Source: Jannaschia aquimarina (GTDB lineage Bacteria > Pseudomonadota > Alphaproteobacteria > Rhodobacterales > Rhodobacteraceae). Taken from it: a stretch of 64,000 nucleotides of DNA. Every line of letters begins with the position of its first letter. Position 1 is the first letter of the stretch. The stretch is from NCBI RefSeq assembly GCF_000877395.1, contig NZ_JYFE01000060.1:124001-188000 (forward strand), given 5' to 3'. Both the position numbers and the translations under genes were made by a program. This document shows positions 1 through 64,000 of the stretch, in pieces. The notes under the pieces were generated by a model. It was not told where the DNA came from. It saw only the letters and a list, made by a program, of their open reading frames with translations, and did not search any database.

Positions 1-832
1 AAAGGTCGCCGATGGCCCGGCAGAGACCTTCGATGCCGCCTCCCTGACCCGGGCGATGACCGGCCGCGACGTGGCCGAGACCCCGCCCGAGCCGCTCGAT
101 CCCTCCGCGTCGGACCTTCTTAAGGTCGAAAACCTCACGAAGGACGGCGCGTTCCGCGATGTGTCGCTGACCCTGCGCGCGGGGGAGGTGCTTGGCGTGG
201 CAGGCCTGCTCGGCTCCGGCCGGACATCGCTGGCCAAGGCGTTGTTCGGACTTGCCACCCCGGACAGCGGTCGCGTGACGCTTGACGGGACGGACGTGCC
301 GTTGGGCGACCCCATCGCGGCGGCGGGGGCCGGGATCGGCTACGTGCCGGAAGACCGCCTGACCGAGGGCCTGTTCCTGGAACAATCGATCGCGCGCAAC
401 ATCGCGGTCGGCCGGCTCGAAGCCCACGCATCCGGCGGCGTCCTGAACCTGCGCGACCTCTGGGAGGAGGCCGCCGAATGGCTGAAACGCCTGTCCGTGA
501 AAGCGCCCGACCCGCAGGCGCCGGTACGATCACTGTCCGGCGGCAATCAACAGCGTGTCGTGCTCGCACGCTGGATGGCGCGTCAGCCCCGCGTCCTGAT
601 CCTGAACGGACCGAGCGTCGGGGTGGATGTCGGCTCCAAGGCAGAGATCCACGCCATCATCTCAGACCTCGCCGCACGCGGTCTGGGCGTGATCGTCATC
701 TCCGACGACCTGCCAGAGCTTCTGGGCACCTGCCACCGCATCCTCGTCATGAAGGCTGGCGTGATTACCGACGAGGTCGCCGGCGGCGAAGGCATCACCG
801 AAGACGACCTGAGCCACAGGCTGGCCTCGTGA
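1..832 (+). CDS. Sugar ABC transporter ATP-binding protein, C-terminal half (partial)
   Basis: The open frame enters from the left edge of the window (codons in frame from base 2), so only the last 276 residues are visible. They hold the second nucleotide-binding domain of an RbsA/MglA-type double ATPase. The P-loop is a degenerate GLLGSGRTSL (Arg for Lys, usual for the second half of this family), followed by GYVPEDR, the ABC signature SLSGGNQQRV and an ISDDLPEL stretch. It would energise sugar import at the inner membrane with the two permeases that follow. The substrate cannot be read from this part; the downstream DhaK/DhaL genes suggest a sugar or polyol that is phosphorylated by a Dha-type kinase. 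Confidence 0.9.
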   Translation, partial: KVADGPAETFDAASLTRAMTGRDVAETPPEPLDPSASDLLKVENLTKDGAFRDVSLTLRAGEVLGVAGLLGSGRTSLAKALFGLATPDSGRVTLDGTDVPLGDPIAAAGAGIGYVPEDRLTEGLFLEQSIARNIAVGRLEAHASGGVLNLRDLWEEAAEWLKRLSVKAPDPQAPVRSLSGGNQQRVVLARWMARQPRVLILNGPSVGVDVGSKAEIHAIISDLAARGLGVIVISDDLPELLGTCHRILVMKAGVITDEVAGGEGITEDDLSHRLAS

Positions 833-866
833 GGATCGACATGGACCAGATACCATGGAGGCAGGC

Positions 867-1856
867 GTGAAATCATTCGACTGGGCCCGCAACGAAGTGC
901 TCGTCTTCGGTGTGATCGTCGCCTTCTGCGTGCTCGCCGCCGTGTCCGATCCGAACTTCTTGTCGATCCCGACCCTGATCGACCTGATGCGAAACGGGAT
1001 CGTTCTGGGCATCCTGGCCGTCGCCGCCATGGTGGTGCTTGTCTCTGGGGGGATCGACGTCAGCTTCACCGCCGTCGCGGCCTTTGCCATGTACACGACC
1101 ACGGTGATCCTGCGTGACGTGGCGCCCGATCTGCCCTGGCCCGTGGCCTTTGCGGTGGCGACCGCGATCGGTGCGGCGCTGGGCGCGATCAACGGTGTCC
1201 TGATCGCCGTCTTCGGCCTGCCGACCCTCATCGTGACGCTGGGCACACTGTCGGTCTTTCGCGGTTTCCTTCTGACCTTCGTGGGCACGGTCCAGATTTC
1301 AAACCTGCCATCCGGGATGCGGGACTTCAGTCGCCTGATGATGATCCGGGGGACGAACTCGGACGGCAGCTTCTATTCGCTGCCCTGGGCCTTCGCTTTC
1401 CTTGTGGCGCTGGTCATCCTGACCTGGTTCATCCTGAACCGCACCATGCTGGGCCGGTCCATCTATGCCATCGGCGGCGCCCCCGAAAGCGCGCGCCGCA
1501 TCGGGATCGACGTCACGAAGACGCAGATGTTCATCTACATCTATGTCGGTGCGTTGGCCGGATTGGCCGGGATCATCCACGCCTCGACCGCGCGCATCGC
1601 CAACCCCTTCGACCTCGTGGGCCTGGAACTGAGCGTGATCGCCGCCGTCGTCCTGGGCGGCGCACGCCTGACCGGCGGCGTCGGCACGCTGACGGGGACA
1701 TTGCTGGGGGTCGCGCTGATCGTGCTGGTCCGGAACTCTCTGATCGTGATCGGCATCCCGTCGACCTGGCAATCGGTCACGATCGGCGCGCTGATCCTTC
1801 TGGGAACCGGCCTGCCCGCCTGGCAGGCGAAACGGGCGGAGGCACGCGCCGCATGA
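867..1856 (+). CDS. Sugar ABC transporter permease (RbsC type)
   Basis: This is a hydrophobic protein of the branched-chain/ribose (BPD_transp_2) permease family with about 8-10 membrane segments. It has the family motif SGGIDVSF near residue 60 and a late GGARLTGGVGTLTGTLLG glycine-rich loop. It should form the transmembrane channel with the neighbouring permease. I prefer the GTG start at 867 because GGAGG at 857-861 sits five bases upstream; an ATG at 855 is also in frame and would add four residues. The stop overlaps the next start (ATGA), so the two permeases are probably translationally coupled. Confidence 0.9.
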   Translation: MKSFDWARNEVLVFGVIVAFCVLAAVSDPNFLSIPTLIDLMRNGIVLGILAVAAMVVLVSGGIDVSFTAVAAFAMYTTTVILRDVAPDLPWPVAFAVATAIGAALGAINGVLIAVFGLPTLIVTLGTLSVFRGFLLTFVGTVQISNLPSGMRDFSRLMMIRGTNSDGSFYSLPWAFAFLVALVILTWFILNRTMLGRSIYAIGGAPESARRIGIDVTKTQMFIYIYVGALAGLAGIIHASTARIANPFDLVGLELSVIAAVVLGGARLTGGVGTLTGTLLGVALIVLVRNSLIVIGIPSTWQSVTIGALILLGTGLPAWQAKRAEARAA

Positions 1857-2812
1857 GCCGCATCCTGCATTCCACCGAAGGGCGCCTGGCCCTGATCACG
1901 ATAGTGGTCTTCGTGCTGATGGCGGCGCTTTCGCCCGAACGGTTCCTGTCGCCTCAGAACCTCACCTCTATGGCGTTCCAGTTTCCCGAATTCGCCATCC
2001 TCGCGCTTGCGGTTGCCGTGGCGATGCTGACGGGCGGCATCGACCTGTCCGTGGTCGGGGCGGCCAACCTGTCGGCGGTCGTCGCCGCCCTGTTCATGGC
2101 GAACGTCGTCGGGGCCGATGGCGGCGCGGGGATGGTCGCGCTCGCCTTCGTCATGGCTCTGTGCGTCGGACTGGTCGCGGGTCTGTTCAACGGGGTCCTC
2201 GTGGCCACGCTGGGCCTGCCGCCGATCTTGGCGACGCTCGGGTCGGGCCTGATCTTCACCGGGTTTGCCATCGCGATGACGGGGGGCAGCGCGGTCATGG
2301 GCCTGCCGTCCGCGGCGGCGTGGATCGGAAACGGGACGATCCTGTGGATCCCCGTTCCGCTGGTCGTCTTCGCCCTGCTCGCCGCGGCGCTCGGCTGGCT
2401 GATGTCGCGCACGTCCTTCGGGCTCAAGACGCGGATGTTCGGCGCGAACCCGCTGGCCGCGCGCTATGCGGCGATGGATACCGGCGCCGTGCTGATCAAG
2501 CTCTATGCGCTCTGCGGGATGCTGTCGGCGGTGGCGGGCTTCATCGTCATGTCGCGCGCCAACTCCGCCAAGGCGGATTACGGGTCGAGCTACCTGCTGC
2601 TGGCCGTGCTCATCGCGGTGCTGGGCGGCGTGAACCCCTATGGAGGCTACGGCCGGATCATCGGGGTCGTGCTGGCCGTGCTGTCGATGCAGTTCCTGAG
2701 CTCGGGCCTGAACCTTCTCGGCGTCACCAATTTCGCGCGGGAGATGATCTGGGGCGCGCTTCTGATCGCGGTGATGCTGATCAATACACTCGCCAAACGG
2801 AGGACATCATGA
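1853..2812 (+). CDS. Sugar ABC transporter permease (RbsC type), second subunit
   Basis: This 319-residue permease is of the same family as the preceding gene, with the TGGIDLSVVGAANL motif near residue 60 and a GGVNPYGGYG loop near the C-terminus. Two different permeases following one double ATPase suggest a heterodimeric channel, as in autoinducer-2-like, rhamnose-type or erythritol-type importers. It starts by ATGA overlap with the upstream permease and ends in the start of dhaK with another ATGA overlap, so it belongs to a tight operon of transporter plus kinase. No binding protein gene is visible; it may lie left of the window. Confidence 0.9.
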   Translation: MSRILHSTEGRLALITIVVFVLMAALSPERFLSPQNLTSMAFQFPEFAILALAVAVAMLTGGIDLSVVGAANLSAVVAALFMANVVGADGGAGMVALAFVMALCVGLVAGLFNGVLVATLGLPPILATLGSGLIFTGFAIAMTGGSAVMGLPSAAAWIGNGTILWIPVPLVVFALLAAALGWLMSRTSFGLKTRMFGANPLAARYAAMDTGAVLIKLYALCGMLSAVAGFIVMSRANSAKADYGSSYLLLAVLIAVLGGVNPYGGYGRIIGVVLAVLSMQFLSSGLNLLGVTNFAREMIWGALLIAVMLINTLAKRRTS

Positions 2813-3810
2813 AGAAGATCCTGAACGATCCGGAAAGCTACGTCGACGAGATGCTGGACGGCCTTTGCGCTGCGCATCCGGAATTCTACCGGCTGGTGGG
2901 CGAGGACAAGCGCGCCGTCGCCCGCGCGACGCCGGGGGCCGAAGGCAAGGTCGGCATCGTGACCGGAGGCGGCTCGGGGCACCTGCCGGTCTTCACCGGA
3001 TATGTCGGACCGGGCCTCTTGGATGCCTGCGCCATCGGCCAGGTCTTCGCCTCTCCGTCGGCCGAGCAGATGGCGGACGCAATCCGCGCTGCGGACCGGG
3101 GCGCGGGCGTGCTGCGCCTGTATGGGAACTACGGCGGCGACGTCATGAATTTCGACATGGCGGGCGACCTGGTCGAGATGGACGATATCGAGACGACCAC
3201 CGTCCTTTTGGCGGATGATGTCGCCTCGGCCCCGCCAGAGGAGGCCGACAAGCGGCGCGGCGTGGCCGGCATGGTCTATGCCTTCAAGATCGCAGGCGCC
3301 GCCGCAGAGGCCGGCAAGGACCTGACAGATGTCACCCGCATCGCCCAGAAGGCCGCCGATGCCTGCCGCTCCGTTGGGGCGGCCCTGTCGCCCTGCACCG
3401 TTCCGCAGGCCGGAAAACCGACCTTCGAAATCGCCGAGGACGAGATGGAGATGGGCATGGGCATCCATGGGGAGCCCGGCGTCTGGCGCGACAAACTCAA
3501 GCCCGCCGACGAGATCGCCGAAGAGATGATGGACCGCCTGCTGGCCGATATCGAGGTCGCATCGGGCGACCGCGTGTCGATCATGGTCAACTCGCTGGGC
3601 GCGACGCCGCCAGAGGAGCTGTATATCCTCTACCGCATCGTCAAGAAGCGGCTGGACGGTGCGGGCGCGGACATCGTCATGCCACTGGTCGGTCGTTACG
3701 CCACATCGATGGAAATGGCGGGCGTTAGCTTCACGCTCTGCAAGCTGGACGAGGAATTGGAGGGATATCTCAAGGCACCGTGCGACTGCGCGTTCTGGAC
3801 GGTCAAATGA
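2809..3810 (+). CDS. dhaK: Dihydroxyacetone-kinase-like subunit DhaK
   Basis: This 333-residue protein matches the substrate-binding DhaK family. It has GGGSGHLP near residue 50 (GGGSGHEP in the classical enzyme) and GMGIHGEPG near residue 220, whose His is the residue that binds the substrate carbonyl covalently in DhaK. With DhaL it would phosphorylate a short keto-sugar such as dihydroxyacetone or erythrulose. The ATG at 2809 overlaps the permease stop and has GGAGG just upstream (2800-2804). Coupling to a ribose-type importer rather than to phosphotransferase genes argues for an ATP-dependent kinase acting on an imported tetrose, polyol or ketose; the exact substrate is inference. Confidence 0.9.
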   Translation: MKKILNDPESYVDEMLDGLCAAHPEFYRLVGEDKRAVARATPGAEGKVGIVTGGGSGHLPVFTGYVGPGLLDACAIGQVFASPSAEQMADAIRAADRGAGVLRLYGNYGGDVMNFDMAGDLVEMDDIETTTVLLADDVASAPPEEADKRRGVAGMVYAFKIAGAAAEAGKDLTDVTRIAQKAADACRSVGAALSPCTVPQAGKPTFEIAEDEMEMGMGIHGEPGVWRDKLKPADEIAEEMMDRLLADIEVASGDRVSIMVNSLGATPPEELYILYRIVKKRLDGAGADIVMPLVGRYATSMEMAGVSFTLCKLDEELEGYLKAPCDCAFWTVK

Positions 3811-4409
3811 TCGGTGTCGACGATCTGCGCGCAGCCGCTGCACGCCTTAAGGACGCGATGGAGCAGGAATTCGATGCCCTCAATGCGGCCGACGGCAAGC
3901 TGGGCGACGGCGATCTGGGCGTCACCATGCGCAGCGGCGCGCGCGAGGTGGCGGCGCGGACGGATCAGATGCCGGACGACGATTTCGGCATGGCGCTGAT
4001 GAATGCGGCCCAGGCCTTCACCAAGGTCTCTTCCTCCTCGTATGGGACGCTTCTGGCAACCGGCCTGATGGCGGCCGCGAAGGAGACTAGGGGCAAGGCA
4101 AGCGTCGAACCCTCGAAGGTCGCGGCCCTGATCGCCGCCGCGCGGGACAAGATGATGGCCCGCGGCAAGGCGGAGCTTGGGAACAAGACCGTGCTCGACA
4201 GCCTGCACGCGATGGTCGGCGCGCTGGAAGGCGCGGACGACCCCGCCGCCGCGGCCGTCACGGCCTGCCGCGACGCGCAACAGGCTTTCCGCGACAAGCC
4301 CGCCCAGATCGGCCGCGCCCGCATCTTCGCCGAAAAGTCGGTGGGAATGGACGATCCGGGCATGCTGGCGATGACCCGGATCGTCGAGGCGGTGACGGGG
4401 CGCAAGTAA
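3807..4409 (+). CDS. dhaL: Dihydroxyacetone-kinase-like subunit DhaL
   Basis: This 200-residue protein is the all-helical nucleotide-binding partner of DhaK. The N-terminal GKLGDGDLGVTM matches the Mg-nucleotide loop (GDGDHG in classical DhaL), keeping the three Asp positions but with Leu where His is usual. KVSSSSYGTL near residue 75 is the second conserved loop. It starts by ATGA overlap with dhaK and ends the operon. No DhaM or other phosphotransferase protein is present, which fits an ATP-using kinase of the Mycobacterium/rhizobial tetritol type better than the E. coli system. Confidence 0.88.
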   Translation: MIGVDDLRAAAARLKDAMEQEFDALNAADGKLGDGDLGVTMRSGAREVAARTDQMPDDDFGMALMNAAQAFTKVSSSSYGTLLATGLMAAAKETRGKASVEPSKVAALIAAARDKMMARGKAELGNKTVLDSLHAMVGALEGADDPAAAAVTACRDAQQAFRDKPAQIGRARIFAEKSVGMDDPGMLAMTRIVEAVTGRK

Positions 4410-4432
4410 CCGCTCGGCCGTCCCCGGAGGGA

Positions 4433-5506
4433 TCAGTCGGAATACCCCTCCAACCCATCGACCTTCTGGCCACGATGCAGCGCCCAGTCCGCGTCCGAGA
4501 AGCGCGGCTTCGCGAACTGATGCTGGTGCCAGTAGGGGTAGATCAGCGGCGGACGCGAGACCTCGTCCAGCTTGGTGACATCCTCTTCGCTCAGCTTCAG
4601 GTCGCAGGCTGCCAGCGTCTGGGCGAACTGGTCCTCCGTGCGTCCGCCGACCACCAGAGTCGCGACGGCGGGCCGCTGCAAAAGCCACGCCAGTGCGACC
4701 TGAGCCGGGGGCACGCCGTGCCCCTCGGCGACATCACGGAGCACGTCCACGATCCGCCACAGGCGATCCCAGTCGCGGATGGGCGGCTCTGTCCATCCGC
4801 TTTCCTGCCGCGACCCTTCGGCAAAGCCCTCCCGCGTGTGCTTTCCCGTCAGAAGGCCCGCGACCAGGGGCGACCAGATCATCACGCCGATTCCCTGATC
4901 GACGGAGAGAGGTAGCAGTTCGTATTCGGACTCGCGCGCCTCCAGCGTGTAGTGGATCTGCTGCGCGGTAAACCGTTCCAGCCCGCCGGCCCCACTTGCC
5001 ATCAGACCCTTCATCACCTGCCATCCGGACCAGTTCGAGCAGCCGAAATACCGCACCTTGCCGTGCTTCACGAGGATATCGAGCGCCGCCATCGCCTCCT
5101 CGACCGGCGTCCGCCCGTCCCATTCGTGCATGAGGTAGATGTCGATGTGGTCTCGGCGCAGGCGTTTCAACGACCGCTCGCATTCGCGGATCAGGTGCCA
5201 GCGGCTGATGCCTTCATCATTCGGTCCGTCGCCGATCCGCATCCGCGCCTTCGAGCAGATGAGCGTGTCGGGATCGCGCGTCGCCATGACCTCGCCCACG
5301 ATCTCTTCGGACAGGCCCAGCGAGTACATGTTGGCCGTGTCGATCAGGTTGACCCCCCGATCCAGGCAGGCATCGACCAGGCGGCCGGCGCTGGCTACGT
5401 CCGCGGAACCAACCATGCCGAAATCGCCTCGGCCACCGAAGGTGAAGGTCCCCATCGCAAGCGCCGAAACACGCAGCCCGGATCGGCCCAGATAACGATA
5501 TTCCAT
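4433..5506 (-). CDS. Aldo/keto reductase
   Basis: This 357-residue TIM-barrel oxidoreductase has the family hallmarks: MEYRYLGRSGLRVSALAMGT at the start, the catalytic Asp and Tyr region in NLIDTANMYSLGLSEE, a central YLMHEWDG, and PPAQVALAWLLQRPAVATLVVGG near the C-terminus, which forms part of the NADP site. It would reduce or oxidise a sugar aldehyde with NADP(H) in the cytoplasm. It is convergent with dhaL, 23 bases away, and may handle the same substrate class. GGGAGG eight bases upstream supports the ATG chosen. Confidence 0.88.
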   Translation of the reverse strand: MEYRYLGRSGLRVSALAMGTFTFGGRGDFGMVGSADVASAGRLVDACLDRGVNLIDTANMYSLGLSEEIVGEVMATRDPDTLICSKARMRIGDGPNDEGISRWHLIRECERSLKRLRRDHIDIYLMHEWDGRTPVEEAMAALDILVKHGKVRYFGCSNWSGWQVMKGLMASGAGGLERFTAQQIHYTLEARESEYELLPLSVDQGIGVMIWSPLVAGLLTGKHTREGFAEGSRQESGWTEPPIRDWDRLWRIVDVLRDVAEGHGVPPAQVALAWLLQRPAVATLVVGGRTEDQFAQTLAACDLKLSEEDVTKLDEVSRPPLIYPYWHQHQFAKPRFSDADWALHRGQKVDGLEGYSD

Positions 5507-5596
5507 GTCATGTTCCTCCCGCCTTCATCCTGACGCGGGGGGAAGCGAGAGGGCAAGCGTCAAGGGGCGGACACCTTTCGGCGCCCGCCCCAATGG

Positions 5597-7165
5597 TCAG
5601 AGGTTTCCGGCCGACATCTCGCTGGCGATATGGTCCGCCTGACGGATCGCCAGCGCGACGATCGTGAGCGTCGGATTCTCGGCCGCACCGGTCGTGAACT
5701 GGGACCCGTCCGACACGAACAGGTTCGCGATGTCGTGCGTCTGCCCCCAACGGTTGACGACGCCGTCCTCGGGCCTTTCCGACATGCGGTTGGTGCCGAG
5801 GTTGTGCGTCGACGGATAGGGCGGCGTCGGCATCGTCCGGGTCGCCCCCATCGCATCGTAGATCGCGGCCCCCTGACGATAGGCGTGATCGCGCATCGCG
5901 ATATCGTTGGGATGATCGGAATAGTGGACGTTCGCCACCTTCAGACCCCACTGATCCTCTGCATCGGACAGCGTCACGCGGTTGTCCGCCTGCGGCATGT
6001 CCTCTCCGACGATCCACATGCCGGCCATGTTCTCGTACTGGTCCAGTGCCGAGGTGAATTCCCGGCCCCATGCACCCGGATCGAGGAACGCCGCCATGAA
6101 GGGAAGACCCAGACTCAGGGTTTCCAGCTCGTACCCGCCGACGAAGCCCCGGGACGGATCGTGCTTGGACTCGTCGGCGACGATCCCCGCCATCGTGGTA
6201 CCGCGCCACATCCGGACCGGTTTGTCGAAGATCCCATAGACCGAGCCGGTGAGGTGGCGCATGTAGTGCCGCCCGACGTGACCCGACGAGTTGCCCAGAC
6301 CATCGGGGAACATCGACGAAGCCGAGTTCAGCAGAAGTCGCGGGCTCTCGAACGAATTGCCGGCGACCGCGACGATCCGGGCGGCCTGGAAGTTCAGGTT
6401 GCCGTCTTCGTCGAAATACTCGACGCCAGTCACCTTGCCACTGTCGTCATGCAGGATCCGCGCGACATGGGCCTTTTCACGGACCTCCAGATTGCCCGTC
6501 GCCTCGCCGTCGGGGATGTCCGTGTAGGCCGCCGACCACTTGGCGCCCCATTTGCATCCCTGAAAGCAGAATCCCGTCTGCTGGCACTTGATCCGGTCGC
6601 CGTCATCGGTGGACTGGATCGCCATGCGGCCGGTATGGACCTCTTCGTAGCCCAGCTTGCGCGCGCCCGCTTCGAACACCTTGAAGTTGTTGTTGCCCGG
6701 CAGCCCGGGACGATCGCCGGTGCGCGTGACGCCCAGCTTCGCCTCGGCCAAGTCGTACCACGGCGCCATCTCCTCGGCGTCGATCGGCCAGTCGAGCAGG
6801 GTCGCGCCATCGACCGCGCCGTAATTGGTCAGCGCCTTCCATTCGTGAGGCTGGAACCGGATCGACGCGCCAGCCCAGTGGGTCGTCGTGCCGCCCACCG
6901 CCTTCACGATCCAGGCTGGCAACCCCGAGAAGTCCTTGGCCACCCGCCAATCACCGGACGTGGTCCGTGTGTCCGTCCAGGCCAGCTGGCCGAAGCTGTC
7001 CCATTCGTCGTTGACGTAATCCTCGGGCAGGTAGCGCCCGCCCGCTTCCAGCGCGACGACGCTGACGCCCCGCTGGGCCAGTTCGTTGGCCAGCACGCCA
7101 CCGCCTGCGCCGGTGCCGATGACGACGACCACGCTGTCGTCGGTGAGTTCAAAAGGTGCAGTCAT
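5597..7165 (-). CDS. GMC family FAD-dependent oxidoreductase
   Basis: This 522-residue flavoprotein has an N-terminal Rossmann motif GTGAGGGVLANELAQRG (residues about 15-30), a middle VGGTTTHWAGAS flavin-contact segment, and the C-terminal NLFVSDGSQFTTGAAENPTLTIVALAIR with the GMC signature. This is the catalytic subunit architecture of gluconate, fructose or other polyol dehydrogenases. The upstream partner encodes a Tat-exported small subunit, so this flavoprotein is probably carried to the periplasm as a complex. The start at 7165 has GGGGGAC upstream and lies 13 bases after the small-subunit stop. No cytochrome c subunit is nearby. Confidence 0.9.
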   Translation of the reverse strand: MTAPFELTDDSVVVVIGTGAGGGVLANELAQRGVSVVALEAGGRYLPEDYVNDEWDSFGQLAWTDTRTTSGDWRVAKDFSGLPAWIVKAVGGTTTHWAGASIRFQPHEWKALTNYGAVDGATLLDWPIDAEEMAPWYDLAEAKLGVTRTGDRPGLPGNNNFKVFEAGARKLGYEEVHTGRMAIQSTDDGDRIKCQQTGFCFQGCKWGAKWSAAYTDIPDGEATGNLEVREKAHVARILHDDSGKVTGVEYFDEDGNLNFQAARIVAVAGNSFESPRLLLNSASSMFPDGLGNSSGHVGRHYMRHLTGSVYGIFDKPVRMWRGTTMAGIVADESKHDPSRGFVGGYELETLSLGLPFMAAFLDPGAWGREFTSALDQYENMAGMWIVGEDMPQADNRVTLSDAEDQWGLKVANVHYSDHPNDIAMRDHAYRQGAAIYDAMGATRTMPTPPYPSTHNLGTNRMSERPEDGVVNRWGQTHDIANLFVSDGSQFTTGAAENPTLTIVALAIRQADHIASEMSAGNL

Positions 7166-7178
7166 GTCCCGGTCCCCC

Positions 7179-7709
7179 TCACCCGATCCACGTGATGTCG
7201 TCGAAGCCGCGGTCGATGTAGCCGCCATGCTCATAGGAGGAGCCCTCGTAGCCGAAGATCGGCCACACCTCCTTCTGATTGTAGAGACCGGTCACGAGAC
7301 CGCCGCGCACGGTCTGGAAGAAATCGTCATCCTCCATCGAGCGCAGCACGTCGACGCGGTCCCTCTCCCAGCCGATATCGAGGTAGTCTTCGCCCTTCAT
7401 CTCGCGGGACCGCTGGTTCAGCGCGCGGATGCCGGCCTCGGCCATCTCGGCCTTGTCCTGCACGTCGTAGCTCTTGACCGCGCGCACGTAGAATTCGTCC
7501 GCGACACGGTCATGGGGATAGATGTCGCGCGCCATCTGGATGAGCGTCGCGAAATCCTCGGGCTTCATGGCCACCATCTCGGTGGCCCAATCGGCCTTCG
7601 CCGCCGTCACGTAGCCGTTGCCGATCACGAAGGCCCCCAAAGCCGTCGCGCCCGTCAGCAGCTGCCTGCGGGTCATCCGCCGCATGTCTGTCAGAGTATC
7701 CAAAGCCAT
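7179..7709 (-). CDS. Gluconate 2-dehydrogenase subunit 3 family protein (Tat-exported)
   Basis: This 176-residue protein carries a twin-arginine-type leader (MTRRQLLTGATALGAF) and then the subunit-3 domain with FATLIQMARDIYPHD and FFQTVRGGLVTGLYNQKEVWPIFGYEGSS. In known dehydrogenases this small subunit escorts the GMC flavoprotein through the Tat pathway. It lies directly upstream of the GMC gene in the same orientation. The usual third component, a multihaem cytochrome c, is missing from the window, so the electron acceptor is unknown. The nearer Met at about residue 9 or 12 could be the true start without changing the leader. Confidence 0.88.
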   Translation of the reverse strand: MALDTLTDMRRMTRRQLLTGATALGAFVIGNGYVTAAKADWATEMVAMKPEDFATLIQMARDIYPHDRVADEFYVRAVKSYDVQDKAEMAEAGIRALNQRSREMKGEDYLDIGWERDRVDVLRSMEDDDFFQTVRGGLVTGLYNQKEVWPIFGYEGSSYEHGGYIDRGFDDITWIG

Positions 7710-7764
7710 GTCCTCCCTTGGCTTCCTTTGCGTGTGGCGGGGCCCCTCCTCCGAGCCCTGCCGC

Positions 7765-8160
7765 TCACTTGAACCGGCCCGACCGCTCCAGAACCTCGAT
7801 CTGGTAGCCGTCCGGGTCGGCGATGAAGAAGAAGCGTCCGACCAGCGTCCCGCCGGGCGCGAATTCGACGATCTTGCGCGGTTCGAGACCGGCCTCGGTC
7901 ACGCGCGTATGCTCCGCTTCCAGATCCGCGACGGACACGGCGAGATGGCCGTATCCGTCCCCCAGATCGTAGGGTTCGGTCCGGCCCTTGTTGACCGTGA
8001 GTTCGACCTCGAAGTCGCTCTCCGGGTTGGAGAGGTAGACCAGCGTGAAGTCGTCGAAGTCGAGCCTGTCCGCGACCTCCAGGCCGAAGGCCGTCCGGTA
8101 GAACTCGACCGAGCGCGCCTCGTCGAGCACGCGCACCATGCTGTGAATTGCCTTCGCCAT
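7765..8160 (-). CDS. gloA: Glyoxalase I-like VOC protein
   Basis: This 131-residue vicinal-oxygen-chelate protein has two repeats with metal-ligand positions matching glyoxalase I: His in IHSMVRV, Glu in FEVELT, His in GYGHLAVSV and Glu in YQIEVLE. It would convert the methylglyoxal-glutathione adduct to lactoylglutathione. It is upstream of the GMC/subunit-3 pair on the same strand, 55 bases apart. Methylglyoxal arises from triose phosphates, so proximity to a Dha-type kinase makes sense, but other VOC activities cannot be excluded. Confidence 0.78.
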   Translation of the reverse strand: MAKAIHSMVRVLDEARSVEFYRTAFGLEVADRLDFDDFTLVYLSNPESDFEVELTVNKGRTEPYDLGDGYGHLAVSVADLEAEHTRVTEAGLEPRKIVEFAPGGTLVGRFFFIADPDGYQIEVLERSGRFK

Positions 8161-8230
8161 CTGTCCTCCCCTGGCGTCGCCTGTCCGGGGAGTTTGACCG
8201 ATCCTGCAGGGCCGTGGTGGTAGCGGGTTA

Positions 8231-8521
8231 CTACGCGGCCTCGGAATCCCTACGACCTTGGTCGGTCCCTTCGAGGTAGATCAGGCAGGACGACCGCAGG
8301 ACGGACGTGAAGTTCCTGGGCACGTTCCGATCGCCCGAAGCCTCTCGATGGAGGGTCGCGATCAGGTCGTTCAACGTGCGTCCTTCCGACTGGGCCATCC
8401 GCTCCAGCACATCCCAGAACGCGTTCTCGAGGCGGATGCTCGTGCTGTAGCCGTCGATCCGCAGGCTACGGGAAGTCAGTTCGTACCTCTTCGGATCCTG
8501 CCGTGCATAGATCTCACACAT
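8231..8521 (-). CDS. Ribbon-helix-helix domain protein
   Basis: This 96-residue protein has an RHH_4-type core: LTSRSLRIDGYSTSIRLENAFWDVLERMAQSEGRTLNDLIATL, with a beta strand followed by two helices as in small Arc/MetJ-type DNA-binding proteins. The start at 8521 is chosen because GGAGGAGG lies upstream and the domain begins shortly after; the open frame continues upstream only as low-quality shadow sequence. It may regulate the adjacent RND efflux operon or act elsewhere; no partner toxin gene is present. Confidence 0.75.
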   Translation of the reverse strand: MCEIYARQDPKRYELTSRSLRIDGYSTSIRLENAFWDVLERMAQSEGRTLNDLIATLHREASGDRNVPRNFTSVLRSSCLIYLEGTDQGRRDSEAA

Positions 8522-8600
8522 GCGCCCCTCCTCCTCTGGCGGTGTCCCAGCCGCCCCTCGAAGGTAGCACGGCGATCCCGCTCGCGTCGATTGCGGCGCA

Positions 8601-11600
8601 TCAGCCCGCCGTGGCGGACCGGCCCGAACTTGCAAATCGGTTCCGCAGGCGGGCGTAGATCGACGCATAGGCCGGGACCAGCACCATCTGGAAGATCGAA
8701 ACGAAGGCCACTCCGAAGCCCAGCGAGACGGCGGTCGGGATCAGGAACTGCGCCTGCACGGACGTCTCGAGGATTAGGGGCGAGATACCGAGAACGGTCG
8801 TCAGCGTCGTCAGGATCACCGGCCGGAACCGGCCGAGGGTCGCCTCTGTGATCGCCTCGTGCCAAGGCTTTCCGTCAGCTTCCGCTTCGAGGATGTAGTC
8901 CACGATCAGCAGGGCATCGTTCACGATGACGCCGGCCAGCCCGACCACGCCGAACATCGACAGAAGAGTCAGGTTCAGCCCCAGCAGTGCATGACCGAAG
9001 ATCGCGCCGACCAGCCCGAACGGGACGATCCCGAGGACGATCAGCGGCCGGAGGTAACTGCCGAAGGCGAGGCTGAGCGTGGCATAGATCGCGAACAGCG
9101 CCAGACTGAAGTTGAAGGCGAGCGCGGGACCGAACCGGCCGGCCTCCTCCTGCTCTCCACCGGCGCTGACAGAGACGCTCGGCAGGTCGCGGGTGATCTC
9201 GGGGACGACATTCTGCAGAACCCAGGCTGTTTCGGCACCGCCAGTCGTGACGGACCCGTCCACATCCGCCTCGAGCACGGTGATCCGACGCCCGTTCAGC
9301 CGGGTGATTTCGGTCGGGGCGGGCCGGAACTCCAACTCCGCGACAAGGGCCAGCGGGACCAATCCCCCGGTCGCCGTCGGGATCCGAAGCTGAGCGAGAT
9401 CCGAGATCGAATCGCGCTGATCGGACGGCAGGCGGACACGGATATCGACCTCTTCCCGGTTGCGCGCGAATTGATCGACGATGGCGCCGTACACCGCGGC
9501 GCGCACCTCCCGCGCCACATCCTCCAGCGCGACGCCGTAGACCGGGGCCGCGCGGGTCAGCGAGATCGCGACTTCGCGGGACGCCGAAAACCGGTCGTCG
9601 CGCAGATCGAAGACGCCGTCCCTGCCCTGCAGCGCCTCGCGGAGACGTCCGGTTGCCTCCTCTCTCGCCTCGTCGCTATCCGCGGACACTTCCAGCGAGA
9701 TCGGCGCGCCGATCGCGACGGTCGAGGCGGAATAGACCACCTCGCGCGCACCGGGCACGTCACCCACCGCCTCGCGCCAGCGGTTGCGGAAGGTTTCGGC
9801 GGCGATGTCCCGCTCTGCACCGTCCATGAGCCTGGCCGAGATGGTCGCGGTACTGCCGGACGCGGCGCCCGCGCCGTTCGGCCCGGATGTCGGGGAAAAG
9901 CCGATGACGACCGACGTGCCCAGCAGAAGTCCCGCGCCGCCCAGCTCCTCGCCGATACGCTCTGCGGCGTCCACGAAGCGGACGGCCCGCGCGGCCGTGG
10001 CCTCGGCGCTCGTGCCTTCCGGCATCGACAACTCCGCCGTCACGAAGTTGCCCTCGATCTCCGGAAAGAAGACGAACCGAACCGTGCCGCCAGCGACCAA
10101 AGCGACCCCCATCGCACCCACCGTCAGGCAACAGACCAGGGCGAAGACAGGGTGACCGACCGACCCCTTCACGAGCGGCCGGACAGCCCGGTCGGTAAAC
10201 CACTTGAAGCCGCGATCGACCCGGTTGCGAAGCCAGTCGGTCACGCGGCGTGGCGACCAGCGACGCGGGCGACCCAGCCGGATATGCGACAGATGACGCG
10301 GCAGGATGAAGAAGCTCTCGATCAACGAGACCACAAGCAGATAGATCACGACCGCCGCGACGGGCGCGATGAAGGAGCCGGACGAACCGGGCAGGAACAG
10401 GAGCGGGACGAAGGCGGCGATCGACGTCGTCACCGAAAAGGCGACCGGTCGCCAGACGCGCCGGACCGCCCGGTCGGCCGCCTTCTCGGGGTCGCCGTCG
10501 CCTTCGAGTTCTCCGAAGGTTCGTTCCCCCACGACGATTGCGTCGTCGACGACGATCCCCAAGGCCAGGATGAAGCCGAACAGCGACAATTGATTGATCG
10601 TGGTGCCGAAGGCCAGCATCAGCGCGAAGGCCCCGACGAAGGTCACCGCGACGCCCGCCGCCACCCAGAAGGCAACCCGAAGGTCGAGAAACAGCGTCAG
10701 CAGAACCAGAACCAGCGCGAGACCGATCGCGGCATTCTCGGCGAGCAGGGCGATACGGCCGCGTAACGTCTCTGCCTCGTCGCGCCAGATTTCTGCGGTG
10801 ACGCCGGGGGCGAGGGTGGATCGGAACTCCTCCTCAAGCCAGCCGGTCGCGGCATCCGCCACAGTCAGAACCTGCTCTCCACCGGCACGATTGACCGACA
10901 GGAAGACGGCCGGCTGCCCGTTCACCTCTGCGACGATATCAGTCTCGGCCAGCCTGTCCCCGATCCGGGCGATGTCGCCCAGCCGAACCCGGGCTCCGGT
11001 CGGATCGGTGAACAGGACCTTCTCGCGCAATTCGGACGCCTCTTCGGCCGCCCCCGTCGCTCGGATCTGAATATCGCGACGCCCGGTGTCGATCGTCCCG
11101 CCCGACAGGTCCAGAACGTCTGCGGCCAGAAGGGCGGACAGTTCGGTCAGGCCGATCCCGTAGCCTTCGAGCGCCTCGCGCCGGATCTCGATCTCGATCA
11201 GATCCTCCCGGACACCCAGGATATCGACCTGGCTGACCTCTGGCAGATCCGTCAGTTCGTCCCGCGCGCGCTCGGCCAGGGCCTTCAGCGCGATCGCGTC
11301 CAGAGGGCCGTGGATGGCGATCTGGACCGCCAGTTCGACAGGCTCGACTTCGACGACGCGGGGCTGTTCGGCCGCGGCTGGAAACGTCGTGATGCGCGCG
11401 ACCTCGACTTCGATGTCGTCCTTCACCTCGGTCAGGTCAGCGCCGCGTGTCAGCTCGGCGGTGACGGTCCCCGCGCCCGACGTCGCGGTCCCGTTGAGTT
11501 GCCGGATCCCCTCCAATCCTTCCAGTCGCTCTTCGATCGGCGTGAGGATCGCGTCGGCGACCTCGGTCGGGGTGGCGCCGGGATAGGCGACGGTCACGGA

Positions 11601-11738
11601 CACGGCCTGAGTGGCGATTTCCGGGAAGGTTCGCACGGTCAGGGTCGCCATCGCCGCGATCCCTGCCGCAAGCAGGCCGACCATGAGGAGGTTCGCGGCG
11701 ACCGGCGATCGGAGGAACCAGCGGAGGATCCCGGTCAC
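8601..11738 (-). CDS. RND efflux transporter inner-membrane pump
   Basis: This 1045-residue protein is full length for an AcrB/MexB-type HAE-RND pump. The N-terminus WFLRSPVAANLLMVGLL is membrane segment 1, followed by a large periplasmic domain starting TFPEIATQAVSVTVAYPGATPTEVAD. The paired Asp of the proton relay is in LGIVVDDAIVVGE (about residues 398-399), and the second half repeats the design. It exports drugs, detergents or metabolites using the proton gradient. The start overlaps the adaptor stop (ATGA). No outer-membrane TolC-like gene is adjacent. Confidence 0.92.
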   Translation of the reverse strand: MTGILRWFLRSPVAANLLMVGLLAAGIAAMATLTVRTFPEIATQAVSVTVAYPGATPTEVADAILTPIEERLEGLEGIRQLNGTATSGAGTVTAELTRGADLTEVKDDIEVEVARITTFPAAAEQPRVVEVEPVELAVQIAIHGPLDAIALKALAERARDELTDLPEVSQVDILGVREDLIEIEIRREALEGYGIGLTELSALLAADVLDLSGGTIDTGRRDIQIRATGAAEEASELREKVLFTDPTGARVRLGDIARIGDRLAETDIVAEVNGQPAVFLSVNRAGGEQVLTVADAATGWLEEEFRSTLAPGVTAEIWRDEAETLRGRIALLAENAAIGLALVLVLLTLFLDLRVAFWVAAGVAVTFVGAFALMLAFGTTINQLSLFGFILALGIVVDDAIVVGERTFGELEGDGDPEKAADRAVRRVWRPVAFSVTTSIAAFVPLLFLPGSSGSFIAPVAAVVIYLLVVSLIESFFILPRHLSHIRLGRPRRWSPRRVTDWLRNRVDRGFKWFTDRAVRPLVKGSVGHPVFALVCCLTVGAMGVALVAGGTVRFVFFPEIEGNFVTAELSMPEGTSAEATAARAVRFVDAAERIGEELGGAGLLLGTSVVIGFSPTSGPNGAGAASGSTATISARLMDGAERDIAAETFRNRWREAVGDVPGAREVVYSASTVAIGAPISLEVSADSDEAREEATGRLREALQGRDGVFDLRDDRFSASREVAISLTRAAPVYGVALEDVAREVRAAVYGAIVDQFARNREEVDIRVRLPSDQRDSISDLAQLRIPTATGGLVPLALVAELEFRPAPTEITRLNGRRITVLEADVDGSVTTGGAETAWVLQNVVPEITRDLPSVSVSAGGEQEEAGRFGPALAFNFSLALFAIYATLSLAFGSYLRPLIVLGIVPFGLVGAIFGHALLGLNLTLLSMFGVVGLAGVIVNDALLIVDYILEAEADGKPWHEAITEATLGRFRPVILTTLTTVLGISPLILETSVQAQFLIPTAVSLGFGVAFVSIFQMVLVPAYASIYARLRNRFASSGRSATAG

Positions 11739-12925
11739 TGCGTGTCCTCGGTGCGGACCTGCAATCCCTCCGACGCTTCCGGCAGGGCGCTCAGCAGGAC
11801 GGTGTCACCCGCCGAAACCGGACCGGCGCGGAGGATTGCGCGCTCGCCATCACCGGTACTCTCGCGCCGCAGCAGCTCGGGAGTCGTCCTGATCAGGCCC
11901 CCCTCTTCGATCCGCCAGACGATCCCCCCGGGTCGGAGGGCTTCGGACGGGATTGCAACGGCGGCGCCCCCCTCGATCGCGACAGGCAACTCGACCGTCA
12001 CGAGTTCGCCCAGCCGCAGGGGTCGTCCGTCCGGGCCGGGAGAGAAGGGGTCCGGAACACGCACGATCAGAGGTAAGAGCCGGGTCCCGTCCCGGATCTG
12101 GGCACCCACGGAATGGACGGTCCCTTTCGCCAGCACCGAAGGCTCCGGCGCGGGATCGTTGGGCAAGATCCGAACGTCAGTGCCCGGCAACGCGGCCGGA
12201 TCAGGAAGAAGCGCGAAGTCGCCGGGCAGAAGGCCCATGTCGACTTCAGCGACGTTCGAAGCAACCAATATCCCAAGCGGCGTCCCGGCCGCCGCGAGGT
12301 CCCCGACATCGGCCGCGGCCTCGACCACAAGGACGTCGAACGGCGCGCGTATTTCGGTGTCGTCGATCCGGTCGCGGACAAGTGCGAGATCCGCACGCGC
12401 GGTTTCCAGAGCGGCCTCCGCAGAGGCAAGCGCCACAAGCGCCGTCTGAAGCACGGTTTCCGCCGCAACGCCCCGCTCCTCCAGCTCTCTCTGGCGGTCC
12501 GCCTCGATCCTGGCTTCCGCCACGGCGGCCCTGGCTTCGCCCACGCGCGCCTCTGCGCGGGACCGCTCCGCTTCGATGCGTGTGGGATCAAGACGGAAGA
12601 GCAGATCGCCCTCCGCGATGCGGCGCCCGCGCTCGAAGTCCGCGGATACCTCGACGACCCGCGCGGTGATCTCGGGCACGACCTCCACTTGGGCGGCGGG
12701 TCTCAGAAATCCGGTCTGCCGGATGCTGATGCGGTCGACCCGCTGCACCTCTGCCGTCTCCACGAGACGCGGGGGTGGCGGGTTTGCGGGCTCTGCCTGC
12801 TCCGACCGGGTGATCCACAGCCATCCTGCGACGCCGATGGCGATGACGCACAGACCCGCGACCAGCCATGGCCAGACCGACCCCTTGCCGGGGCCTTCAG
12901 CGTTCTCTTTCCCATCCTGCGCCAT
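11735..12925 (-). CDS. RND efflux periplasmic adaptor (membrane fusion protein)
   Basis: This HlyD/AcrA-like protein of about 396 residues has a single N-terminal membrane anchor (VWPWLVAGLCVIAIGVAGWLW), then half-lipoyl sequences (VVEVSADFERGRRIAEGDLLFRLD), an alpha-helical hairpin rich in Ala/Glu/Arg (about residues 115-185) and a beta-barrel region. It bridges the RND pump to an outer-membrane channel. I use the ATG at 12925, just before the anchor; an upstream in-frame start at 12976 is possible, and neither has a strong ribosome-binding site. It is the first gene of the two-gene operon. Confidence 0.88.
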   Translation of the reverse strand: MAQDGKENAEGPGKGSVWPWLVAGLCVIAIGVAGWLWITRSEQAEPANPPPPRLVETAEVQRVDRISIRQTGFLRPAAQVEVVPEITARVVEVSADFERGRRIAEGDLLFRLDPTRIEAERSRAEARVGEARAAVAEARIEADRQRELEERGVAAETVLQTALVALASAEAALETARADLALVRDRIDDTEIRAPFDVLVVEAAADVGDLAAAGTPLGILVASNVAEVDMGLLPGDFALLPDPAALPGTDVRILPNDPAPEPSVLAKGTVHSVGAQIRDGTRLLPLIVRVPDPFSPGPDGRPLRLGELVTVELPVAIEGGAAVAIPSEALRPGGIVWRIEEGGLIRTTPELLRRESTGDGERAILRAGPVSAGDTVLLSALPEASEGLQVRTEDTQ

Positions 12926-13102
12926 CAGATCAGTTCGGTGCGCCCAGGGACGGCCACCACGCTGCCGAGCGGGCATCCCCGATCGTCACGCGGCCCCTGT
13001 CGGCCGTAGAGGTCGCCCGACAGGCGGCGATGACCCGCACTGGCGGGACCGGGAAGGTCGATCTCATGCCTGGTCCTCGCCCCAGCGGAAATCAGAAATG
13101 AT

Positions 13103-13122
13103 GGCACCGGATACGGCACCGG
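13103..13122. repeat. Direct repeat upstream of efflux operon
   Basis: GGCACCGG occurs at 13103-13110 and again at 13115-13122, a 12-base period with ATAC between. It lies about 180 bases upstream of the adaptor gene and could be an operator, but with only two copies in GC-rich DNA this is weak. Confidence 0.3.
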
Positions 13123-13176
13123 TCAGACTACCTAGTCCGAGAGGGCAGTCGGCAAAGCCGGAGCGTGATCGGCGAA

Positions 13177-13202
13177 GCGGAGCCGGTGCGTCCCGGCTCC
13201 GC
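13177..13202 (-). terminator. Hairpin after the ABC binding-protein gene
   Basis: A perfect 10-base stem (GCGGAGCCGG with CCGGCTCCGC) with a 6-base loop lies 9 bases past the stop of the binding-protein gene. There is no clear T-run on the minus strand, so it may be a weak terminator or an mRNA 3'-end stabiliser. Confidence 0.5.
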
Positions 13203-13210
13203 CAAATCGG

Positions 13211-14896
13211 CTACATCCCCAGCGACGCCTTGTAGAGCGCGATCTGGCTGTCGCGGCCGATCTGGTCGGTGATCTCCTCCCAGGCGGCGGCGATGGCGTC
13301 CGCCGTTTCCTGCGCGCTGCCGTATTGGCCGGCATAGCCCTTGGCCAGTTCGTCTTCGGCGACCGAGTAGTACTGGAAGATCCCGGGGATCCGGGGCTCG
13401 ATCGCCGCGTTCGGATGGTTGTAGCTGTCGAGGTTCGAACCAAGGTAATCCTCGATATAGTCGCGGTCGTAGCCCGCTTCTTCCCATTCCTCGTACTGGA
13501 AATGGCTGTTGCGGTAGGGCTGGAAGCCGGACGGGTAGGCCGAGCACCAGAGCGAGAGGTCACGCCCGCCCAGATGCGCCGCCGCCGACCAGGCGGCCTT
13601 GGCCTTGGCGTCTCCGCCTTCGGCTGCGCGCTGCATCACGTAGACGCCCCAGCCGATATAGGCCATGTTCGGCGCTTCGTTCGGCGTGTCTTCCCAGGCG
13701 CCGGACTGCGCGTTGTAGACCCGCTGCGCGCCCGGATTGGTCGAGAACCCGACGACGTCGCCCACGACCGAGGTGTCGGATGTCCGAGCCGACGACCCGA
13801 CATCGCCCCACCATGTCAGCGCGCCACCCGTGCCTGCGAGGAACTGCTGGAATGCAGTCGTGCCCGGATCGGCGTTGATCTGATCGGCCGGATAGGCGCC
13901 CTCGGTCGCGATCAGGTCCATCACGTCCTGGATCGCCTGCACGAAGGCGGGGTTGTTCACCCGAGGCGCCATCGTCTCCGGATCGAAAAGCCAGGCCGGA
14001 TCGTCGGGGTGCTTGGCATAGGGCGTGGCGCGGTCTTCGAGGAAGTAGAACCCGAAACCGCCCCATCCCTTGAGCGGGTCTAGGAATCCATGCGCGGGCA
14101 AACCGGTGAGCGGATCCGTCTTTCCGGCCAGGAACATCGAATGCGCGTTCACCTGCTCCCATGTGGTGGGCATAGCCCAGTCGCCTTCACCACCTTCGGA
14201 GGCCCAGGCTTCCGCCAGTTCGGCCGACTCGTAGAGGTCCTTGCGGTAGGCGAAGGTATGGCAATCGCCGTCGATCGAGACGCGGTAGGTCCGGCCGTCC
14301 CACGTGCCCACGGGTGCCTTCAGGTAGTCGACGTAGTCGTCCATGTCGATCATGTCGCGGACCCAGTCGGGCATCTCCATCGCCATGCCGCGGCCCAGCA
14401 CGTCGCCTTCGAACGGGGCGCCCATCTCGATGATATCGAAATCGACCGTGCCCGTCGCGATGGCCTGCTGAAGCCGGGCGTTGTAGTCGGCCTGGGCCAG
14501 GTCGATCCAGTTGATCGTCGCGCCGGTGTAATCCTCCCACGGCTTGAGGAAGCCACGGAACAGAAAGTTGTGAAGGTTCTGGTTGTTGAGCCCCATGAAG
14601 GTGAGCTCGACGCCCTGGAATTCGCCGGGCTGCACGACCTGCTTGATCGGCTCCAATGTCATCTCGCCGACCTTCTGCCAATCGGCATCCGTCGGAGAGC
14701 CCATGCCGACGCCGGGGATCTTGAGGATCTCGGACCGCAGATTGGCATGGGCGTCGGCGAAGGCCGGCCGCACGCCGATCCCGGTCGAAACACCGCCCAG
14801 CGCCGCCAGCGTTCCGGTCGCGGCCGCACCTCTGAGCAGGCCCCGTCGGTTCAGCTTTCCGGTCCGCATCATGTGATTGTAGATATGGGTCTTCAT
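13211..14896 (-). CDS. ABC transporter substrate-binding protein (CUT1 sugar type)
   Basis: This 561-residue extracellular solute-binding protein has a twin-arginine-type leader ([20 protein letters not shown]) ending near an AFADA cleavage site. The mature part contains [33 protein letters not shown] and [13 protein letters not shown], typical of large group 1 sugar-binding proteins. It would deliver a sugar or oligosaccharide in the periplasm. GGGAGG upstream supports the ATG at 14896. No permease genes adjoin it; the divergent ATPase at 15050 and the permease pair at 27-29 kb are the natural partners. Confidence 0.88.
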
Positions 14897-14992
14897 CGCG
14901 TCCTCCCTGACACGCCCGTCCCGTTCCTCCGCAGGACGTTGACCCTAGGACAGTCGCCGCCGGTCACCGCGGCTGTCAACTGCCCTGCGGCG

Positions 14993-15021
14993 TGGACAGC
15001 CCCGCGGGGCCCCGCTAGCGT
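14993..15021 (+). promoter_or_regulatory. Predicted promoter for the MalK-type ATPase gene
   Basis: TGGACA at 14993-14998, a 17-base spacer and TAGCGT at 15016-15021 lie 28 bases before the start codon, in the divergent region between the binding-protein and ATPase genes. The TAG-type -10 recurs at other starts in this window. Confidence 0.45.
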
Positions 15022-15049
15022 CGGCCCACGGCGGGCGCGGGGAGGGCGC

Positions 15050-16090
<1,041 letters not shown>

Positions 16091-16096
16091 TCGGGC

Positions 16097-16126
16097 TTGC
16101 CCGTCACCGGGCCCCGCGCCTAGCGT
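16097..16126 (+). promoter_or_regulatory. Predicted promoter for fucU-rbsK
   Basis: TTGCCC at 16097-16102 and TAGCGT at 16121-16126 are separated by 18 bases and lie between the ATPase stop and fucU. The arrangement GCTTGCCC, 16 bases, CCTAG is repeated exactly upstream of the TIM-barrel isomerase gene at 23286-23314. The leader would be very short, close to the GGAGGGAGGA ribosome-binding site. Confidence 0.35.
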
Positions 16127-16145
16127 AGCCGGAGGGAGGACTGAA

Positions 16146-16595
16146 ATGCTCAAGGGAATCGACCCGCGCCTGAACGCGGATGTTCTGTACGCGCTGCGCG
16201 CGATGGGGCATGGCGACATGCTGATCCTGTCGGATACAAACTTTCCGTCGGATGCCATCGCGCAGACGACCGTTCATGGCGAGTTGCTGCGGATGGAGAA
16301 CCTTACCGTCGCCGGGGCGGCCGACGCGATCCTCAGCGTCATGCCGTTGGATACGTTCGTCGACGACTTCGCCGGACGGATGGAGATCGTGGACGATGCG
16401 GCCACGATTCCCCCTGTCCAGCAGGAGGTGCAGGACGCCATCGCCGCAACCGGCGAGACACGGTCGATGGTGGGAATCGAACGCTTCGCCTTCTACGACC
16501 TCGCGCGAGAGGCCTACGCCGTGATCCAGACGGGCGAGCGGCGCTTCTACGGGTGCATCATGCTGCGCAAGGGAGTGATCGGCCCCGATGAGTGA
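16146..16595 (+). CDS. fucU: FucU/RbsD family sugar mutarotase
   Basis: This 149-residue protein matches L-fucose mutarotase. It has MGHGDMLILSDTNFPSDA near residue 20 (catalytic His and Asp region), ERFAFYDLAREAYAVIQTGERRFYGCIMLRKGV at the C-terminus, and the family's usual length. It would interconvert alpha and beta sugar anomers (L-fucose or a relative), supplying the form used by the dehydrogenase. A strong GGAGGGAGGA site precedes the ATG at 16146. The last codons overlap the PfkB gene by 8 bases. Confidence 0.88.
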   Translation: MLKGIDPRLNADVLYALRAMGHGDMLILSDTNFPSDAIAQTTVHGELLRMENLTVAGAADAILSVMPLDTFVDDFAGRMEIVDDAATIPPVQQEVQDAIAATGETRSMVGIERFAFYDLAREAYAVIQTGERRFYGCIMLRKGVIGPDE

Positions 16596-17511
16596 ACACG
16601 ACGTCGTCATCCTCGGTGTCTTCGTCGCCGACACGGCCTACCGTGCATCCCGGCAGCCGAAGATGGGCGAGACGATCTTGGGATCGGGCTTTGCCCTGGG
16701 CCCCGGAGGAAAGGGCTCGAACCAGGCCGTCGCTTGCGCACGGGCCGGCGCGCGGACGGCGATGCTGACCAAGCTGGGCAGCGATACGTTCGGCGACATG
16801 GCGATGGAGACATGGAAAGACGCAGGCGTCGTCCCGCTGGTCGAACGCGGAGAGACCCCGACCGGAGCGGCGTTCATCTTCGTCGATGACGCGACCGGCA
16901 ACAATGCGATCATCATCTATCCCGGCGCCGCGGGAGAAATCGACGCTGCCTTCATCGAAGCGCGGGCCGACACGATCCGCGCGGCGCGCGTTTTCGTCAC
17001 CCAGCTCGAACAGCCGATCGACGCGGCGCTCGCTGCATTGCGCATCGCGCGGGAAGCGGGCGTCGAAACGATCCTGAACCCGGCCCCTGCCGCTTCGCTC
17101 CCCGAGGGCACGCTACAGCTCTGCGACTACGTGACCCCGAACGAGACCGAAGCGGAAACTCTGACCGGCCTGCCGGTCGAGACGGTGGAAGAGGCGCGCG
17201 CCGCAGCCGCCCGCCTCCTTGAAATGGGCGTGGCGAAGGCGGCGATCCTGACGCTGGGCGAACGCGGCGCGCTCTACCACGACGGGGAGACATCCGAACT
17301 CGTCCCGCCCTTCGACGCCGGACCCGTGGTCGAGACGACCGGGGCGGGCGATGCCTTCAACGGAGGCTTCGCGGCGGCGCTGGCCGAGGGTCGCGACGCG
17401 CTTGAGGCGGTGCGGTTCGGCTGTGCCACGGCGTCGATCAGCGTGACGCGGCCGGGCACGGCCCCGTCCATGCCGGCCCGCGCCGAGATCGACGCTTTGC
17501 TGGCCGGCTAG
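16588..17511 (+). CDS. rbsK: PfkB family sugar kinase (ribokinase-like)
   Basis: This 307-residue kinase has GPGGKGSNQAVACARAG near residue 45 (substrate site), YVTPNETEAETLTG near residue 180, and the ATP/anion-hole motif VETTGAGDAFNGGFAAAL near residue 250 with the catalytic Asp. It is closest in pattern to ribokinases and would phosphorylate a pentose, deoxy-sugar or similar compound with ATP. It is fused by overlap to fucU, a common arrangement of mutarotase plus kinase. The true substrate cannot be fixed from sequence. Confidence 0.88.
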   Translation: MSEHDVVILGVFVADTAYRASRQPKMGETILGSGFALGPGGKGSNQAVACARAGARTAMLTKLGSDTFGDMAMETWKDAGVVPLVERGETPTGAAFIFVDDATGNNAIIIYPGAAGEIDAAFIEARADTIRAARVFVTQLEQPIDAALAALRIAREAGVETILNPAPAASLPEGTLQLCDYVTPNETEAETLTGLPVETVEEARAAAARLLEMGVAKAAILTLGERGALYHDGETSELVPPFDAGPVVETTGAGDAFNGGFAAALAEGRDALEAVRFGCATASISVTRPGTAPSMPARAEIDALLAG

Positions 17512-17519
17512 GGCGCCCC

Positions 17520-19085
17520 TTACTTCAGCGCCGTATGGAGCTGCTCCCGCGAGGCGATCTTGGCCTTTCGCATCAACGACACCGGATAGCTGGGATCGTC
17601 TGTCAGGCGGCTGGCCGTGACATCCGGCTCGAGCACGCGCAGGCGCTCGAAGGCTTGTGCGGCCAGCCGCCCCGCATCGTTGCCAGCATGCAGCGCCGTC
17701 AGATACCGCAGCGGCGGTCGGAACGAGGGGGAGAGGGCGCTGGAAAGCTCCGCCGCCTGGATCGCCTCCAGCCGCTTGTCGCAAAGCGCAGCGCCCAACG
17801 CCGTCTGAAACTCGGCCCAGAACCGGAAACGGGTTCCACCAGCAAGGGCACGGCTCCGCCGGGCGCAGATCAGGGCCTCTTCCGACCGGCCGTAATAGAG
17901 ATGCGCCGCGGCCAGCGCCCACCAGCCCAGCGGGTTCGCCGCGTTCGCATCGGTGGATACGCGGGCCAGCTCTCCTGAAGGCGCGAGTTCCTGGAAAAGA
18001 ACGAGTTTGGCGTTCGCCGAACAGGCGAGGACGTTCGAGTTCCCCGGCTCCATTTCCAATGCGCGGCGCATGGCGGCCTCGGCCTTGTCGGCGACGTCCT
18101 CGCGCGAGGCGAACCGTTCCACGAACTCGATGGCGTGAAGCTGAGCGAGCCAGGCGTGGTAGACGCCGCGCGGCTGGATCTCGATCGCCTGGCGCAGCAA
18201 CGCTTCCGCGCGCTTGAGCCCCTCGGGCCGAATGGTGAAGATCAGGCCTATGGCATCCAGCGCCATCAGGGTGGCATCGGGATCGGTCACGCCGTCGGTC
18301 CGAAGCCCTTCGTCGAGAACCGCGTTCGCCAATCGATTGCCCAGCGAAAGCAGCCCCTCGTCGTCGGGTTCCGGCGCGCCCCGGCAGTTCAATTGCGCAA
18401 TGTCGGACCAGATCATCCGGCCGGTGAGCCCGCAATCCAGACTGCAGCGCAGCGCGACGCCGCCTCCGGGCAGCGGAAACGCCTGCACATCCGCAAGCAG
18501 AAGGCCATCAGGCGCCGGATCGGGCGCGATTGTCAGCACGTCGATATCGCCCAACTCGCGCAGGGTGCGTGCGCAGGCCTCCATGAAGAAGGTCTCGAAC
18601 AGCTTCAACTCCGGAGAGCCGCCTTCCGTGGGCCGCATCAGGACAGACATCCGGTTCGGACGGCGCAGTGGCGCGACGAAGGACCGGGGCGCCGGCGTCC
18701 TGCGGGACTGGACCCATGCGACGAATGCCGGGTCCGCGATATCCAATCCTTCGAGAAACTCTCCGCCGCCCTCGATCACCTCGATCCTGTCCGGATTCAG
18801 GCCGACCGTCGTGCGGGTCGATATCAGTACGTCGGCTTCATCGCCGAATGCCTTCCGAATCTCCGCGAGAGATTGCCTCAGACTGGCGGCCGCCTGAGGC
18901 GCACCCCGATCGCTCCACAGCTTGCCCTGCAGCCAGACCCGGCCCCGTTCATGTTCGGGGGCGGTCGCCAGTAGGGCCAATATCCCCTGAGCCTTGGTTC
19001 CACGTGGCGTCAGCGAGACCCGGTCCGGGCCTTCGACACGAAAACGCCCATTCAGACGAATGGACAGGATCGGTTTCTCAGCCAT
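17520..19085 (-). CDS. BTAD/CadC-like transcriptional regulator with TPR region
   Basis: This 521-residue protein begins with an OmpR-type winged-helix domain: LRLNGRF-like strand ILSIRLNGRFRVEG, then QGILALLATAPEHERGRVWLQGKLWSDRGAPQAAASLRQSLAEIRKAFG (residues about 33-85), the pattern of SARP/BTAD and CadC-like activators. The middle (about 155-250) resembles the TolB-like signalling part of such proteins, and residues from about 275 form tetratricopeptide-type helices (AEALLRQAIEIQP, AEAAMRRALEMEPGNSN). There is no membrane segment, so it is cytoplasmic. It is divergent from the PAP2/protease operon, with a paired direct repeat between, and probably controls it. Confidence 0.8.
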   Translation of the reverse strand: MAEKPILSIRLNGRFRVEGPDRVSLTPRGTKAQGILALLATAPEHERGRVWLQGKLWSDRGAPQAAASLRQSLAEIRKAFGDEADVLISTRTTVGLNPDRIEVIEGGGEFLEGLDIADPAFVAWVQSRRTPAPRSFVAPLRRPNRMSVLMRPTEGGSPELKLFETFFMEACARTLRELGDIDVLTIAPDPAPDGLLLADVQAFPLPGGGVALRCSLDCGLTGRMIWSDIAQLNCRGAPEPDDEGLLSLGNRLANAVLDEGLRTDGVTDPDATLMALDAIGLIFTIRPEGLKRAEALLRQAIEIQPRGVYHAWLAQLHAIEFVERFASREDVADKAEAAMRRALEMEPGNSNVLACSANAKLVLFQELAPSGELARVSTDANAANPLGWWALAAAHLYYGRSEEALICARRSRALAGGTRFRFWAEFQTALGAALCDKRLEAIQAAELSSALSPSFRPPLRYLTALHAGNDAGRLAAQAFERLRVLEPDVTASRLTDDPSYPVSLMRKAKIASREQLHTALK

Positions 19086-19165
19086 GATCGCCGCCTTCCA
19101 TTCCCTGCATTACCCGTCGTCAACATAAACCGAACTCGAGCCGCGCGCACAGACTTCATTCGTAA

Positions 19166-19205
19166 GCGTGAAACCTGCGTGAAAAGGGAAGTCGGGGTCT
19201 AGGCG
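19166..19205 (+). promoter_or_regulatory. Paired direct repeat and -10 element, likely operator of the PAP2/S8 operon
   Basis: GCGTGAAA occurs at 19166-19173 and 19177-19184, spaced 11 bases apart so both copies face the same side of the helix. The second copy occupies the -35 position relative to TAGGCG at 19200-19205 (17-base spacing from GCGTGA). This is the layout used by OmpR/SARP-type activators, and the divergent gene encodes a protein with that type of DNA-binding domain. Confidence 0.5.
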
Positions 19206-19261
19206 CGGCCTGTTTCCCTGAGCAGGGTGACGGTCGTGTTAGGTTTACGTTGGGGAATGAC

Positions 19262-20389
19262 ATGATCTTTTCGGGCGGAGGACAGGGTGGCGGCCAAGGC
19301 GGGGGCCAGGGCGGCGGACAAGGTGGAGGACAGGGCGGCGGTCAGGGCGGTGGCCAAGGCGGAGGACAGGGCGGCGGTCAGTCTCACGCCGGCGGAAGCT
19401 ACGGGCCGCAACTGAGCTATGCCATTGCCTCGACACATGACGGCGTCGGCGGCCCATGGGATTTGCGTGCAGATCCGGGCTATTCGGCTGCGCGGCCTCG
19501 CCCGGGTCCAGCCGATCTCGACTACAGGGAAGCGCCCGGGCGCATCGGGATGCTGGCCTCGGCGATCCGGTCGGCGATTTCCGTCGCGCCGGCCGGCGTC
19601 GGGTCAGCCATTGTCACGTCGGGAAATGCGACGCTGCTGAAAATCTCCCGGCCGGCGGATGGGGTCGATCTGTCCCCGCAACTGGATTTCGTTCGGGCCT
19701 ATTCCGACCTTCGCGGCGACCGGACCGGCGAAATCCTCGAGCAGACGGGCGATCTGGCCTCGTTCTTCGGCGCGGCGCTGATGTTGGATCGCGGCGGTCG
19801 GCGGCGTAGCCTGGAGCTGCTGGCCGCAGTGCAACTGGCGACGATCGACATCGAGCAGCAGGTCAAGCATCTGACATGGCTTCACAGGCCGATCGATCTC
19901 GATGCGCGGATCATGCCGATCATCCAGACACCGGATCATTCCGCTTATCCGTCGGGCCACGCGACCGAGGCATTCGCGCTGGCCACTGTTCTGCACAGGT
20001 TGGCCAGCGAAGGGCCCGAGGGTCCGCTGGCGGGGATCGCCGCTTCGGCCATTCCGTTCCGTATCGCCCATCGGATCGCGGTCAATCGGACCGTCGCGGG
20101 CGTGCATTACCCGATCGACAGCATGGCCGGTGCGATGCTCGGCTGCGCGATCGGAGACGCGATTTTCGCCATGACCGAGGGGGAAGGGGTCGGGGCGGTT
20201 TCCATGTCGGTGGCCGACGCCGGAGGAATGCCGGTCGATGCCGATTTCACGCGCACCGGACTGGCTGATCGCCTTGAGGCGGCAGCGGCGGCGGAACCTG
20301 TCGCGGACGTGCCCGACTACCTGGTCGCCGCATGGAAACGCGCCCGTGGCGAATGGGCCGTATCCGAGCACGAGGATGTCGGCCAATGA
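19262..20389 (+). CDS. PAP2/vanadium-haloperoxidase-fold protein with (GGGQ)9 N-terminus
   Basis: The protein is 375 residues. Residues 5-40 are nine perfect GGGQ repeats. The C-terminal half carries the phosphatase/haloperoxidase motif set: K202-x6-R209-P210, PSGH at 230-233, and R276-x5-H282-x3-D286, matching acid phosphatase/vanadium haloperoxidase active sites. It could be a soluble phosphatase or a halide-oxidising enzyme; the fold does not decide. No signal peptide or membrane segment is evident, unlike many PAP2 proteins. I use the ATG at 19262 (GGGGA five bases upstream); a TTG at 19250 is in frame. It overlaps the protease gene by ATGA and is therefore the first gene of that operon. 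Confidence 0.82.
   Translation: MIFSGGGQGGGQGGGQGGGQGGGQGGGQGGGQGGGQGGGQSHAGGSYGPQLSYAIASTHDGVGGPWDLRADPGYSAARPRPGPADLDYREAPGRIGMLASAIRSAISVAPAGVGSAIVTSGNATLLKISRPADGVDLSPQLDFVRAYSDLRGDRTGEILEQTGDLASFFGAALMLDRGGRRRSLELLAAVQLATIDIEQQVKHLTWLHRPIDLDARIMPIIQTPDHSAYPSGHATEAFALATVLHRLASEGPEGPLAGIAASAIPFRIAHRIAVNRTVAGVHYPIDSMAGAMLGCAIGDAIFAMTEGEGVGAVSMSVADAGGMPVDADFTRTGLADRLEAAAAAEPVADVPDYLVAAWKRARGEWAVSEHEDVGQ
19274..19381 (+). repeat. Nine 12-base units encoding (GGGQ)9
   Basis: Nine consecutive 12-base units each encode Gly-Gly-Gly-Gln. The units differ at third codon positions (CAG/CAA, GGC/GGA/GGT/GGG) while the protein repeat is perfect. Units 5-6 and 8-9 differ from each other by one base, hinting at an older internal duplication. 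The strand is very G-rich close to the start codon. Confidence 0.95.
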
Positions 20390-22488
20390 CCGGCAAATGG
20401 ACAGAATGGGATGGCACGAGCTGGGACAGCTCCAGCCAGCTGCCGGACGTGCACTGGTGGCGGATGCGCTATGGCAGCGAGGGTTTTATCGGCGAAGTCC
20501 AGACCGTCCCCATCCCCTTGCAGCCCGAAGACCCGACCTCAACTGAACCCGAGGCCGATGTCTCTCAGTCCGACCCCAGGACCGATGTAACACAGAGTGC
20601 GCCGGCAGAACCGATCGTCGGAAAGGACGGTGGTGAGCCAGTCCCGGACGGCCCCGAATACGAACCGGACGCGCTCCGGAAACTGCTTGAAGAGAACTAT
20701 GGCGGCGGGGTGGAGCAGCCCGTTCCAGGCCATGTGGGCAATGAAGGCTTCGACCCCGATGCACCCTGGTTTCCAAGCCTCTCCGAGTTTCCGGATCCTC
20801 CGTCGCCCGAGACCGCGATTACCGGCGTGATCGATACGGGGCTACCCCTATCCCATTACCGGACGACGGGTGCGGATGGCCGGACACGCATTCTGCACGC
20901 ATGGATGCAGGGTGCGGAATGGGTGCCGGCACAAAGCTACTTGCCCTTCGGCAGGGAGTTCATGAAGGCCGATATCGACAGACTGCTCTCCGATTTCCGG
21001 ATCGACCCCGCCCATCCAGAGGTCGACGAAGAGGCGCTGATCTCGTCAGCGGGCCTGAGAGACATGACCCGTGACAGGGGAGAGCGGACATTGGCCCGCA
21101 GGGTCGCCCATGGCGCCGCCGTCCTGGGACTGGCCGCCGGCCGCGACCCGATCGAGCGGGGCGGTCCGATCCTTCTGGCCAGCCTGCCCGGTCGTCAGAT
21201 CGTGGGCCTCTCGGGGACCTTTCTCGAATACTTCGTGATCTACGCGATCTACCGGATGGTCGCCTTCTGCGATCTTCTGTGGTCCCGTCTTCCAGAACAG
21301 GTGCGGCAGGCCCAGACCGTTCAGGGCTACCCTCTGGTGATCAACCTGTCCTTTGGCAAACAGGCCGGTGCGCGCGACGGTGCAAGCCCCCTTGCCGACA
21401 CGGTCCGCCTGATCAACACCGAGCGCCAGAAAAAGGGCCGGTCGCGCCTTCACGTGATCCTGCCGGCCGGAAACGAGAACCTTCTGCGCGGGAATGCGGC
21501 CGTCGAAGTGCCGTCCAACACCGATACGGAGATCGATCTTCGCGTTCCGGTCGAGGACCATACCGACACCTTCGTGGAGATCTGGTCCGATCCCGAGAAC
21601 GGTCTTGACGGCCTGGAGATCTCGGTCGCGGCTCCGGGCGCCGCGCCCCCTCCGACGGCGGTGGGTCCGCACGGCTCCGTCCAGTCCCTCACCAACCCGT
21701 CCGGTGAGGTCATCGCCTCGCTCTATGCCGAAAACCGGGTCGGCGCGGATACCCTTACCCGCAAGCTCTACACGCTGGCCGTTGCCGCCACCCAGACACA
21801 TGGCGAGCGTCCGGAAGCGCCGTCGGGATCATGGCGGATCCGTCTGGCCCATGCAGGTGGCGACGTCAGAAAGGCGCGGATCAATGTCCAGACCGACCAA
21901 TCCGCCCGCGACGGGGCGTCGACGGGTCGTCGGGCCCATCTCTTCGACGCCGAGTACCAGCGTTACGATCCGACGGATGGCCGCGTGGTCGACAGTTGTG
22001 ACTACAGACCAGCGCCGGTCGCGGCACTCGCGCTGCCGCCGGCTGCCGAAGCCGCAGGCGCCACGGTAAGCCGGTTCGGAACGCTCAACGCGCTGAGCCA
22101 CGGGGAAGGCCTCATCACGGTCGCTGGATACCGGGAATCCGATGGGCGGCCCGCCCCGTACTCGTCGACGGGACGGAATGGGTTCGATCCGGATTTCGCG
22201 ATGGCCACCGACAAGGGACCGGCGACGTTCGGCGTCCTGACCTCCGGTGCCGCGGATGGGTCGACGGTTGCCGTCCGCGGAACCAGTTTCGGGTGTGCGA
22301 TGGCGACCCGCCAGGCAGCGGCCGCCCTTCGGGGCCGGCCCGGCCACGGGTTCGATCTGGCAAATTTCCTCCGTGCGAGCCTCACGCCGGTGCAGCAGCC
22401 CCCGAGCTGGGGCGCGGCCTGCTCCGCAAAGGTCGGGCCCGCAAGATTGACGAACCCGGTCACGCGATTGCGTGCCGCGCCGCGTTAG
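20386..22488 (+). CDS. S8 (subtilisin-like) serine peptidase
   Basis: This 700-residue protein has the complete subtilase triad: Asp150 in ITGVIDTGLPL, His242 in RRVAHGAAVLGLAAG, and Ser634 in RGTSFGCAMATRQAA, plus the oxyanion-type Asn in LPAGNENLLRGN near residue 375. An insertion of about 80 residues separates the Asp and His blocks. The first 140 residues are acidic, Pro-rich and Trp-rich at the very N-terminus (KWTEWDGTSWD) with no signal peptide. A beta-rich stretch (about 390-530) lies before the Ser block. It is coupled by ATGA overlap to the PAP2-fold gene. The substrate is unknown; a cytoplasmic or non-classically exported protease is implied. Confidence 0.88.
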   Translation: MTGKWTEWDGTSWDSSSQLPDVHWWRMRYGSEGFIGEVQTVPIPLQPEDPTSTEPEADVSQSDPRTDVTQSAPAEPIVGKDGGEPVPDGPEYEPDALRKLLEENYGGGVEQPVPGHVGNEGFDPDAPWFPSLSEFPDPPSPETAITGVIDTGLPLSHYRTTGADGRTRILHAWMQGAEWVPAQSYLPFGREFMKADIDRLLSDFRIDPAHPEVDEEALISSAGLRDMTRDRGERTLARRVAHGAAVLGLAAGRDPIERGGPILLASLPGRQIVGLSGTFLEYFVIYAIYRMVAFCDLLWSRLPEQVRQAQTVQGYPLVINLSFGKQAGARDGASPLADTVRLINTERQKKGRSRLHVILPAGNENLLRGNAAVEVPSNTDTEIDLRVPVEDHTDTFVEIWSDPENGLDGLEISVAAPGAAPPPTAVGPHGSVQSLTNPSGEVIASLYAENRVGADTLTRKLYTLAVAATQTHGERPEAPSGSWRIRLAHAGGDVRKARINVQTDQSARDGASTGRRAHLFDAEYQRYDPTDGRVVDSCDYRPAPVAALALPPAAEAAGATVSRFGTLNALSHGEGLITVAGYRESDGRPAPYSSTGRNGFDPDFAMATDKGPATFGVLTSGAADGSTVAVRGTSFGCAMATRQAAAALRGRPGHGFDLANFLRASLTPVQQPPSWGAACSAKVGPARLTNPVTRLRAAPR

Positions 22489-22542
22489 GCCCTCAATGGC
22501 CACCAGCCAACCGATCCGATTTCAGATCCGAGGATTTCGAAC

Positions 22543-23250
22543 ATGAACGCCCAGATCATGCCGACCATGACGCCAACCGCACATGTGCCCCTGGCCGCGC
22601 TTCTCGCGTGCTGCGTCCGCCCCCTCCATGCCTGCGGTGCATTTTCCGGCGATCCGGCCTTCGGGGCCGCCGAGGCTTCGGATCGCGTCTTCTACCGCAA
22701 GGGTGGTCCGACGCACGCGCTGACGAAAGCCTTCTCGTTCAACCACGAGGGAACGGTCTGGTCGGCCCCCATTGGGGCGGCGACCGATGGCGCATGCCTG
22801 CCCGAATGGGCCCGGACGATCGTTCCTACCTCGATGGAGCCCGCCTTCGCGAAGGCTGCGATCCTTCACGACCACCACTGTCTCGTCGCGGAACGGACAT
22901 ACCTCGAGACGCATCGCATGTTCTTCCATGCGCTCGTCGCGGCGGGCCTCGCCCCCACCAAGGCGGCGGCCCTCTACGCGGCGATTGTCGTCGCCGGACC
23001 GACATGGACCATTCTGCTGCCGACGGGACTGCCGATCGGATCGGCGACCGAACGGGCCCCTATCCGGGTGATCGACCGAACCGATGCGATCTATGTCGAT
23101 CCCGGCATGGGCGCGCTGCTGGCGGAACTAGGCGAGCGGATCGCGGTCGAGGGACTGGACGATATCGAAACGCTCGAACGGCTCGCGATCCAGCACCGGC
23201 TCAATCTCGATCTTCCGCTGCCTGCTCCGATCCGGGTCTTGGAAGGCTGA
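22543..23250 (+). CDS. DUF1353 domain protein
   Basis: This 235-residue protein matches the DUF1353 pattern: APIGAATDGACLPEWARTIV (residues about 75-95), AKAAILHDHHC, then ETHRMFFHALVAAGLAPTKAAALYAAIVVAGP. The conserved Asp, His-Asp and His positions could bind a metal, but no function is established for this family, which also occurs in phages. The N-terminal 35 residues contain a hydrophobic run (VPLAALLACCVRPLHACGAF) that could be a weak signal or lipobox-like leader. GAGGA eight bases upstream supports the ATG. It is 54 bases after the protease stop and likely cotranscribed with it. Confidence 0.7.
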   Translation: MNAQIMPTMTPTAHVPLAALLACCVRPLHACGAFSGDPAFGAAEASDRVFYRKGGPTHALTKAFSFNHEGTVWSAPIGAATDGACLPEWARTIVPTSMEPAFAKAAILHDHHCLVAERTYLETHRMFFHALVAAGLAPTKAAALYAAIVVAGPTWTILLPTGLPIGSATERAPIRVIDRTDAIYVDPGMGALLAELGERIAVEGLDDIETLERLAIQHRLNLDLPLPAPIRVLEG

Positions 23251-23287
23251 AGGCGACTCTCGGAAGACGGAGAAAGGCGGGCTCTGC

Positions 23288-23317
23288 TTGCCCCGCCCGA
23301 CGGCATCGCCCTAGTCT
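23288..23317 (+). promoter_or_regulatory. Predicted promoter giving a leaderless TIM-barrel mRNA
   Basis: TTGCCC at 23288-23293 and TAGTCT at 23312-23317 (18-base spacer) end five bases before the ATG at 23323, so transcription would begin at or beside the start codon. No ribosome-binding site is present (CCCCC precedes ATG). The -35 part lies in a hairpin (stems 23276-23281 and 23292-23297) that could also end the upstream transcript. Confidence 0.4.
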
Positions 23318-23322
23318 CCCCC

Positions 23323-24285
23323 ATGTCTCGACCGAACCGCCCGCGCTACGCGACCCGTCTGAACGCCTTCAAGCCGCTGGGAGGTGGCATCCTCGACTGG
23401 ATCGGAGCCGCAGGCGAGGCCGGGCTGGACGCGGCGGACCTGAATTATCCCGACCATTTCGATGGAACGCCCCGGGACGATGTTTCGGCGGCAATGGGTC
23501 GCGCGGGGTTGCAACTAAATGGCCTCGCGATGCGGTATTATTCCGATCCCGGCTTCAAGCTCGGGGCCTTCACGAACCCCGACGAGGCCACACGACGGCG
23601 GGCGATCGACCTCACAAAACGGGGCATGGACACGTGCCGCGCCATGGGCGGCGAGGTGATGACGCTCTGGATGGGCCAGGATGGTGTCGATTACGCGCTT
23701 CAGGCCGACTTCCGAAGGCTTTGGGACGACATGATCGACGCCCTGCGCGAGGTTGCGGATCACGATCCGGACCTTGCGATCGCGGTCGAATACAAGCCCG
23801 ACGAACCCCGCGCCCTGGCTCTCCTTCGCGATATCGGGCACACGCTTCTGGCCGTCCGAGAGGCGGAACGCCGGAATCTGGGCGTAACGCTGGACTTCGC
23901 CCATGTCCTCTATGCGGGCGAGATGCCGGCCTGTTCCGCGATGCTGGCGGCGCGTCATTCCCGGCTGCTGGGCGTGCATCTGAACGACGGATATGGTCGC
24001 CGCGACGATGGGCTCATGGTCGGCACGGTCCATCCGGTCGCGACTGTCGAACTCTTCGTCGAACTGCACCGGATCGGCTATGACGGGGCGATCTACTTCG
24101 ACACGTTCCCCGATGCCGGAGGCACGCATCCGGTCGAGGAGGCGCGCACGAACCTCGCCATCGTGGAGCGCTTGCGATCCATCGCGCTCTCGCTCGCGGA
24201 CGATGCGGAGCTGCAATCGGCCATCGCCGCGCAGGATGCCGCGGCGAGCCAACGCATCGTCGCGCGCGCGCTCTACGGCGCATGA
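23323..24285 (+). CDS. Xylose-isomerase-like TIM-barrel sugar isomerase/epimerase
   Basis: This 320-residue protein has the AP_endonuc_2/sugar isomerase fold. The metal-site strands are recognisable as IAVEYKPDEPR (Glu), GVTLDFAHVLYAGE (Asp, His), LLGVHLNDGYG (His, Asp) and GAIYFDTFPDAGG (Asp). It would isomerise or epimerise a ketose or aldose with a divalent metal, in the style of L-rhamnose isomerase/D-tagatose epimerase relatives. It overlaps the second PfkB kinase by ATGA, so the pair likely acts as isomerase then kinase. It appears leaderless. Confidence 0.82.
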   Translation: MSRPNRPRYATRLNAFKPLGGGILDWIGAAGEAGLDAADLNYPDHFDGTPRDDVSAAMGRAGLQLNGLAMRYYSDPGFKLGAFTNPDEATRRRAIDLTKRGMDTCRAMGGEVMTLWMGQDGVDYALQADFRRLWDDMIDALREVADHDPDLAIAVEYKPDEPRALALLRDIGHTLLAVREAERRNLGVTLDFAHVLYAGEMPACSAMLAARHSRLLGVHLNDGYGRRDDGLMVGTVHPVATVELFVELHRIGYDGAIYFDTFPDAGGTHPVEEARTNLAIVERLRSIALSLADDAELQSAIAAQDAAASQRIVARALYGA

Positions 24286-25058
24286 GTGTCCTCGTTCTGG
24301 GCGCGCTTCACTGGGACACCGTCGTGCGTGCGCCCAGATTGCCAGAACTGGACGAGACCCTGAACGGCCGCGACGTCGTCTATCGTTTCGGCGGCAAGGG
24401 CGGGAACCAGGCTCTCGCGGCGGCCCGCGCCGGGGCAGAGACCGCGATATGGGGCAGGGTGGGGGATGATGCGGCGGGAAACGCGATGCTTGCGGAACTC
24501 GACCGGGCCGGGGTCGACCGGGCCGGGATCCGTCGCATCCCGGGCGCCTCGGGGATGAGCGTCGCCATCTCGGTCGATGGTGGGGAATACGGGGCGGTCG
24601 TCGTGACCGGCGCGAATGCCGCGAATGACGGCGAGGGGGAGGTCCCGTCCGATACCCGGATCATCCTGCTGCAGAACGAGGTGCCGGAGACCGCGAACCT
24701 GACGCTCGCGCGGCGGAAGGGCGAGGCGACGGTCATCCTGAACGCCGCCCCCTCACGACCGGTCGACCCGGCGCTTGCATCGCTCGTCGATATCTGGGTC
24801 GTGAATCGCGTCGAAGCCGCCGGGCTGGGCAAGGTCGCGGGGTCCGTGATCGAGACGAGGGGGGCGGAGGGCTGCCTGCTTTGGCGTGAGGGATCACGGA
24901 TGGCCTTTCCGGTCGCCCCCCTCGCGGGAGAAGGCCATGGCGCCGGCGATGTCTTCTGCGGCACGCTAGCCGCCCGGATGGATGCGGGCGATAGCTTGGA
25001 AAGCGCAATCGAGGCGGCCCAGCGATCGGCCGGTCGCCACGTTTCCCGGTCAGGTTAG
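24282..25058 (+). CDS. PfkB family sugar kinase, short form
   Basis: This 258-residue kinase is about 40 residues shorter than typical ribokinases but keeps both signatures: RFGGKGGNQALAAARAGAET near residue 38 and GEGHGAGDVFCGTLAARM near residue 222 with the catalytic Asp. The shortening is in the central domain, where the NEVPETANLTLA and VVNRVEAAGLG blocks lie close together. It is translationally coupled to the isomerase upstream and likely phosphorylates its product. Its 3' end overlaps the convergent amidohydrolase gene by 9 bases. Confidence 0.82.
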   Translation: MSVLVLGALHWDTVVRAPRLPELDETLNGRDVVYRFGGKGGNQALAAARAGAETAIWGRVGDDAAGNAMLAELDRAGVDRAGIRRIPGASGMSVAISVDGGEYGAVVVTGANAANDGEGEVPSDTRIILLQNEVPETANLTLARRKGEATVILNAAPSRPVDPALASLVDIWVVNRVEAAGLGKVAGSVIETRGAEGCLLWREGSRMAFPVAPLAGEGHGAGDVFCGTLAARMDAGDSLESAIEAAQRSAGRHVSRSG

Positions 25059-25880
25059 CCCGTAGGCCTCTGCGGCCGTGCCTCCGAAAATGCGATCCCG
25101 CTCGGCCCGGGTCAGGTCATTGGTCAGAACCCGCGCCGCATCCCACCATCGACCGTATTCGGCCCGGAGGCGGCAGACGGGCCAATCGCTGCCCCAGAGT
25201 ACCCGGTCCGGCCCGAATTCCCGCAGGACGTGGTCCGCATAGGGGCGCAGCTGATCCACCGTCCAATCGGCCGCAGCCTCGGTGACGAGGCCCGATAGCT
25301 TGCAATAGGCGCCGGTATCCCGTGCCAGCCGCGTCATTCCCGCCTTCCACCCGGCCCAATTCGATCCGGTCGCGATGTCGGGCTTCATGCAATGGTCGAT
25401 CACGACACGCATGTCAGGGTGACGGGTCAGGATGCTGTGGAAGTTCTCCAGATGCGCGGGAAAGCCCAGCGCGTCGAAGGTCAGGTCCAGTTCGGTCACG
25501 GCGTCGTAGGCCCAGGCCACGTCTTCCCGCAACATCCAGTCCACGTCCGGGATATCCTGGATCATGGGCCTTATGCCCCTCAGCTTGGGATGGCCCGCGA
25601 TCCGCGCCAGCACGTCGCGATGTGCGGCGATCTCGAAATCGACCCACCCGACGACGCCGAGGATCCAGCCGGTCGCGTCGGCGAGGCCCAGCATGTATTC
25701 CGTCTCGTCCACGGTGGCGGCGGCCTGGACCAGGATCGCGGCGTCGATCCCGTGGGCGTCGAGATTGGGTTTCATGTCCTGAGGCCTATAGGCGCGGTTC
25801 AGGATCGGTTCGCCTTTCGGCATCCAGTCGTAATCGCCACGGGCGGGCTGCCAGAGATGGTGATGTGCGTCTATCCTCAC
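25050..25880 (-). CDS. Amidohydrolase, sugar lactonase type (L-fuconolactonase-like)
   Basis: This 276-residue protein belongs to amidohydrolase family 2. It opens with MRIDAHHHLWQP (the metal-site HxH), has VVIDHCMKP in the middle, CKLSGL near residue 195, and ends its barrel with RVLWGSDWPVCRL (catalytic Asp). This set is typical of L-fucono-1,5-lactonase and L-rhamnonolactonase enzymes. With the aldose dehydrogenase gene just upstream it fits the second step of oxidative deoxy-sugar breakdown: lactone to acid. It begins with GTG and lacks a strong ribosome-binding site. Confidence 0.85.
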   Translation of the reverse strand: MRIDAHHHLWQPARGDYDWMPKGEPILNRAYRPQDMKPNLDAHGIDAAILVQAAATVDETEYMLGLADATGWILGVVGWVDFEIAAHRDVLARIAGHPKLRGIRPMIQDIPDVDWMLREDVAWAYDAVTELDLTFDALGFPAHLENFHSILTRHPDMRVVIDHCMKPDIATGSNWAGWKAGMTRLARDTGAYCKLSGLVTEAAADWTVDQLRPYADHVLREFGPDRVLWGSDWPVCRLRAEYGRWWDAARVLTNDLTRAERDRIFGGTAAEAYGLT

Positions 25881-25956
25881 GACGCGACTGGGCCTGCCGG
25901 AGGAAGCGAGGGGCCAACCCCTCGCGCTCCCCGGGATACTTCCGGCAGGATGAGGG

Positions 25957-26982
25957 TCATGTCGGCGCGTCCTGACGCATCAGACCCTCGGACTTGAGAT
26001 CATCCCAAAGGGCAGACGGAATATCCGCGGCCGCGGCCTGAAGGTTCGAGGCCATCTCCTCGCGCCCCTGACCGCCGGGGATCACGCTGACGGTACAGGG
26101 ATGCAGCAGGGGGAAGCGGAACGCCGCGTCGACCATTCGGACCTTGTGGGCCTCGCAGACCCTCTGGATGGCTGCGACGCGGTCGAGGATCTCTTCGGGT
26201 GCGAGTTCGTAATTGTAGTAGGCCCCGGGCTTCGGCCCGGTGGCGAGGATGCCGGAATTGTACGGACCGCCCGTGACGATTCCGATACCGCGCGCTTCGC
26301 AGAGGGGCAGGAACGTCTCCAGCGCCTCCTGCTCCAGCAGGGTGTAGCGCCCGGCCAGCAGGAACAGATCGTAATCCCCACGCTCTGCAAGCTGTTGACA
26401 GACCTCCCACTCGTTCACGCCCGCGCCGAAGGCCTCGATGACACCTTCGCTCCGCATCCGCTCGAGCGCGTGGTATCCCCCCGCCATCAACTGATCGACC
26501 TTGGCGTTCACGTTGGCCCGGCTGCCCTGGTTCGGCACGTCGATGTCATGGGCAAAGAGAATGTCGATCCGGTCGACGCCCAGACGTTCGAAGCTGGCCT
26601 CCAGGCTGCGCATGACGCCGTCATAGCTGTAATCGTAGACCTCGCGCCGGGCGGGAACGTCGAACCACTTGCCGTGTCCGTCCCGGGTCTCTTCGGTGGC
26701 CGGCACAAGGTAGCGCCCGACCTTGCTGCTGAGCACGTACTCGTCGCGCGGCTTGTCGCGCAGGAAGCGGTTGAGCCGCGTCTCGGACAGCCCGAAGCCA
26801 TAGAGCGGGGCTGTATCGTAATACCGGACACCCCCATCCCAGGCGGCCTGAAGGATCGCATCCGCCTCGTCGTCGCTGATGGCGCGGTAGAGGTTGCCCA
26901 GCGGCGCCGTTCCGAACCCGATCTCGGTGAAGGTCAGGCCGCCATTGTCCAGGCGGTCCCAATGTCGTGTCGCTTGCGTCAT
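25957..26982 (-). CDS. Aldo/keto reductase, D-threo-aldose (L-fucose) dehydrogenase-like
   Basis: This 341-residue aldo/keto reductase has EIGFGTAPLGNLYRAIS at the start, the catalytic region VRYYDTAPLYGFGLSE, a DILFAHDIDVPNQ centre and GIVTGGPYNSGIL, the pattern of D-threo-aldose 1-dehydrogenases that oxidise L-fucose and related sugars to lactones with NAD(P). It precedes the lactonase-like gene on the same strand (76-base gap) and follows two sugar permeases. Together with FucU this suggests an oxidative L-fucose-type route; the later enzymes (dehydratase, aldolase) are not in the window. Confidence 0.85.
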   Translation of the reverse strand: MTQATRHWDRLDNGGLTFTEIGFGTAPLGNLYRAISDDEADAILQAAWDGGVRYYDTAPLYGFGLSETRLNRFLRDKPRDEYVLSSKVGRYLVPATEETRDGHGKWFDVPARREVYDYSYDGVMRSLEASFERLGVDRIDILFAHDIDVPNQGSRANVNAKVDQLMAGGYHALERMRSEGVIEAFGAGVNEWEVCQQLAERGDYDLFLLAGRYTLLEQEALETFLPLCEARGIGIVTGGPYNSGILATGPKPGAYYNYELAPEEILDRVAAIQRVCEAHKVRMVDAAFRFPLLHPCTVSVIPGGQGREEMASNLQAAAADIPSALWDDLKSEGLMRQDAPT

Positions 26983-27000
26983 GCCGTCCTCCCGACGGTG

Positions 27001-27029
27001 ATGCTAGTCCGGCAGATCCGGCCGCGCCA
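27001..27029 (-). promoter_or_regulatory. Possible promoter for the aldose dehydrogenase gene
   Basis: Reading the minus strand, TGGCGC (27024-27029) and TAGCAT (27001-27006) have a 17-base spacer and lie just upstream of the gene at 26982, within the 56-base gap to the permease stop. The -35 is poor, so readthrough from the permeases is also possible. Confidence 0.3.
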
Positions 27030-27038
27030 GCGCGGGCG

Positions 27039-27971
27039 TTATTTGACGGCGCCCGACGCCATACCCTTGATGATGTAGCGTTCCAGCAGGATGCCCGCGA
27101 CGATCAAGGGCAAGATGGCGGCCCAGCTCAGGGCCGCCATCGACCACCAGCTGATCCCCTGCGAGCCGGTTTGCGAGGCGACCATGACTGGCAGCGTGTT
27201 CGCATGGGTCGAGGTCAGGAGCGCGGCGAAGAAATATTCGTTCCAGGTCAGGACGAGGCTCAGGATGAAGGCCGCGACCATGCCGGGCAGGGCGATGGGC
27301 AGGATGATCGTCAGGAACGCACCCCAGACGCCCAGGCCATCCACCATCGCGGCCTCTTCCAGCTCGGTGGGGATGGACTGGAACTGGTCGCGCATGATCC
27401 AGATGACGATGGGCAGGACCGTCAGGGTATAAAGCGCGATCAGGCCGATCCGGCTGTCGAGCAGGTCGAGGGACTTGTAGAGGACGAGGAACGGGAGCGC
27501 CAAGACCACCGGCGGTAGGATCAACTGGCTGAGGAAGAAGAACCCGATATCGTCGTTCTTCATCGGCCCGAGCCGATAGTCGAAGCGTGACAGCCCATAG
27601 GCCGCCATCGACCCGAGCACGACCGCAATGACCGAGGCCGACACGGAGATGATGGTCGAATTCCAGAACCGTTTCATGAATTCGGCGCGAACCGTCGATT
27701 CGCTGCCCAGCAGCTCCGGCGTCAGGCCCAGCGACCGCCAGCCCAACTGCTTGGGCGCATAATCCACCCACGGGATCAGGTTGCCCTGCATCACGTCCGG
27801 CGCAGCCTTGAAGCTGGTCGTCAGCGTCCAGTAGATCGGGAACAGGCAGACGATGGCCCACAGGATCAGCGCCCCGTAGATCGCCCCGCGCGACAGCCAG
27901 ACCGAGGGGCGGAACGTGCGGTCGGCTTCTCCGTCGCGGAAGATCTGGGCGCTGGTCTCGGCGGTGGTCAT
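27039..27971 (-). CDS. Sugar ABC transporter permease (MalG type)
   Basis: This 310-residue inner-membrane protein has six predicted segments and the ATPase-coupling EAA loop: ELEEAAMVDGLGVWGAFLTIILPIALPG near residue 205. It is the MalG-like half of a CUT1 importer. Between segments 1 and 2 there is a long loop (about residues 50-85). The start overlaps the MalF-like gene by ATGA. The matching ATPase and binding protein are probably those at 13-16 kb, since neither is present here. Confidence 0.92.
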   Translation of the reverse strand: MTTAETSAQIFRDGEADRTFRPSVWLSRGAIYGALILWAIVCLFPIYWTLTTSFKAAPDVMQGNLIPWVDYAPKQLGWRSLGLTPELLGSESTVRAEFMKRFWNSTIISVSASVIAVVLGSMAAYGLSRFDYRLGPMKNDDIGFFFLSQLILPPVVLALPFLVLYKSLDLLDSRIGLIALYTLTVLPIVIWIMRDQFQSIPTELEEAAMVDGLGVWGAFLTIILPIALPGMVAAFILSLVLTWNEYFFAALLTSTHANTLPVMVASQTGSQGISWWSMAALSWAAILPLIVAGILLERYIIKGMASGAVK

Positions 27972-29056
27972 CGCGGCTCCGTCCAGCGGCGCGTGCCTTT
28001 CATCAGCACCGTCATGCCGATCACGATCAGCACGAGGTAGATGAAGGCCAGCATCGTCCCGTAGCCCACATTCGAGCGGTCGCGGTATTCACGGAAGATG
28101 AAGCTCGTCACCGTATCCGTCGCACCGCCGGGCCCGCCGGCGGTCACGTTGATCACGATATCGGCCAGCTTCAGCTTGAAGATGATGCGGATCAGGATTG
28201 CCGTGATGCTGACCGGCAGCATCAGGGGAAACGTCACCTCCCAGAACTTCCGCCAGCCAGAGGCTCCGTCGACGGACGCGGCCTCGTTCAATTCTTTCGG
28301 GATGGCCTGAAGACCCGCCAGAAGCATGATCATCATAAAGGGAATGTAGGTCCACGCATCCATCGCCATGATCATGAAGCGCGCGATCTCGGGCGAGCCG
28401 AAGAAGCTGGGTGTATCCCATCCCAGCGTCCGGGCCAGACGCGCCATCGGGCCGAACCGCGGTTCGAACATGGATTTGCCGATCATCCACGATACGGCGA
28501 CCGGCGACAGCATCAGCGGCAGCAGGAACGCCACGCGAAAGAACTTCCGCGCCCGGATCTGCGCGTTCAGCAGCAGCGCGAGGCCGAAGGCGATCACGTA
28601 TTCGACCAGGATCGCCAGAGTGTACCAGACCATGTTCAGAAGCGCGTTCAGATAGAACGGATCACGCCAAGCGGCCCAGAAGTTGTCAAAGCCGTTGAAC
28701 TGACGGCCATCCGGGCTGGAGAGGTTCCAGTCCGACATCGCGATCCCGGCGCCGAAGATGAGCGGGAAGATCACCATCGCCACGACGAACAGGGCGGCCG
28801 GCAGCACGAAGAGCGCCCGCTTGCCCTGCTCTCCGCGCGTCAGGACCTGACCCCAGCAAAGCAGCGTGGCGAACGCGAAGTAGGCGTAGAGCGTCGGGCG
28901 CCAGCTTTGGAAACCCAGATCGATGCGTCCCGACTGGTCGGCCCATTGAAGCGCCGCGACGAAAACCAGCAGACCGGCCCCGCCCCAGATCATCGTCCTG
29001 CCGAGACCGGCATGGGCCGGGGCCGCATCCGAGACGATGTGCAAGCGATCCGTCAT
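27968..29056 (-). CDS. Sugar ABC transporter permease (MalF type)
   Basis: This 362-residue protein has about eight membrane segments, two of them in an N-terminal extension typical of MalF-like subunits (GAGLLVFVAALQWA; PTLYAYFAFATLLCWGQ). The coupling EAA loop is IPKELNEAASVDGASGWRKFWEVTFPLMLP near residue 258. It forms the import channel with the MalG-like partner. It leads the permease-dehydrogenase-lactonase run on the minus strand. Confidence 0.92.
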   Translation of the reverse strand: MTDRLHIVSDAAPAHAGLGRTMIWGGAGLLVFVAALQWADQSGRIDLGFQSWRPTLYAYFAFATLLCWGQVLTRGEQGKRALFVLPAALFVVAMVIFPLIFGAGIAMSDWNLSSPDGRQFNGFDNFWAAWRDPFYLNALLNMVWYTLAILVEYVIAFGLALLLNAQIRARKFFRVAFLLPLMLSPVAVSWMIGKSMFEPRFGPMARLARTLGWDTPSFFGSPEIARFMIMAMDAWTYIPFMMIMLLAGLQAIPKELNEAASVDGASGWRKFWEVTFPLMLPVSITAILIRIIFKLKLADIVINVTAGGPGGATDTVTSFIFREYRDRSNVGYGTMLAFIYLVLIVIGMTVLMKGTRRWTEPR

Positions 29057-29159
29057 CGAAGCGACGTTAGCGGCGGCTGGCGAAGCTGGCCAGCAAGATC
29101 GGATCGCTATCGGGGAAGGCCCGTATCCACCCGCCGCATCGCGGATCGCGACGTGGCCA

Positions 29160-32100
29160 TCAGGCTCGGGCCGGAAGCTCTTGCAGATGGACCCCGGGAA
29201 GCGTTTCGCGGGCCATGTCCACCAGATGGCGATGATGGGTCATCAGGATCGCCTGACCCCGCGCGCCAATCTCGCCGAGCATGGTCAGCGTGGCCCGGGC
29301 ACGGCTGTCGTCGAACGTCTCTGCGATGTCGTCCAGAACGAAGGGCGGTGGGTCGGCGACCATGGCGTGACCCGCCAACCTGAGCGCCAAATAGATCTGC
29401 CCGCGCGTGCCGGTTGAAAGCTGATCGACCCGCGTCCGCTCTCCGCGGCCGATGGCGAAGAGCGCTTCGCCCTTGTCGCCGGGGCCTGTCTCCAGCCGGG
29501 TCCAGGCTCCTTCTGTCAGGCGGGCGAAGGCCGCTTGGGCGGCCTCCAGCATCCGGCCCCGGTTCTCTCCCTGATGCCGGGCGAGGGCGCGGCGCGCGAC
29601 CATCTCTCCCAAGCGCAGGGCCACCGCCTCGCGCGCTTCGGTCCGCAGATCTGCCAGAAGGGCGGCACGGGCCTGTCGCGCCGCATCGCCGCCGGCACCG
29701 TCGAGGGCATCATCCCGCTTCGTCCTGGCGGACCCCAGTGCCTCGCGTGCGGCGCCGAGCGCGTTCTCGGCCTCCACCACGTCATCGGCCAGGATATCTG
29801 CCCGGCCCGGTGTCATATTCGCGATTTCAGCCTCCAGCGCATCTCGATCGACCTCCTGCCGCGCCTCGGCGATCTGGCCGCGGAGTTCGGCCACCCGGCG
29901 GCGTTTTGCATCGCGGTCGAGCAGACTGGCCAAGCGGATGCCCGGAGGGCCCTCACCGCCTTGATCCACGAACACGGCCTCGATCTTCTGATCCGCCGAG
30001 GCGGCGCGAACGGCGAGCCGAGCCAGTTCCTCGCTTGCTTTGGCGATTGCCTCCTTCGCCTCGGTCCGACGGGCGGCCACGTTGCGGGCTTCCCCGGCCC
30101 GGGCTCGGGCGCGCGCGAGGCATGTGAGAGCGTCGCCTTCGGGAAACGGCGTCCGTAGCGGGGCGACCGCCTGATCGAGTCGGGCGATATCCGTTCGAAG
30201 CGTCTCGATCCGCGACACGGCGCTCCGGTACTCCTCGTCCAATCGAAGCGCCTCGCCCAGGTCAGGCAGGAGCGTGCGAAGTTCGGCAAGGCTGGCATCG
30301 GCGCAGAACAGACCGTCCAACAGCTCGCGCAGAGCGGAATCGGCCATTCCGGCCACCCGAAGGGCCTCCTCTGCCGTCTCCCGCGTCTCGGCCGCACGGC
30401 GCAGCGCCGCTTCTCGGAGGGCGAATTTCTTCTCCGCGTCGATCAATCGGTCGCGATGCTGCCCGGCCGAGAGACGCAGATCGGGGCCGATCTCGCCGCC
30501 GCTTGCTATCAGTGCAGCAGCCAGCGCCTCCGACGCGACCCTCTCTCTGGTCTTCGCTTTAGCCAAATCGCGCTCTGCCCGCTCTGCCGTCAAATCCGCG
30601 TCGAGCGCTTTCCGCAGGCGCGCCAGACGCGCGCGCAGACCGGATGGTTCGACATCGCCAAGACGTTGGGCGAGGCGGTCCACGACGCGGCGCGCCTCCG
30701 CCAAAGCCGCTTCTGCCGCGTCCCGCACCTCCCGTGCGCGCTCGGCCTCGCGCCCGGCCCGCGCGCTCCTCTGCTGCGCCTCCTCCAGCGCGGCGCGGGT
30801 TTCGGCACCCTTCAGGAAATGGCGCATCGCGTCATCGTCGGCCCGCATCGCCTCGGCGAACCTGTCCGCGGTTGCCTCGGACAGGGACGCCCGGTGGCGG
30901 TCCCAAGCCAGATCACGCGCCTGACGGGCTGCCGCTTTCCCGGTTTCATCCACGCTGTCGGGACGCGCGCGCAGCGCCGCTTCGGCAGCCTCCGCCTCAT
31001 CCAGCATGCGACGTGCCTCGTCCGCGGCCTTATCCACCGAATGGAAATGCCGCTCCGCATTTCGCCAGCGATCCAGGGCCGCTTCGACGGTCTCGTCCTC
31101 CGGCAGATCGTCACACAGGTTGCGCCAAGCATGAGGCAGGCTCTGGGCTGCCGACACGGCCCTATCCCGTGCAGCTGCAGCCTCACGCGTCAGGCGGTCC
31201 AACTCATCCGGGTGCGGCATGGCTTCGAGCGCGTGATCCAGCACAGTCCGGTCGCCCGAATGGACGACTTCCGGCGGGATAGCGGCCTCTGCCCGATCCT
31301 TGTCCGCGACCTTCGATCCGGCATCGCGCTGCGCGGCCTCGGCTTGGCGGAGTGCGGCCTCGATCCGCTCTAGACCCTCACGATCAAGGGCCGGCAGGTC
31401 GCTTGTTCCGGCGCGCGCGAGAGCCGCGTCGCGCCGGGCGAGCAGGGCGGCGCACGCCTTTTCCCGCTCCGGCAGGTCCGCGATCGCCGTCTGCGCACGA
31501 TCCAGGATCGACGCGTCCCGTGCGTCCCTGAGCCCCTCGATCCGCTCCATTTCATCGGCGATCCGGAGCCCTTCTTCGTCTTCCGGCATCCGATCGAGGA
31601 TCGCCTGCGCCTCCGCGATGGCATGCTCGTGCACGGCTTTCCCCTCGCGAACCGTGTCCAGCAGCGTGAGCGCCGCGTTCACGTCCACCTCTGCCCCGGC
31701 CGGAAGGTCAGACCCGGCAGGCAACTCCGCCAGATCGGCGTTCAGTCTCTCGACGTCCGCCCGCGCGCTCCGGATCCGCGTGGCGCGCGCGTAGAGATCG
31801 GCCGACATCCTGGCGCAGGCCAGCCCCTCCCGCGCCAGCTCCACGCGCCTCTCCGCCTCGGTCACAGCCTCGGTCAGGGTGTCCCATGCGGGGGGCGTGA
31901 CTGCACTGTCCTTCAGGCGCTCGGCCAGGTCCTTCAGCTCCGATTTGGCCTCGGCCAGCCTGGTCGATCTGCCGCGCTTCTTGTGGAAGGCATCCACCCG
32001 CTTGCCCAATTCGTCGAGCGCGTCGGCCACGCCCAGCGTGCCGGACGTCCCCACATGGAGCGCCGAACCAAGATCGCCGTGCCCGGAGGCGATCTCTTCC

Positions 32101-32492
32101 CCGCCGGCGCGCAGCGTCTGGTCGTCGAGGGAGAACCGCTTGCGAAAGGCGTCTCGGTCGCCCGAGGGAAGGCAATCATGCAACCAGCTTTCATCGAGTG
32201 GGTGCCCGGCGCTATCCAGCAGCCCACGCCCGATCCGGCGGACGGAAATGACGCCATCGTCGGTGTCGAGCGAAGCCGTGATCTCCAGATCGCGCCGGTC
32301 GAACCGAAACGTCCTGTCCGACCGCATGGGTATGCCGAACAGCAGATCGAGCCACGCCTCGTAGAGCGTGCTCTTGCCGGCCTCGTTGTCGCCGTAGATC
32401 ACGGTCACGTCGCACTCCCGCGCGGGGCCGAAATCCAGACTCACGCCTTCGAGGTGACCATATCGGACGAGGTCCAGCCGAGAGACCCTCAT
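29160..32492 (-). CDS. YhaN/SbcC-like AAA ATPase
   Basis: This 1110-residue protein has an SMC/Rad50-style layout. The N-terminal Walker A is GDNEAGKST (residues 34-42), following LVRYGHLEGVSLDF. A very long Ala/Glu/Arg-rich coiled-coil runs from about residue 160 to 950. The C-terminus holds the signature LSTGTRGQIYLALRLAG and Walker B PPFVLDDIAETFDD, then ILMTHHRHLVD. It would work with the upstream phosphoesterase in DNA end processing, as YhaN does with YhaO. I set the start at the ATG overlapping the phosphoesterase stop; the open frame further upstream is antisense shadow. Confidence 0.88.
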   Translation of the reverse strand: MRVSRLDLVRYGHLEGVSLDFGPARECDVTVIYGDNEAGKSTLYEAWLDLLFGIPMRSDRTFRFDRRDLEITASLDTDDGVISVRRIGRGLLDSAGHPLDESWLHDCLPSGDRDAFRKRFSLDDQTLRAGGEEIASGHGDLGSALHVGTSGTLGVADALDELGKRVDAFHKKRGRSTRLAEAKSELKDLAERLKDSAVTPPAWDTLTEAVTEAERRVELAREGLACARMSADLYARATRIRSARADVERLNADLAELPAGSDLPAGAEVDVNAALTLLDTVREGKAVHEHAIAEAQAILDRMPEDEEGLRIADEMERIEGLRDARDASILDRAQTAIADLPEREKACAALLARRDAALARAGTSDLPALDREGLERIEAALRQAEAAQRDAGSKVADKDRAEAAIPPEVVHSGDRTVLDHALEAMPHPDELDRLTREAAAARDRAVSAAQSLPHAWRNLCDDLPEDETVEAALDRWRNAERHFHSVDKAADEARRMLDEAEAAEAALRARPDSVDETGKAAARQARDLAWDRHRASLSEATADRFAEAMRADDDAMRHFLKGAETRAALEEAQQRSARAGREAERAREVRDAAEAALAEARRVVDRLAQRLGDVEPSGLRARLARLRKALDADLTAERAERDLAKAKTRERVASEALAAALIASGGEIGPDLRLSAGQHRDRLIDAEKKFALREAALRRAAETRETAEEALRVAGMADSALRELLDGLFCADASLAELRTLLPDLGEALRLDEEYRSAVSRIETLRTDIARLDQAVAPLRTPFPEGDALTCLARARARAGEARNVAARRTEAKEAIAKASEELARLAVRAASADQKIEAVFVDQGGEGPPGIRLASLLDRDAKRRRVAELRGQIAEARQEVDRDALEAEIANMTPGRADILADDVVEAENALGAAREALGSARTKRDDALDGAGGDAARQARAALLADLRTEAREAVALRLGEMVARRALARHQGENRGRMLEAAQAAFARLTEGAWTRLETGPGDKGEALFAIGRGERTRVDQLSTGTRGQIYLALRLAGHAMVADPPPFVLDDIAETFDDSRARATLTMLGEIGARGQAILMTHHRHLVDMARETLPGVHLQELPARA

Positions 32493-33622
32493 GCGCCGCG
32501 CACCGCTTGCGTCGCGGCAGCCAGACCTTCGGCGATCAGGTCGTCCAGATGCTCTTCGGCGAGTTCGTCCCTTATCTCGGAGGGCAAGGCATCGCGCCAT
32601 TCGGACAGGAAGGCCTTCGCCTCGTCCAGATAGCTTGCACGCTGCACTTCCTGCATCATGAGATCGGTCAGGATGCCGGCCTCCGGCGGGGGCGGCGCGG
32701 CCCGGCGGACCGCCTCCACGGCGACGTCGTCCCGTCCCTCGATCGCCTCCCGAGCCAAGTCCAGAAGTTCGCCTTCGGGCAGGACCGCGCCGCGCGCGAC
32801 CCAGCGCACCATCCTGAACGGCGGACCTTCGGGCAGGGCGGCGAACGCGTTCAGCAGATCCCCCTCGTCCAGATCCTGTGCGTCGAGCTCGCGCCGCTCC
32901 CAGCGGACCGTCTCTACCGGGACCTGTCGCAGGTCAGGATTTCCGCCAAGCGTCGCAAGGGTGACCGTCCCACCCGCATCCTCGTTGATGTGGCGCCCTT
33001 GCGGAATGCCCGGCATCACCACCGCGACCCCCTGATCGACCCTCTCGGAGCGTTTGTGGATATGCCCCAACGCCCAGTAATCGTAGCCATGCGCCAGCAG
33101 ATCGCCGGTCCTGCACGGGGCGTAGGGGTCGTGCCCCGGAGCACCGTCCAGCGACGTGTGCATCAGCCCGACATTCAGGCGCCCGGGATGGGCGGCCGGG
33201 TAATCCGGCAGGGTCGATCGGGGGGCCCTGCCCTCGAACCCCAGCCCGTGGAACGCGACATCGCCGACCAGCGCGGTGGGGGTCTCCCGGTCCAGCAGAA
33301 AAATTCCGTCGCCCGGCGGGCCGAACCGTCCGAGATCCAGCAGCTCGTCGTGGTTTCCCCGGATCGCGATGACGGCGATCCCTGCCCCGGTCAGGCGCCG
33401 AAGCTGCGCAAGGAACCGGGCACGCAGCGTGACGTCGGGGGCGTCGCTGTCGAAGATGTCCCCGGCAAGGATGACGGCCTGCACCTTCTCCCGCAGGGCT
33501 AGGTCGGCGATCCGCTCGACGACGCCGCCCACCGCGCGGTCCAGAACGGCACCCGCATCGCGCGCGCCCGCCGCGCGCAAGGGCGAGCCGAGATGCAGAT
33601 CGGCGGAATGGAGAAACTTCAT
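32489..33622 (-). CDS. YhaO/SbcD-like metallophosphoesterase
   Basis: This 377-residue calcineurin-like phosphoesterase has all core motifs: HSADLHLG at residues 5-12, ILAGDIFDSD, IRGNHDE and, later, WALGHIHKRS. These coordinate two metal ions in DNA exonucleases of the Mre11/SbcD/YhaO type. The C-terminal 110 residues are acidic and helical, probably docking the ATPase. It is translationally coupled (ATGA) to the YhaN-like gene, so the two form a nuclease-ATPase complex. Confidence 0.88.
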   Translation of the reverse strand: MKFLHSADLHLGSPLRAAGARDAGAVLDRAVGGVVERIADLALREKVQAVILAGDIFDSDAPDVTLRARFLAQLRRLTGAGIAVIAIRGNHDELLDLGRFGPPGDGIFLLDRETPTALVGDVAFHGLGFEGRAPRSTLPDYPAAHPGRLNVGLMHTSLDGAPGHDPYAPCRTGDLLAHGYDYWALGHIHKRSERVDQGVAVVMPGIPQGRHINEDAGGTVTLATLGGNPDLRQVPVETVRWERRELDAQDLDEGDLLNAFAALPEGPPFRMVRWVARGAVLPEGELLDLAREAIEGRDDVAVEAVRRAAPPPPEAGILTDLMMQEVQRASYLDEAKAFLSEWRDALPSEIRDELAEEHLDDLIAEGLAAATQAVRGA

Positions 33623-33696
33623 GGCGCCACTTCGTCCGGCAGGCCGATGCGGGTCAAGGCTAGCGGGCCATCGCGGGCCATGTCAGGGTCGCGCGG

Positions 33697-34737
33697 ATGG
33701 ATCATCCTTCTCCCCTGATCGGCCGGCAGAGCCAGAGTTTCGGGATCCGTCTCGTCACACTTGAGGATGGGCCGGGCCGCGGCGTCCGCCTTCTTCAGGG
33801 CTGGACCGAGGCCGGCCTCTCCTTCGAAATCGTCGTGGACCGCGGCTTCGACATCGGCGATGCCCGGCTGGGGGCGCGCGCGCTGGCCTTCCACGGTCCG
33901 GGAGGTATCCGTGCGCCAGGTCTCTACGATCCGCACGGGACCGAAGCCTGGCTGCGCGGCTTCACCGGCGGGCTCCTCATGACCGGCGGGCTAGATCATG
34001 TCGGCGGCGGGGCCGAGGACGACGCGTCCCGCTTCGCCTATCCCGGCCGCGACCGCGAGACGTTCCCGCTACACGGCCGCTTGACCGGCGAACCCGCGAC
34101 GCTGCGCGCCTATGGCGCCGAGGACGGACGGCTTTGGGCCGAGGCGGAGGTCGATCAGGCCATGCTCTACGGAGAGCGCCTGCGCCTGATCCGCAGGATC
34201 GAAGCCGAAGACACGACGATCACCGTCACGGATCAGGTGACCAATCTCGGCAGGGCGACCAATCCGGTCCCGATGCTCTATCATTGCAACCTCGGCTGGC
34301 CGCTGCTCGCCCCCGGGGGGCGCCTGCATCTCGAAGCAGAGGAGGTCCGGGCCTGCGGCGAGTTCGACACAGAGGGCTGGAACCGCGTCCCTGAACCGCG
34401 AGACGGTTTCGTCGAAGAGGTCTTGGAGATCCGCCCGAAGATCAGAAGCGGGCGCGCGGAAAGCCTGCTGGTCAATGCCGACCGCGACCTCGCCCTGCGC
34501 CAGTCGTGGGACGCGCGCGAGATGCCGTGGCTCTATCTTTGGCGGCAATTCGCACCCTGTACATTCGTCATGGGCGTCGAGCCCAGCAACGTTCCGGCGC
34601 TTAGCCGGGCCGACCTGAGTGAAAGGGATCTGATGCCGACGCTCGAACCCGGACAGAGCCGCACCACCAGCCTGTCCCTGACGGCCTTCGGGGGCGCAAG
34701 AGCAAGGGAAGCCGCCGAGAAGGTCGAGATGTCATGA
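33697..34737 (+). CDS. DUF4432 / aldose-1-epimerase-like protein
   Basis: This 346-residue protein has the beta-sandwich carbohydrate-binding pattern of aldose epimerases: VVDRGFDIGDARLGARAL near residue 45, FPLHGRLTGEPA with a conserved His near residue 126, PVPMLYHCNLGWPLL with the second His, and a late MGVEPSN. DUF4432 members include glycosidic epimerase-like enzymes, so sugar anomer conversion is plausible but unproven. It is divergent from the YhaON pair and overlaps the next gene by ATGA. Confidence 0.78.
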   Translation: MDHPSPLIGRQSQSFGIRLVTLEDGPGRGVRLLQGWTEAGLSFEIVVDRGFDIGDARLGARALAFHGPGGIRAPGLYDPHGTEAWLRGFTGGLLMTGGLDHVGGGAEDDASRFAYPGRDRETFPLHGRLTGEPATLRAYGAEDGRLWAEAEVDQAMLYGERLRLIRRIEAEDTTITVTDQVTNLGRATNPVPMLYHCNLGWPLLAPGGRLHLEAEEVRACGEFDTEGWNRVPEPRDGFVEEVLEIRPKIRSGRAESLLVNADRDLALRQSWDAREMPWLYLWRQFAPCTFVMGVEPSNVPALSRADLSERDLMPTLEPGQSRTTSLSLTAFGGARAREAAEKVEMS

Positions 34738-35843
34738 TCGAACGGGATGACCTGCGCGCGGCCGTCAGTGCCGGTTTGCTGACCGAGATGCAGGCTGGAC
34801 ATCTGACGGCCTTGGCCGATGCCCGCCGCGGCACCCGTGAGGCGATAAGCCCGGGCGAGGAGCCGTTCGAGCTGTTCCGCGGCTTCAACGAGATCTTCAT
34901 CGTCGCCGGGCTCCTGATCCTCTCGACCGGATGGTGGCTGATGACCGGGATCGCCATGATCGCCTCCGACGGGCTGACCGGGATCGTTCTGATGACGACG
35001 ACCGGCGCGGGGCTCGTCTGCCTTCTCTCGGAGTACTTCATCCGGAGGCGCCGTATGGTCGCACCCGCGATCATGCTGACGATCCTCTTTACCATGGCCG
35101 CCGCAACGGCCGCGCGAGTCGTGGCCGGAGGCGCGATCCCGGTGCTGACCTTTCTCGATCCGGGTCTGGGCCTCGTGGCGATCCTGTCGACCATCGTGGC
35201 CCTGCTGGGCTATTTCCTGCGCTATCGCGTGCCCTTCGCGCTGGCCCTGATCGCGATCCTCACCTTCCTTGCGACCTTCCTTGTCGTGGCCGAGACGACG
35301 GGAACGGCGCTGACGTGGATAGGCCTGTTCAACCTGGCGGCCGGATCGGCCTATGCCTGGGCAACGCTGGTACTGGGCCTGGTCGTCTTCGCCATCGCGA
35401 TGCGTTTCGACATGTCCGACCCGCATCGGGTGACCCGCCGGTCCGCGAATGGGTTCTGGCTGCACATCGTCGCCGCACCGGCCATCGTGAACACGATGGC
35501 GATCAGCCTTCTGGCCGATCCGACGACGCTTCGCCTGACGGCCTTGGCGGGGATCCTGGCACTGCTGGCTCTCGTGGCGCTGGTGATCGACCGGCGCTCG
35601 TTTCTGGTATCGGGCGCGGGGTACACCGTCGCACTTGCCGGATTTGCGGGCAGCGGGGCTGGCATCGCCTTCGCGATCCTCGCCATGGGCGCCGGGCTCG
35701 TCCTGCTCGGCGCCGCGTGGGAGCGGATTCGCGCGGTGCTGATGGATGGGCTCGGCGACGCGATCCCGCGGGATCGTCTGCCCCCGGCCCACCACCCGGA
35801 CCGGATCAGGACCCCAGCTTCGCCACCCCCAGCGGCACGTTGA
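34734..35843 (+). CDS. Multi-pass membrane protein of unknown function
   Basis: This 369-residue protein has a soluble N-terminal part of about 50 residues ([31 protein letters not shown]2157-like in style) followed by roughly ten hydrophobic segments from residue 55 to 345. I do not recognise a functional motif. It is coupled to the DUF4432 gene by ATGA overlap. Its last 38 bases overlap the convergent DM13 gene, so the Pro-rich C-terminal tail ([18 protein letters not shown]) is encoded opposite that gene. Confidence 0.75.
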
Positions 35844-36171
35844 AACGCTCGCACCAGATCCAGACCTCGTTGTACTCGTCGGGATTGATGCCCGCCGGGA
35901 TCTCGTAGCTGCTGGTGCCGGAGGTCGATTTCAGCGGTCCCATCAGCGTCGCGGGATCGTATCCGTCGCGGCCCAGAGCGACCTTCGGATCGGGCGCGCT
36001 GCCGAAGACGAAATCGTCCAGCAGATTGACGCGGCCGTCCGCGATCTCGGCGGTACCCCCGATCCCGTAGCGGGCCGCCCCGGTGAAGGTGCCCAGACGC
36101 CCGTGACCGCCGGCCAAGGCGGGGGATGCACCAAGTGCTGCAGCGGTGGCGAGGAATGTACGACGATGCAT
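35806..36171 (-). CDS. DM13 domain protein, exported
   Basis: This 121-residue protein has a twin-arginine-type leader ([20 protein letters not shown], cleavage after ALA) and then a DM13 domain: [33 protein letters not shown] and the C-terminal [18 protein letters not shown] with the single conserved Cys. DM13 domains are proposed to carry out electron transfer or redox roles in the periplasm or on the cell surface. Its 3' end overlaps the membrane-protein gene on the other strand. Confidence 0.85.
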
Positions 36172-36254
36172 GGCGGTGTCTCCGTTTCAGGTGGCAGCAC
36201 CCTGCCCCGCCGCGCGCCGTCTGCGAAGCCGCCCCCACGCGATCGTGACGCCCG

Positions 36255-36282
36255 TTGCGTTTCCGTGATCCGGGGTTATCTG
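36255..36282 (+). promoter_or_regulatory. Predicted hslU promoter, near-leaderless
   Basis: TTGCGT at 36255-36260 and TATCTG at 36277-36282 with a 16-base spacer end six bases before the hslU ATG. No ribosome-binding site lies in the usual window (only GGGG 13 bases upstream), so initiation may be leaderless. Confidence 0.35.
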
Positions 36283-36288
36283 GGCGCC

Positions 36289-37587
36289 ATGACAGACTTG
36301 ACCCCCCGCGAGATCGTCTCGGAACTCGATCGCTTCGTCATCGGACAGAAGGATGCCAAGCGCGCCGTCGCCGTCGCCTTGCGCAATCGCTGGCGCCGCC
36401 GCCGCCTGGACGGCGACATGCGCGAGGAGGTCTATCCGAAGAACATCCTCATGATCGGCCCCACCGGCGTCGGCAAGACCGAGATCAGCCGCCGCCTCGC
36501 CAAGCTGGCGCGCGCGCCGTTCCTGAAGGTCGAGGCCACCAAGTTCACCGAGGTCGGCTATGTCGGCCGCGACGTCGAACAGATCGTCCGCGACCTGATC
36601 GACAATGCCATCGTCATGGTGCGCGACCATCTTCGCGAGGACGTGAAGGACCGCGCCCATCAGATGGCAGAGGATCGCGTGATCGCGGCCCTTGCCGGTG
36701 AGGACGCCCGGGAAGGGACCCGCGAGGCGTTCCGCCGCAAGCTGCGCGCCGGAGAGCTGGACGACAAGGTGATCGAGGTCGAGGTCTCGGACACGTCGAA
36801 CCCCTTCGGCATGGAAATCCCCGGTCAGCCGGGAATGGGTCAGATGGTCAATCTGGGCGAAATGTTCGGCAAGGCGTTCCAGCGCAGCCAGAAGAAGCGC
36901 ATGACCGTCGCCGCCAGCTATGATGTCCTGATCGACGAGGAAGCGGACAAGCTGCTCGACGACGAGGTGGTCAAGCGCGAAGCGATCCGCGCCGTGGAAC
37001 AGGACGGCATCGTCTTCCTCGACGAGATCGACAAGGTCTGTGCGCGGGCCGAGAACCGCGGTGGCGACGTGAGCCGCGAGGGCGTGCAGCGCGATCTGCT
37101 GCCACTTATCGAAGGGACGACCGTCAGCACCAAGCACGGGCCGGTGAAGACGGACCACATCCTCTTCATCGCCTCCGGAGCGTTCCACGTCGCCAAGCCG
37201 TCTGACCTCCTGCCGGAGCTTCAGGGCCGGTTGCCGATCCGGGTCGAACTGCGGCCGCTCACGGAGGAGGATTTCGTCCGCATCCTGACGGAGACGGACA
37301 ACGCGCTGACCCGACAATACGCGGCCCTCATGGCGACCGAAGAGGTCACCGTCGAGTTTACCGAGGACGGCATCGCCGCGCTGGCCCGTATCGCCGCACA
37401 GGTGAACGGCAGCGTAGAGAATATCGGCGCGCGGCGGCTCTATACCGTCCTTGAACGGGTCTTCGAGGATCTGTCCTTCGAGGCCCCCGACCGCGGCGGA
37501 GACACCGTCACGATCGACGGCGCCTTCGTGGAGCAGCATCTGGCGGAACTCGCCAAGTCCGAGGATATCAGCCGTTACGTCCTTTGA
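36289..37587 (+). CDS. hslU: HslU, ATPase subunit of the HslUV protease
   Basis: This 432-residue protein is standard length for HslU. It starts [20 protein letters not shown], with Walker A GPTGVGKT at 57-64, the pore-loop region [18 protein letters not shown], Walker [11 protein letters not shown] and the conserved C-terminal EDISRYVL that inserts into HslV. It unfolds proteins and feeds them to the HslV peptidase. hslV is not adjacent; upstream is the divergent DM13 gene. The stop overlaps the TTG start of the MFS gene. Confidence 0.97.
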
Positions 37588-38846
37588 ACGAGCCGCCCCG
37601 GCAATCCACCGGGGCCTTCCTCCGGCAGAATGGACGCTGGCTGTCGGCCGGTGCGCTGATCTCTTTCACGTCGAGCTACGGCCAGACCTTCTTCATCGCC
37701 CTCTTCGCGGGGCAGATCATGGGCGAGTTCGGCCTGACGGACGGAACTTGGGGCACACTCTACGCCGTCGCAACGATCGTCTCGGCCGGCGCGATGATCG
37801 CGGCCGGGCCCTGGACCGACCGGCTCCGTGTCCGGCATCTGGCGACGCTGACCTGTCTGACCCTGGCCGTCGCCTGCCTGTCGATGGCGGGATCGCGGGG
37901 CCTGATCTGGCTGGCGGTGACGGTATTCCTTCTGCGTTTCGCGGGCCAAGGCATGATGAGCCATCTGGCGGCGGTCGGGATGGCCCGCTGGTTCGCCGCA
38001 TCGCGCGGGCGGGCGCTCGCCATCGCGGCGACGGGCTTCGCGCTGGGACAGGCTATCCTGCCGGTCCTGTTCGTCCAGGCCGGAGCGATCCTCTCGTGGC
38101 GGACGCTCTGGGTCGTGGCGGCTCTGGCCGTCGTGGCAACGATCCCGGTCATCCTCTACCTGCTCAGAACGGAACGGCATCCGAGCGGGTCGGCGGAGGG
38201 CCAGACCGTCTTCGGTCTGGACGGAATTCACTGGACACGCGCGCAAATGCTGCGGAGCGGTCTGTTCTGGGCCCTCGTCCCGCTGATGCTGGGTCCGCCC
38301 GCTTTCGGAACGGCCCTGTTCTTCCACCAGGTTCATCTGGTCGATGCCAAAGGCTGGGACCTTGCCGGCTACGTTGCGCTTCTCCCTCTCTTCACGGTCG
38401 TGTCCGTCGCGACGATGCTCTTGTCCGGGGTGCTGCTGGATCGCTATGGCGCCGCGAGGCTGATGCGGGTCTACCTGTTGCCCTTCGCGCTTGGATTCTG
38501 GGCCATGGGCATGGCGGACACGCTTTGGGGCGCGGCGCTGGCTCTGACGATTTTCGGAATTGGAACAGGGGCGCAGGGCACCCTTCCGACCGCGTGCTGG
38601 GCCGAACTCTACGGCACGCGGCATCTCGGGGCCATCAAGTCGGTGGCGACCGGGATTATGGTTCTGGGATCGGCCATCGGTCCCGCCGTGACCGGCTGGA
38701 CGATCGACGCGGGCTTCGACTTCCCGCAGCAAATGATCGCGATCGTTCTCTATTTCCTCGCTGCGACGCTTCTCGCCGCGTGGGCCCTGACCCGGGCACT
38801 ACCGCGGCTATCGCAGACGGCGGAGATAGACGTAGTACGCGCCTGA
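37584..38846 (+). CDS. MFS transporter
   Basis: This 420-residue protein has 12 predicted membrane segments in two halves, with a cytoplasmic loop near residue 195-220 ([13 protein letters not shown]). Conserved MFS features include [16 protein letters not shown] after segment 2 and [13 protein letters not shown] in the second half. The start is TTG at 37584, overlapping the hslU stop (TTGA); no other start precedes segment 1. Its last 39 bases overlap the convergent Smr gene. The substrate is unknown (monocarboxylate-type relatives are common). Confidence 0.82.
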
Positions 38847-39392
38847 CCCGCCATGGGATCGATGAGCTTCGGTGACCTGAAGCACGTGCGGCGCAAGTGG
38901 CGGCAGGCGGAGCCATTGCGGCACCTGATGACGCAGAACGCCGATCCGCGTCGGGATCGGCCCGCCTTCATCGCGCGCCTTTCCCTTTCCCGTCACGACG
39001 AGCAGCAGGCGCTTGCCCCGAGCACTGGCCGTCAGGATGAAATCGGTCAGTTCCGCATGGGCGACCTCGAGCGTCATGCCATGCAGATCGAGTTTCCCTT
39101 CCGGACGCAACTTGCCCGCCCGCAAGCGGGTGAAGGCCTTGCGGTCCATCGCGACCGGCTCCCGACGCGACGCCTCCCCCGGACCCGGCGCGAGGTCGGC
39201 GGTCAAGCCGCGCGTCGGAACCCGCTCTCCGACGCGGAAGGTGGGAAGCGGCTCGCGGGACATGGTGGGCTGCGCCGCCTTGGCAGGGGCCGGAGCGGGA
39301 TCGGCCCGGCGCGGCCTGTCGGAAAGGGGGTCGGCGGTCTTGCGGTAGGCATCCCAGGCGCGGCGATCGGCCTCTGTCAGGCGCCGGGTCAT
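38808..39392 (-). CDS. Smr domain protein
   Basis: This 194-residue protein has a disordered Pro/Arg-rich N-terminus and a C-terminal Smr domain beginning KLDLHGMTLEVAHAELTDFI, with VVTGKGKA and [14 protein letters not shown]. Smr domains bind or cut nucleic acids, for example mRNA on stalled ribosomes. It starts by ATGA overlap with the mltA stop and is the last gene of the tim44-mltA-smr operon. Confidence 0.88.
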   Translation of the reverse strand: MTRRLTEADRRAWDAYRKTADPLSDRPRRADPAPAPAKAAQPTMSREPLPTFRVGERVPTRGLTADLAPGPGEASRREPVAMDRKAFTRLRAGKLRPEGKLDLHGMTLEVAHAELTDFILTASARGKRLLLVVTGKGKARDEGGPIPTRIGVLRHQVPQWLRLPPLAPHVLQVTEAHRSHGGSGAYYVYLRRLR

Positions 39393-40294
39393 CCGCGCGG
39401 ACGCAGGACGATCATCCGTCCGGCATGGTTCAGTGCACCGGCGGCGCGGCCAGCCTCTTCGCCCGTCCCGTAGAACAGGTCCGCCCGAGCGCCCCTGATC
39501 GCGCTGCCGGTATCCTGAGCGACGCAGAGCCGGCGGATGGGGCCCTCGGGCCCGTCCACCTCGACCCAGACGAGAGAGCCGAGCGGCACCAATTCGGGAT
39601 CGACCGCCAGGGACCGGCCAGCCGTGACGGGCAGGCCCAAGGCGCCCGGTGGCCCCTGCCGCGCCTCGGCGCCGTGCAGCGCACGGAACATGACGTAGGA
39701 CGGGTTCCGGCGCATCATCTCGCGTCCGCGCACGGGATCGGCGCGCAGCCACGACTTGACCGCGTCCGCCGTTATCCGCCTCTCGTTGAACTCGCCGGAC
39801 TCGATCAGGATTCGTCCGACCGAGATGTAGGGATGACCGTTCTTCGCCGCATAGCTGACCCGCAGGACCTGCCCGTCCGGATAGATGATCCGGCCGGATC
39901 CCTGGACCTGCAGGAAGAAGCGGTCCACCTCGTCCGCAAGCCACGCGATCTCGTAGTCAGCGAGGAGGTCTTTCTCTTCGATCTCCGCCCGAGTGGCTCC
40001 GGTCCCGCCTGGTGGCGGGGCGTGGATCGGAACCGGAAAATCATCGGTTCGAACGGGCGACCCTCGAAGCTCCGGCTCGTAGTAACCGGTGAAGTGGGTC
40101 GGGATGGCGTCGAAATCGTAGGTCGTAGCGAGAAATGCGGCGGGGTCGCCGGTTGCGGCAATCCCGGCTGCGGATAGGCCTTCGGAGAGATCGTCGCTTG
40201 TCCAGCCGTCCAGGGTGGCTGGATCGACCAGCGTCAACGCCTCCGGCACCTCACGCGTCCGTGGCGACAAGCTTCCAGTTCGGATCGTCAACAC
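39389..40294 (-). CDS. mltA: Membrane-bound lytic murein transglycosylase A-like protein
   Basis: This protein of about 301 residues has the MltA domain (HFTGYYEPELRGSP, FFLQVQGSGRIIYPDG, YAAKNGHPYISVGRIL) and the 3D domain with the catalytic Asp in VAQDTGSAIRGARADLFYGTG. It cleaves peptidoglycan to anhydro-muropeptides. The N-terminus is short: only about 55 residues precede TGYYEPE, and no signal peptide is visible. The frame opens with GTG at 40294; another GTG at 40249, just after the tim44 stop, is an alternative. A missing leader is unusual for this periplasmic enzyme. Confidence 0.85.
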   Translation of the reverse strand: MLTIRTGSLSPRTREVPEALTLVDPATLDGWTSDDLSEGLSAAGIAATGDPAAFLATTYDFDAIPTHFTGYYEPELRGSPVRTDDFPVPIHAPPPGGTGATRAEIEEKDLLADYEIAWLADEVDRFFLQVQGSGRIIYPDGQVLRVSYAAKNGHPYISVGRILIESGEFNERRITADAVKSWLRADPVRGREMMRRNPSYVMFRALHGAEARQGPPGALGLPVTAGRSLAVDPELVPLGSLVWVEVDGPEGPIRRLCVAQDTGSAIRGARADLFYGTGEEAGRAAGALNHAGRMIVLRPRG

Positions 40295-40913
40295 CCATCC
40301 TGCGCGCGAAGGTCCAGGTGTCGCGGCTCTTCTTGATTTCGTTCGGATTGCCTTCGACCACCTCGCCGTCGCTGTCCTTCACCACGCTCGTCATCTCGCC
40401 GACGAAACGCAGCGTGATCTCGCCGGTATCGGTGTCGCGATCGAATTCTGCGTTCACCAGCGTCGTTTCGCGTACGCCGATGAAACTTGCCTCGACCCTC
40501 AAACCCCGATCCTCGCGGTCCGAGATCGCCGCGAGGAAAGCTTCGTAGACGTCTTCTGCCAAGAAGGGCTGGACCGGTACCAGATCGCCGTTCTCGAACG
40601 CCATCAGGATCATCTCGTAGGCCTGACGCGCGCCGCCCACGAACTCGGACACCGAAAACCCCGGCTCGGCCAGCTTCATCGCCGCAAGGGACTTGGCCGC
40701 CTCGGTTCCGTCATCGACATGGTCGGTGATGTCGCGATCCGGTCCGCCATCGATCACCTCGAACTCGCGGCGCACGGGGCTAGACCCCTCGCGCTGATCG
40801 GCAACGCGCGGCTTCTCGAATCCGGTTCGGGTGCCAAGGACGTTCTTGAGGCGCACGATCAGAAACAGCGCGATCGCGGCCAGAACCAGAAGTTGTATCA
40901 CGGCGTCATCCAT
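40251..40913 (-). CDS. Tim44/TimA domain protein
   Basis: This 220-residue protein has one N-terminal membrane anchor (VIQLLVLAAIALFLIVRLKNVLG), a charged linker and a Tim44-like domain with FVGGARQAYEMILMAFENGD and a final DDPNWKLVAT. In alphaproteobacteria these anchored proteins are relatives of the mitochondrial import factor Tim44 and sit at the inner membrane. It leads the operon tim44-mltA-smr and is divergent from fxsA. The ATG at 40913 lies immediately before the anchor. Confidence 0.9.
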   Translation of the reverse strand: MDDAVIQLLVLAAIALFLIVRLKNVLGTRTGFEKPRVADQREGSSPVRREFEVIDGGPDRDITDHVDDGTEAAKSLAAMKLAEPGFSVSEFVGGARQAYEMILMAFENGDLVPVQPFLAEDVYEAFLAAISDREDRGLRVEASFIGVRETTLVNAEFDRDTDTGEITLRFVGEMTSVVKDSDGEVVEGNPNEIKKSRDTWTFARRMGVDDPNWKLVATDA

Positions 40914-41003
40914 CCTTGCTCGCGCGGGGCCCCGTCTTGGTAGTGCAGGGATGGCACATATGTAAGAGGCGCAACGGGTCAAGTGAACCGGAGGTCTCAT
41001 ACC

Positions 41004-41501
41004 ATGTGGCTGTTCGCCATCTTCGTCGCCGTCCCGATCCTGGAGATCGCGCTGTTCATCCAGGTGGGCGGCTGGCTCGGCCTGTGGCCGACGCTGCTGA
41101 TCGTGGTTCTGACGGCTGCCCTCGGGACCTTCCTCGTGCGTCGGCAGGGTCTCGCCGAGATCCAGCGTCTGCAGGCCTCGTTCGACCGTTTGTCCGATCC
41201 CACGCGGCCGTTGGCGCATGGCGCGATGATCCTCGCATCCGGGCTGCTTCTGCTGACGCCGGGCTTCTTTACCGACGCGATCGGCTTCTCGTTGCTGGTC
41301 CCGCAGGTCCGCGACGCGCTGATGCGGTACATCGCCGCGCGTGTGAAGGTGCAGCGCTTCGAGATGGGCCGGCAAGCCGAGTACCGGTCGGGACCGGGTG
41401 CCCATCCAGCCCCGCAAGACGACATCATCGAAGGCGAGGTCATCGACACGCCGCGGGACGGTCCGTCGGGATGGGCGCGGCCCGAAGGGCGGAACCGTTA
41501 G
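41004..41501 (+). CDS. fxsA: FxsA family membrane protein
   Basis: This 165-residue protein has three or four membrane segments (MWLFAIFVAVPILEIALFIQVGGWLG; PTLLIVVLTAALGTFLVRRQG; LLLLTPGFFTDAIGFSLLVP) and the FxsA/UPF0716 pattern EIxLFIxVGG...LTPGFFTDxxG. It is implicated in phage exclusion in E. coli. The ATG at 41004 follows GGAGG at 40989; GTG at 40983 is an alternative. The tail (EGEVIDTPRD) is polar. Confidence 0.92.
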   Translation: MWLFAIFVAVPILEIALFIQVGGWLGLWPTLLIVVLTAALGTFLVRRQGLAEIQRLQASFDRLSDPTRPLAHGAMILASGLLLLTPGFFTDAIGFSLLVPQVRDALMRYIAARVKVQRFEMGRQAEYRSGPGAHPAPQDDIIEGEVIDTPRDGPSGWARPEGRNR

Positions 41502-41502
41502 C

Positions 41503-41531
41503 TTGTGACCGTCGGGACGCTTTGCTAGGCG
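41503..41531 (+). promoter_or_regulatory. Predicted secB promoter
   Basis: TTGTGA at 41503-41508, a 17-base spacer and TAGGCG at 41526-41531 lie 30 bases before the secB start, directly after the fxsA stop. Confidence 0.4.
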
Positions 41532-41561
41532 CAGCGCAACCCGCGACCCGAGGAGACAGAC

Positions 41562-42104
41562 ATGGCCGACGAAAACGGCACCGACGCCCCCGAAAAAGCC
41601 AACGGTGAGACGCCGCAGCCGAACGGCGAGGCGCAACCGAACCAACAGCCCCAGACGCGCATCCTTGTGCAGTATGTCCGCGACCTGAGCTTCGAGAACG
41701 TCGCCGTCCAGAAGGGCAAGCTGATCAGCGGTCAGCCAGAAATCGCCATTCAGGTCGGCCTGGATGCCAAGAAGAAGCCGGAGGATGACCGCTACGAAGT
41801 GGCGATCAAGCTGAAGGTCACATCGAAAGGCAAGGACGATGGCGAGATGATCTTCTCCATGGAGATCGACTATGCCGGTCTGTTCGAGGTGAAGAACGTC
41901 CCCGAGGCGCAACTTCACCCGTTCCTTCTGATCGAGTGTCCGCGTCTCATCTTCCCGTTCCTGCGCCGCGTGGTCCACGATGTGACGCGCGATGGCGGCT
42001 ATCCGCCTCTGAACCTCGAGCCGTTCGATTTCGTCGCGCTCTACCGCCAGGAACTGCAACGCCGCGCTGCGGCCGAAGGTCAGGGTCAGGTCGGACAGGC
42101 CTGA
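41562..42104 (+). CDS. secB: SecB export chaperone
   Basis: This 180-residue protein has a low-complexity Asn/Gln/Pro N-terminus (about 35 residues) followed by the SecB fold: RILVQYVRDLSFENV, VTSKGKDDGEMIFSMEIDYAGLFEV, and CPRLIFPFLRRVVHDVTRDGGYPPLNLEPFDF. SecB keeps preproteins unfolded and delivers them to SecA. GAGGAG upstream supports the ATG. It is convergent with dnaQ, 18 bases away. Confidence 0.96.
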   Translation: MADENGTDAPEKANGETPQPNGEAQPNQQPQTRILVQYVRDLSFENVAVQKGKLISGQPEIAIQVGLDAKKKPEDDRYEVAIKLKVTSKGKDDGEMIFSMEIDYAGLFEVKNVPEAQLHPFLLIECPRLIFPFLRRVVHDVTRDGGYPPLNLEPFDFVALYRQELQRRAAAEGQGQVGQA

Positions 42105-42122
42105 TTTCCAGAGCGGCGGGCG

Positions 42123-42806
42123 TCAGGCCCGTCGCCACAAAGCCCCTCCGCCCAACGCGTCGACGAACGCGGCATGGGCGGCTTCTTCCTCCGGGGTGAT
42201 CCGCGGAGGAAGGGGCGCAGGGCGAGGCCGGGGTCGCCACGTCCCTTCATCCGTACCGCTCTCGGACCCGATGGACGCCAGCGCCATCGTCGGCTGACGC
42301 CCTCCGATCAATTCCAGATAGACCTCGGCGAGGATCTCGCTGTCGAGTAGCGCGCCGTGGAGCGTGCGCGAGGAATTGTCGATCCCGAACCGCTTGCAGA
42401 GCGCATCCAACGAGGCCGGGGAGCCGGGAAACTTGGACCGCGCGATGGCCAGCGTATCGACGGCCCGGTCGGGAGCGAGACGCGGCAGACCCATCCATTC
42501 CAGCTCCGCATTGAGGAATTTCATGTCGAAGGCGGCGTTGTGGATCACGAGTTTGTCGTCGCCGATGAAGTCCAAAAAGGCCCGGCCTATCTCTTTGAAG
42601 AGAGGGAAATCCTTGAGGAAGTCGTCGCCTAGCCCATGCACCTCGAAGGCGCCCTGCGGCATGGTCCGTTCGGGATTGATATATTGATGATAGGTCCGGC
42701 CGGTGGCGATGTGATTGATCAACTCGACGGCACCGATCTCTACGATCCGGTCGCCTGATTCCGGTTCGAAGCCGGTGGTCTCTGTGTCGAGGACGATCTC
42801 TCTCAT
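42123..42806 (-). CDS. dnaQ: DNA polymerase III epsilon subunit (proofreading exonuclease)
   Basis: This 227-residue DEDD exonuclease begins [29 protein letters not shown] (catalytic Asp and Glu), with [16 protein letters not shown] (Asp) and the closing [20 protein letters not shown] (His, Asp). It removes misincorporated bases in the replisome. It starts by ATGA overlap with coaE, the last gene of the chain maf-aroE-coaE-dnaQ. A GGAGC ribosome-binding site is visible. Confidence 0.96.
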
Positions 42807-43375
42807 GTCAGCTCCGCGATGATCCGGTCTACGTCCTGTCTGGCGCCGTCCATCGTCGAGGTGTCGATGATGTAATCGGCCCGCCTGCGCTTTTCCGCAT
42901 CGGGCATCTGTTTGGCAAGGATGGCGTCGAATTGATCCCCCGTCATCGTTCCCCGCTCCATCACGCGCCGACGCTGGGTGTCCGGGTCGGTGGAGACGAC
43001 GGCTACATGATCGAACTGCCCGGCGGCATCGGTCTCATAGAGAAGGGGAATATCGAAAACGGCCATCGGCGCGGATCGCGCCTCGCTCCAGGCAGCGCGG
43101 TCGGCCGCGACCAGCGGATGGACGATTGCCTCCAACCGCGCCAGCGCATCCGGATCGGTCGTCACGACCCCCCGCAGACGGGCCCTGTCGACCGCGCCGT
43201 CCCGGACTGCATCGGGAAAGATCGCGGCCACGGGGTCGACCGCGCTTCCGCCTTGGGCATAGAGACGGTGTACGGCGGCATCGGCGTCCCAGACCGGAAT
43301 GTTCCGGTCTCGGAACATCTGCGCCGTCGTCGTCTTGCCCATACCGATCGAACCGGTCAGCCCAAGCCGGATCAT
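42803..43375 (-). CDS. coaE: Dephospho-CoA kinase
   Basis: This 190-residue enzyme has Walker [14 protein letters not shown] at the N-terminus, followed by [15 protein letters not shown] (catalytic Asp), [10 protein letters not shown] and [16 protein letters not shown]. It catalyses the last step of coenzyme A synthesis. Start and stop overlap aroE and dnaQ by ATGA. The upstream extension of the open frame is aroE antisense and was not used. Confidence 0.96.
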
Positions 43376-44166
43376 CCCAAAACCGCGCGTCGCAGATCGG
43401 CGTCCACTTGGGGGCGCACGCCGAACCATGCCTCGAAGCCCGGAACGGCCTGGTGCAACAGCATGCCCAATCCATCCACGGTCGCGAGGCCGCGTTCCCG
43501 GGCGGCGCGCAGCAACGGCGTCTCCAAGGGCGTGTAGACGATATCCGTCACGACTGCAGCGTCGGGAAGGTACGCAAGATCGAGGTCGAGCGGCGGTTGT
43601 CCTTCCATCCCGAGACTGGTCGTGTTGACGAGAAGACCGGCATCTCCAAGTTCCGCTTCATCCTGCGCGACGCATCGGTCGAACCTTTCAGCCAGAACCT
43701 CGGCGCGCCCGTGCGTCCGGTTGACGATCCGAACCTCCGGAACGCCTGCGCTGACGAGCGCGTCGACGATCCCGCGGGCCGCCCCACCGGCACCCAGGAC
43801 GACGGCAGGCCGATCCTTGGGCCAATCCGCGCCTGCGTCGAGCGATGAGAGGAAGCCTTCCCCGTCGGTATTGTCGGCGAGGATCATCTGGTCCTTGAAA
43901 GTCAACGTATTGACCGCGCCGATCCGCCTTGCCCGATCCGTCACCTGATCGGCAACGGCCAGTGCCGCCTCCTTGTGAGGGATCGTGATGTTGCATCCCG
44001 CGAAGCCGAGACCCGGCAGGAGATCGAGGACGCGCAATAGATCGTCGTTTGACACGTGAAGCGGGACGTAGGCTCCGTCGATGCGATGGCGCCGAATCCA
44101 ATGCCCATGGAGGCGCGGAGAACGCGAATGGGAGATCGGATCCCCCAGAACTGCGGCGAGGATCAT
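43372..44166 (-). CDS. aroE: Shikimate dehydrogenase
   Basis: This 264-residue NADP enzyme has the substrate site GDPISHSRSPRLHGHWIRRH and GCNITIPHKEAALAVADQV (catalytic Lys), then a Rossmann motif VLGAGGAARGIVDALVSAG near residue 125 with NRT for NADP. It reduces 3-dehydroshikimate in aromatic amino acid synthesis. It is coupled by ATGA overlap on both sides. Its C-terminus contains LGMLLHQAVPGFEAWFG, conserved in AroE. Confidence 0.96.
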   Translation of the reverse strand: MILAAVLGDPISHSRSPRLHGHWIRRHRIDGAYVPLHVSNDDLLRVLDLLPGLGFAGCNITIPHKEAALAVADQVTDRARRIGAVNTLTFKDQMILADNTDGEGFLSSLDAGADWPKDRPAVVLGAGGAARGIVDALVSAGVPEVRIVNRTHGRAEVLAERFDRCVAQDEAELGDAGLLVNTTSLGMEGQPPLDLDLAYLPDAAVVTDIVYTPLETPLLRAARERGLATVDGLGMLLHQAVPGFEAWFGVRPQVDADLRRAVLG

Positions 44167-44744
44167 GCGTCGAGCACTCCACGGGTGACGAGGTAATCTA
44201 TGACCGGCAGAAGGGGCAGGCCGAGGACGGAGAAGTAATCGCCCTCTACCGCCGTGAACAGGCGTGCGCCCTCGGCTTCCAACCTGTAGCCGCCAACGCA
44301 ATGGCGGATGCCTTCCCAGTACTCCGACACATAGGAGTCGAGAAACCCGTCCGAGAGCGGCCGCATGACCATGCGGACTTCCGAGGCATGGCGCCAGACG
44401 GGACGCCCGTCCTCGACGATCACGGCGGCTGAGATCAGGCGGTGCTGTCGCCCGGCGAGCATGGCGAGCTGTTCGCGGGCCTCGTGCGGGGTGGCAGGCT
44501 TGGACAAGAGCTTTCCGCCGTGCGACAGCACCTGATCGGCGCCGAGCACCAAGCCGCCAACCTGCGGCTTGAGCGCCTTCATCTCAGCCAGCGTATCCGC
44601 CACGTCGCGGGCCCGGGCACCTTCGACGAGCAGGCTTTCCTTGACCGCATCCTCGTCGATCCGGGCCGGTCGGATCTCGACCTTGACGCCCGCAGCCCGC
44701 AGCATGTCGGCGCGGACCTGGCTGCCGGAGGCGAGAACGAGCAT
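44163..44744 (-). CDS. maf: Maf/YceF nucleoside triphosphate pyrophosphatase
   Basis: This 193-residue Maf protein begins MLVLASGSQVRADMLRAAGV, with the pyrophosphatase Asp in VLGADQVLSHGGKLLSKPATPHEAREQLAMLAGRQH. It hydrolyses non-canonical nucleotides and keeps them from DNA or RNA. The ATG at 44744 has GGAG eight bases upstream. It is the first gene of the minus-strand chain maf-aroE-coaE-dnaQ, which starts from the predicted promoter at 44782-44810. Confidence 0.94.
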   Translation of the reverse strand: MLVLASGSQVRADMLRAAGVKVEIRPARIDEDAVKESLLVEGARARDVADTLAEMKALKPQVGGLVLGADQVLSHGGKLLSKPATPHEAREQLAMLAGRQHRLISAAVIVEDGRPVWRHASEVRMVMRPLSDGFLDSYVSEYWEGIRHCVGGYRLEAEGARLFTAVEGDYFSVLGLPLLPVIDYLVTRGVLDA

Positions 44745-44781
44745 GGGGAAAACTCCGTGGAGAAACCTTTGGGTCGGTGGG

Positions 44782-44810
44782 TGGATAGGACGGGGGGAAC
44801 GGGCGGTCCA
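44782..44810 (-). promoter_or_regulatory. Predicted promoter of maf-aroE-coaE-dnaQ
   Basis: On the minus strand TGGACC (44805-44810), a 17-base spacer and TATCCA (44782-44787) give a start about 30 bases before maf. Confidence 0.45.
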
Positions 44811-45089
44811 GCGACCGGCGACCCGATCCGGTGGAAAGAGGGGGCCGGCATGCACGATTCCTCCACCGGTCGACCTGATCCTGAGTCAGAGATCTCTTCA
44901 CGCAATGCCCCCGCGTCTTCCCCAAGCTTGCTCACAGGCCGAATGCTTGAAGGCGCGGCGTCGGATACGAAATCAGGGGATAATCGACCGCCTTCTCATG
45001 TTCGCCCTTGCGAGGTGAACGAGGCAGAGTTCTCCCCGTTCTTCATCGGACCTACAAACATCATTCTTTCTCTCTTCTATTCTATTGGT

Positions 45090-45118
45090 TTGACGGAACC
45101 CGGCGCGACGATTAGATC
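45090..45118 (+). promoter_or_regulatory. Predicted rho promoter
   Basis: TTGACG at 45090-45095, a 17-base spacer and TAGATC at 45113-45118 (or TTAGAT with 16) follow a CT-rich tract. The transcript would have a leader of about 80 bases before rho. Confidence 0.5.
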
Positions 45119-45177
45119 GGGATCGAACGGCGGGTCGTCCTGATCCGGAAGCCGGTTCCCGAATGACGATGTTTGAG

Positions 45178-45192
45178 CCGGGCGAAGCCCGG
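45178..45192 (+). promoter_or_regulatory. Hairpin beside the rho ribosome-binding site
   Basis: CCGGGC, GAA loop, GCCCGG forms a stable 6-pair stem that ends four bases before GGAGG (45196-45200). It could modulate rho translation; this is inference from position only. Confidence 0.35.
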
Positions 45193-45205
45193 TCTGGAGG
45201 ACGTG

Positions 45206-46492
45206 ATGCGCGACGAGCATGATGCGGTCGAGGCGCTGAACCTGCGCGATCTGAAGGCGATGTCGCCCAAGGACTTGGTGGACATGGCCGAGGGCCTCGA
45301 GATCGAGAACGCCTCGACGATGCGTAAGGGCGAATTGATGTTCTCGATCCTGCGGGAGCGGGCCGACGAGGGCTGGGAGATCTCGGGTGAAGGCGTTCTG
45401 GAAGTCGTCCAGGATGGATTCGGATTTCTACGGAACCCCGAAGCGAATTACCTGCCGGGTCCCGACGACATCTATGTGAGCCCCGACGTGATCCGTCAGC
45501 ACTCTCTCCGGACAGGTGACACGCTGGATGGCGTCATCCAGGCTCCTGACGAGAACGAGCGCTATTTTGCGTTGACGAAGGTCACCTCGATCAATTTCGA
45601 GGAGCCGGAAAAGGCCCGCCACAAGGTGAGCTTCGATAACCTGACCCCGCTCTACCCCGACGAGCGGCTGACGATGGAAATCGAGGATCCGACGATCAAG
45701 GACCGGTCCGCCCGGATCATCGACCTGGTCGCGCCGATCGGGAAGGGACAGCGCTCGCTGATCGTCGCGCCACCACGTACGGGTAAGACCGTCCTCTTGC
45801 AGAATATCGCCAAGTCGATCGAGTCGAACCATCCGGAATGCTATCTGATGGTTCTTCTGATCGACGAACGGCCGGAAGAAGTGACTGACATGCAGCGGTC
45901 GGTGAAGGGCGAAGTCATCTCTTCGACCTTCGACGAGCCAGCGTCGCGGCATGTGGCCGTCTCCGAAATGGTGATCGAGAAGGCAAAGCGCCTGGTCGAG
46001 CACAAGCGGGACGTCGTGATCCTGCTCGACTCGATCACGCGTTTGGGTCGCGCTTTCAACACCACTGTCCCATCGTCGGGCAAGGTCCTGACGGGTGGTG
46101 TGGACGCGAACGCGCTGCAACGGCCGAAGCGTTTCTTCGGCGCGGCGCGGAATATCGAAGAAGGCGGATCATTGACGATCATCGCGACGGCGCTGATCGA
46201 TACGGGCAGCCGTATGGACGAGGTGATCTTCGAAGAGTTCAAGGGGACGGGTAACAGCGAGATCGTTCTCGACCGCAAGGTGGCCGACAAGCGCGTCTTC
46301 CCGGCGATGGACATCCTTAAATCCGGTACCCGCAAGGAAGATTTGCTTGTGGATCCGAAGAACCTTCAGAAGACATTCGTTCTGCGTCGGATCCTCAACC
46401 CGATGGGGACGACCGATGCAATCGAGTTCCTGATCGGCAAATTGAAGCAGACGAAAACGAACTCGGAATTCTTCGACTCAATGAATTCGTAG
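45206..46492 (+). CDS. rho: Transcription termination factor Rho
   Basis: This 428-residue hexameric RNA helicase has the N-terminal RNA-binding OB fold ([29 protein letters not shown]), Walker [13 protein letters not shown] near residue 190, [16 protein letters not shown], Walker [15 protein letters not shown] and the R-loop region. It terminates untranslated transcripts. The ATG at 45206 follows GGAGG five bases upstream; a TTG at 45173 would add 11 residues across the hairpin and is less likely. mnmE begins four bases after the stop. Confidence 0.97.
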
Positions 46493-46496
46493 CGCC

Positions 46497-47783
46497 ATGG
46501 CGGCCGATACGATCCACGCGCCGGCCACCGCCCCTGGTAAGGCCGGGGTCGCGGTCGTGCGTGTATCCGGCCCGTCGGCACGGACCATTGCGGAGAAAGT
46601 CGCCGGGACGGTTCCGAAACCGAGATACGCGTCGCTGCGCTTGATCCGGCATCCGGACGACGGGACTTTGATCGACCGTGGACTCGTCCTGTTCTTCCCG
46701 GGACCGGACAGTTTCACCGCTGAAGATGTCGTGGAATTTCAGATACATGGCGGCCCGGCTATTGTCGATGCAGTCCTCGAATCGATCTTGGCGACAGGCC
46801 TTTCGCGGGTCGCCGAGCCGGGAGAGTTTACCCGTCGGGCACATGAGAACGGCAAGCTGGACATCGTCCAGGTCCATGCCTTGTCAGACGCGATCGAAGC
46901 AGAGACGGAGCTTCAACGGGTTTTCGCGATGCGTCGGCTCGAAGGCGAAGCAGGAGAGCGGTTTCGGGCCTGGCGTGATGATCTTCTTTTCACGATGGCG
47001 CGCCTCGAGGCCTCGATTGACTTTTCCGACGAAGATCTCCCGGCTGATGTGCTCGGAGGTTTGAAGGACCGGTTAGTGCGTGTGTCTCTTGCGCTTAGGG
47101 AGGAGTTGGATGGCTTCTGGTCCATGCAACGCTTGCGTGAGGGATTCCGGGTCACGATCCTCGGACGGCCGAATGCAGGAAAATCATCTCTTATCAATAA
47201 GATAGTCGGGGAACAGCGTGCCATCGTCTCCAGTACACCTGGCACTACGCGGGATGTGATCGAAAGTCGGGTCGATCTGAACGGGATCCCGGTCGTTTTT
47301 GTCGATACCGCGGGGCTGAGAGAGACTTCGGACGAAGTGGAGAGCATCGGGGTGGCATTGGCGCTGAAGGACGCCGACCGTGCGGATCTGAGAATTGTAT
47401 TGGTAGCGGGGAACGACCCGCTTCCCGAGATAGAGCTACGAGATGACGACTTGCTGATCCGCAGCAAGCGCGATCTCTATCCGGAGGCGGATGTATCCGC
47501 CCTGACCGGGGACGGCATCGCCACTCTTGTTAATCGGATAACTTCGGTTCTGAGAGGGCGAATCCATATGTCTTCGGGCATTTCTCGCCGGTACGAGTAC
47601 GACGCGATGTCCAAGGCGCAGCATCACATCAGTGAAGTGATCGAAGGATGGGACGCGGTGGACGTTGAGATTTTGCTCGCGAAGCTTTATCCGGCGGTGC
47701 AGGCGCTTGGTCGGGTCATCGGGGACATCGACCTTGATGATTTGCTCGACGAAATCTTCTCTTCGTTCTGTCTCGGAAAGTAG
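46497..47783 (+). CDS. mnmE: tRNA modification GTPase MnmE
   Basis: This 428-residue protein has the N-terminal folate-binding domain (TIHAPATAPGKAGVAVVRVSG), a central G domain with G1 GRPNAGKS at 223-230, the STPGTTRD switch and G3 DTAG at 270-273, and the C-terminal catalytic Cys in CLGK at 425-428. With MnmG it makes the cmnm5 modification of wobble uridine. The G4 site reads SKRD (323-326) rather than NKxD. It follows rho by four bases and ends directly against mnmG. Confidence 0.96.
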   Translation: MAADTIHAPATAPGKAGVAVVRVSGPSARTIAEKVAGTVPKPRYASLRLIRHPDDGTLIDRGLVLFFPGPDSFTAEDVVEFQIHGGPAIVDAVLESILATGLSRVAEPGEFTRRAHENGKLDIVQVHALSDAIEAETELQRVFAMRRLEGEAGERFRAWRDDLLFTMARLEASIDFSDEDLPADVLGGLKDRLVRVSLALREELDGFWSMQRLREGFRVTILGRPNAGKSSLINKIVGEQRAIVSSTPGTTRDVIESRVDLNGIPVVFVDTAGLRETSDEVESIGVALALKDADRADLRIVLVAGNDPLPEIELRDDDLLIRSKRDLYPEADVSALTGDGIATLVNRITSVLRGRIHMSSGISRRYEYDAMSKAQHHISEVIEGWDAVDVEILLAKLYPAVQALGRVIGDIDLDDLLDEIFSSFCLGK

Positions 47784-49646
47784 GTGTTTCACGTGAAACA
47801 GGCTTTTGACGTCATTGTTGTAGGTGGTGGACATGCCGGTTGCGAGGCTGCCCACGCGGCGTCGCGTATGGGATGTTCGGTGTGTCTCGTTACGATGAAG
47901 CCGACAGACATTGGACAGATGTCGTGTAACCCTGCGATCGGCGGAATCGGGAAAGGCCATCTTGTCCGCGAGGTCGACGCACTTGACGGTATCATGGGAC
48001 GATGTGCCGATCGTGCGGGAATTCAATTTCGGCTCTTGAACCACACGAAGGGACCGGCCGTTCGCGGTCCACGAGCCCAGATCGATCGAGAGCTCTACGC
48101 GGCAGCGATCCGTGAAACGCTGAACACATCATCCATCGCTCAGGTATTTGGTGAGGTGACCGGCCTTGTCTTGGAGCGAGACAAGGTCGCCGGGGTCCGG
48201 CTGGCCGATGACACTGTTATAAGAGCGCCCGAGACTATTTTGACATCGGGAACGTTCCTTGGCGGATTGATCCATATCGGTGAGCGCCGCATCCCGGCCG
48301 GCCGGATCGGTGATGAGGCGTCGAATCGGCTCGCCGATCAGATCAAATCGCTTCCTCTTAACCTGGGGCGATTGAAGACCGGCACGCCGCCGCGCTTGGA
48401 TGGACGGACAATCAACTGGGCCATCCTGGATCAGCAACGTGGCGACGAGATCCCGACACCTTTCTCCTTCATGACGCAAGAGATTTACCAGAGCCAGATC
48501 TCCTGCGCCGTTACAGCGACGAACTCCCGGACCCACGAAATTATCGCTCAGAACCTCGACCAGTCAGCTCTATACGGGGGCAGAATTGACGGCGTTGGAC
48601 CGCGATACTGCCCATCAATCGAAGACAAGGTGGTGCGCTTTGCCGAAAAGACAGCGCACACTATCTTTCTCGAACCGGAGGGGCTGACGACTGACGTCGT
48701 TTATCCGAACGGTATCTCGACATCGCTCCCCGAAGATGTCCAAGACCTGTATGTTCACTCGATCCGCGGCTTGGAGAATGCCCGGATCATACAGCCAGGT
48801 TATGCGATCGAGTACGACTACGTCGATCCGCGGGGTCTCATGCCCGATCTTCGGGTCTACGATGTGGGCGGCCTCAGCCTCGCTGGGCAGATCAACGGTA
48901 CCACCGGGTATGAAGAGGCGGCCGCACAAGGGCTTGTCGCTGGACTTTCAGCAGCATGCCGGATCTTACAGAAGGCACCGCCGGCGTTCGATCGCCGCAA
49001 TAGCTACATTGGCGTGATGATCGACGACCTAACGACGCGCGGTGTCACGGAACCCTATCGAATGTTCACGTCTCGGGCCGAATATCGCCTGTCGCTTCGG
49101 ATAGATAACGCCGATCTGAGGCTGACACCGACCGGAATTGAATTGGACTGTGTTACCCCAGATCGTCGCCAGGCATTCGAACTCCGTGCCGACCGGCTGC
49201 GGCAGACTCGGACCAAGATGCGCGAAATCGAGGTGCTGCCGGCTGTCTTGGATCTTCTGGACGTAGAGGCACCGCGCGGACTGCGAGACGTTCAAGCCGT
49301 TGCGGCGCGGGTCCCACCCCAATGTCTTCCGCGTCTCCTGAGGGAGGTTCTTGCCGGTGAGGCCAGTGATCCGCTGACTCTGGCAAGCATCGAGTCGGAG
49401 GTGGTCTATGGAAACTACCTCGAGCGACAGAAGCGAGATGCCGAACGGCTCTCGGAGCTGCCGGACACCGAAATCCCGGCGGGTTTCGAGTTCCCGATCG
49501 AAGGACTTTCAGGTGAACTTCGTGAGAAGCTTGCTCGGGCGCGGCCAAGGAACTTGCGACAGGTAAACGCAATCGAGGGAATGACGCCTGCAGCGATGCT
49601 GCTGATCGGGTCAAAGGTTCGGGCTTTCCAGCGAAATGCGGGCTGA
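47784..49646 (+). CDS. mnmG: tRNA modification FAD enzyme MnmG
   Basis: This 620-residue flavoprotein has the N-terminal FAD motif VIVVGGGHAGCEAAHAASRMG, the conserved CNPAIGGIGKGHLVREVDALDG, GTFLGGLIHIGE and a C-terminal helical domain (ATPAAMLLIG-like TPAAMLLIGSKVRAF). The start is GTG at 47784, immediately after the mnmE stop; the first codons (Met-Phe-His-Val-Lys) are encoded by the parS palindrome. A GTG at 47793 inside the palindrome is an alternative. MnmG overlaps rsmG by 11 bases. Confidence 0.96.
   Translation: MFHVKQAFDVIVVGGGHAGCEAAHAASRMGCSVCLVTMKPTDIGQMSCNPAIGGIGKGHLVREVDALDGIMGRCADRAGIQFRLLNHTKGPAVRGPRAQIDRELYAAAIRETLNTSSIAQVFGEVTGLVLERDKVAGVRLADDTVIRAPETILTSGTFLGGLIHIGERRIPAGRIGDEASNRLADQIKSLPLNLGRLKTGTPPRLDGRTINWAILDQQRGDEIPTPFSFMTQEIYQSQISCAVTATNSRTHEIIAQNLDQSALYGGRIDGVGPRYCPSIEDKVVRFAEKTAHTIFLEPEGLTTDVVYPNGISTSLPEDVQDLYVHSIRGLENARIIQPGYAIEYDYVDPRGLMPDLRVYDVGGLSLAGQINGTTGYEEAAAQGLVAGLSAACRILQKAPPAFDRRNSYIGVMIDDLTTRGVTEPYRMFTSRAEYRLSLRIDNADLRLTPTGIELDCVTPDRRQAFELRADRLRQTRTKMREIEVLPAVLDLLDVEAPRGLRDVQAVAARVPPQCLPRLLREVLAGEASDPLTLASIESEVVYGNYLERQKRDAERLSELPDTEIPAGFEFPIEGLSGELREKLARARPRNLRQVNAIEGMTPAAMLLIGSKVRAFQRNAG
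47785..47800. other. parS site 1 (at the mnmG start)
   Basis: TGTTTCACGTGAAACA is a perfect 16-base palindrome that matches the ParB-binding parS consensus. It begins one base into the mnmG start codon. The cognate parA and parB genes lie 2.4-3.2 kb downstream. Confidence 0.93.
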
Positions 49647-50238
49647 AGGTGTTTCACGTGAAACACAGCGTCGGTTGGATGCATTCCAAGCGCTCGTACA
49701 GAAGTGGTCTCCCCGGATCAATCTTGTCTCTCGTGGCGACCTCGATCATCTTCGAGACCGGCACATTGCTGACAGCATCCAGGTCGCCGATGCGGGCCCT
49801 AGAAGCGTAGATCATTGGGTCGATCTTGGCTCCGGCGGCGGCTTCCCCGGAATTGTCGTTTCGATCATGCGGCCAGACGTTTCGCGCATGACGCTCGTCG
49901 AGTCCGACGCTCGAAAAACTGCTTTCCTTCGGACCTGCGTCCGAGATCTTGAATTGCGCGATGTCTCAATCGTAAACAAACGGATCGAAAACCTGCAGCC
50001 AATGGTTGCTGATGTCATCTCCGCTCGCGCAGTCGCGCACTTGACGGCTCTGCTTCAGCTAGCCTCACCACATTTGATCCCCGATGGTGTCGCGCTCTTT
50101 CCAAAAGGAGCCAATTGGAAGGACGAGATCGAGGCTGCGAGGAGGGATTGGGACTTCGACTTCGACGCGATACCGAGTACGACGTCCCCAACTGCTTCGA
50201 TCCTTTCCGTACGGAACATCCGACATGCGCCGAAATAG
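49636..50238 (+). CDS. rsmG: 16S rRNA (guanine-N7) methyltransferase RsmG
   Basis: This 200-residue SAM-dependent methyltransferase has LVSRGDLDHLRDRHIADSIQ, the SAM-binding DLGSGGGFPGIVVSI near residue 70 and VESDARKTAFLR. It methylates G527 in 16S rRNA. The ATG at 49636 lies inside the end of mnmG (11-base overlap). Residues 5-11 (GVSRETQ) are encoded by the second parS palindrome. Its last 14 bases overlap parA. Confidence 0.95.
   Translation: MRAEGVSRETQRRLDAFQALVQKWSPRINLVSRGDLDHLRDRHIADSIQVADAGPRSVDHWVDLGSGGGFPGIVVSIMRPDVSRMTLVESDARKTAFLRTCVRDLELRDVSIVNKRIENLQPMVADVISARAVAHLTALLQLASPHLIPDGVALFPKGANWKDEIEAARRDWDFDFDAIPSTTSPTASILSVRNIRHAPK
49650..49665. other. parS site 2 (inside rsmG codons 5-10)
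   Basis: A second perfect copy of TGTTTCACGTGAAACA lies 1865 bases after the first, within the rsmG reading frame where it encodes Val-Ser-Arg-Glu-Thr. Two identical parS sites flanking mnmG next to parAB mark a chromosome-partitioning centre. Confidence 0.93.
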
Positions 50239-51025
50239 ACCGAAGATCGTCAGCATCGCCAATCAGAAGGGGGGTGTCGGAAAGACGACCACTGCGATCA
50301 ATCTGGGCGCTGCACTCGCTGCTCGTGGTAGCAAAGTCCTCCTGATCGACCTGGATCCCCAAGGAAATGCTTCGACAGGCCTCGGGATCTCGCGAGATCA
50401 GCGCGGACTGACCACGTATGATCTGCTGCTTTCGGACGCGGACATTCAATCGACGGCACGGTCAACCGGCTTCGACGGCTTGTCCATCGTACCAGCGACG
50501 ACTGATCTCAGTTCGGCAGATGCGCAGATGATGTCCGGCCCCCGCCGTCTTTCTCATCTCAAGATGGCTTTGTCGCAAAGCGCCTCGGACTTCGATACGA
50601 TCCTCATCGACTGCCCTCCGTCACTTAACCTGTTGACTCTGAACGGTTTGGTTGCAGCAGATACCTTGCTCGTCCCGCTCCAATCGGAGTTCTTCGCCCT
50701 CGAAGGTTTGTCCCAACTCCTTCTCACGGTGAAGGAGGTTCGCGCCTCGGCCAATCCGAAGCTGAGATTGGAGGGGATCGTTCTCACGATGTACGATGCG
50801 CGGAACAATCTCAGTCGGCAGGTTGAAGCCGATGTACGGGATACCCTTGGCGACCTTGTCTATCAGACCCGTATACCGCGCAATGTCCGGCTCAGCGAAG
50901 CGCCGAGCTATTCGATGCCGATCTTTTCTTTCGACCCGCTCTCCAAAGGGGCTGTCGCCTACAGGATGCTCGCGGGAGAGTTCCTTCGCAGAAATCCCGC
51001 TGAACCGGAGCCAGCCCATGTCTGA
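50225..51025 (+). CDS. parA: Chromosome partitioning ATPase ParA
   Basis: This 266-residue Soj/ParA ATPase has the deviant Walker A KGGVGKTT at residues 15-22 (IVSIANQKGGVGKTTTAINLG), DLDPQGNASTGLG, and IDCPPSLNLLTLNGL. It binds non-specific DNA and moves ParB-parS complexes. The ATG at 50225 lies inside the rsmG end and the stop overlaps parB by 8 bases, so rsmG-parA-parB form one unit. There is no N-terminal DNA-binding domain, as expected for chromosomal ParA. Confidence 0.96.
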   Translation: MRRNRPKIVSIANQKGGVGKTTTAINLGAALAARGSKVLLIDLDPQGNASTGLGISRDQRGLTTYDLLLSDADIQSTARSTGFDGLSIVPATTDLSSADAQMMSGPRRLSHLKMALSQSASDFDTILIDCPPSLNLLTLNGLVAADTLLVPLQSEFFALEGLSQLLLTVKEVRASANPKLRLEGIVLTMYDARNNLSRQVEADVRDTLGDLVYQTRIPRNVRLSEAPSYSMPIFSFDPLSKGAVAYRMLAGEFLRRNPAEPEPAHV

Positions 51026-51914
51026 CCCTCAAAAGCGCCGTGGCCTCGGACGCGGATTGTCTGCGCTGATGGCCGATCTCGAAGACCCCGGCGGCAGCAG
51101 CGATACCGGAACACAGCGGACACTCCCAATAGAAGCGCTGGAGCCGAATCCGGATCAGCCGCGCAGACGGTTCGATGACGATGCCCTCCATGATCTGGCG
51201 GCCTCCATTCGCGAGAAGGGGCTTCTGCAACCGATCATCGTTCGGCCGCATCCGAACCAGACCGACCGCTATCAGGTCGTCGCCGGAGAGCGCCGGTGGC
51301 GGGCTTCCCAGCTGGCACAGATTCACGAAGTCCCGGTCATCGTCAGGGATCTGGACGATCAGTCGGTCCTCGAGATCGCAATTATTGAGAATGTTCAAAG
51401 GGTCGATCTCAACCCGATTGAAGAGGCGCTGGGCTTCAAGCAGCTGATCGACAGGTTCGGCCACACGCAGGAGCAATTGGCCAAGGCTCTCGGGAAGAGC
51501 CGAAGCCATATCGCCAACCAGATGCGCTTGCTCAACCTGCCGGAGCCCGTCCTCGAATATCTCAAGGCCGGTGTGCTTTCCGCCGGCCACGCCCGTGCGA
51601 TGCTGACGGCGGATGATCCCGTTGCGCTGGCCCGACAGACCGTTGCAGCCGGTCTGTCTGTCCGGGAAGTCGAGCGTCGGGCGAAGGGAACTGCGTCTTC
51701 GGACGCCAAACCTCGTAAAGCGCAAACACAAAAGGGAAATGCGGACACCCGGATGCTGGCGGATGATTTATCCGCCGCCATCGGGATGGCGGTCGTCATA
51801 GACCACGAGAATGACGGGTCCGGTCGACTGACGATCAAGTACAAGGATCTGACCCAGCTCGATCAGATCTGCGAAATGCTCTCCGGCTTCGGTACGGAAC
51901 GGACGGCGAGGTAG
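51018..51914 (+). CDS. parB: Chromosome partitioning protein ParB
   Basis: This 298-residue ParB/Spo0J protein starts with KRRGLGRGLSALMAD (ParA-activating segment), has the CTPase motif GERRWRA at 90-96, ENVQRVDLNPIEEALGFKQLI, a helix-turn-helix (TQEQLAKALGKSRSHIANQMRLL) that reads parS, and a C-terminal dimer domain ending in LTQLDQICEML. It spreads from parS as a CTP clamp. Its last 52 bases overlap the convergent hemW gene, so the C-terminal end (GFGTERTAR) is encoded opposite HemW. Confidence 0.96.
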   Translation: MSDPQKRRGLGRGLSALMADLEDPGGSSDTGTQRTLPIEALEPNPDQPRRRFDDDALHDLAASIREKGLLQPIIVRPHPNQTDRYQVVAGERRWRASQLAQIHEVPVIVRDLDDQSVLEIAIIENVQRVDLNPIEEALGFKQLIDRFGHTQEQLAKALGKSRSHIANQMRLLNLPEPVLEYLKAGVLSAGHARAMLTADDPVALARQTVAAGLSVREVERRAKGTASSDAKPRKAQTQKGNADTRMLADDLSAAIGMAVVIDHENDGSGRLTIKYKDLTQLDQICEMLSGFGTERTAR

Positions 51915-53029
51915 GAGATCAGGGCGTCGGCAACCGCCATCCCCCGCGTCGTCGGCCGGAGCCGCTCGTTATCCAGGGTGATCAGCCCGTCTTCGACCAA
52001 CGGCTCGCACATCTCTTCGGGAACCGTCGCGCCAAGCTCGCGCAGCCGGCGCAAGTCCACGCCTTCCCTTAGCCGCATCGCTCCGATCAGGTACTCCTCC
52101 GCGTGACCGTCGGCTGTCTCCCGCCGCGCCTCTCCGCGCCCTCTGTCCGAGACTGCGGCTAGCCACGTTGCCGGCTGCCGTTCTGCAATCGTCGAAAGAC
52201 GTTGATGTCCGGTTCCGTACCGGCCATGTGCCCCCGGACCGACGCCCAGCCAGTCTTCGGCTCTCCAGTAGGTCAGGTTGTGCCGCGACTCCAAGCCCGG
52301 TCTGGCGTGGTTCGATACCTCGTAGGCGGGCCGCCCGCGAGATTCCAAAAAACTGTTTGAAAACAGATACATGTCTGCCTGTTTGTCATCGTCCGGCAGA
52401 CCCGGGAGCTTGCCCGCTTCGTGGCGTCGCGCAAAGACCGTCCCCGGCTCGATCGTCAATTGGTAGATCGACAGATGGTCCGGATCCATCGCGACCGCCT
52501 CCGTCAGTTCAGACCGCCATGCCTCCAGATCCTGTCCCTGTCGCGCATAGATCAGATCGAACGATACCCGATCGAAGGTCGCGCGCGCGATATCATAAGC
52601 GGCCCGCGCCTGAGCGGAATCGTGCGTTCGCCCCAGCGCGCGCAAATCGTCATCTCGCAGCGATTGGATGCCGATCGACACCCGATTGACCCCACCGGCC
52701 GCGAAGGCGGCAAAACGCCCGGCCTCGACCGACGTGGGGTTGGCTTCCAGCGTCACTTCCAGGTCGTTTGCGCAGGGCCAGATGCGCCGTGCCTCGTCGA
52801 CCAAGGCGGCAACCGTCTCCGGTTCCATTCGAGAGGGTGTGCCGCCGCCGAAAAAGATCGACCCGAGGATGCGGTCCGGCATCTCGACCGCCTGCGACCG
52901 AAGGTCGGTCAGAAGCGCCTCCCGCCATGCCGCATGATCGACCGATGCGCTGACGTGGCTGTTGAAGTCGCAATAAGGACATTTGGCCTCGCAGAACGGC
53001 CAGTGGATGTAGAGGCCGAACCCGCTCAT
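51863..53029 (-). CDS. hemW: HemW-type radical SAM haem chaperone
   Basis: This 388-residue protein starts GLYIHWPFCEAKCPYCDFNSH, with the CxxxCxxC cluster motif of radical SAM enzymes, then IFFGGGTPSRM (SAM-binding glycine-rich) and a HemN_C domain at the end. It lacks the extra N-terminal segment of true HemN, which fits HemW, a haem-binding chaperone often mislabelled as coproporphyrinogen oxidase. It is coupled to the ridA-like gene by ATGA overlap and overlaps parB at its 3' end. Confidence 0.93.
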   Translation of the reverse strand: MSGFGLYIHWPFCEAKCPYCDFNSHVSASVDHAAWREALLTDLRSQAVEMPDRILGSIFFGGGTPSRMEPETVAALVDEARRIWPCANDLEVTLEANPTSVEAGRFAAFAAGGVNRVSIGIQSLRDDDLRALGRTHDSAQARAAYDIARATFDRVSFDLIYARQGQDLEAWRSELTEAVAMDPDHLSIYQLTIEPGTVFARRHEAGKLPGLPDDDKQADMYLFSNSFLESRGRPAYEVSNHARPGLESRHNLTYWRAEDWLGVGPGAHGRYGTGHQRLSTIAERQPATWLAAVSDRGRGEARRETADGHAEEYLIGAMRLREGVDLRRLRELGATVPEEMCEPLVEDGLITLDNERLRPTTRGMAVADALISYLAVRSVPKPESISQI

Positions 53030-53406
53030 CCCCGAAAGGCCGTCACCTCGACCTCGTAAAGCATCTCGGCCTCCATGAGGCCCGCGATCACCATCGTCGC
53101 GGCGGGACGTATCTCGCCCAGATGGCGGCCAAGGACCGGGACGAGACGATCGACCAGCGCCCTGTCGGCGACATAGTGGGTCACACGGACAATATCGGAC
53201 ATGGCAAAACCCGCCCGGTTCAGCACTTCCGCCACGGTCGCAAAGCAATTTTCGGCTTGGTTCTCGATGCCTGCCGGCAGCGCCATGGTCGCGTAGTCAT
53301 ACCCTGTCACGCCCGCCATGAAGCACCAGTCGCCCTGCACGACCGCGCGTGAATAGCCGATTTCCCGCTCGAAGGTCGAACCGGTCGAGATAAGTTCACG
53401 CGTCAT
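53026..53406 (-). CDS. RidA/YjgF family protein
   Basis: This 126-residue protein has the RidA pattern: GYSRAVVQGDWCFMAGVTGYD near the start, ENCFATVAEVLNRAGFAMSDIVRVTHYVAD, and RPAATMVIAGLMEAEMLYEVEVTAF with the conserved Arg and Glu. Family members deaminate reactive enamine/imine intermediates. It sits between rdgB (11-base overlap) and hemW (4-base overlap). Confidence 0.9.
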   Translation of the reverse strand: MTRELISTGSTFEREIGYSRAVVQGDWCFMAGVTGYDYATMALPAGIENQAENCFATVAEVLNRAGFAMSDIVRVTHYVADRALVDRLVPVLGRHLGEIRPAATMVIAGLMEAEMLYEVEVTAFRG

Positions 53407-54004
53407 CCAGAGCGGCCTTCAGCTTCGCAAGTGCGGCCGCGCGGTGGCTCAGCGCGTTCTTTTGCTCAAAGGTCATCTCGCCCATCGTGATGTCGTGTCC
53501 GTCGGGGACGAAGATGGGGTCGTAGCCATGGCCTTCCAGCCCCCGGGGCGGCCAGGTCACGCGACCTTCGACCGCGCCTTCGAAGACGGCCTCCTCTCCA
53601 TCCGGCCAAAGCAGGACGAGCGTGCAGCGGAACCGCGCGGTTCGGGGTTCGGCGGCGCCCCGCGCTTCCAGTTCACGATGGGTCCGCTCCATCGCCTGCA
53701 TGAAGTCGCGGCCCGCAGGCGTCTCTGCCCAGTCGGCGGTATAGACGCCCGGTGCCCCGCCCAGCGCGTCGACCTCGATCCCGCTATCGTCGGCCAGCGT
53801 CGGCAGGCCCGTTGCCTCCATGGCCGCGCGGGCCTTGATGCGGGCATTGCCGAGAAAGGTCGTCTCGGTCTCTTCCGGCTCCGGCAGGTCAAACGCCCGG
53901 GCACCTTTCACCCCGATCCCAAGCGGCGCGAAGAGCGCGGCGAACTCTTCGAGCTTTCCCGCATTGTGCGTCGCCACCAGAAGAGTGTCGCCCAACGGCT
54001 TCAT
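53396..54004 (-). CDS. rdgB: XTP/dITP pyrophosphatase RdgB
   Basis: This 202-residue HAM1-type enzyme starts [20 protein letters not shown], with [46 protein letters not shown] (catalytic Asp and metal site) and [12 protein letters not shown]. It removes inosine and xanthosine triphosphates. It is coupled by ATGA overlap to rph. Confidence 0.95.
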
Positions 54005-54714
54005 GACACCGCGGCCCTCTGGGCCGCGACCAGCTCATCCACGCCTTTCTGTGCGAGACGCATCAGTTCCGCGAACTCGTCCTGCCCAAATGTCGCGCCT
54101 TCGGCGCTGGCCTGTAGCTCGATCATCCGGCCCGCGCCCGTCATCACGAAATTGCCGTCGGTCCCTGCTTCGCTGTCCTCGGCATAGTCCAGATCCAGCA
54201 CGGGCTGCCCGGCATAGATCCCGCAGGAAACCGCTGCGACGTGGTCCAGCATCGGGTCGGTGATCACGTCACCCGCCTTCATCAGCGCGTTGACGGCGAG
54301 GCGCAGCGCGACCCAGCCGCCCGTGATCGAGGCGCACCGGGTCCCGCCATCGGCCTGGAGCACATCGCAATCCACCGTGATCTGACGTTCGCCCAATGCC
54401 TGCTGGTCGATGCCCGCGCGGAGCGAGCGGCCGATCAGGCGCTGAATCTCTTGCGTGCGGCCCGATTGCTTGCCCGCCGCTGCCTCGCGCCGTCCGCGCG
54501 TATTCGTCGCACGGGGCAGCATCCCGTATTCCGCCGTCACCCAGCCCTGGCCCGAATTGCGCAGGAAGGGAGGAACCCGTTCCTCCACGCTGGCGGTGCA
54601 AAGGACGTGCGTGTCGCCGCAGCGGATCAGGACAGAGCCTTCCGCGTGCTTCGTGAAGCCGGGTTCGATGACGATTTCGCGCATCTGGTCGAGGGCGCGT
54701 CCGGACGGTCTCAT
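54001..54714 (-). CDS. rph: Ribonuclease PH
   Basis: This 237-residue phosphorolytic exoribonuclease is normal length. It begins [20 protein letters not shown], with [22 protein letters not shown] and [22 protein letters not shown]-like [18 protein letters not shown], and ends in the typical acidic-to-helical tail. It trims tRNA 3' ends. AAGGAG upstream supports the ATG at 54714. It leads the minus-strand chain rph-rdgB-ridA-hemW and is divergent from hrcA. Confidence 0.96.
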
Positions 54715-54773
54715 GTCTTTCTCCTTCGGGGTTCGTCCCCACTTGCCGCCCACCGCGCGCGGGGGCAAGGCGA

Positions 54774-54802
54774 TTGACGCCGCCGGGCCCCGTTCCTAGG
54801 TT
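54774..54802 (+). promoter_or_regulatory. Predicted hrcA-grpE promoter
   Basis: TTGACG at 54774-54779, a 17-base spacer and TAGGTT at 54797-54802 end 19 bases before the hrcA ATG. No CIRCE inverted repeat (TTAGCACTC...GAGTGCTAA) is present here, so HrcA does not obviously control its own gene at this site. Confidence 0.5.
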
Positions 54803-54821
54803 CGGTCGCCGGAGATCGACC

Positions 54822-55904
54822 ATGTCCATGCCACCCACCGACAGTGCCCGCGTCCTGTCCGAGATGAACGATCGCTCGCGCGAGGTATTTCGCCGTGTGG
54901 TCGAAGGCTATCTCGGGACGGGCGATCCGGTCGGCAGCCGCACGCTGAGCCGGGAGATGACCGAGAAGGTCTCGTCGGCGACGATCCGCAACGTGATGCA
55001 GGACCTGGAGTTTCTGGGTCTGCTTCAGGCCCCCCATGTCAGTGCCGGTCGCGTCCCGACGCAGGCGGGTCTGCGGATGTTCGTGGATGGTCTGCTCGAA
55101 GCGCAACTCGGTGAAGAGGACCGGGAGCGGATCGAGGCGTCGGTCGGAGCATCCGAAAGCGACGCGGCGCGCCTGCTCGACCGGGTGGGCGAGGCTCTGT
55201 CGGGGATCACGCAGGGCGCCAGCCTGGTCTTGGCGCCCAAGCGCGAGGCGCCGATCAAGCATATCGAATTCGTCTCGCTGGGCCCCGACCGCGCACTGGT
55301 GGTGCTGGTCTTCGCCGACGGCCATGTCGAGAACCGTGTCTTCATACCACCCCCCGGCCAGACGCCCTCGGCCATGCGAGAGGCGGCGAACTTGCTGAAC
55401 GCCATGATCGAAGGCCGTACCCTGAGCGACCTGCGCGGCCTGATGGAGACCGAGGTCGCCGCGCGCCGTCAGGAAATCGACACGCTGGCCCACTCCCTCA
55501 TCGAGAAGGGTCTCGCCGCGTGGGAAGGCGAAGGCGAGGACCGGGAACGGCTGATCGTCCGGGGACGCTCGAACCTGCTGGATCAGGGTGCCGCGCCCGA
55601 AGAGCTGGAGCGCATCCGCAGCCTTTTCGACGATCTGGAACGCAAGCGCGACATCGCCGAGTTCCTGGAGTTGGCCGAGGACGGCGAGGGGGTGCGGATT
55701 TTCATCGGATCTGAGAACAAGCTCTTCTCACTTTCCGGTTCATCTCTGGTCGTATCTCCCTATATGAACGCCGACCGACGAATCGTGGGCGCGGTGGGTG
55801 TGATCGGTCCGACCCGACTGAATTACGGGCGGATCGTTCCCATCGTGGACTACACCGCGCAATTGGTGGGCCGGATGCTGTCCGGCTCCGGACAAACGAG
55901 GTAA
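54822..55904 (+). CDS. hrcA: Heat-inducible transcription repressor HrcA
   Basis: This 360-residue repressor has the N-terminal winged helix (VVEGYLGTGDPVGSRTLSREMTEKVSSATIRNVMQDLEFLGLLQAPHVSAGRVPTQAG in short blocks) and a C-terminal regulatory domain with FIGSENKLF and GVIGPTRLNYGRIVPIVDYTAQ. It represses chaperone genes by binding CIRCE. The ATG at 54822 follows GGAGA. grpE starts two bases after the stop. Confidence 0.95.
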   Translation: MSMPPTDSARVLSEMNDRSREVFRRVVEGYLGTGDPVGSRTLSREMTEKVSSATIRNVMQDLEFLGLLQAPHVSAGRVPTQAGLRMFVDGLLEAQLGEEDRERIEASVGASESDAARLLDRVGEALSGITQGASLVLAPKREAPIKHIEFVSLGPDRALVVLVFADGHVENRVFIPPPGQTPSAMREAANLLNAMIEGRTLSDLRGLMETEVAARRQEIDTLAHSLIEKGLAAWEGEGEDRERLIVRGRSNLLDQGAAPEELERIRSLFDDLERKRDIAEFLELAEDGEGVRIFIGSENKLFSLSGSSLVVSPYMNADRRIVGAVGVIGPTRLNYGRIVPIVDYTAQLVGRMLSGSGQTR

Positions 55905-55906
55905 GG

Positions 55907-56467
55907 ATGGGCGAGCCCAAAGACGATTTCCTGGACGACCCCGAGGCCATGGACGAGGAATTCGACCTCGATGCCGCCATGGAAGAGGATGCCGACGGCC
56001 CGCGTCGTCCCGCCAATATCGACACCATCCTCGCCGAGCGCGACGAGATGAAGGACCGCTTGATGCGGGCCCTCGCCGAGGCGGAGAATGTTCGCAAACG
56101 CGCCGCCCGCGATCGCGAGGAGGCCGCGACTTATGGCGGATCGCGCCTCGCGCGCGACCTGCTTCCGGTCTACGACAACCTCAAGCGCGCGATGGATGCG
56201 GTCCCCGAGGACCAGTCCGCGATCCTCGAAGGCCTGGAACTCACCTTGCGCGAACTGACGGGCACGTTCGAAAAGCATGGGGTCAAGGTCGTCGCCCCGG
56301 CCGAGGGAGAGAAGTTCGATCCCCAGCTTCACCAAGCCATGTTCGAGGCTCCGGTCCCCGGCACCAAGGCCGGCGACATCATTCAGGTGATGGCCGAAGG
56401 CTTCATGCTGCACGAACGCCTCTTGCGTCCGGCACAGGTGGGCGTCTCGTCCACTCCGGCAAGCTGA
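55907..56467 (+). CDS. grpE: GrpE nucleotide exchange factor
   Basis: This 186-residue co-chaperone has an acidic N-terminus, a coiled-coil (IDTILAERDEMKDRLMRALAEAENVRKRAARDREEA) and the beta-domain end PGTKAGDIIQVMAEGFMLHERLLRPAQVGVS. It releases ADP from DnaK. It is cotranscribed with hrcA and followed by a strong terminator. dnaK and dnaJ are not in the window. Confidence 0.96.
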   Translation: MGEPKDDFLDDPEAMDEEFDLDAAMEEDADGPRRPANIDTILAERDEMKDRLMRALAEAENVRKRAARDREEAATYGGSRLARDLLPVYDNLKRAMDAVPEDQSAILEGLELTLRELTGTFEKHGVKVVAPAEGEKFDPQLHQAMFEAPVPGTKAGDIIQVMAEGFMLHERLLRPAQVGVSSTPAS

Positions 56468-56471
56468 TTTG

Positions 56472-56494
56472 GGCGCCCCGCGGGGCGCCTTTTT
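56472..56494 (+). terminator. Rho-independent terminator after grpE
   Basis: GGCGCCCCG paired with CGGGGCGCC (56472-56489) is a perfect palindrome followed by five T at 56490-56494, starting five bases after the grpE stop. Confidence 0.88.
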
Positions 56495-56497
56495 CGT

Positions 56498-57043
56498 TCA
56501 GGCGGCGTGCCGCAGATTGTCGAGCCGGGCGCGCAACAGGTCGCGAACGGTCAGGCCGACCATCTCGCTCAGGTCGATCTGCCGCTGGCGTGCGACGTCC
56601 AGGCTGTCGTTCAGCTTCTCCAACCCGTCCTGCAATTGCGCGGCGTGGCTTTCGAACCCGGCAGCGCGGTCGACGCGCGGGATTTCGAACTGACTCCCGA
56701 TCCGCCAGAGCGGCGCGCCCGATCGGTCGAAAATCGTGAATATATAGAGGAAGTTATCGAACGCCTCGCCGGACTTTCGATAGTTAGTCACCACCACGCG
56801 ACTGTCACGTCCCGCGGCGAAATCCCCGCGCAGCGTCTTGCGGACGCTGTCCTGCGCCCGGTCGCCTTGCAGGAAGCGGCAATTGCGGTTCCCAATTTCG
56901 GAAAGGTCGTAGCCGGTCATCCGAAGGAACGCGTCGTTGGCCAGAACCAGCGGATCGTCCTTCTGACGCGGATCGGAAAGGGTCAACGCGACCTGGCTTC
57001 CATCGAAGAAGTCACGGATCGGCTGGGGAATTTCGGTCGTCAT
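56498..57043 (-). CDS. Short LOV-domain blue-light photoreceptor
   Basis: This 181-residue protein is a single LOV (PAS) domain with short flanking helices and no output domain. The signature GNRNCRFLQG has the photoactive Cys at residue 55; flavin contacts expected of LOV are present as N87 (TNYRK), N97 (FDNFL) and Q118 (GSQFE). On blue light the Cys would bond to FMN. Similar stand-alone LOV proteins occur in Rhodobacter and Dinoroseobacter. C-terminal helices from about residue 130 could dimerise. It is the last gene of the roadblock/dynamin run, and its own regulation is unclear. Confidence 0.9.
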   Translation of the reverse strand: MTTEIPQPIRDFFDGSQVALTLSDPRQKDDPLVLANDAFLRMTGYDLSEIGNRNCRFLQGDRAQDSVRKTLRGDFAAGRDSRVVVTNYRKSGEAFDNFLYIFTIFDRSGAPLWRIGSQFEIPRVDRAAGFESHAAQLQDGLEKLNDSLDVARQRQIDLSEMVGLTVRDLLRARLDNLRHAA

Positions 57044-57070
57044 GATCGCCTCTGTTCGGAGATGGATATC

Positions 57071-57094
57071 GGCGCGGAACGGAGGCTCCGCGCC
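57071..57094 (-). terminator. Hairpin between roadblock and LOV genes
   Basis: An 8-pair stem (GGCGCGGA with TCCGCGCC, loop of 8) lies just after the roadblock stop and before the LOV gene on the minus strand. There is no T-run, so it may attenuate or stabilise rather than stop transcription. Confidence 0.35.
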
Positions 57095-57105
57095 GGATCC
57101 GGCGA

Positions 57106-57462
57106 TCAGATTTCGAGCGTCTTCTCGACGTTCTTCACCTGAACCCGGGCCATGCCCAGATTGGCGGTCTTCTTGTCCAGCGCGACGTAGACGAAGACGG
57201 TCGGGCTCTTCTCGAGCGGGCGGATCAGGTGCAGCTGCTTGCCCAGCGTGATCAGGATGTCGTCGATCCCGTCATCCAGGCCCAGCATCTCGATCGCCGA
57301 CAGCTTGGCCTTCACGACCTCGGTGTTCGCCGCGCCAGCCGCTTCCAGATCCAGATTGCCGCCGCCTTCGGAGGCCATCATGAGACCGGTTTCGCTATCG
57401 ACGAGGCACGCGCCGATGAAACCGCCGATGTCGCTCAGCTTCGAGATATCCGTTTTCGCCAT
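57106..57462 (-). CDS. Roadblock/LC7 domain protein
   Basis: This 118-residue protein is essentially one roadblock/LC7 domain: SDIGGFIGACLVDSETGLMMASEGG, VVKAKLSAIEMLGLDDGIDDILITLGKQLHLIRPLEKSPTVFVYVALDKKTANLGMARVQV. Such domains dimerise and regulate small GTPases (for example MglB with MglA). The ATG at 57462 follows AAGGA; an ATG at 57486 is also in frame. It lies 73 bases after two dynamin-like GTPase genes in the same orientation, which suggests a regulatory link to them. Confidence 0.85.
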   Translation of the reverse strand: MAKTDISKLSDIGGFIGACLVDSETGLMMASEGGGNLDLEAAGAANTEVVKAKLSAIEMLGLDDGIDDILITLGKQLHLIRPLEKSPTVFVYVALDKKTANLGMARVQVKNVEKTLEI

Positions 57463-57535
57463 CTTGGCATTCCTTCTACTCAACATGTCGGACCGAACCA
57501 TCGGCCCCTGGGGTGGTGAACCGGCCCGGGGCGCA

Positions 57536-58642
57536 TCAGGCAGGGGGAGGAGAGAGCCGCCGCAGCGGTCCGCTGCGGAAGTCTTCCAGGTCCCTTGCGA
57601 TCTGCGTCATCGCTCGTGTCCATTCGATGCCATCGTGACGCTCGGGGCGGAGGATCCGCTCGATGACAGCGCGGTGGTCATCAGATGGTTTCTGGTACGA
57701 CTCGAATGTCCGGAAAATTTGGTCCAACACCTCTTCCGGGTGGCCATTTGAAGGTATTTCCGTGGCGAGCAATTCGGCCAGGCCGGGAACGCCTTCTTGT
57801 TCCTTGCAAAGTTGGGTTTGCGGCTTTTCGGAATGTGGCGGTTTTGCGGTGAAGATCGGGCGAACCGGTTCTGTCGCAGAGACGGTTTGCGCCTCGCCGA
57901 GAGGCTCACGCCGTGAACAGGCATCTCTCGCCGCAGTGAGCCGTCCGTCCAGTGCCGACATGAGGGCTGCGCCTCCGGACGCGTTCCACGCACTCTGGTC
58001 GTCGTCGGCGCGCGCGGCCCTCGCTGCCGGCGTCGCCAGGGCAAGCGCCTCGGCAAAAAGCGAACCGGCCTCGCGTTGCACCCGCTTCATGATGCGGCCC
58101 GCATCCTTCGCCTTCCGGATCTGGTCGATCCGGGTGACGACGAGGATACCGTTCTCGTGCAAGTCCTTCGGAAGGGACTTCCAGAACTTCGCCTCGGTCG
58201 CGCGCCATGCCTGTTCTGCTGCGCTGCACCAGATCGCCGCGTCCAGGTAGGGTTTGAGGAAGTCGAGCGCGTCCTTCGCCATGTGCGGATCAGAGATCCC
58301 CGGCGTGTCGATGACATCGATCCCGTCGAGAAGCGCGGCATCGTGGGTCATCCGCACGAGAAGCAGATCATCGTCGTCCGATGACGCCGCGTCTTCCAGC
58401 GTGATCGGTTGGAGTCGCCCGTCGCGCATCAGCGCCTGGCACTCCGGCCCTCCATCGGGTGCGGTGAACCAGACTGGCGGCAGGCTGGTCGCGGTCGCCT
58501 GCATCGGAAGGACGCGCTCGCCCAGAAGCAGGTTCAGCAGCGAGGATTTGCCCGAACTGAACTCGCCCATGACGGCGAGCGTGCCGCGCGCCGAATACCA
58601 TTCCGCAAGTCGCGCCTTCGCATTGTCGGATAGCCCGCTCAT
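57536..58642 (-). CDS. Dynamin-like GTPase, small subunit
   Basis: This 368-residue P-loop GTPase has G1 GEFSSGKS at 26-33, a G2 Thr-rich MQATATSLPP, G3 DTPG at 112-115 and G4 TRID at 170-173, all in dynamin-superfamily style. The C-terminal half is helical and Lys/Glu-rich without a clear membrane anchor. It is translationally coupled (ATGA) to the larger dynamin-like gene, so the two probably work as a hetero-oligomer at membranes. Confidence 0.85.
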   Translation of the reverse strand: MSGLSDNAKARLAEWYSARGTLAVMGEFSSGKSSLLNLLLGERVLPMQATATSLPPVWFTAPDGGPECQALMRDGRLQPITLEDAASSDDDDLLLVRMTHDAALLDGIDVIDTPGISDPHMAKDALDFLKPYLDAAIWCSAAEQAWRATEAKFWKSLPKDLHENGILVVTRIDQIRKAKDAGRIMKRVQREAGSLFAEALALATPAARAARADDDQSAWNASGGAALMSALDGRLTAARDACSRREPLGEAQTVSATEPVRPIFTAKPPHSEKPQTQLCKEQEGVPGLAELLATEIPSNGHPEEVLDQIFRTFESYQKPSDDHRAVIERILRPERHDGIEWTRAMTQIARDLEDFRSGPLRRLSPPPA

Positions 58643-60762
58643 GCCGCGCGGCTACCGTCGATGGCGCTTTCCTTCGGCGCATGCTCGTCCGCGATCTTGC
58701 GCAGCTTGCCCGAGATTTCCTGCAATCGGGCAATGCGCTGGGCGACCTCGTTCCGGACGCCGAGCCGGGCCCGCAAGGCACTGCGCTGGGCGCCATCGTC
58801 GAAGGCCGAAAGACTTTGGAGCGTTTCGACGTGACCAGCCAGGAAGTCGTGGAGTTGCGTGCGTGTCCGCTGGGCGAAATCCGCGATATGGGCGTCGCGG
58901 ATCTCGTCCACCGTCTCGCGCATGGCCTCTCCCGCGATCTCGCGGAAGCGATCCACGAACGTGTCCGGACGCAGCTTGCGCCGCAGCCATGTGCCCACGA
59001 GTCCGCCCGACAGGTCGATCGTCATCGTGCGCATCAGCGAGGTCGGTGTGCCGGGTTCGACCGGACGCGGCGGCGCAACGGAAAAGACCCGGCTCGCATC
59101 GTTCAATGCGTCGCCGTAGAGGGACTCGATCCGGGCGGCGGCGGCTTCGAAGATCGGTGCGATCTTGGCCGGTGCGATCTGAACGAACCGGTCGTAGGCG
59201 ACATTCAGATCGCGGCGCAGACCTTCGGTATCCGGGGCCCAGTCGGCAGGGTCCCCGCCCTTGGCGATCAGGCGCGACAGGGTTTCGGATTCCTGCGTGA
59301 CGAAGTCGTGATACGCGCCCGACATCAGCATCAGCATCTTCTCGGACGTCTCGTGGATCATCTGATCGCAGGCCAGATGGACCTGAGCCAGCAGGCTGTC
59401 GAGTTCGTCCACCATCGCGCTGAGATCCAGATCGGTCCGCACGGCGGTCGCCTTGTCCTTCATCGCTTCCCGCAGGAGCATCAGGGACCGACCCACGACG
59501 TCCGACGCATCGCGCGCCGTCTCGGCCAGGGCAGGGGCGGCGACGGCTTCTGCGCTGCGCTGCTGGATCAGGTCCGAAAGCTCGTGCAGGCCGGAAAGGT
59601 CGATGGGCTTGCCCGCATTCCAGTCCGGCGTACCGATTGCGGGGAGATCTCCCGCAGACTCCTCCTGCAACCTGTGGGCCCGCGCGTCCGCCAGCGCGAT
59701 CAGAACGTCCATGCTGGCTTCCGAGATCTCCTCGATCTCTCCGAATCTGGCGAGGCCAGCCCAGACCGCGCTGCCAAACACCATCGGAACGTCGTCCGCC
59801 AGACCTTCGCGCGACAGCAGCTTGCGGATGGACGCCTCGATCTTCGGGATCTGCGCATCCGGATCGTCGAGCTGGTCGATCCGGTTGACGTAGAGGATCA
59901 CCTGTTCGTTCTGCAATCCGCGCAGCACCCGCATTAAGCTGACATCGACGGTGGACAGCGCCTGATTGGCATTCAGGACGAGCACGCAGATGTCCGCGTC
60001 TCCGATCCGCTCCAATGTCGCGGCCTCGCGCACCAGGAACGGGTCGTTCACGCCGGGCGTGTCGCAGATCACGGTCGGCAGGGCATAACCTCGGTGATCG
60101 AGATAGAGATCCGCGCTGCGCGTCACGTCGGCGTAGCGGCCTTCCGATCCGCCCGGCTGGTCGGCCATCTCTTCCTCGCCCATGCAGACGTATTTCTCGA
60201 CGAGGGATGGCGAGTGACCGGCGAAGCTGTGACGACCGTCTAGCAAAAGCTGGAAGTTGCGACCGAGCCGGGCCTCGGTCCGGCGCTGCATCTCGTCGAT
60301 CTGCTCGCGCAGGGTGTCGGTTTCCAGATCCAGGCCCGCTTCGTCCGACATGCGGCCCAGCTTGCCGCCGCGCTCGACCATCTCGGCCCACTCCGCCGAA
60401 GAGAAGAAGGTGAAGACGGCGTTCTTGCCGCGCGGTTTCGGCGTGTTGAGATGGATCGACGTGACGACCGACGTCCACGGGTTCACGTCCGACGGCAGCA
60501 GACCGCTAGAGCCGATCAGTGCGTTCGTCAGGGCCGTCTTTCCGGCCTTCACCTGTCCCAGCAGCGACACCCTCGTGCGGAAGTCGTCCAGACCGGTGCG
60601 CAGGCGCGTCACGCGGTCGGTCTCCTCCGGAACGACGAGACCCGAGATCTCGTCCAGCAGCTGGCCGACCTCACGCCGGGCGGTTGCGATTTCGCGTGCA
60701 GCCTTGGCCCCGTCGACGGGGCCACTGCTGAGCGCGAGTTGCTGCAGAGCCTTGTCATTCAT
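58639..60762 (-). CDS. Dynamin-like GTPase, large subunit
   Basis: This 707-residue protein has a dynamin-family G domain: G1 GQVKAGKT at 69-76, PSDVNPWTSVVTSI (G2 Thr), G3 DTPG at 234-237 and G4 NRID at 293-296. A long helical stalk follows (about 400-680), with hydrophobic patches near residue 590-610 (SLMRTMTIDLSGGLVGTWLRRK) that could contact membrane. It resembles bacterial dynamin-like proteins that reshape or protect membranes. It precedes and overlaps the smaller GTPase gene. Confidence 0.87.
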   Translation of the reverse strand: MNDKALQQLALSSGPVDGAKAAREIATARREVGQLLDEISGLVVPEETDRVTRLRTGLDDFRTRVSLLGQVKAGKTALTNALIGSSGLLPSDVNPWTSVVTSIHLNTPKPRGKNAVFTFFSSAEWAEMVERGGKLGRMSDEAGLDLETDTLREQIDEMQRRTEARLGRNFQLLLDGRHSFAGHSPSLVEKYVCMGEEEMADQPGGSEGRYADVTRSADLYLDHRGYALPTVICDTPGVNDPFLVREAATLERIGDADICVLVLNANQALSTVDVSLMRVLRGLQNEQVILYVNRIDQLDDPDAQIPKIEASIRKLLSREGLADDVPMVFGSAVWAGLARFGEIEEISEASMDVLIALADARAHRLQEESAGDLPAIGTPDWNAGKPIDLSGLHELSDLIQQRSAEAVAAPALAETARDASDVVGRSLMLLREAMKDKATAVRTDLDLSAMVDELDSLLAQVHLACDQMIHETSEKMLMLMSGAYHDFVTQESETLSRLIAKGGDPADWAPDTEGLRRDLNVAYDRFVQIAPAKIAPIFEAAAARIESLYGDALNDASRVFSVAPPRPVEPGTPTSLMRTMTIDLSGGLVGTWLRRKLRPDTFVDRFREIAGEAMRETVDEIRDAHIADFAQRTRTQLHDFLAGHVETLQSLSAFDDGAQRSALRARLGVRNEVAQRIARLQEISGKLRKIADEHAPKESAIDGSRAA

Positions 60763-60791
60763 TCACTCGTTCTCCCGCCTGTCGGGCCGCT

Positions 60792-61586
60792 CTAAGCCCC
60801 CGCGACCACTGAGCCTTTTTCGTTCATTGTCATTGATATCGGTGGCGCGCCCGGTTCCGCGTGAAGCGTCGCGCGCCCGGCGCCCAAGGCACGAAGGGCG
60901 CGGGAAAAGCCGACCATCGCGGCGATCTCGGCAAATGCCGCGTCCTTGGGGCAGGCGAGGGGCCAGCCGCTTCGGTCGAGCCTCCAGAGCCCGTCCTCGC
61001 AACCCAGAAGGACCGGAGCCGGGACCTGAGGCCCGATCGTGTCTTCGGGAGCAGCCAACGTGTAGACGACGTCCCGCCCGGCGCCGATGGCCGAGGTGAT
61101 GAGGGGCGCGATGTCCGTCGGATCGGTCGCGCCGGCGACCAGCCTCACTCCGTCGCGGTCCGCCCGCAGCTTGAGCCGTTCGCTGCCGGTCAGCACGCTC
61201 AGGAGGCGCGGCAATTCGACCGCGTAGAGGCGCTGAGCCAGTGCCCAGAGCGTGTGATGGACCGCATCCGTCCAGACAGGGGCGGGACCGGCCGGGATCG
61301 CGTTGACCGCTTCGGGCAACGCGCGAAGCCGGACAGCCAGAAGTCCCGCGTTCAGACGGTCGTCGCCTTCGACGACGAGCCCGGTTCGAAGGCAGAGGAT
61401 CACACGACCATCTCGGCCCGAAACGACAGCGCGCCTCATGCCGAGGCCGGACAAGGCATGGCATGCTGCGATCTTCGGGGAGATGGCAGACGCGTCCTCT
61501 CCGATTGACAGGACGCGCGTCACGCCTTGCACCTCTGCGAGGCTGGCATATTCGGAGGACAGGTCGGCTTGGGCGTGGTGCAGCAT
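60792..61586 (-). CDS. Conserved-looking protein of unknown function upstream of dynamin-like pair
   Basis: This 264-residue soluble protein has no motif I can name. It begins MLHHAQADLSSEYASLAEV, has RAVVSGRDGRVILCLRTGLVV near residue 62 (a roadblock-like beta pattern at best), and ends in ISMTMNEKGSVVAGA. The gene lies 29 bases before the large dynamin-like GTPase and probably belongs to the same operon. I use the ATG at 61586 because a promoter-like element at 61638-61667 would start transcription inside the longer alternative frame (ATG at 61685). Confidence 0.6.
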   Translation of the reverse strand: MLHHAQADLSSEYASLAEVQGVTRVLSIGEDASAISPKIAACHALSGLGMRRAVVSGRDGRVILCLRTGLVVEGDDRLNAGLLAVRLRALPEAVNAIPAGPAPVWTDAVHHTLWALAQRLYAVELPRLLSVLTGSERLKLRADRDGVRLVAGATDPTDIAPLITSAIGAGRDVVYTLAAPEDTIGPQVPAPVLLGCEDGLWRLDRSGWPLACPKDAAFAEIAAMVGFSRALRALGAGRATLHAEPGAPPISMTMNEKGSVVAGA

Positions 61587-61637
61587 CGGACTCGGTTCAG
61601 GACAGTTCGGTGCAGAGAGCCGAAGAACCCGCGCTAA

Positions 61638-61667
61638 ATTATGGCAAATCGGGTCGGCCTGTTCGAA
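61638..61667 (-). promoter_or_regulatory. Predicted promoter of the dynamin/roadblock operon
   Basis: On the minus strand TTCGAA (61662-61667), an 18-base spacer and CATAAT (61638-61643) lie in an AT-rich patch about 50 bases before the ATG at 61586. Confidence 0.45.
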
Positions 61668-61731
61668 AAATGTGCAAACACGCATTCATACGCATCCGCA
61701 TCGGCCCCACCGTTTCCGTGTCTGGGCACCT

Positions 61732-62373
61732 TCAGATCATGCTCCGGAGTTGCACAATCCGTCCGCCCGCGGCGGCTGCATCCTCGGCATCGTGGGTCAC
61801 GAGGATCGTGGGGATCCCGGCCTGTCTGGCGCGGTCCAGAACGAGGGATCGGATCCGGGCACGGAGTTCTGTGTCGAGCTTGGAAAACGGCTCGTCCAGC
61901 AAGAGCGCGGAGGGCCGCGAGAGGAGCGTGCGCATCAACGCGACCCTTGCCGCCTGCCCGCCGGAGAGGGTCGCCGGATCGCGCGATCCGTAGCCTTCCA
62001 GACCGATATCCGAAAGGGCGGCGTCCACCATGGCCCGGCGTTCGGCCCGCGATCCGCCCCGTGGTAATCCGAACGCGAGGTTGGAGGCGACGTTCAGGTG
62101 CGGGAACAGCAGGGGGTCCTGATACAGGATGCCGATGTGGCGGGCCTCGGGCGGGAAGCCGTCCAGTTCGCGCCCCGCTAGAAGGACCCGGCCTGTCTGT
62201 GAGAAGCCGGGGGCAAGATCTCCCATCACCGCCGACAGGATCGTGGACTTGCCGGATCCGGACGGCCCCATCAGCGTCAGCACCTCGCCCGGCGCCACGC
62301 TGGCCGAGACCTGCGCGACCACGCGACCGTCGTGGGATACGGTCAGATCCTCAAGTGTCAGGCCGCTATTCAC
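61732..62373 (-). CDS. ABC transporter ATP-binding protein (ThiQ-like)
   Basis: This 213-residue ATPase has Walker A MGPSGSGKST, Q-loop ILYQDPLLFPHLNV, signature LSGGQAARVALMRTL and Walker B ALLLDEPFSKLD with VTHDAEDA. Length and sequence style match ThiQ/Fe-type ATPases that serve two-domain permeases. The GTG start at 62373 overlaps the permease stop (8 bases). With the permease it forms an importer or metal/vitamin transporter; no binding protein is in the window. Confidence 0.88.
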   Translation of the reverse strand: MNSGLTLEDLTVSHDGRVVAQVSASVAPGEVLTLMGPSGSGKSTILSAVMGDLAPGFSQTGRVLLAGRELDGFPPEARHIGILYQDPLLFPHLNVASNLAFGLPRGGSRAERRAMVDAALSDIGLEGYGSRDPATLSGGQAARVALMRTLLSRPSALLLDEPFSKLDTELRARIRSLVLDRARQAGIPTILVTHDAEDAAAAGGRIVQLRSMI

Positions 62374-64000
62374 GGCGCATGCCCAGGCGATTGCGGAAGA
62401 GGATGGCCGGGATCGCGAGGGCCAGCGCAAAGGGCAGAAGCGCGGCCGCCGTCTGGCCCAGACCCCAGACCCCGATCGCCCTCCGGTCGCCGCCGGATGC
62501 CAGCGCGACCGCCTCGGTCGCCAGTGTCGGCACGCGGCCACCGCCCAGCAGCAACGTTGGGAGATATTGTCCGACGCTCACGGCGAACCCGACGGCGCAA
62601 GCGGTGAGCACGGGGGCCAGGAGCATTGGCAGCCTGAGGCGCCAGAGCGTCCGCTCCGCCCCCGCCCCCAACCCTGCCGCGACCCGGGCGTAGCGTGGAT
62701 CCCAGGCGCGGAACGGACCGGACAGGGACAGGAAGACATAGGGCAGGACGAAGACCACATGTGCAGCGATCACGAGCGCCAGGCCGGGATCCCCTCCCAG
62801 CCAGAGCGGAAGGATCTGGAGGCCCGGCAGAAACGCGATCTGCGGCACGATCAGGGGAAGATAGAGAAGCCAGAGCGCGCGGCTGGAGGCCGTGATGCCG
62901 TGACGATGCTCGGCCTCGAGGCAGCCGATGGTGAAGATTAGAGAGATGAAGGTGGCGGAGAGCGCGATGAAGGCCGTCGTGAGTGCCGTGTCCGCCATCG
63001 CAGGCCCGAAGCGCATCCAGCTTCGCAGCGTGACGGCTTCGGGTGCGAGGTCCGGAAAGGACCATCGCGCCGCGACCGACCAGATCGCGAGCGCTGCTAT
63101 GCTGGAAAAGACCGCGACGGCCGATGCGGCACCAAGGGCAAGCCCCGCGACTCGCAAGCTCCGCTCCGGCAGTCTTGCCGCGGACCAGACCATGCGCTTG
63201 CCCAAGAGGGAGGTCAGGCGCTCGAACGCCAACCAGACGGCCAGTGCGAAAAGGACGAGGGCGAGCTGGATCACGGCCGCCGCCGCCGCCGTCGCCCGCA
63301 AGGCCAGATCGGGGTCCATCATCCAGCGCGCGATCTGAACCGACAGGGTCGGTGGCGTGGAGGGCCCGAGGATGGCCGCCATGTCGACATTCGTCATGCC
63401 GTAGACCAGCACGACCATCACCGGCAGGCGGATCCGGGAATAGAGATCGGGAAACACGGCCAATAGCCATCCGACGACGCGCCCGCGCCCCAGGCTACGC
63501 GCGACCGCGAGCCTGGGCTTTGCGGAGAGTTGCGGCAGCGCCGCCAACGCCATCAGCAGGAGAAAGGGAACCTCCTTGGCGATCAGGCCCAGGGCGAGCG
63601 ACAGGCCCAGCGGATCCTGGAGGATCAGGAGATCCGGCGGCCGGTCCCATCCGAGGGCCTGTGCCGGAAGCCGTGCGATCCAGCCCGAGGGCGCGATGAC
63701 GAAGGCGAGGCCGAGCGCCGTCGCCGCGTGAGGCACCGCCAGAAGCGGAGAGAGGAGCCGTTCCAGCCACGCAAAGGCGCGCGTCCCATGCCATGCCGCC
63801 AGAACCAGTGCGACGATGGCAAGCGCACCCAGTGTCGAGATCATCCCCGACAGGAGGGAGACGGTCGCCGCGCGGGCAAGGCCGGGCCAGGAGAACGCCT
63901 CCCGAAAGGGATCCAGCGAAAAACCGTCCCGCAGCGGCCCGATGCCGAAGGCGGGCAACAGCGTCCCCAGAAGCCCGGCCAGAACCGGGCCGACCAGGAC
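62366..64000 (-). CDS. Two-domain ABC permease (ThiP-like), 5' end beyond the window
   Basis: The visible 544 residues hold two permease halves, each with a coupling loop (for example RLAVARSLGRGRVVGWLLAVFPDL and RYARVAAGLGAGAERTLWRLRLPMLLAP). About 12 membrane segments are predicted. The frame is open to the right edge, where LVGPVLAGLLGTLLPAFG is part of a membrane segment, so the true start lies outside. Such fused permeases carry thiamine, iron or related solutes. It is translationally coupled to the ATPase gene. Confidence 0.85.
   Translation of the reverse strand, partial: VLVGPVLAGLLGTLLPAFGIGPLRDGFSLDPFREAFSWPGLARAATVSLLSGMISTLGALAIVALVLAAWHGTRAFAWLERLLSPLLAVPHAATALGLAFVIAPSGWIARLPAQALGWDRPPDLLILQDPLGLSLALGLIAKEVPFLLLMALAALPQLSAKPRLAVARSLGRGRVVGWLLAVFPDLYSRIRLPVMVVLVYGMTNVDMAAILGPSTPPTLSVQIARWMMDPDLALRATAAAAAVIQLALVLFALAVWLAFERLTSLLGKRMVWSAARLPERSLRVAGLALGAASAVAVFSSIAALAIWSVAARWSFPDLAPEAVTLRSWMRFGPAMADTALTTAFIALSATFISLIFTIGCLEAEHRHGITASSRALWLLYLPLIVPQIAFLPGLQILPLWLGGDPGLALVIAAHVVFVLPYVFLSLSGPFRAWDPRYARVAAGLGAGAERTLWRLRLPMLLAPVLTACAVGFAVSVGQYLPTLLLGGGRVPTLATEAVALASGGDRRAIGVWGLGQTAAALLPFALALAIPAILFRNRLGMRRE

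Follow-up and report, generated by a model that had tools for sequence, protein, structure and literature searches.

The closest described counterparts of the locus examined here each share some of its parts. In the MglA–MglB system of Myxococcus, the roadblock protein MglB regulates a small Ras-like GTPase. Actinobacterial conservons (CvnA-D; PMC13343842) are described, in the accessible part of the source, as a sensor, a roadblock protein and a GTPase encoded in one operon with accessory sensors, the sensor being the histidine-kinase-like CvnA, the roadblock protein CvnB and the GTPase the small protein CvnD; CvnC is the fourth component. Side-by-side genes for dynamin-like proteins (DLPs) are found in the Campylobacter Cj-DLP1/2 pair (PMC6104087) and in LeoA/B/C, and a sensor domain is coupled to a roadblock domain in HGbRL (PMC4476040). 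RsLOV, DsLOV, PpSB-LOV and PmSB-LOV are stand-alone LOV proteins without an output domain. In the first report of an effector for a short LOV protein, this effector is encoded by the adjacent gene, and in Pseudomonas a transcription factor (a MerR-type regulator) is reported as the effector of PmSB-LOV; the accessible part of the same report gives no partner as known for RsLOV or DsLOV (PMC9758184).

The window, a stretch of 64,000 nucleotides from Jannaschia aquimarina, contains on its minus strand a run of five genes, all of which lie where the original prediction had placed them. In the direction of transcription these encode ORPH (264 aa; 60792..61586, with an ATG at 61685 that would make it longer), DLP1 (707 aa; 58639..60762), DLP2 (368 aa; 57536..58642), the roadblock protein RB (118 aa; 57106..57462, with a possible alternative start at 57501) and a short LOV protein (181 aa; 56498..57043). 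The DLP1 and DLP2 genes overlap by 4 bp (ATGA), and the remaining intergenic gaps are 29 bp between ORPH and DLP1, 73 bp between DLP2 and RB, and 62 bp between RB and LOV. A terminator-like hairpin with a T-run (56471..56490, plus strand) forms the 3' boundary of this cassette and separates LOV from a convergent housekeeping gene on the plus strand (55907..56467), which we take to be grpE and which lies outside the cassette. This flanking gene is present in 20/20 genomes of the genus. The cassette is patchy, occurring in 2/20 of these genomes and in differing genomic places, and none of its genes was found in the 6-7 kb past grpE in the 10 congeners fetched. The association of the cassette genes with one another exceeds chance.

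Both DLPs match the Dynamin_N profile (6.5e-12 for DLP1; 6.3e-13 for DLP2) and carry recognizable G1, G3 and G4 motifs (GQVKAGKT, DTPG and NRID in DLP1; GEFSSGKS, DTPG and TRID in DLP2), those of DLP1 being kept in most of 20 aligned relatives, some of which are partial sequences. With their paired, overlapping genes, these motifs identify a predicted bacterial dynamin-like pair and bear out the coupled GTPases that had been proposed. The nearest solved relatives by sequence are 2j68 (2.4e-5, a bacterial dynamin-like protein) and 5owv_A (4e-4) for DLP1, and 5owv_C (3.2e-10) for DLP2; the 5owv entry comes from the Campylobacter pair and 2j68 from Nostoc. A conserved DLP1 segment, P..L..T..ID....W.., which often contains Trp, is a candidate membrane-contact loop. 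In DLP2, a G domain of the dynamin type is followed by a variable C-terminal tail; in being this short, the protein differs from Cj-DLP1/2 and LeoA/B/C, pairs for which neither a roadblock partner nor LOV or kinase inputs are mentioned in the accessible parts of the sources.

A single-sequence search with RB of the window gave no Pfam match at E<1. The Robl_LC7 profile was matched weakly by 3/13 aligned RB relatives (best E 0.0053), and a member of the RB family from Acinetobacter just missed the cut-off of this profile (2.3e-4; 21.3 bits against a cut-off of 23). The AF2 model of RB (pLDDT 90.6) has the secondary structure alpha-beta-beta-alpha-beta-beta-beta-alpha and gave 66 Foldseek matches to the PDB at E<=1e-3, of which the best 50 were all roadblock proteins or complexes. 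The model resembles MglB, Ragulator and Asgard roadblock structures, with MglB (6hjm) as the top match (E 1.4e-6, TM 0.78) and 18-20% identity to MglB in the structural alignment. RB is thus predicted from its model to have a roadblock fold, and the roadblock/LC7 assignment of the original prediction holds at this level.

The strongest link of the cassette is that between RB and the dynamin pair, which is supported by genome co-occurrence, synteny and reading frames common to RB and DLP2, as the original prediction would have it. Within a sample of 150 genomes of the family, a homologue of the large dynamin DLP1 (at least 200 bits, a threshold chosen once the list had been seen) is present in 10/10 RB-bearing genomes as compared with 38/150 overall (p ~4e-7). 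We also examined 80 RB loci from GTDB, 40 from Rhodobacterales and 40 from outside that order; the order-level count takes in L115 (Pontivivens) and L099 (Neomegalonema, which belongs to Rhodobacterales and to another family). In 24/40 of the Rhodobacterales loci a same-strand DLP gene lies at most 6 kb away, and five of the 16 loci without one are cut by contig ends. RB and DLP2 form one reading frame in three loci (L048, L049 and L050). In three loci RB shares a reading frame with a Ser/Thr kinase; no DLP was present in the stretches fetched for these kinase-RB loci, and their kinase is 48-53% identical to the kinase of a dynamin-kinase-FHA-PP2C cluster. No roadblock-dynamin or LOV-roadblock-dynamin system is described among the literature matches listed, a set in which most subscription papers are not included, and we know of no earlier case in which a roadblock protein acts on a dynamin.

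The cassette departs from each of the systems above in its composition. It resembles MglA–MglB in the MglB fold of the RB model and in the coupling of the RB gene to genes for GTPases, but these GTPases are dynamin-like and no small Ras-like GTPase is coupled at the locus. Of the four conservon components, only the roadblock protein is represented in the block, with neither a CvnA-like nor a CvnD-like protein; the histidine-kinase-like sensor and the small GTPase have as their counterparts here a flavin-based photoreceptor and a pair of dynamins. HGbRL, in the accessible part of its description, differs in having a haem globin as sensor, in the fusion of this sensor to the roadblock domain and in the absence of a dynamin. 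The LOV protein of the window shares its photo-motif and its stand-alone form with RsLOV, DsLOV, PpSB-LOV and PmSB-LOV, but belongs to a separate clade among the LOV proteins of the family, found only in the RB-dynamin cassette.

This LOV protein matches solved LOV proteins at 4.3e-28, the nearest being 7ob0/4hj3 ('LOV protein'), and several NCBIfam models, in each case below the model cut-off (PRK13559 'hypothetical protein', 4.7e-29; blue-light histidine kinase, 1.4e-27; YtvA family, 3e-25). The NCRFLQ photo-motif is intact, with the photoactive cysteine, Cys55, lying in RNCRFLQG, and Cys55, Asn87, Asn97 and Gln118 are invariant in 6/6 aligned RB-linked LOV proteins. Judged by these residues, and by a length that leaves a C-terminal extension and no fused output domain, the protein is a predicted short LOV photoreceptor with a photoactive Cys, in agreement with the earlier reading. 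Among 394 genomes of the family, all four LOV orthologues (>170 bits; the next match scored 108) adjoin RB, which itself occurs in 25/394 genomes (p 1.3e-5). Across the class, the LOV clade passes an E value of 1e-25 in 2/385 genomes, both of this family and both with the gene beside RB. The six linked LOV proteins form one clade with support of 96/98, separate among the LOV proteins of the family, and none of the 20 further LOV loci of the family has an RB or DLP gene within ~4 kb (linked in 6/6 versus 0/20, p 4e-6). The order DLP1-DLP2-RB-LOV is identical in seven species, with LOV 60-77 bp 3' of RB in 7/7 copies of the cassette and in the same place and strand in all seven, including the diverged G014 locus (RB 74% and DLP1 35-37% identity). 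The LOV and DLP1 trees both pair the window with G053 and J. pohangensis with G314, and place CCS2 differently.

The LOV clade is thus found nowhere but beside RB in the samples searched, and in this respect the inclusion of LOV in the cassette by the original prediction is upheld. The prediction fares less well in that most orthologous loci lack LOV: the gene is carried by 4/25 of the RB genomes and absent from 21/25 in the family sample, and is present at 2/80 of the GTDB loci. This absence, which the original prediction had itself named as evidence that would count against it, and which shows that LOV is an optional input and not part of the core of the cassette, is offset by the restriction of the clade to the vicinity of RB. 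The presence of LOV is scattered on the RB tree (five changes, with 105/500 shuffles as low) and on the DLP1 tree (four changes, with 17/500 shuffles as low). An unsystematic search of the loci examined yielded no LOV-RB or LOV-DLP fusion, and in the flanks that we inspected visually no gene for a transcription factor was recurrent.

The gap between RB and LOV (57044..57105, minus strand) contains a strong, stable hairpin without a U-tract that was not scored as a terminator in our terminator scan, which returned four sites in the region as compared with 3.5 expected by chance. We considered this hairpin as a LOV-specific element and rejected the idea, a like hairpin following RB in 15/18 folded LOV-less copies (z <= -2.0) and being missing from L055, L081 and L095. 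As LOV-less loci mostly have it too, the hairpin may be an operon-end element, and LOV may not be efficiently co-transcribed with RB. T-runs beside the hairpin, judged by eye, were seen in 3/18 LOV-less loci and 0/6 loci with LOV, a difference too small to claim. A scan for sigma-70 promoters gave no match and, like the terminator scan, adds little information on this region.

The explanation that we favour, and to which we give a somewhat better than even chance as a whole, is that RB is a regulator or adaptor of the dynamin pair, that LOV is a plug-in blue-light input in one lineage and that the cassette is a horizontally mobile block. Other readings of the same data have to be weighed against it. 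The true partner of RB could be a small Ras-like GTPase encoded elsewhere, with the dynamins as mere neighbours, given that such GTPases are found near the RB family in 27/40 loci outside Rhodobacterales (Acinetobacter, Lysobacter and others). We regard this as highly improbable for the present locus: a homologue of the RB-linked GTPase of L112 is present at 0/40 Rhodobacterales RB loci, DLP2 and RB share a reading frame in the loci noted above, and DLP1 accompanies RB in every RB genome of the 150. Twelve RB-bearing genomes from the family, including that of the window, likewise gave no match in a search that, lacking a positive control, shows little.

The frequency of GTPases among RB-family neighbours in other taxa speaks for a regulatory role of RB, and against its being a scaffold devoid of regulatory activity within an accessory system for defence against phages or envelope stress. 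Such a system would fit the patchy and mobile distribution of the cassette, and the PADLOC profile for LeoA touches both DLP1 (6e-7) and DLP2 (7e-5); no known defence gene was seen by eye in the flanks viewed, and we consider this reading unlikely. The LOV protein might alternatively sense redox or oxygen through its flavin, and not mainly light through a Cys adduct, making the cassette a stress-operated membrane device. LOV variants lacking the cysteine can, according to the accessible part of one report, respond through photoreduction of the flavin, a process that is itself light-driven, and the redox state of the flavin can therefore signal (PMC5645311). The invariance of the photoactive Cys and of the flavin-site residues in the RB-linked proteins, which redox sensing alone would not require, leaves little room for this alternative.

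If RB regulates the dynamin pair, the core of the cassette would be a heterotypic pair, consisting of full-length DLP1 and of DLP2 as its partner, a G domain with a tail that varies, under the control of an MglB-like protein. RB would dimerize and dock on the G domain or the tail of DLP2, where it could regulate GTP hydrolysis, through a GAP- or GEF-like action, or the assembly of DLP1 with DLP2, as MglB does for MglA. RB would also act as a socket for an input module. With LOV in this position, blue light would produce a Cys-flavin adduct and a rearrangement of the C-terminal extension of LOV, whereupon LOV would bind to RB or let it go, with a change in the GTPase or membrane state of the DLP pair. 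A Ser/Thr kinase may fill the input place in relatives, either as kinase-RB proteins or within kinase-FHA-PP2C clusters. The arrangement suggests that light tunes a membrane-remodelling machine. If so, the cassette would belong to a wider class, as yet undescribed, of bacterial dynamins that are regulated by roadblock proteins and take interchangeable inputs (LOV, Ser/Thr kinase). Roadblock control of a dynamin would link two fields of GTPase regulation so far known apart from each other, that of MglB and Ragulator and that of the dynamins. Through this locus it becomes possible to test with which partners short LOV proteins of alphaproteobacteria interact and what switches bacterial dynamins; a membrane GTPase naturally gated by light would also have practical uses.

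A more specific version, a blue-light-gated dynamin in which LOV switches the pair by way of its roadblock adaptor, together with a second roadblock protein that is cryptic, falls a little short of an even chance in our estimation. The candidate for this second protein is ORPH, which may be a hetero-partner of RB. Described as an orphan by the original prediction, the gene is present as predicted but is not an orphan: it recurs upstream of DLP1 in related loci as a fast-evolving component, with counterparts at 10 further loci (19-31% identity to that of the window; seven found by tblastn, and three, L072, L073 and L075, recognized from their position and alignment) and another, found by tblastn, at L210. 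ORPH has no usable match in Pfam (best E 0.1, taken as chance), NCBIfam or PADLOC, and Foldseek gave no PDB match at E<=1e-3, with PCNA-like entries at TM ~0.2 taken as noise. In its AF2 model (pLDDT 89), residues 6-96 align with roadblock proteins in all of the top 25 VIA rows (Z 6.2-4.5), and a profile comparison of ORPH with RB gave a probability of <2%. On the evidence of the model, the N-terminal region (~8-94) is probably a degenerate roadblock-like domain, ahead of a C-terminal half spanning ~105-264.

A further family, A4 (~130 aa), was also considered as a roadblock protein and set aside: a roadblock-like pattern was apparent by eye only, no roadblock match emerged from searches of the PDB and Pfam, and profile comparison with RB covered 25-26 columns with a probability of <5%. 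Members of A4 occur at 17 dynamin loci; they follow DLP2 in the seven whose layout was seen, and the one in L065 is in frame with DLP2.

All five minus-strand genes of the original prediction are present in the window as claimed, namely ORPH (60792-61586), two dynamin-like GTPases, DLP1 (58639-60762) and DLP2 (57536-58642), which overlap by 4 bp, the roadblock/LC7-fold protein RB (57106-57462) and the LOV protein (56498-57043), whose matches to family models (below their cut-offs) and to solved LOV structures bear out its description as a canonical short LOV. Sequence comparison identified G1, G3 and G4 motifs in both DLP1 (GQVKAGKT, DTPG and NRID) and DLP2 (GEFSSGKS, DTPG and TRID). The best solved relative by sequence was the bacterial dynamin-like protein 2j68 for DLP1 and one chain of 5owv, which we take to be the Campylobacter dynamin pair, for DLP2. 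A conserved and often Trp-bearing segment of DLP1, seen in an alignment of relatives, is a candidate membrane contact. RB of the window alone had no Pfam match; its AF2 model (pLDDT 90.6) has the order alpha-beta-beta-alpha-beta-beta-beta-alpha, and its structural matches include MglB, Ragulator and Asgard roadblock proteins.

Comparative sequence analysis indicates that RB belongs with dynamins. DLP1 homologues scoring 200 bits or more, a threshold chosen after the list was seen, were present in 10/10 RB genomes versus 38/150 overall in one 150-genome sample of the Rhodobacteraceae (p 4e-7). Among the best 80 RB matches in GTDB (40 Rhodobacterales loci and 40 others), a same-strand DLP lay within 6 kb of RB in 24 of the 40 Rhodobacterales loci; the other 16 had no DLP within this distance, five of them being cut by contig ends. 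Two gene orders occur, DLP1-DLP2-RB and RB-DLP1-DLP2-DLP1'-DLP2', and one reading frame is common to DLP2 and RB in genomes G068, G014 and G004, the RB part of the last having diverged (33%). In G068 and G014, free RB could also be made from an in-frame ATG that is preceded by a purine run. No DLP or LOV was found at the 40 loci outside Rhodobacterales among the best 80, and at 27 of these a small Ras-like GTPase is encoded no more than 3.5 kb from RB; for the Acinetobacter GTPase, Pfam ATP_bind_1 scored above cut-off, and Ras and Roc below. Thus genes of this RB family are often linked to a GTPase, whose type changes from lineage to lineage: DLPs in Rhodobacterales, Ras-like GTPases elsewhere. 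One Acinetobacter locus (L112, 9001-11354) and similar ones contain RB, a 319-aa protein, a small Ras-like GTPase and a second roadblock protein, an arrangement that recurs in this genus. A dynamin locus (L050, 9124-11742) encodes three RB-type domains, one at the DLP2 C-terminus.

The order DLP1-DLP2-RB-LOV was observed in seven species (that of the window, its congener J. pohangensis, G053, G014, G314, G827 and Roseobacter sp. CCS2), with RB-LOV gaps of 60-77 bp in six and of ~71 bp, from match ends, in G827. Orthologues of LOV (>170 bits; next match 108) numbered four in 394 family genomes and all four adjoin RB (p 1.3e-5); in a LOV search of 385 class genomes, E 1e-25 was passed by the window and G314 only. 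Neither RB nor DLP was found within ~4 kb of 20 other LOV loci of the family, which were taken from the best further matches and are mostly short frames. The six linked LOVs then known form one clade (96/98) in a tree of 26 LOVs, and their C-terminal extension is kept across this clade. Against LOV as a fixed component, it is absent from 21 of 25 RB genomes. The LOV label required five changes on the RB tree (105/500 shuffles as low) and four on the DLP1 tree (17/500). LOV, present in a minority of RB genomes and scattered on both trees, thus came and went, or moved, in an RB-dynamin system that predates it.

A terminator scan yielded four sites, not above chance expectation: one between the convergent flanking gene grpE and LOV (+ strand), one upstream of ORPH and two inside DLP coding sequence, with none in the RB-LOV gap. 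This gap (57044-57105) is filled by a stable hairpin without a U-tract (-32.8 kcal/mol, z -2.8), and a similar hairpin (z <= -2.0) lies 3' of RB in 6/6 LOV loci and 15/18 RB copies without LOV, followed by T-runs in loci L052, L075 and L076. Expression of LOV may thus depend on read-through, at a reduced level, or on a promoter of its own in little space.

The label 'orphan' did not survive for ORPH, as 10 other loci have, immediately 5' of DLP1, an ORF with 19-31% identity to it, seven identified by tblastn and three (L072, L073 and L075) added by position and alignment; tblastn also detected ORPH in L210. Only three columns are invariant among the aligned ORFs. ORPH is present in six of the seven LOV species, in CCS2 by position only, and was not found in G014. 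The AF2 model of ORPH is confident (pLDDT 89) and gave no Foldseek match at E<=1e-3; in the VIA structure comparison the first 25 matches were roadblock chains (Z 6.2-4.5, residues 6-96; unrelated rows Z <=3.9), making residues ~6-96 a probable degenerate roadblock domain, graded thus because VIA Z < 8 can reflect common arrangement.

RB was found in 2/20 genomes of the genus (one of them that of the window), in 25/394 family genomes (G211 and G295 being weak matches within longer frames) and in 19/292 order genomes at E<=1e-15. The window cassette is flanked by hrcA-grpE and an ABC transporter; the 6-7 kb fetched beyond grpE in 10 congeners contained no cassette gene, and the J. pohangensis cassette is on a contig other than grpE's. 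Neighbouring genes vary between loci in the flanks viewed, and the cassette is accessory and mobile. In both the LOV and the DLP1 tree the partner of J. pohangensis is G314, not the window, a grouping that suggests horizontal transfer; the RB tree leaves this pairing without resolution. The window's genome has a second dynamin locus (contig C52, 58-4436; L187 and L188), where a single DLP1-like gene accompanies two DLP2-like ones.

The components are of known kinds, and no description of RB, a dynamin pair and LOV in combination was found in the literature among the matches listed; the nearest known logic is that of the conservon (PMC13343842). MglB is reported to be a GAP of the GTPase MglA, and a dynamin pair to form hetero-oligomers tethering membranes (PMC6104087). 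Beyond RB going with DLPs, we infer every step of the mechanism. In the simplest model, DLP2 would carry RB dimers, which would modulate the G domains or the contact between DLP1 and DLP2 and present a docking face to LOV, in which adduct formation would change the C-terminal extension (helical by analogy).

A Ser/Thr kinase and RB share one reading frame at L082 (7798-9345), L212 (4978-6426) and L213 (5347-6813), from G211, G879 and Rhodobacter sp. SY28-1. One such frame has an in-frame ATG ahead of RB (L082 in the locus list, Rhodobacter sp. SY28-1 in the genome list), and both long kinase-RB and free RB forms may be made from L082. DLP was absent from the fetched stretches of these three loci, and their kinases are 48-53% identical to that of the kinase-FHA-PP2C-dynamin cluster of L059. 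Ser/Thr kinase, FHA and PP2C genes were observed in dynamin clusters at L059 (5468-18484), L047/L058, L060, L062 and L066, with a Pfam basis for L059 only and without an FHA cluster member in L066; such clusters are a candidate phosphorylation-linked dynamin system. In G053, members of these same kinase, FHA and PP2C groups, assigned by clustering, and a second dynamin pair follow LOV. A ~130-aa protein family occurs in 17 dynamin loci (L062 11165-11575 and 16 ORFs in L021-L066), downstream of DLP2 in the seven loci of known layout and in frame with DLP2 in L065.
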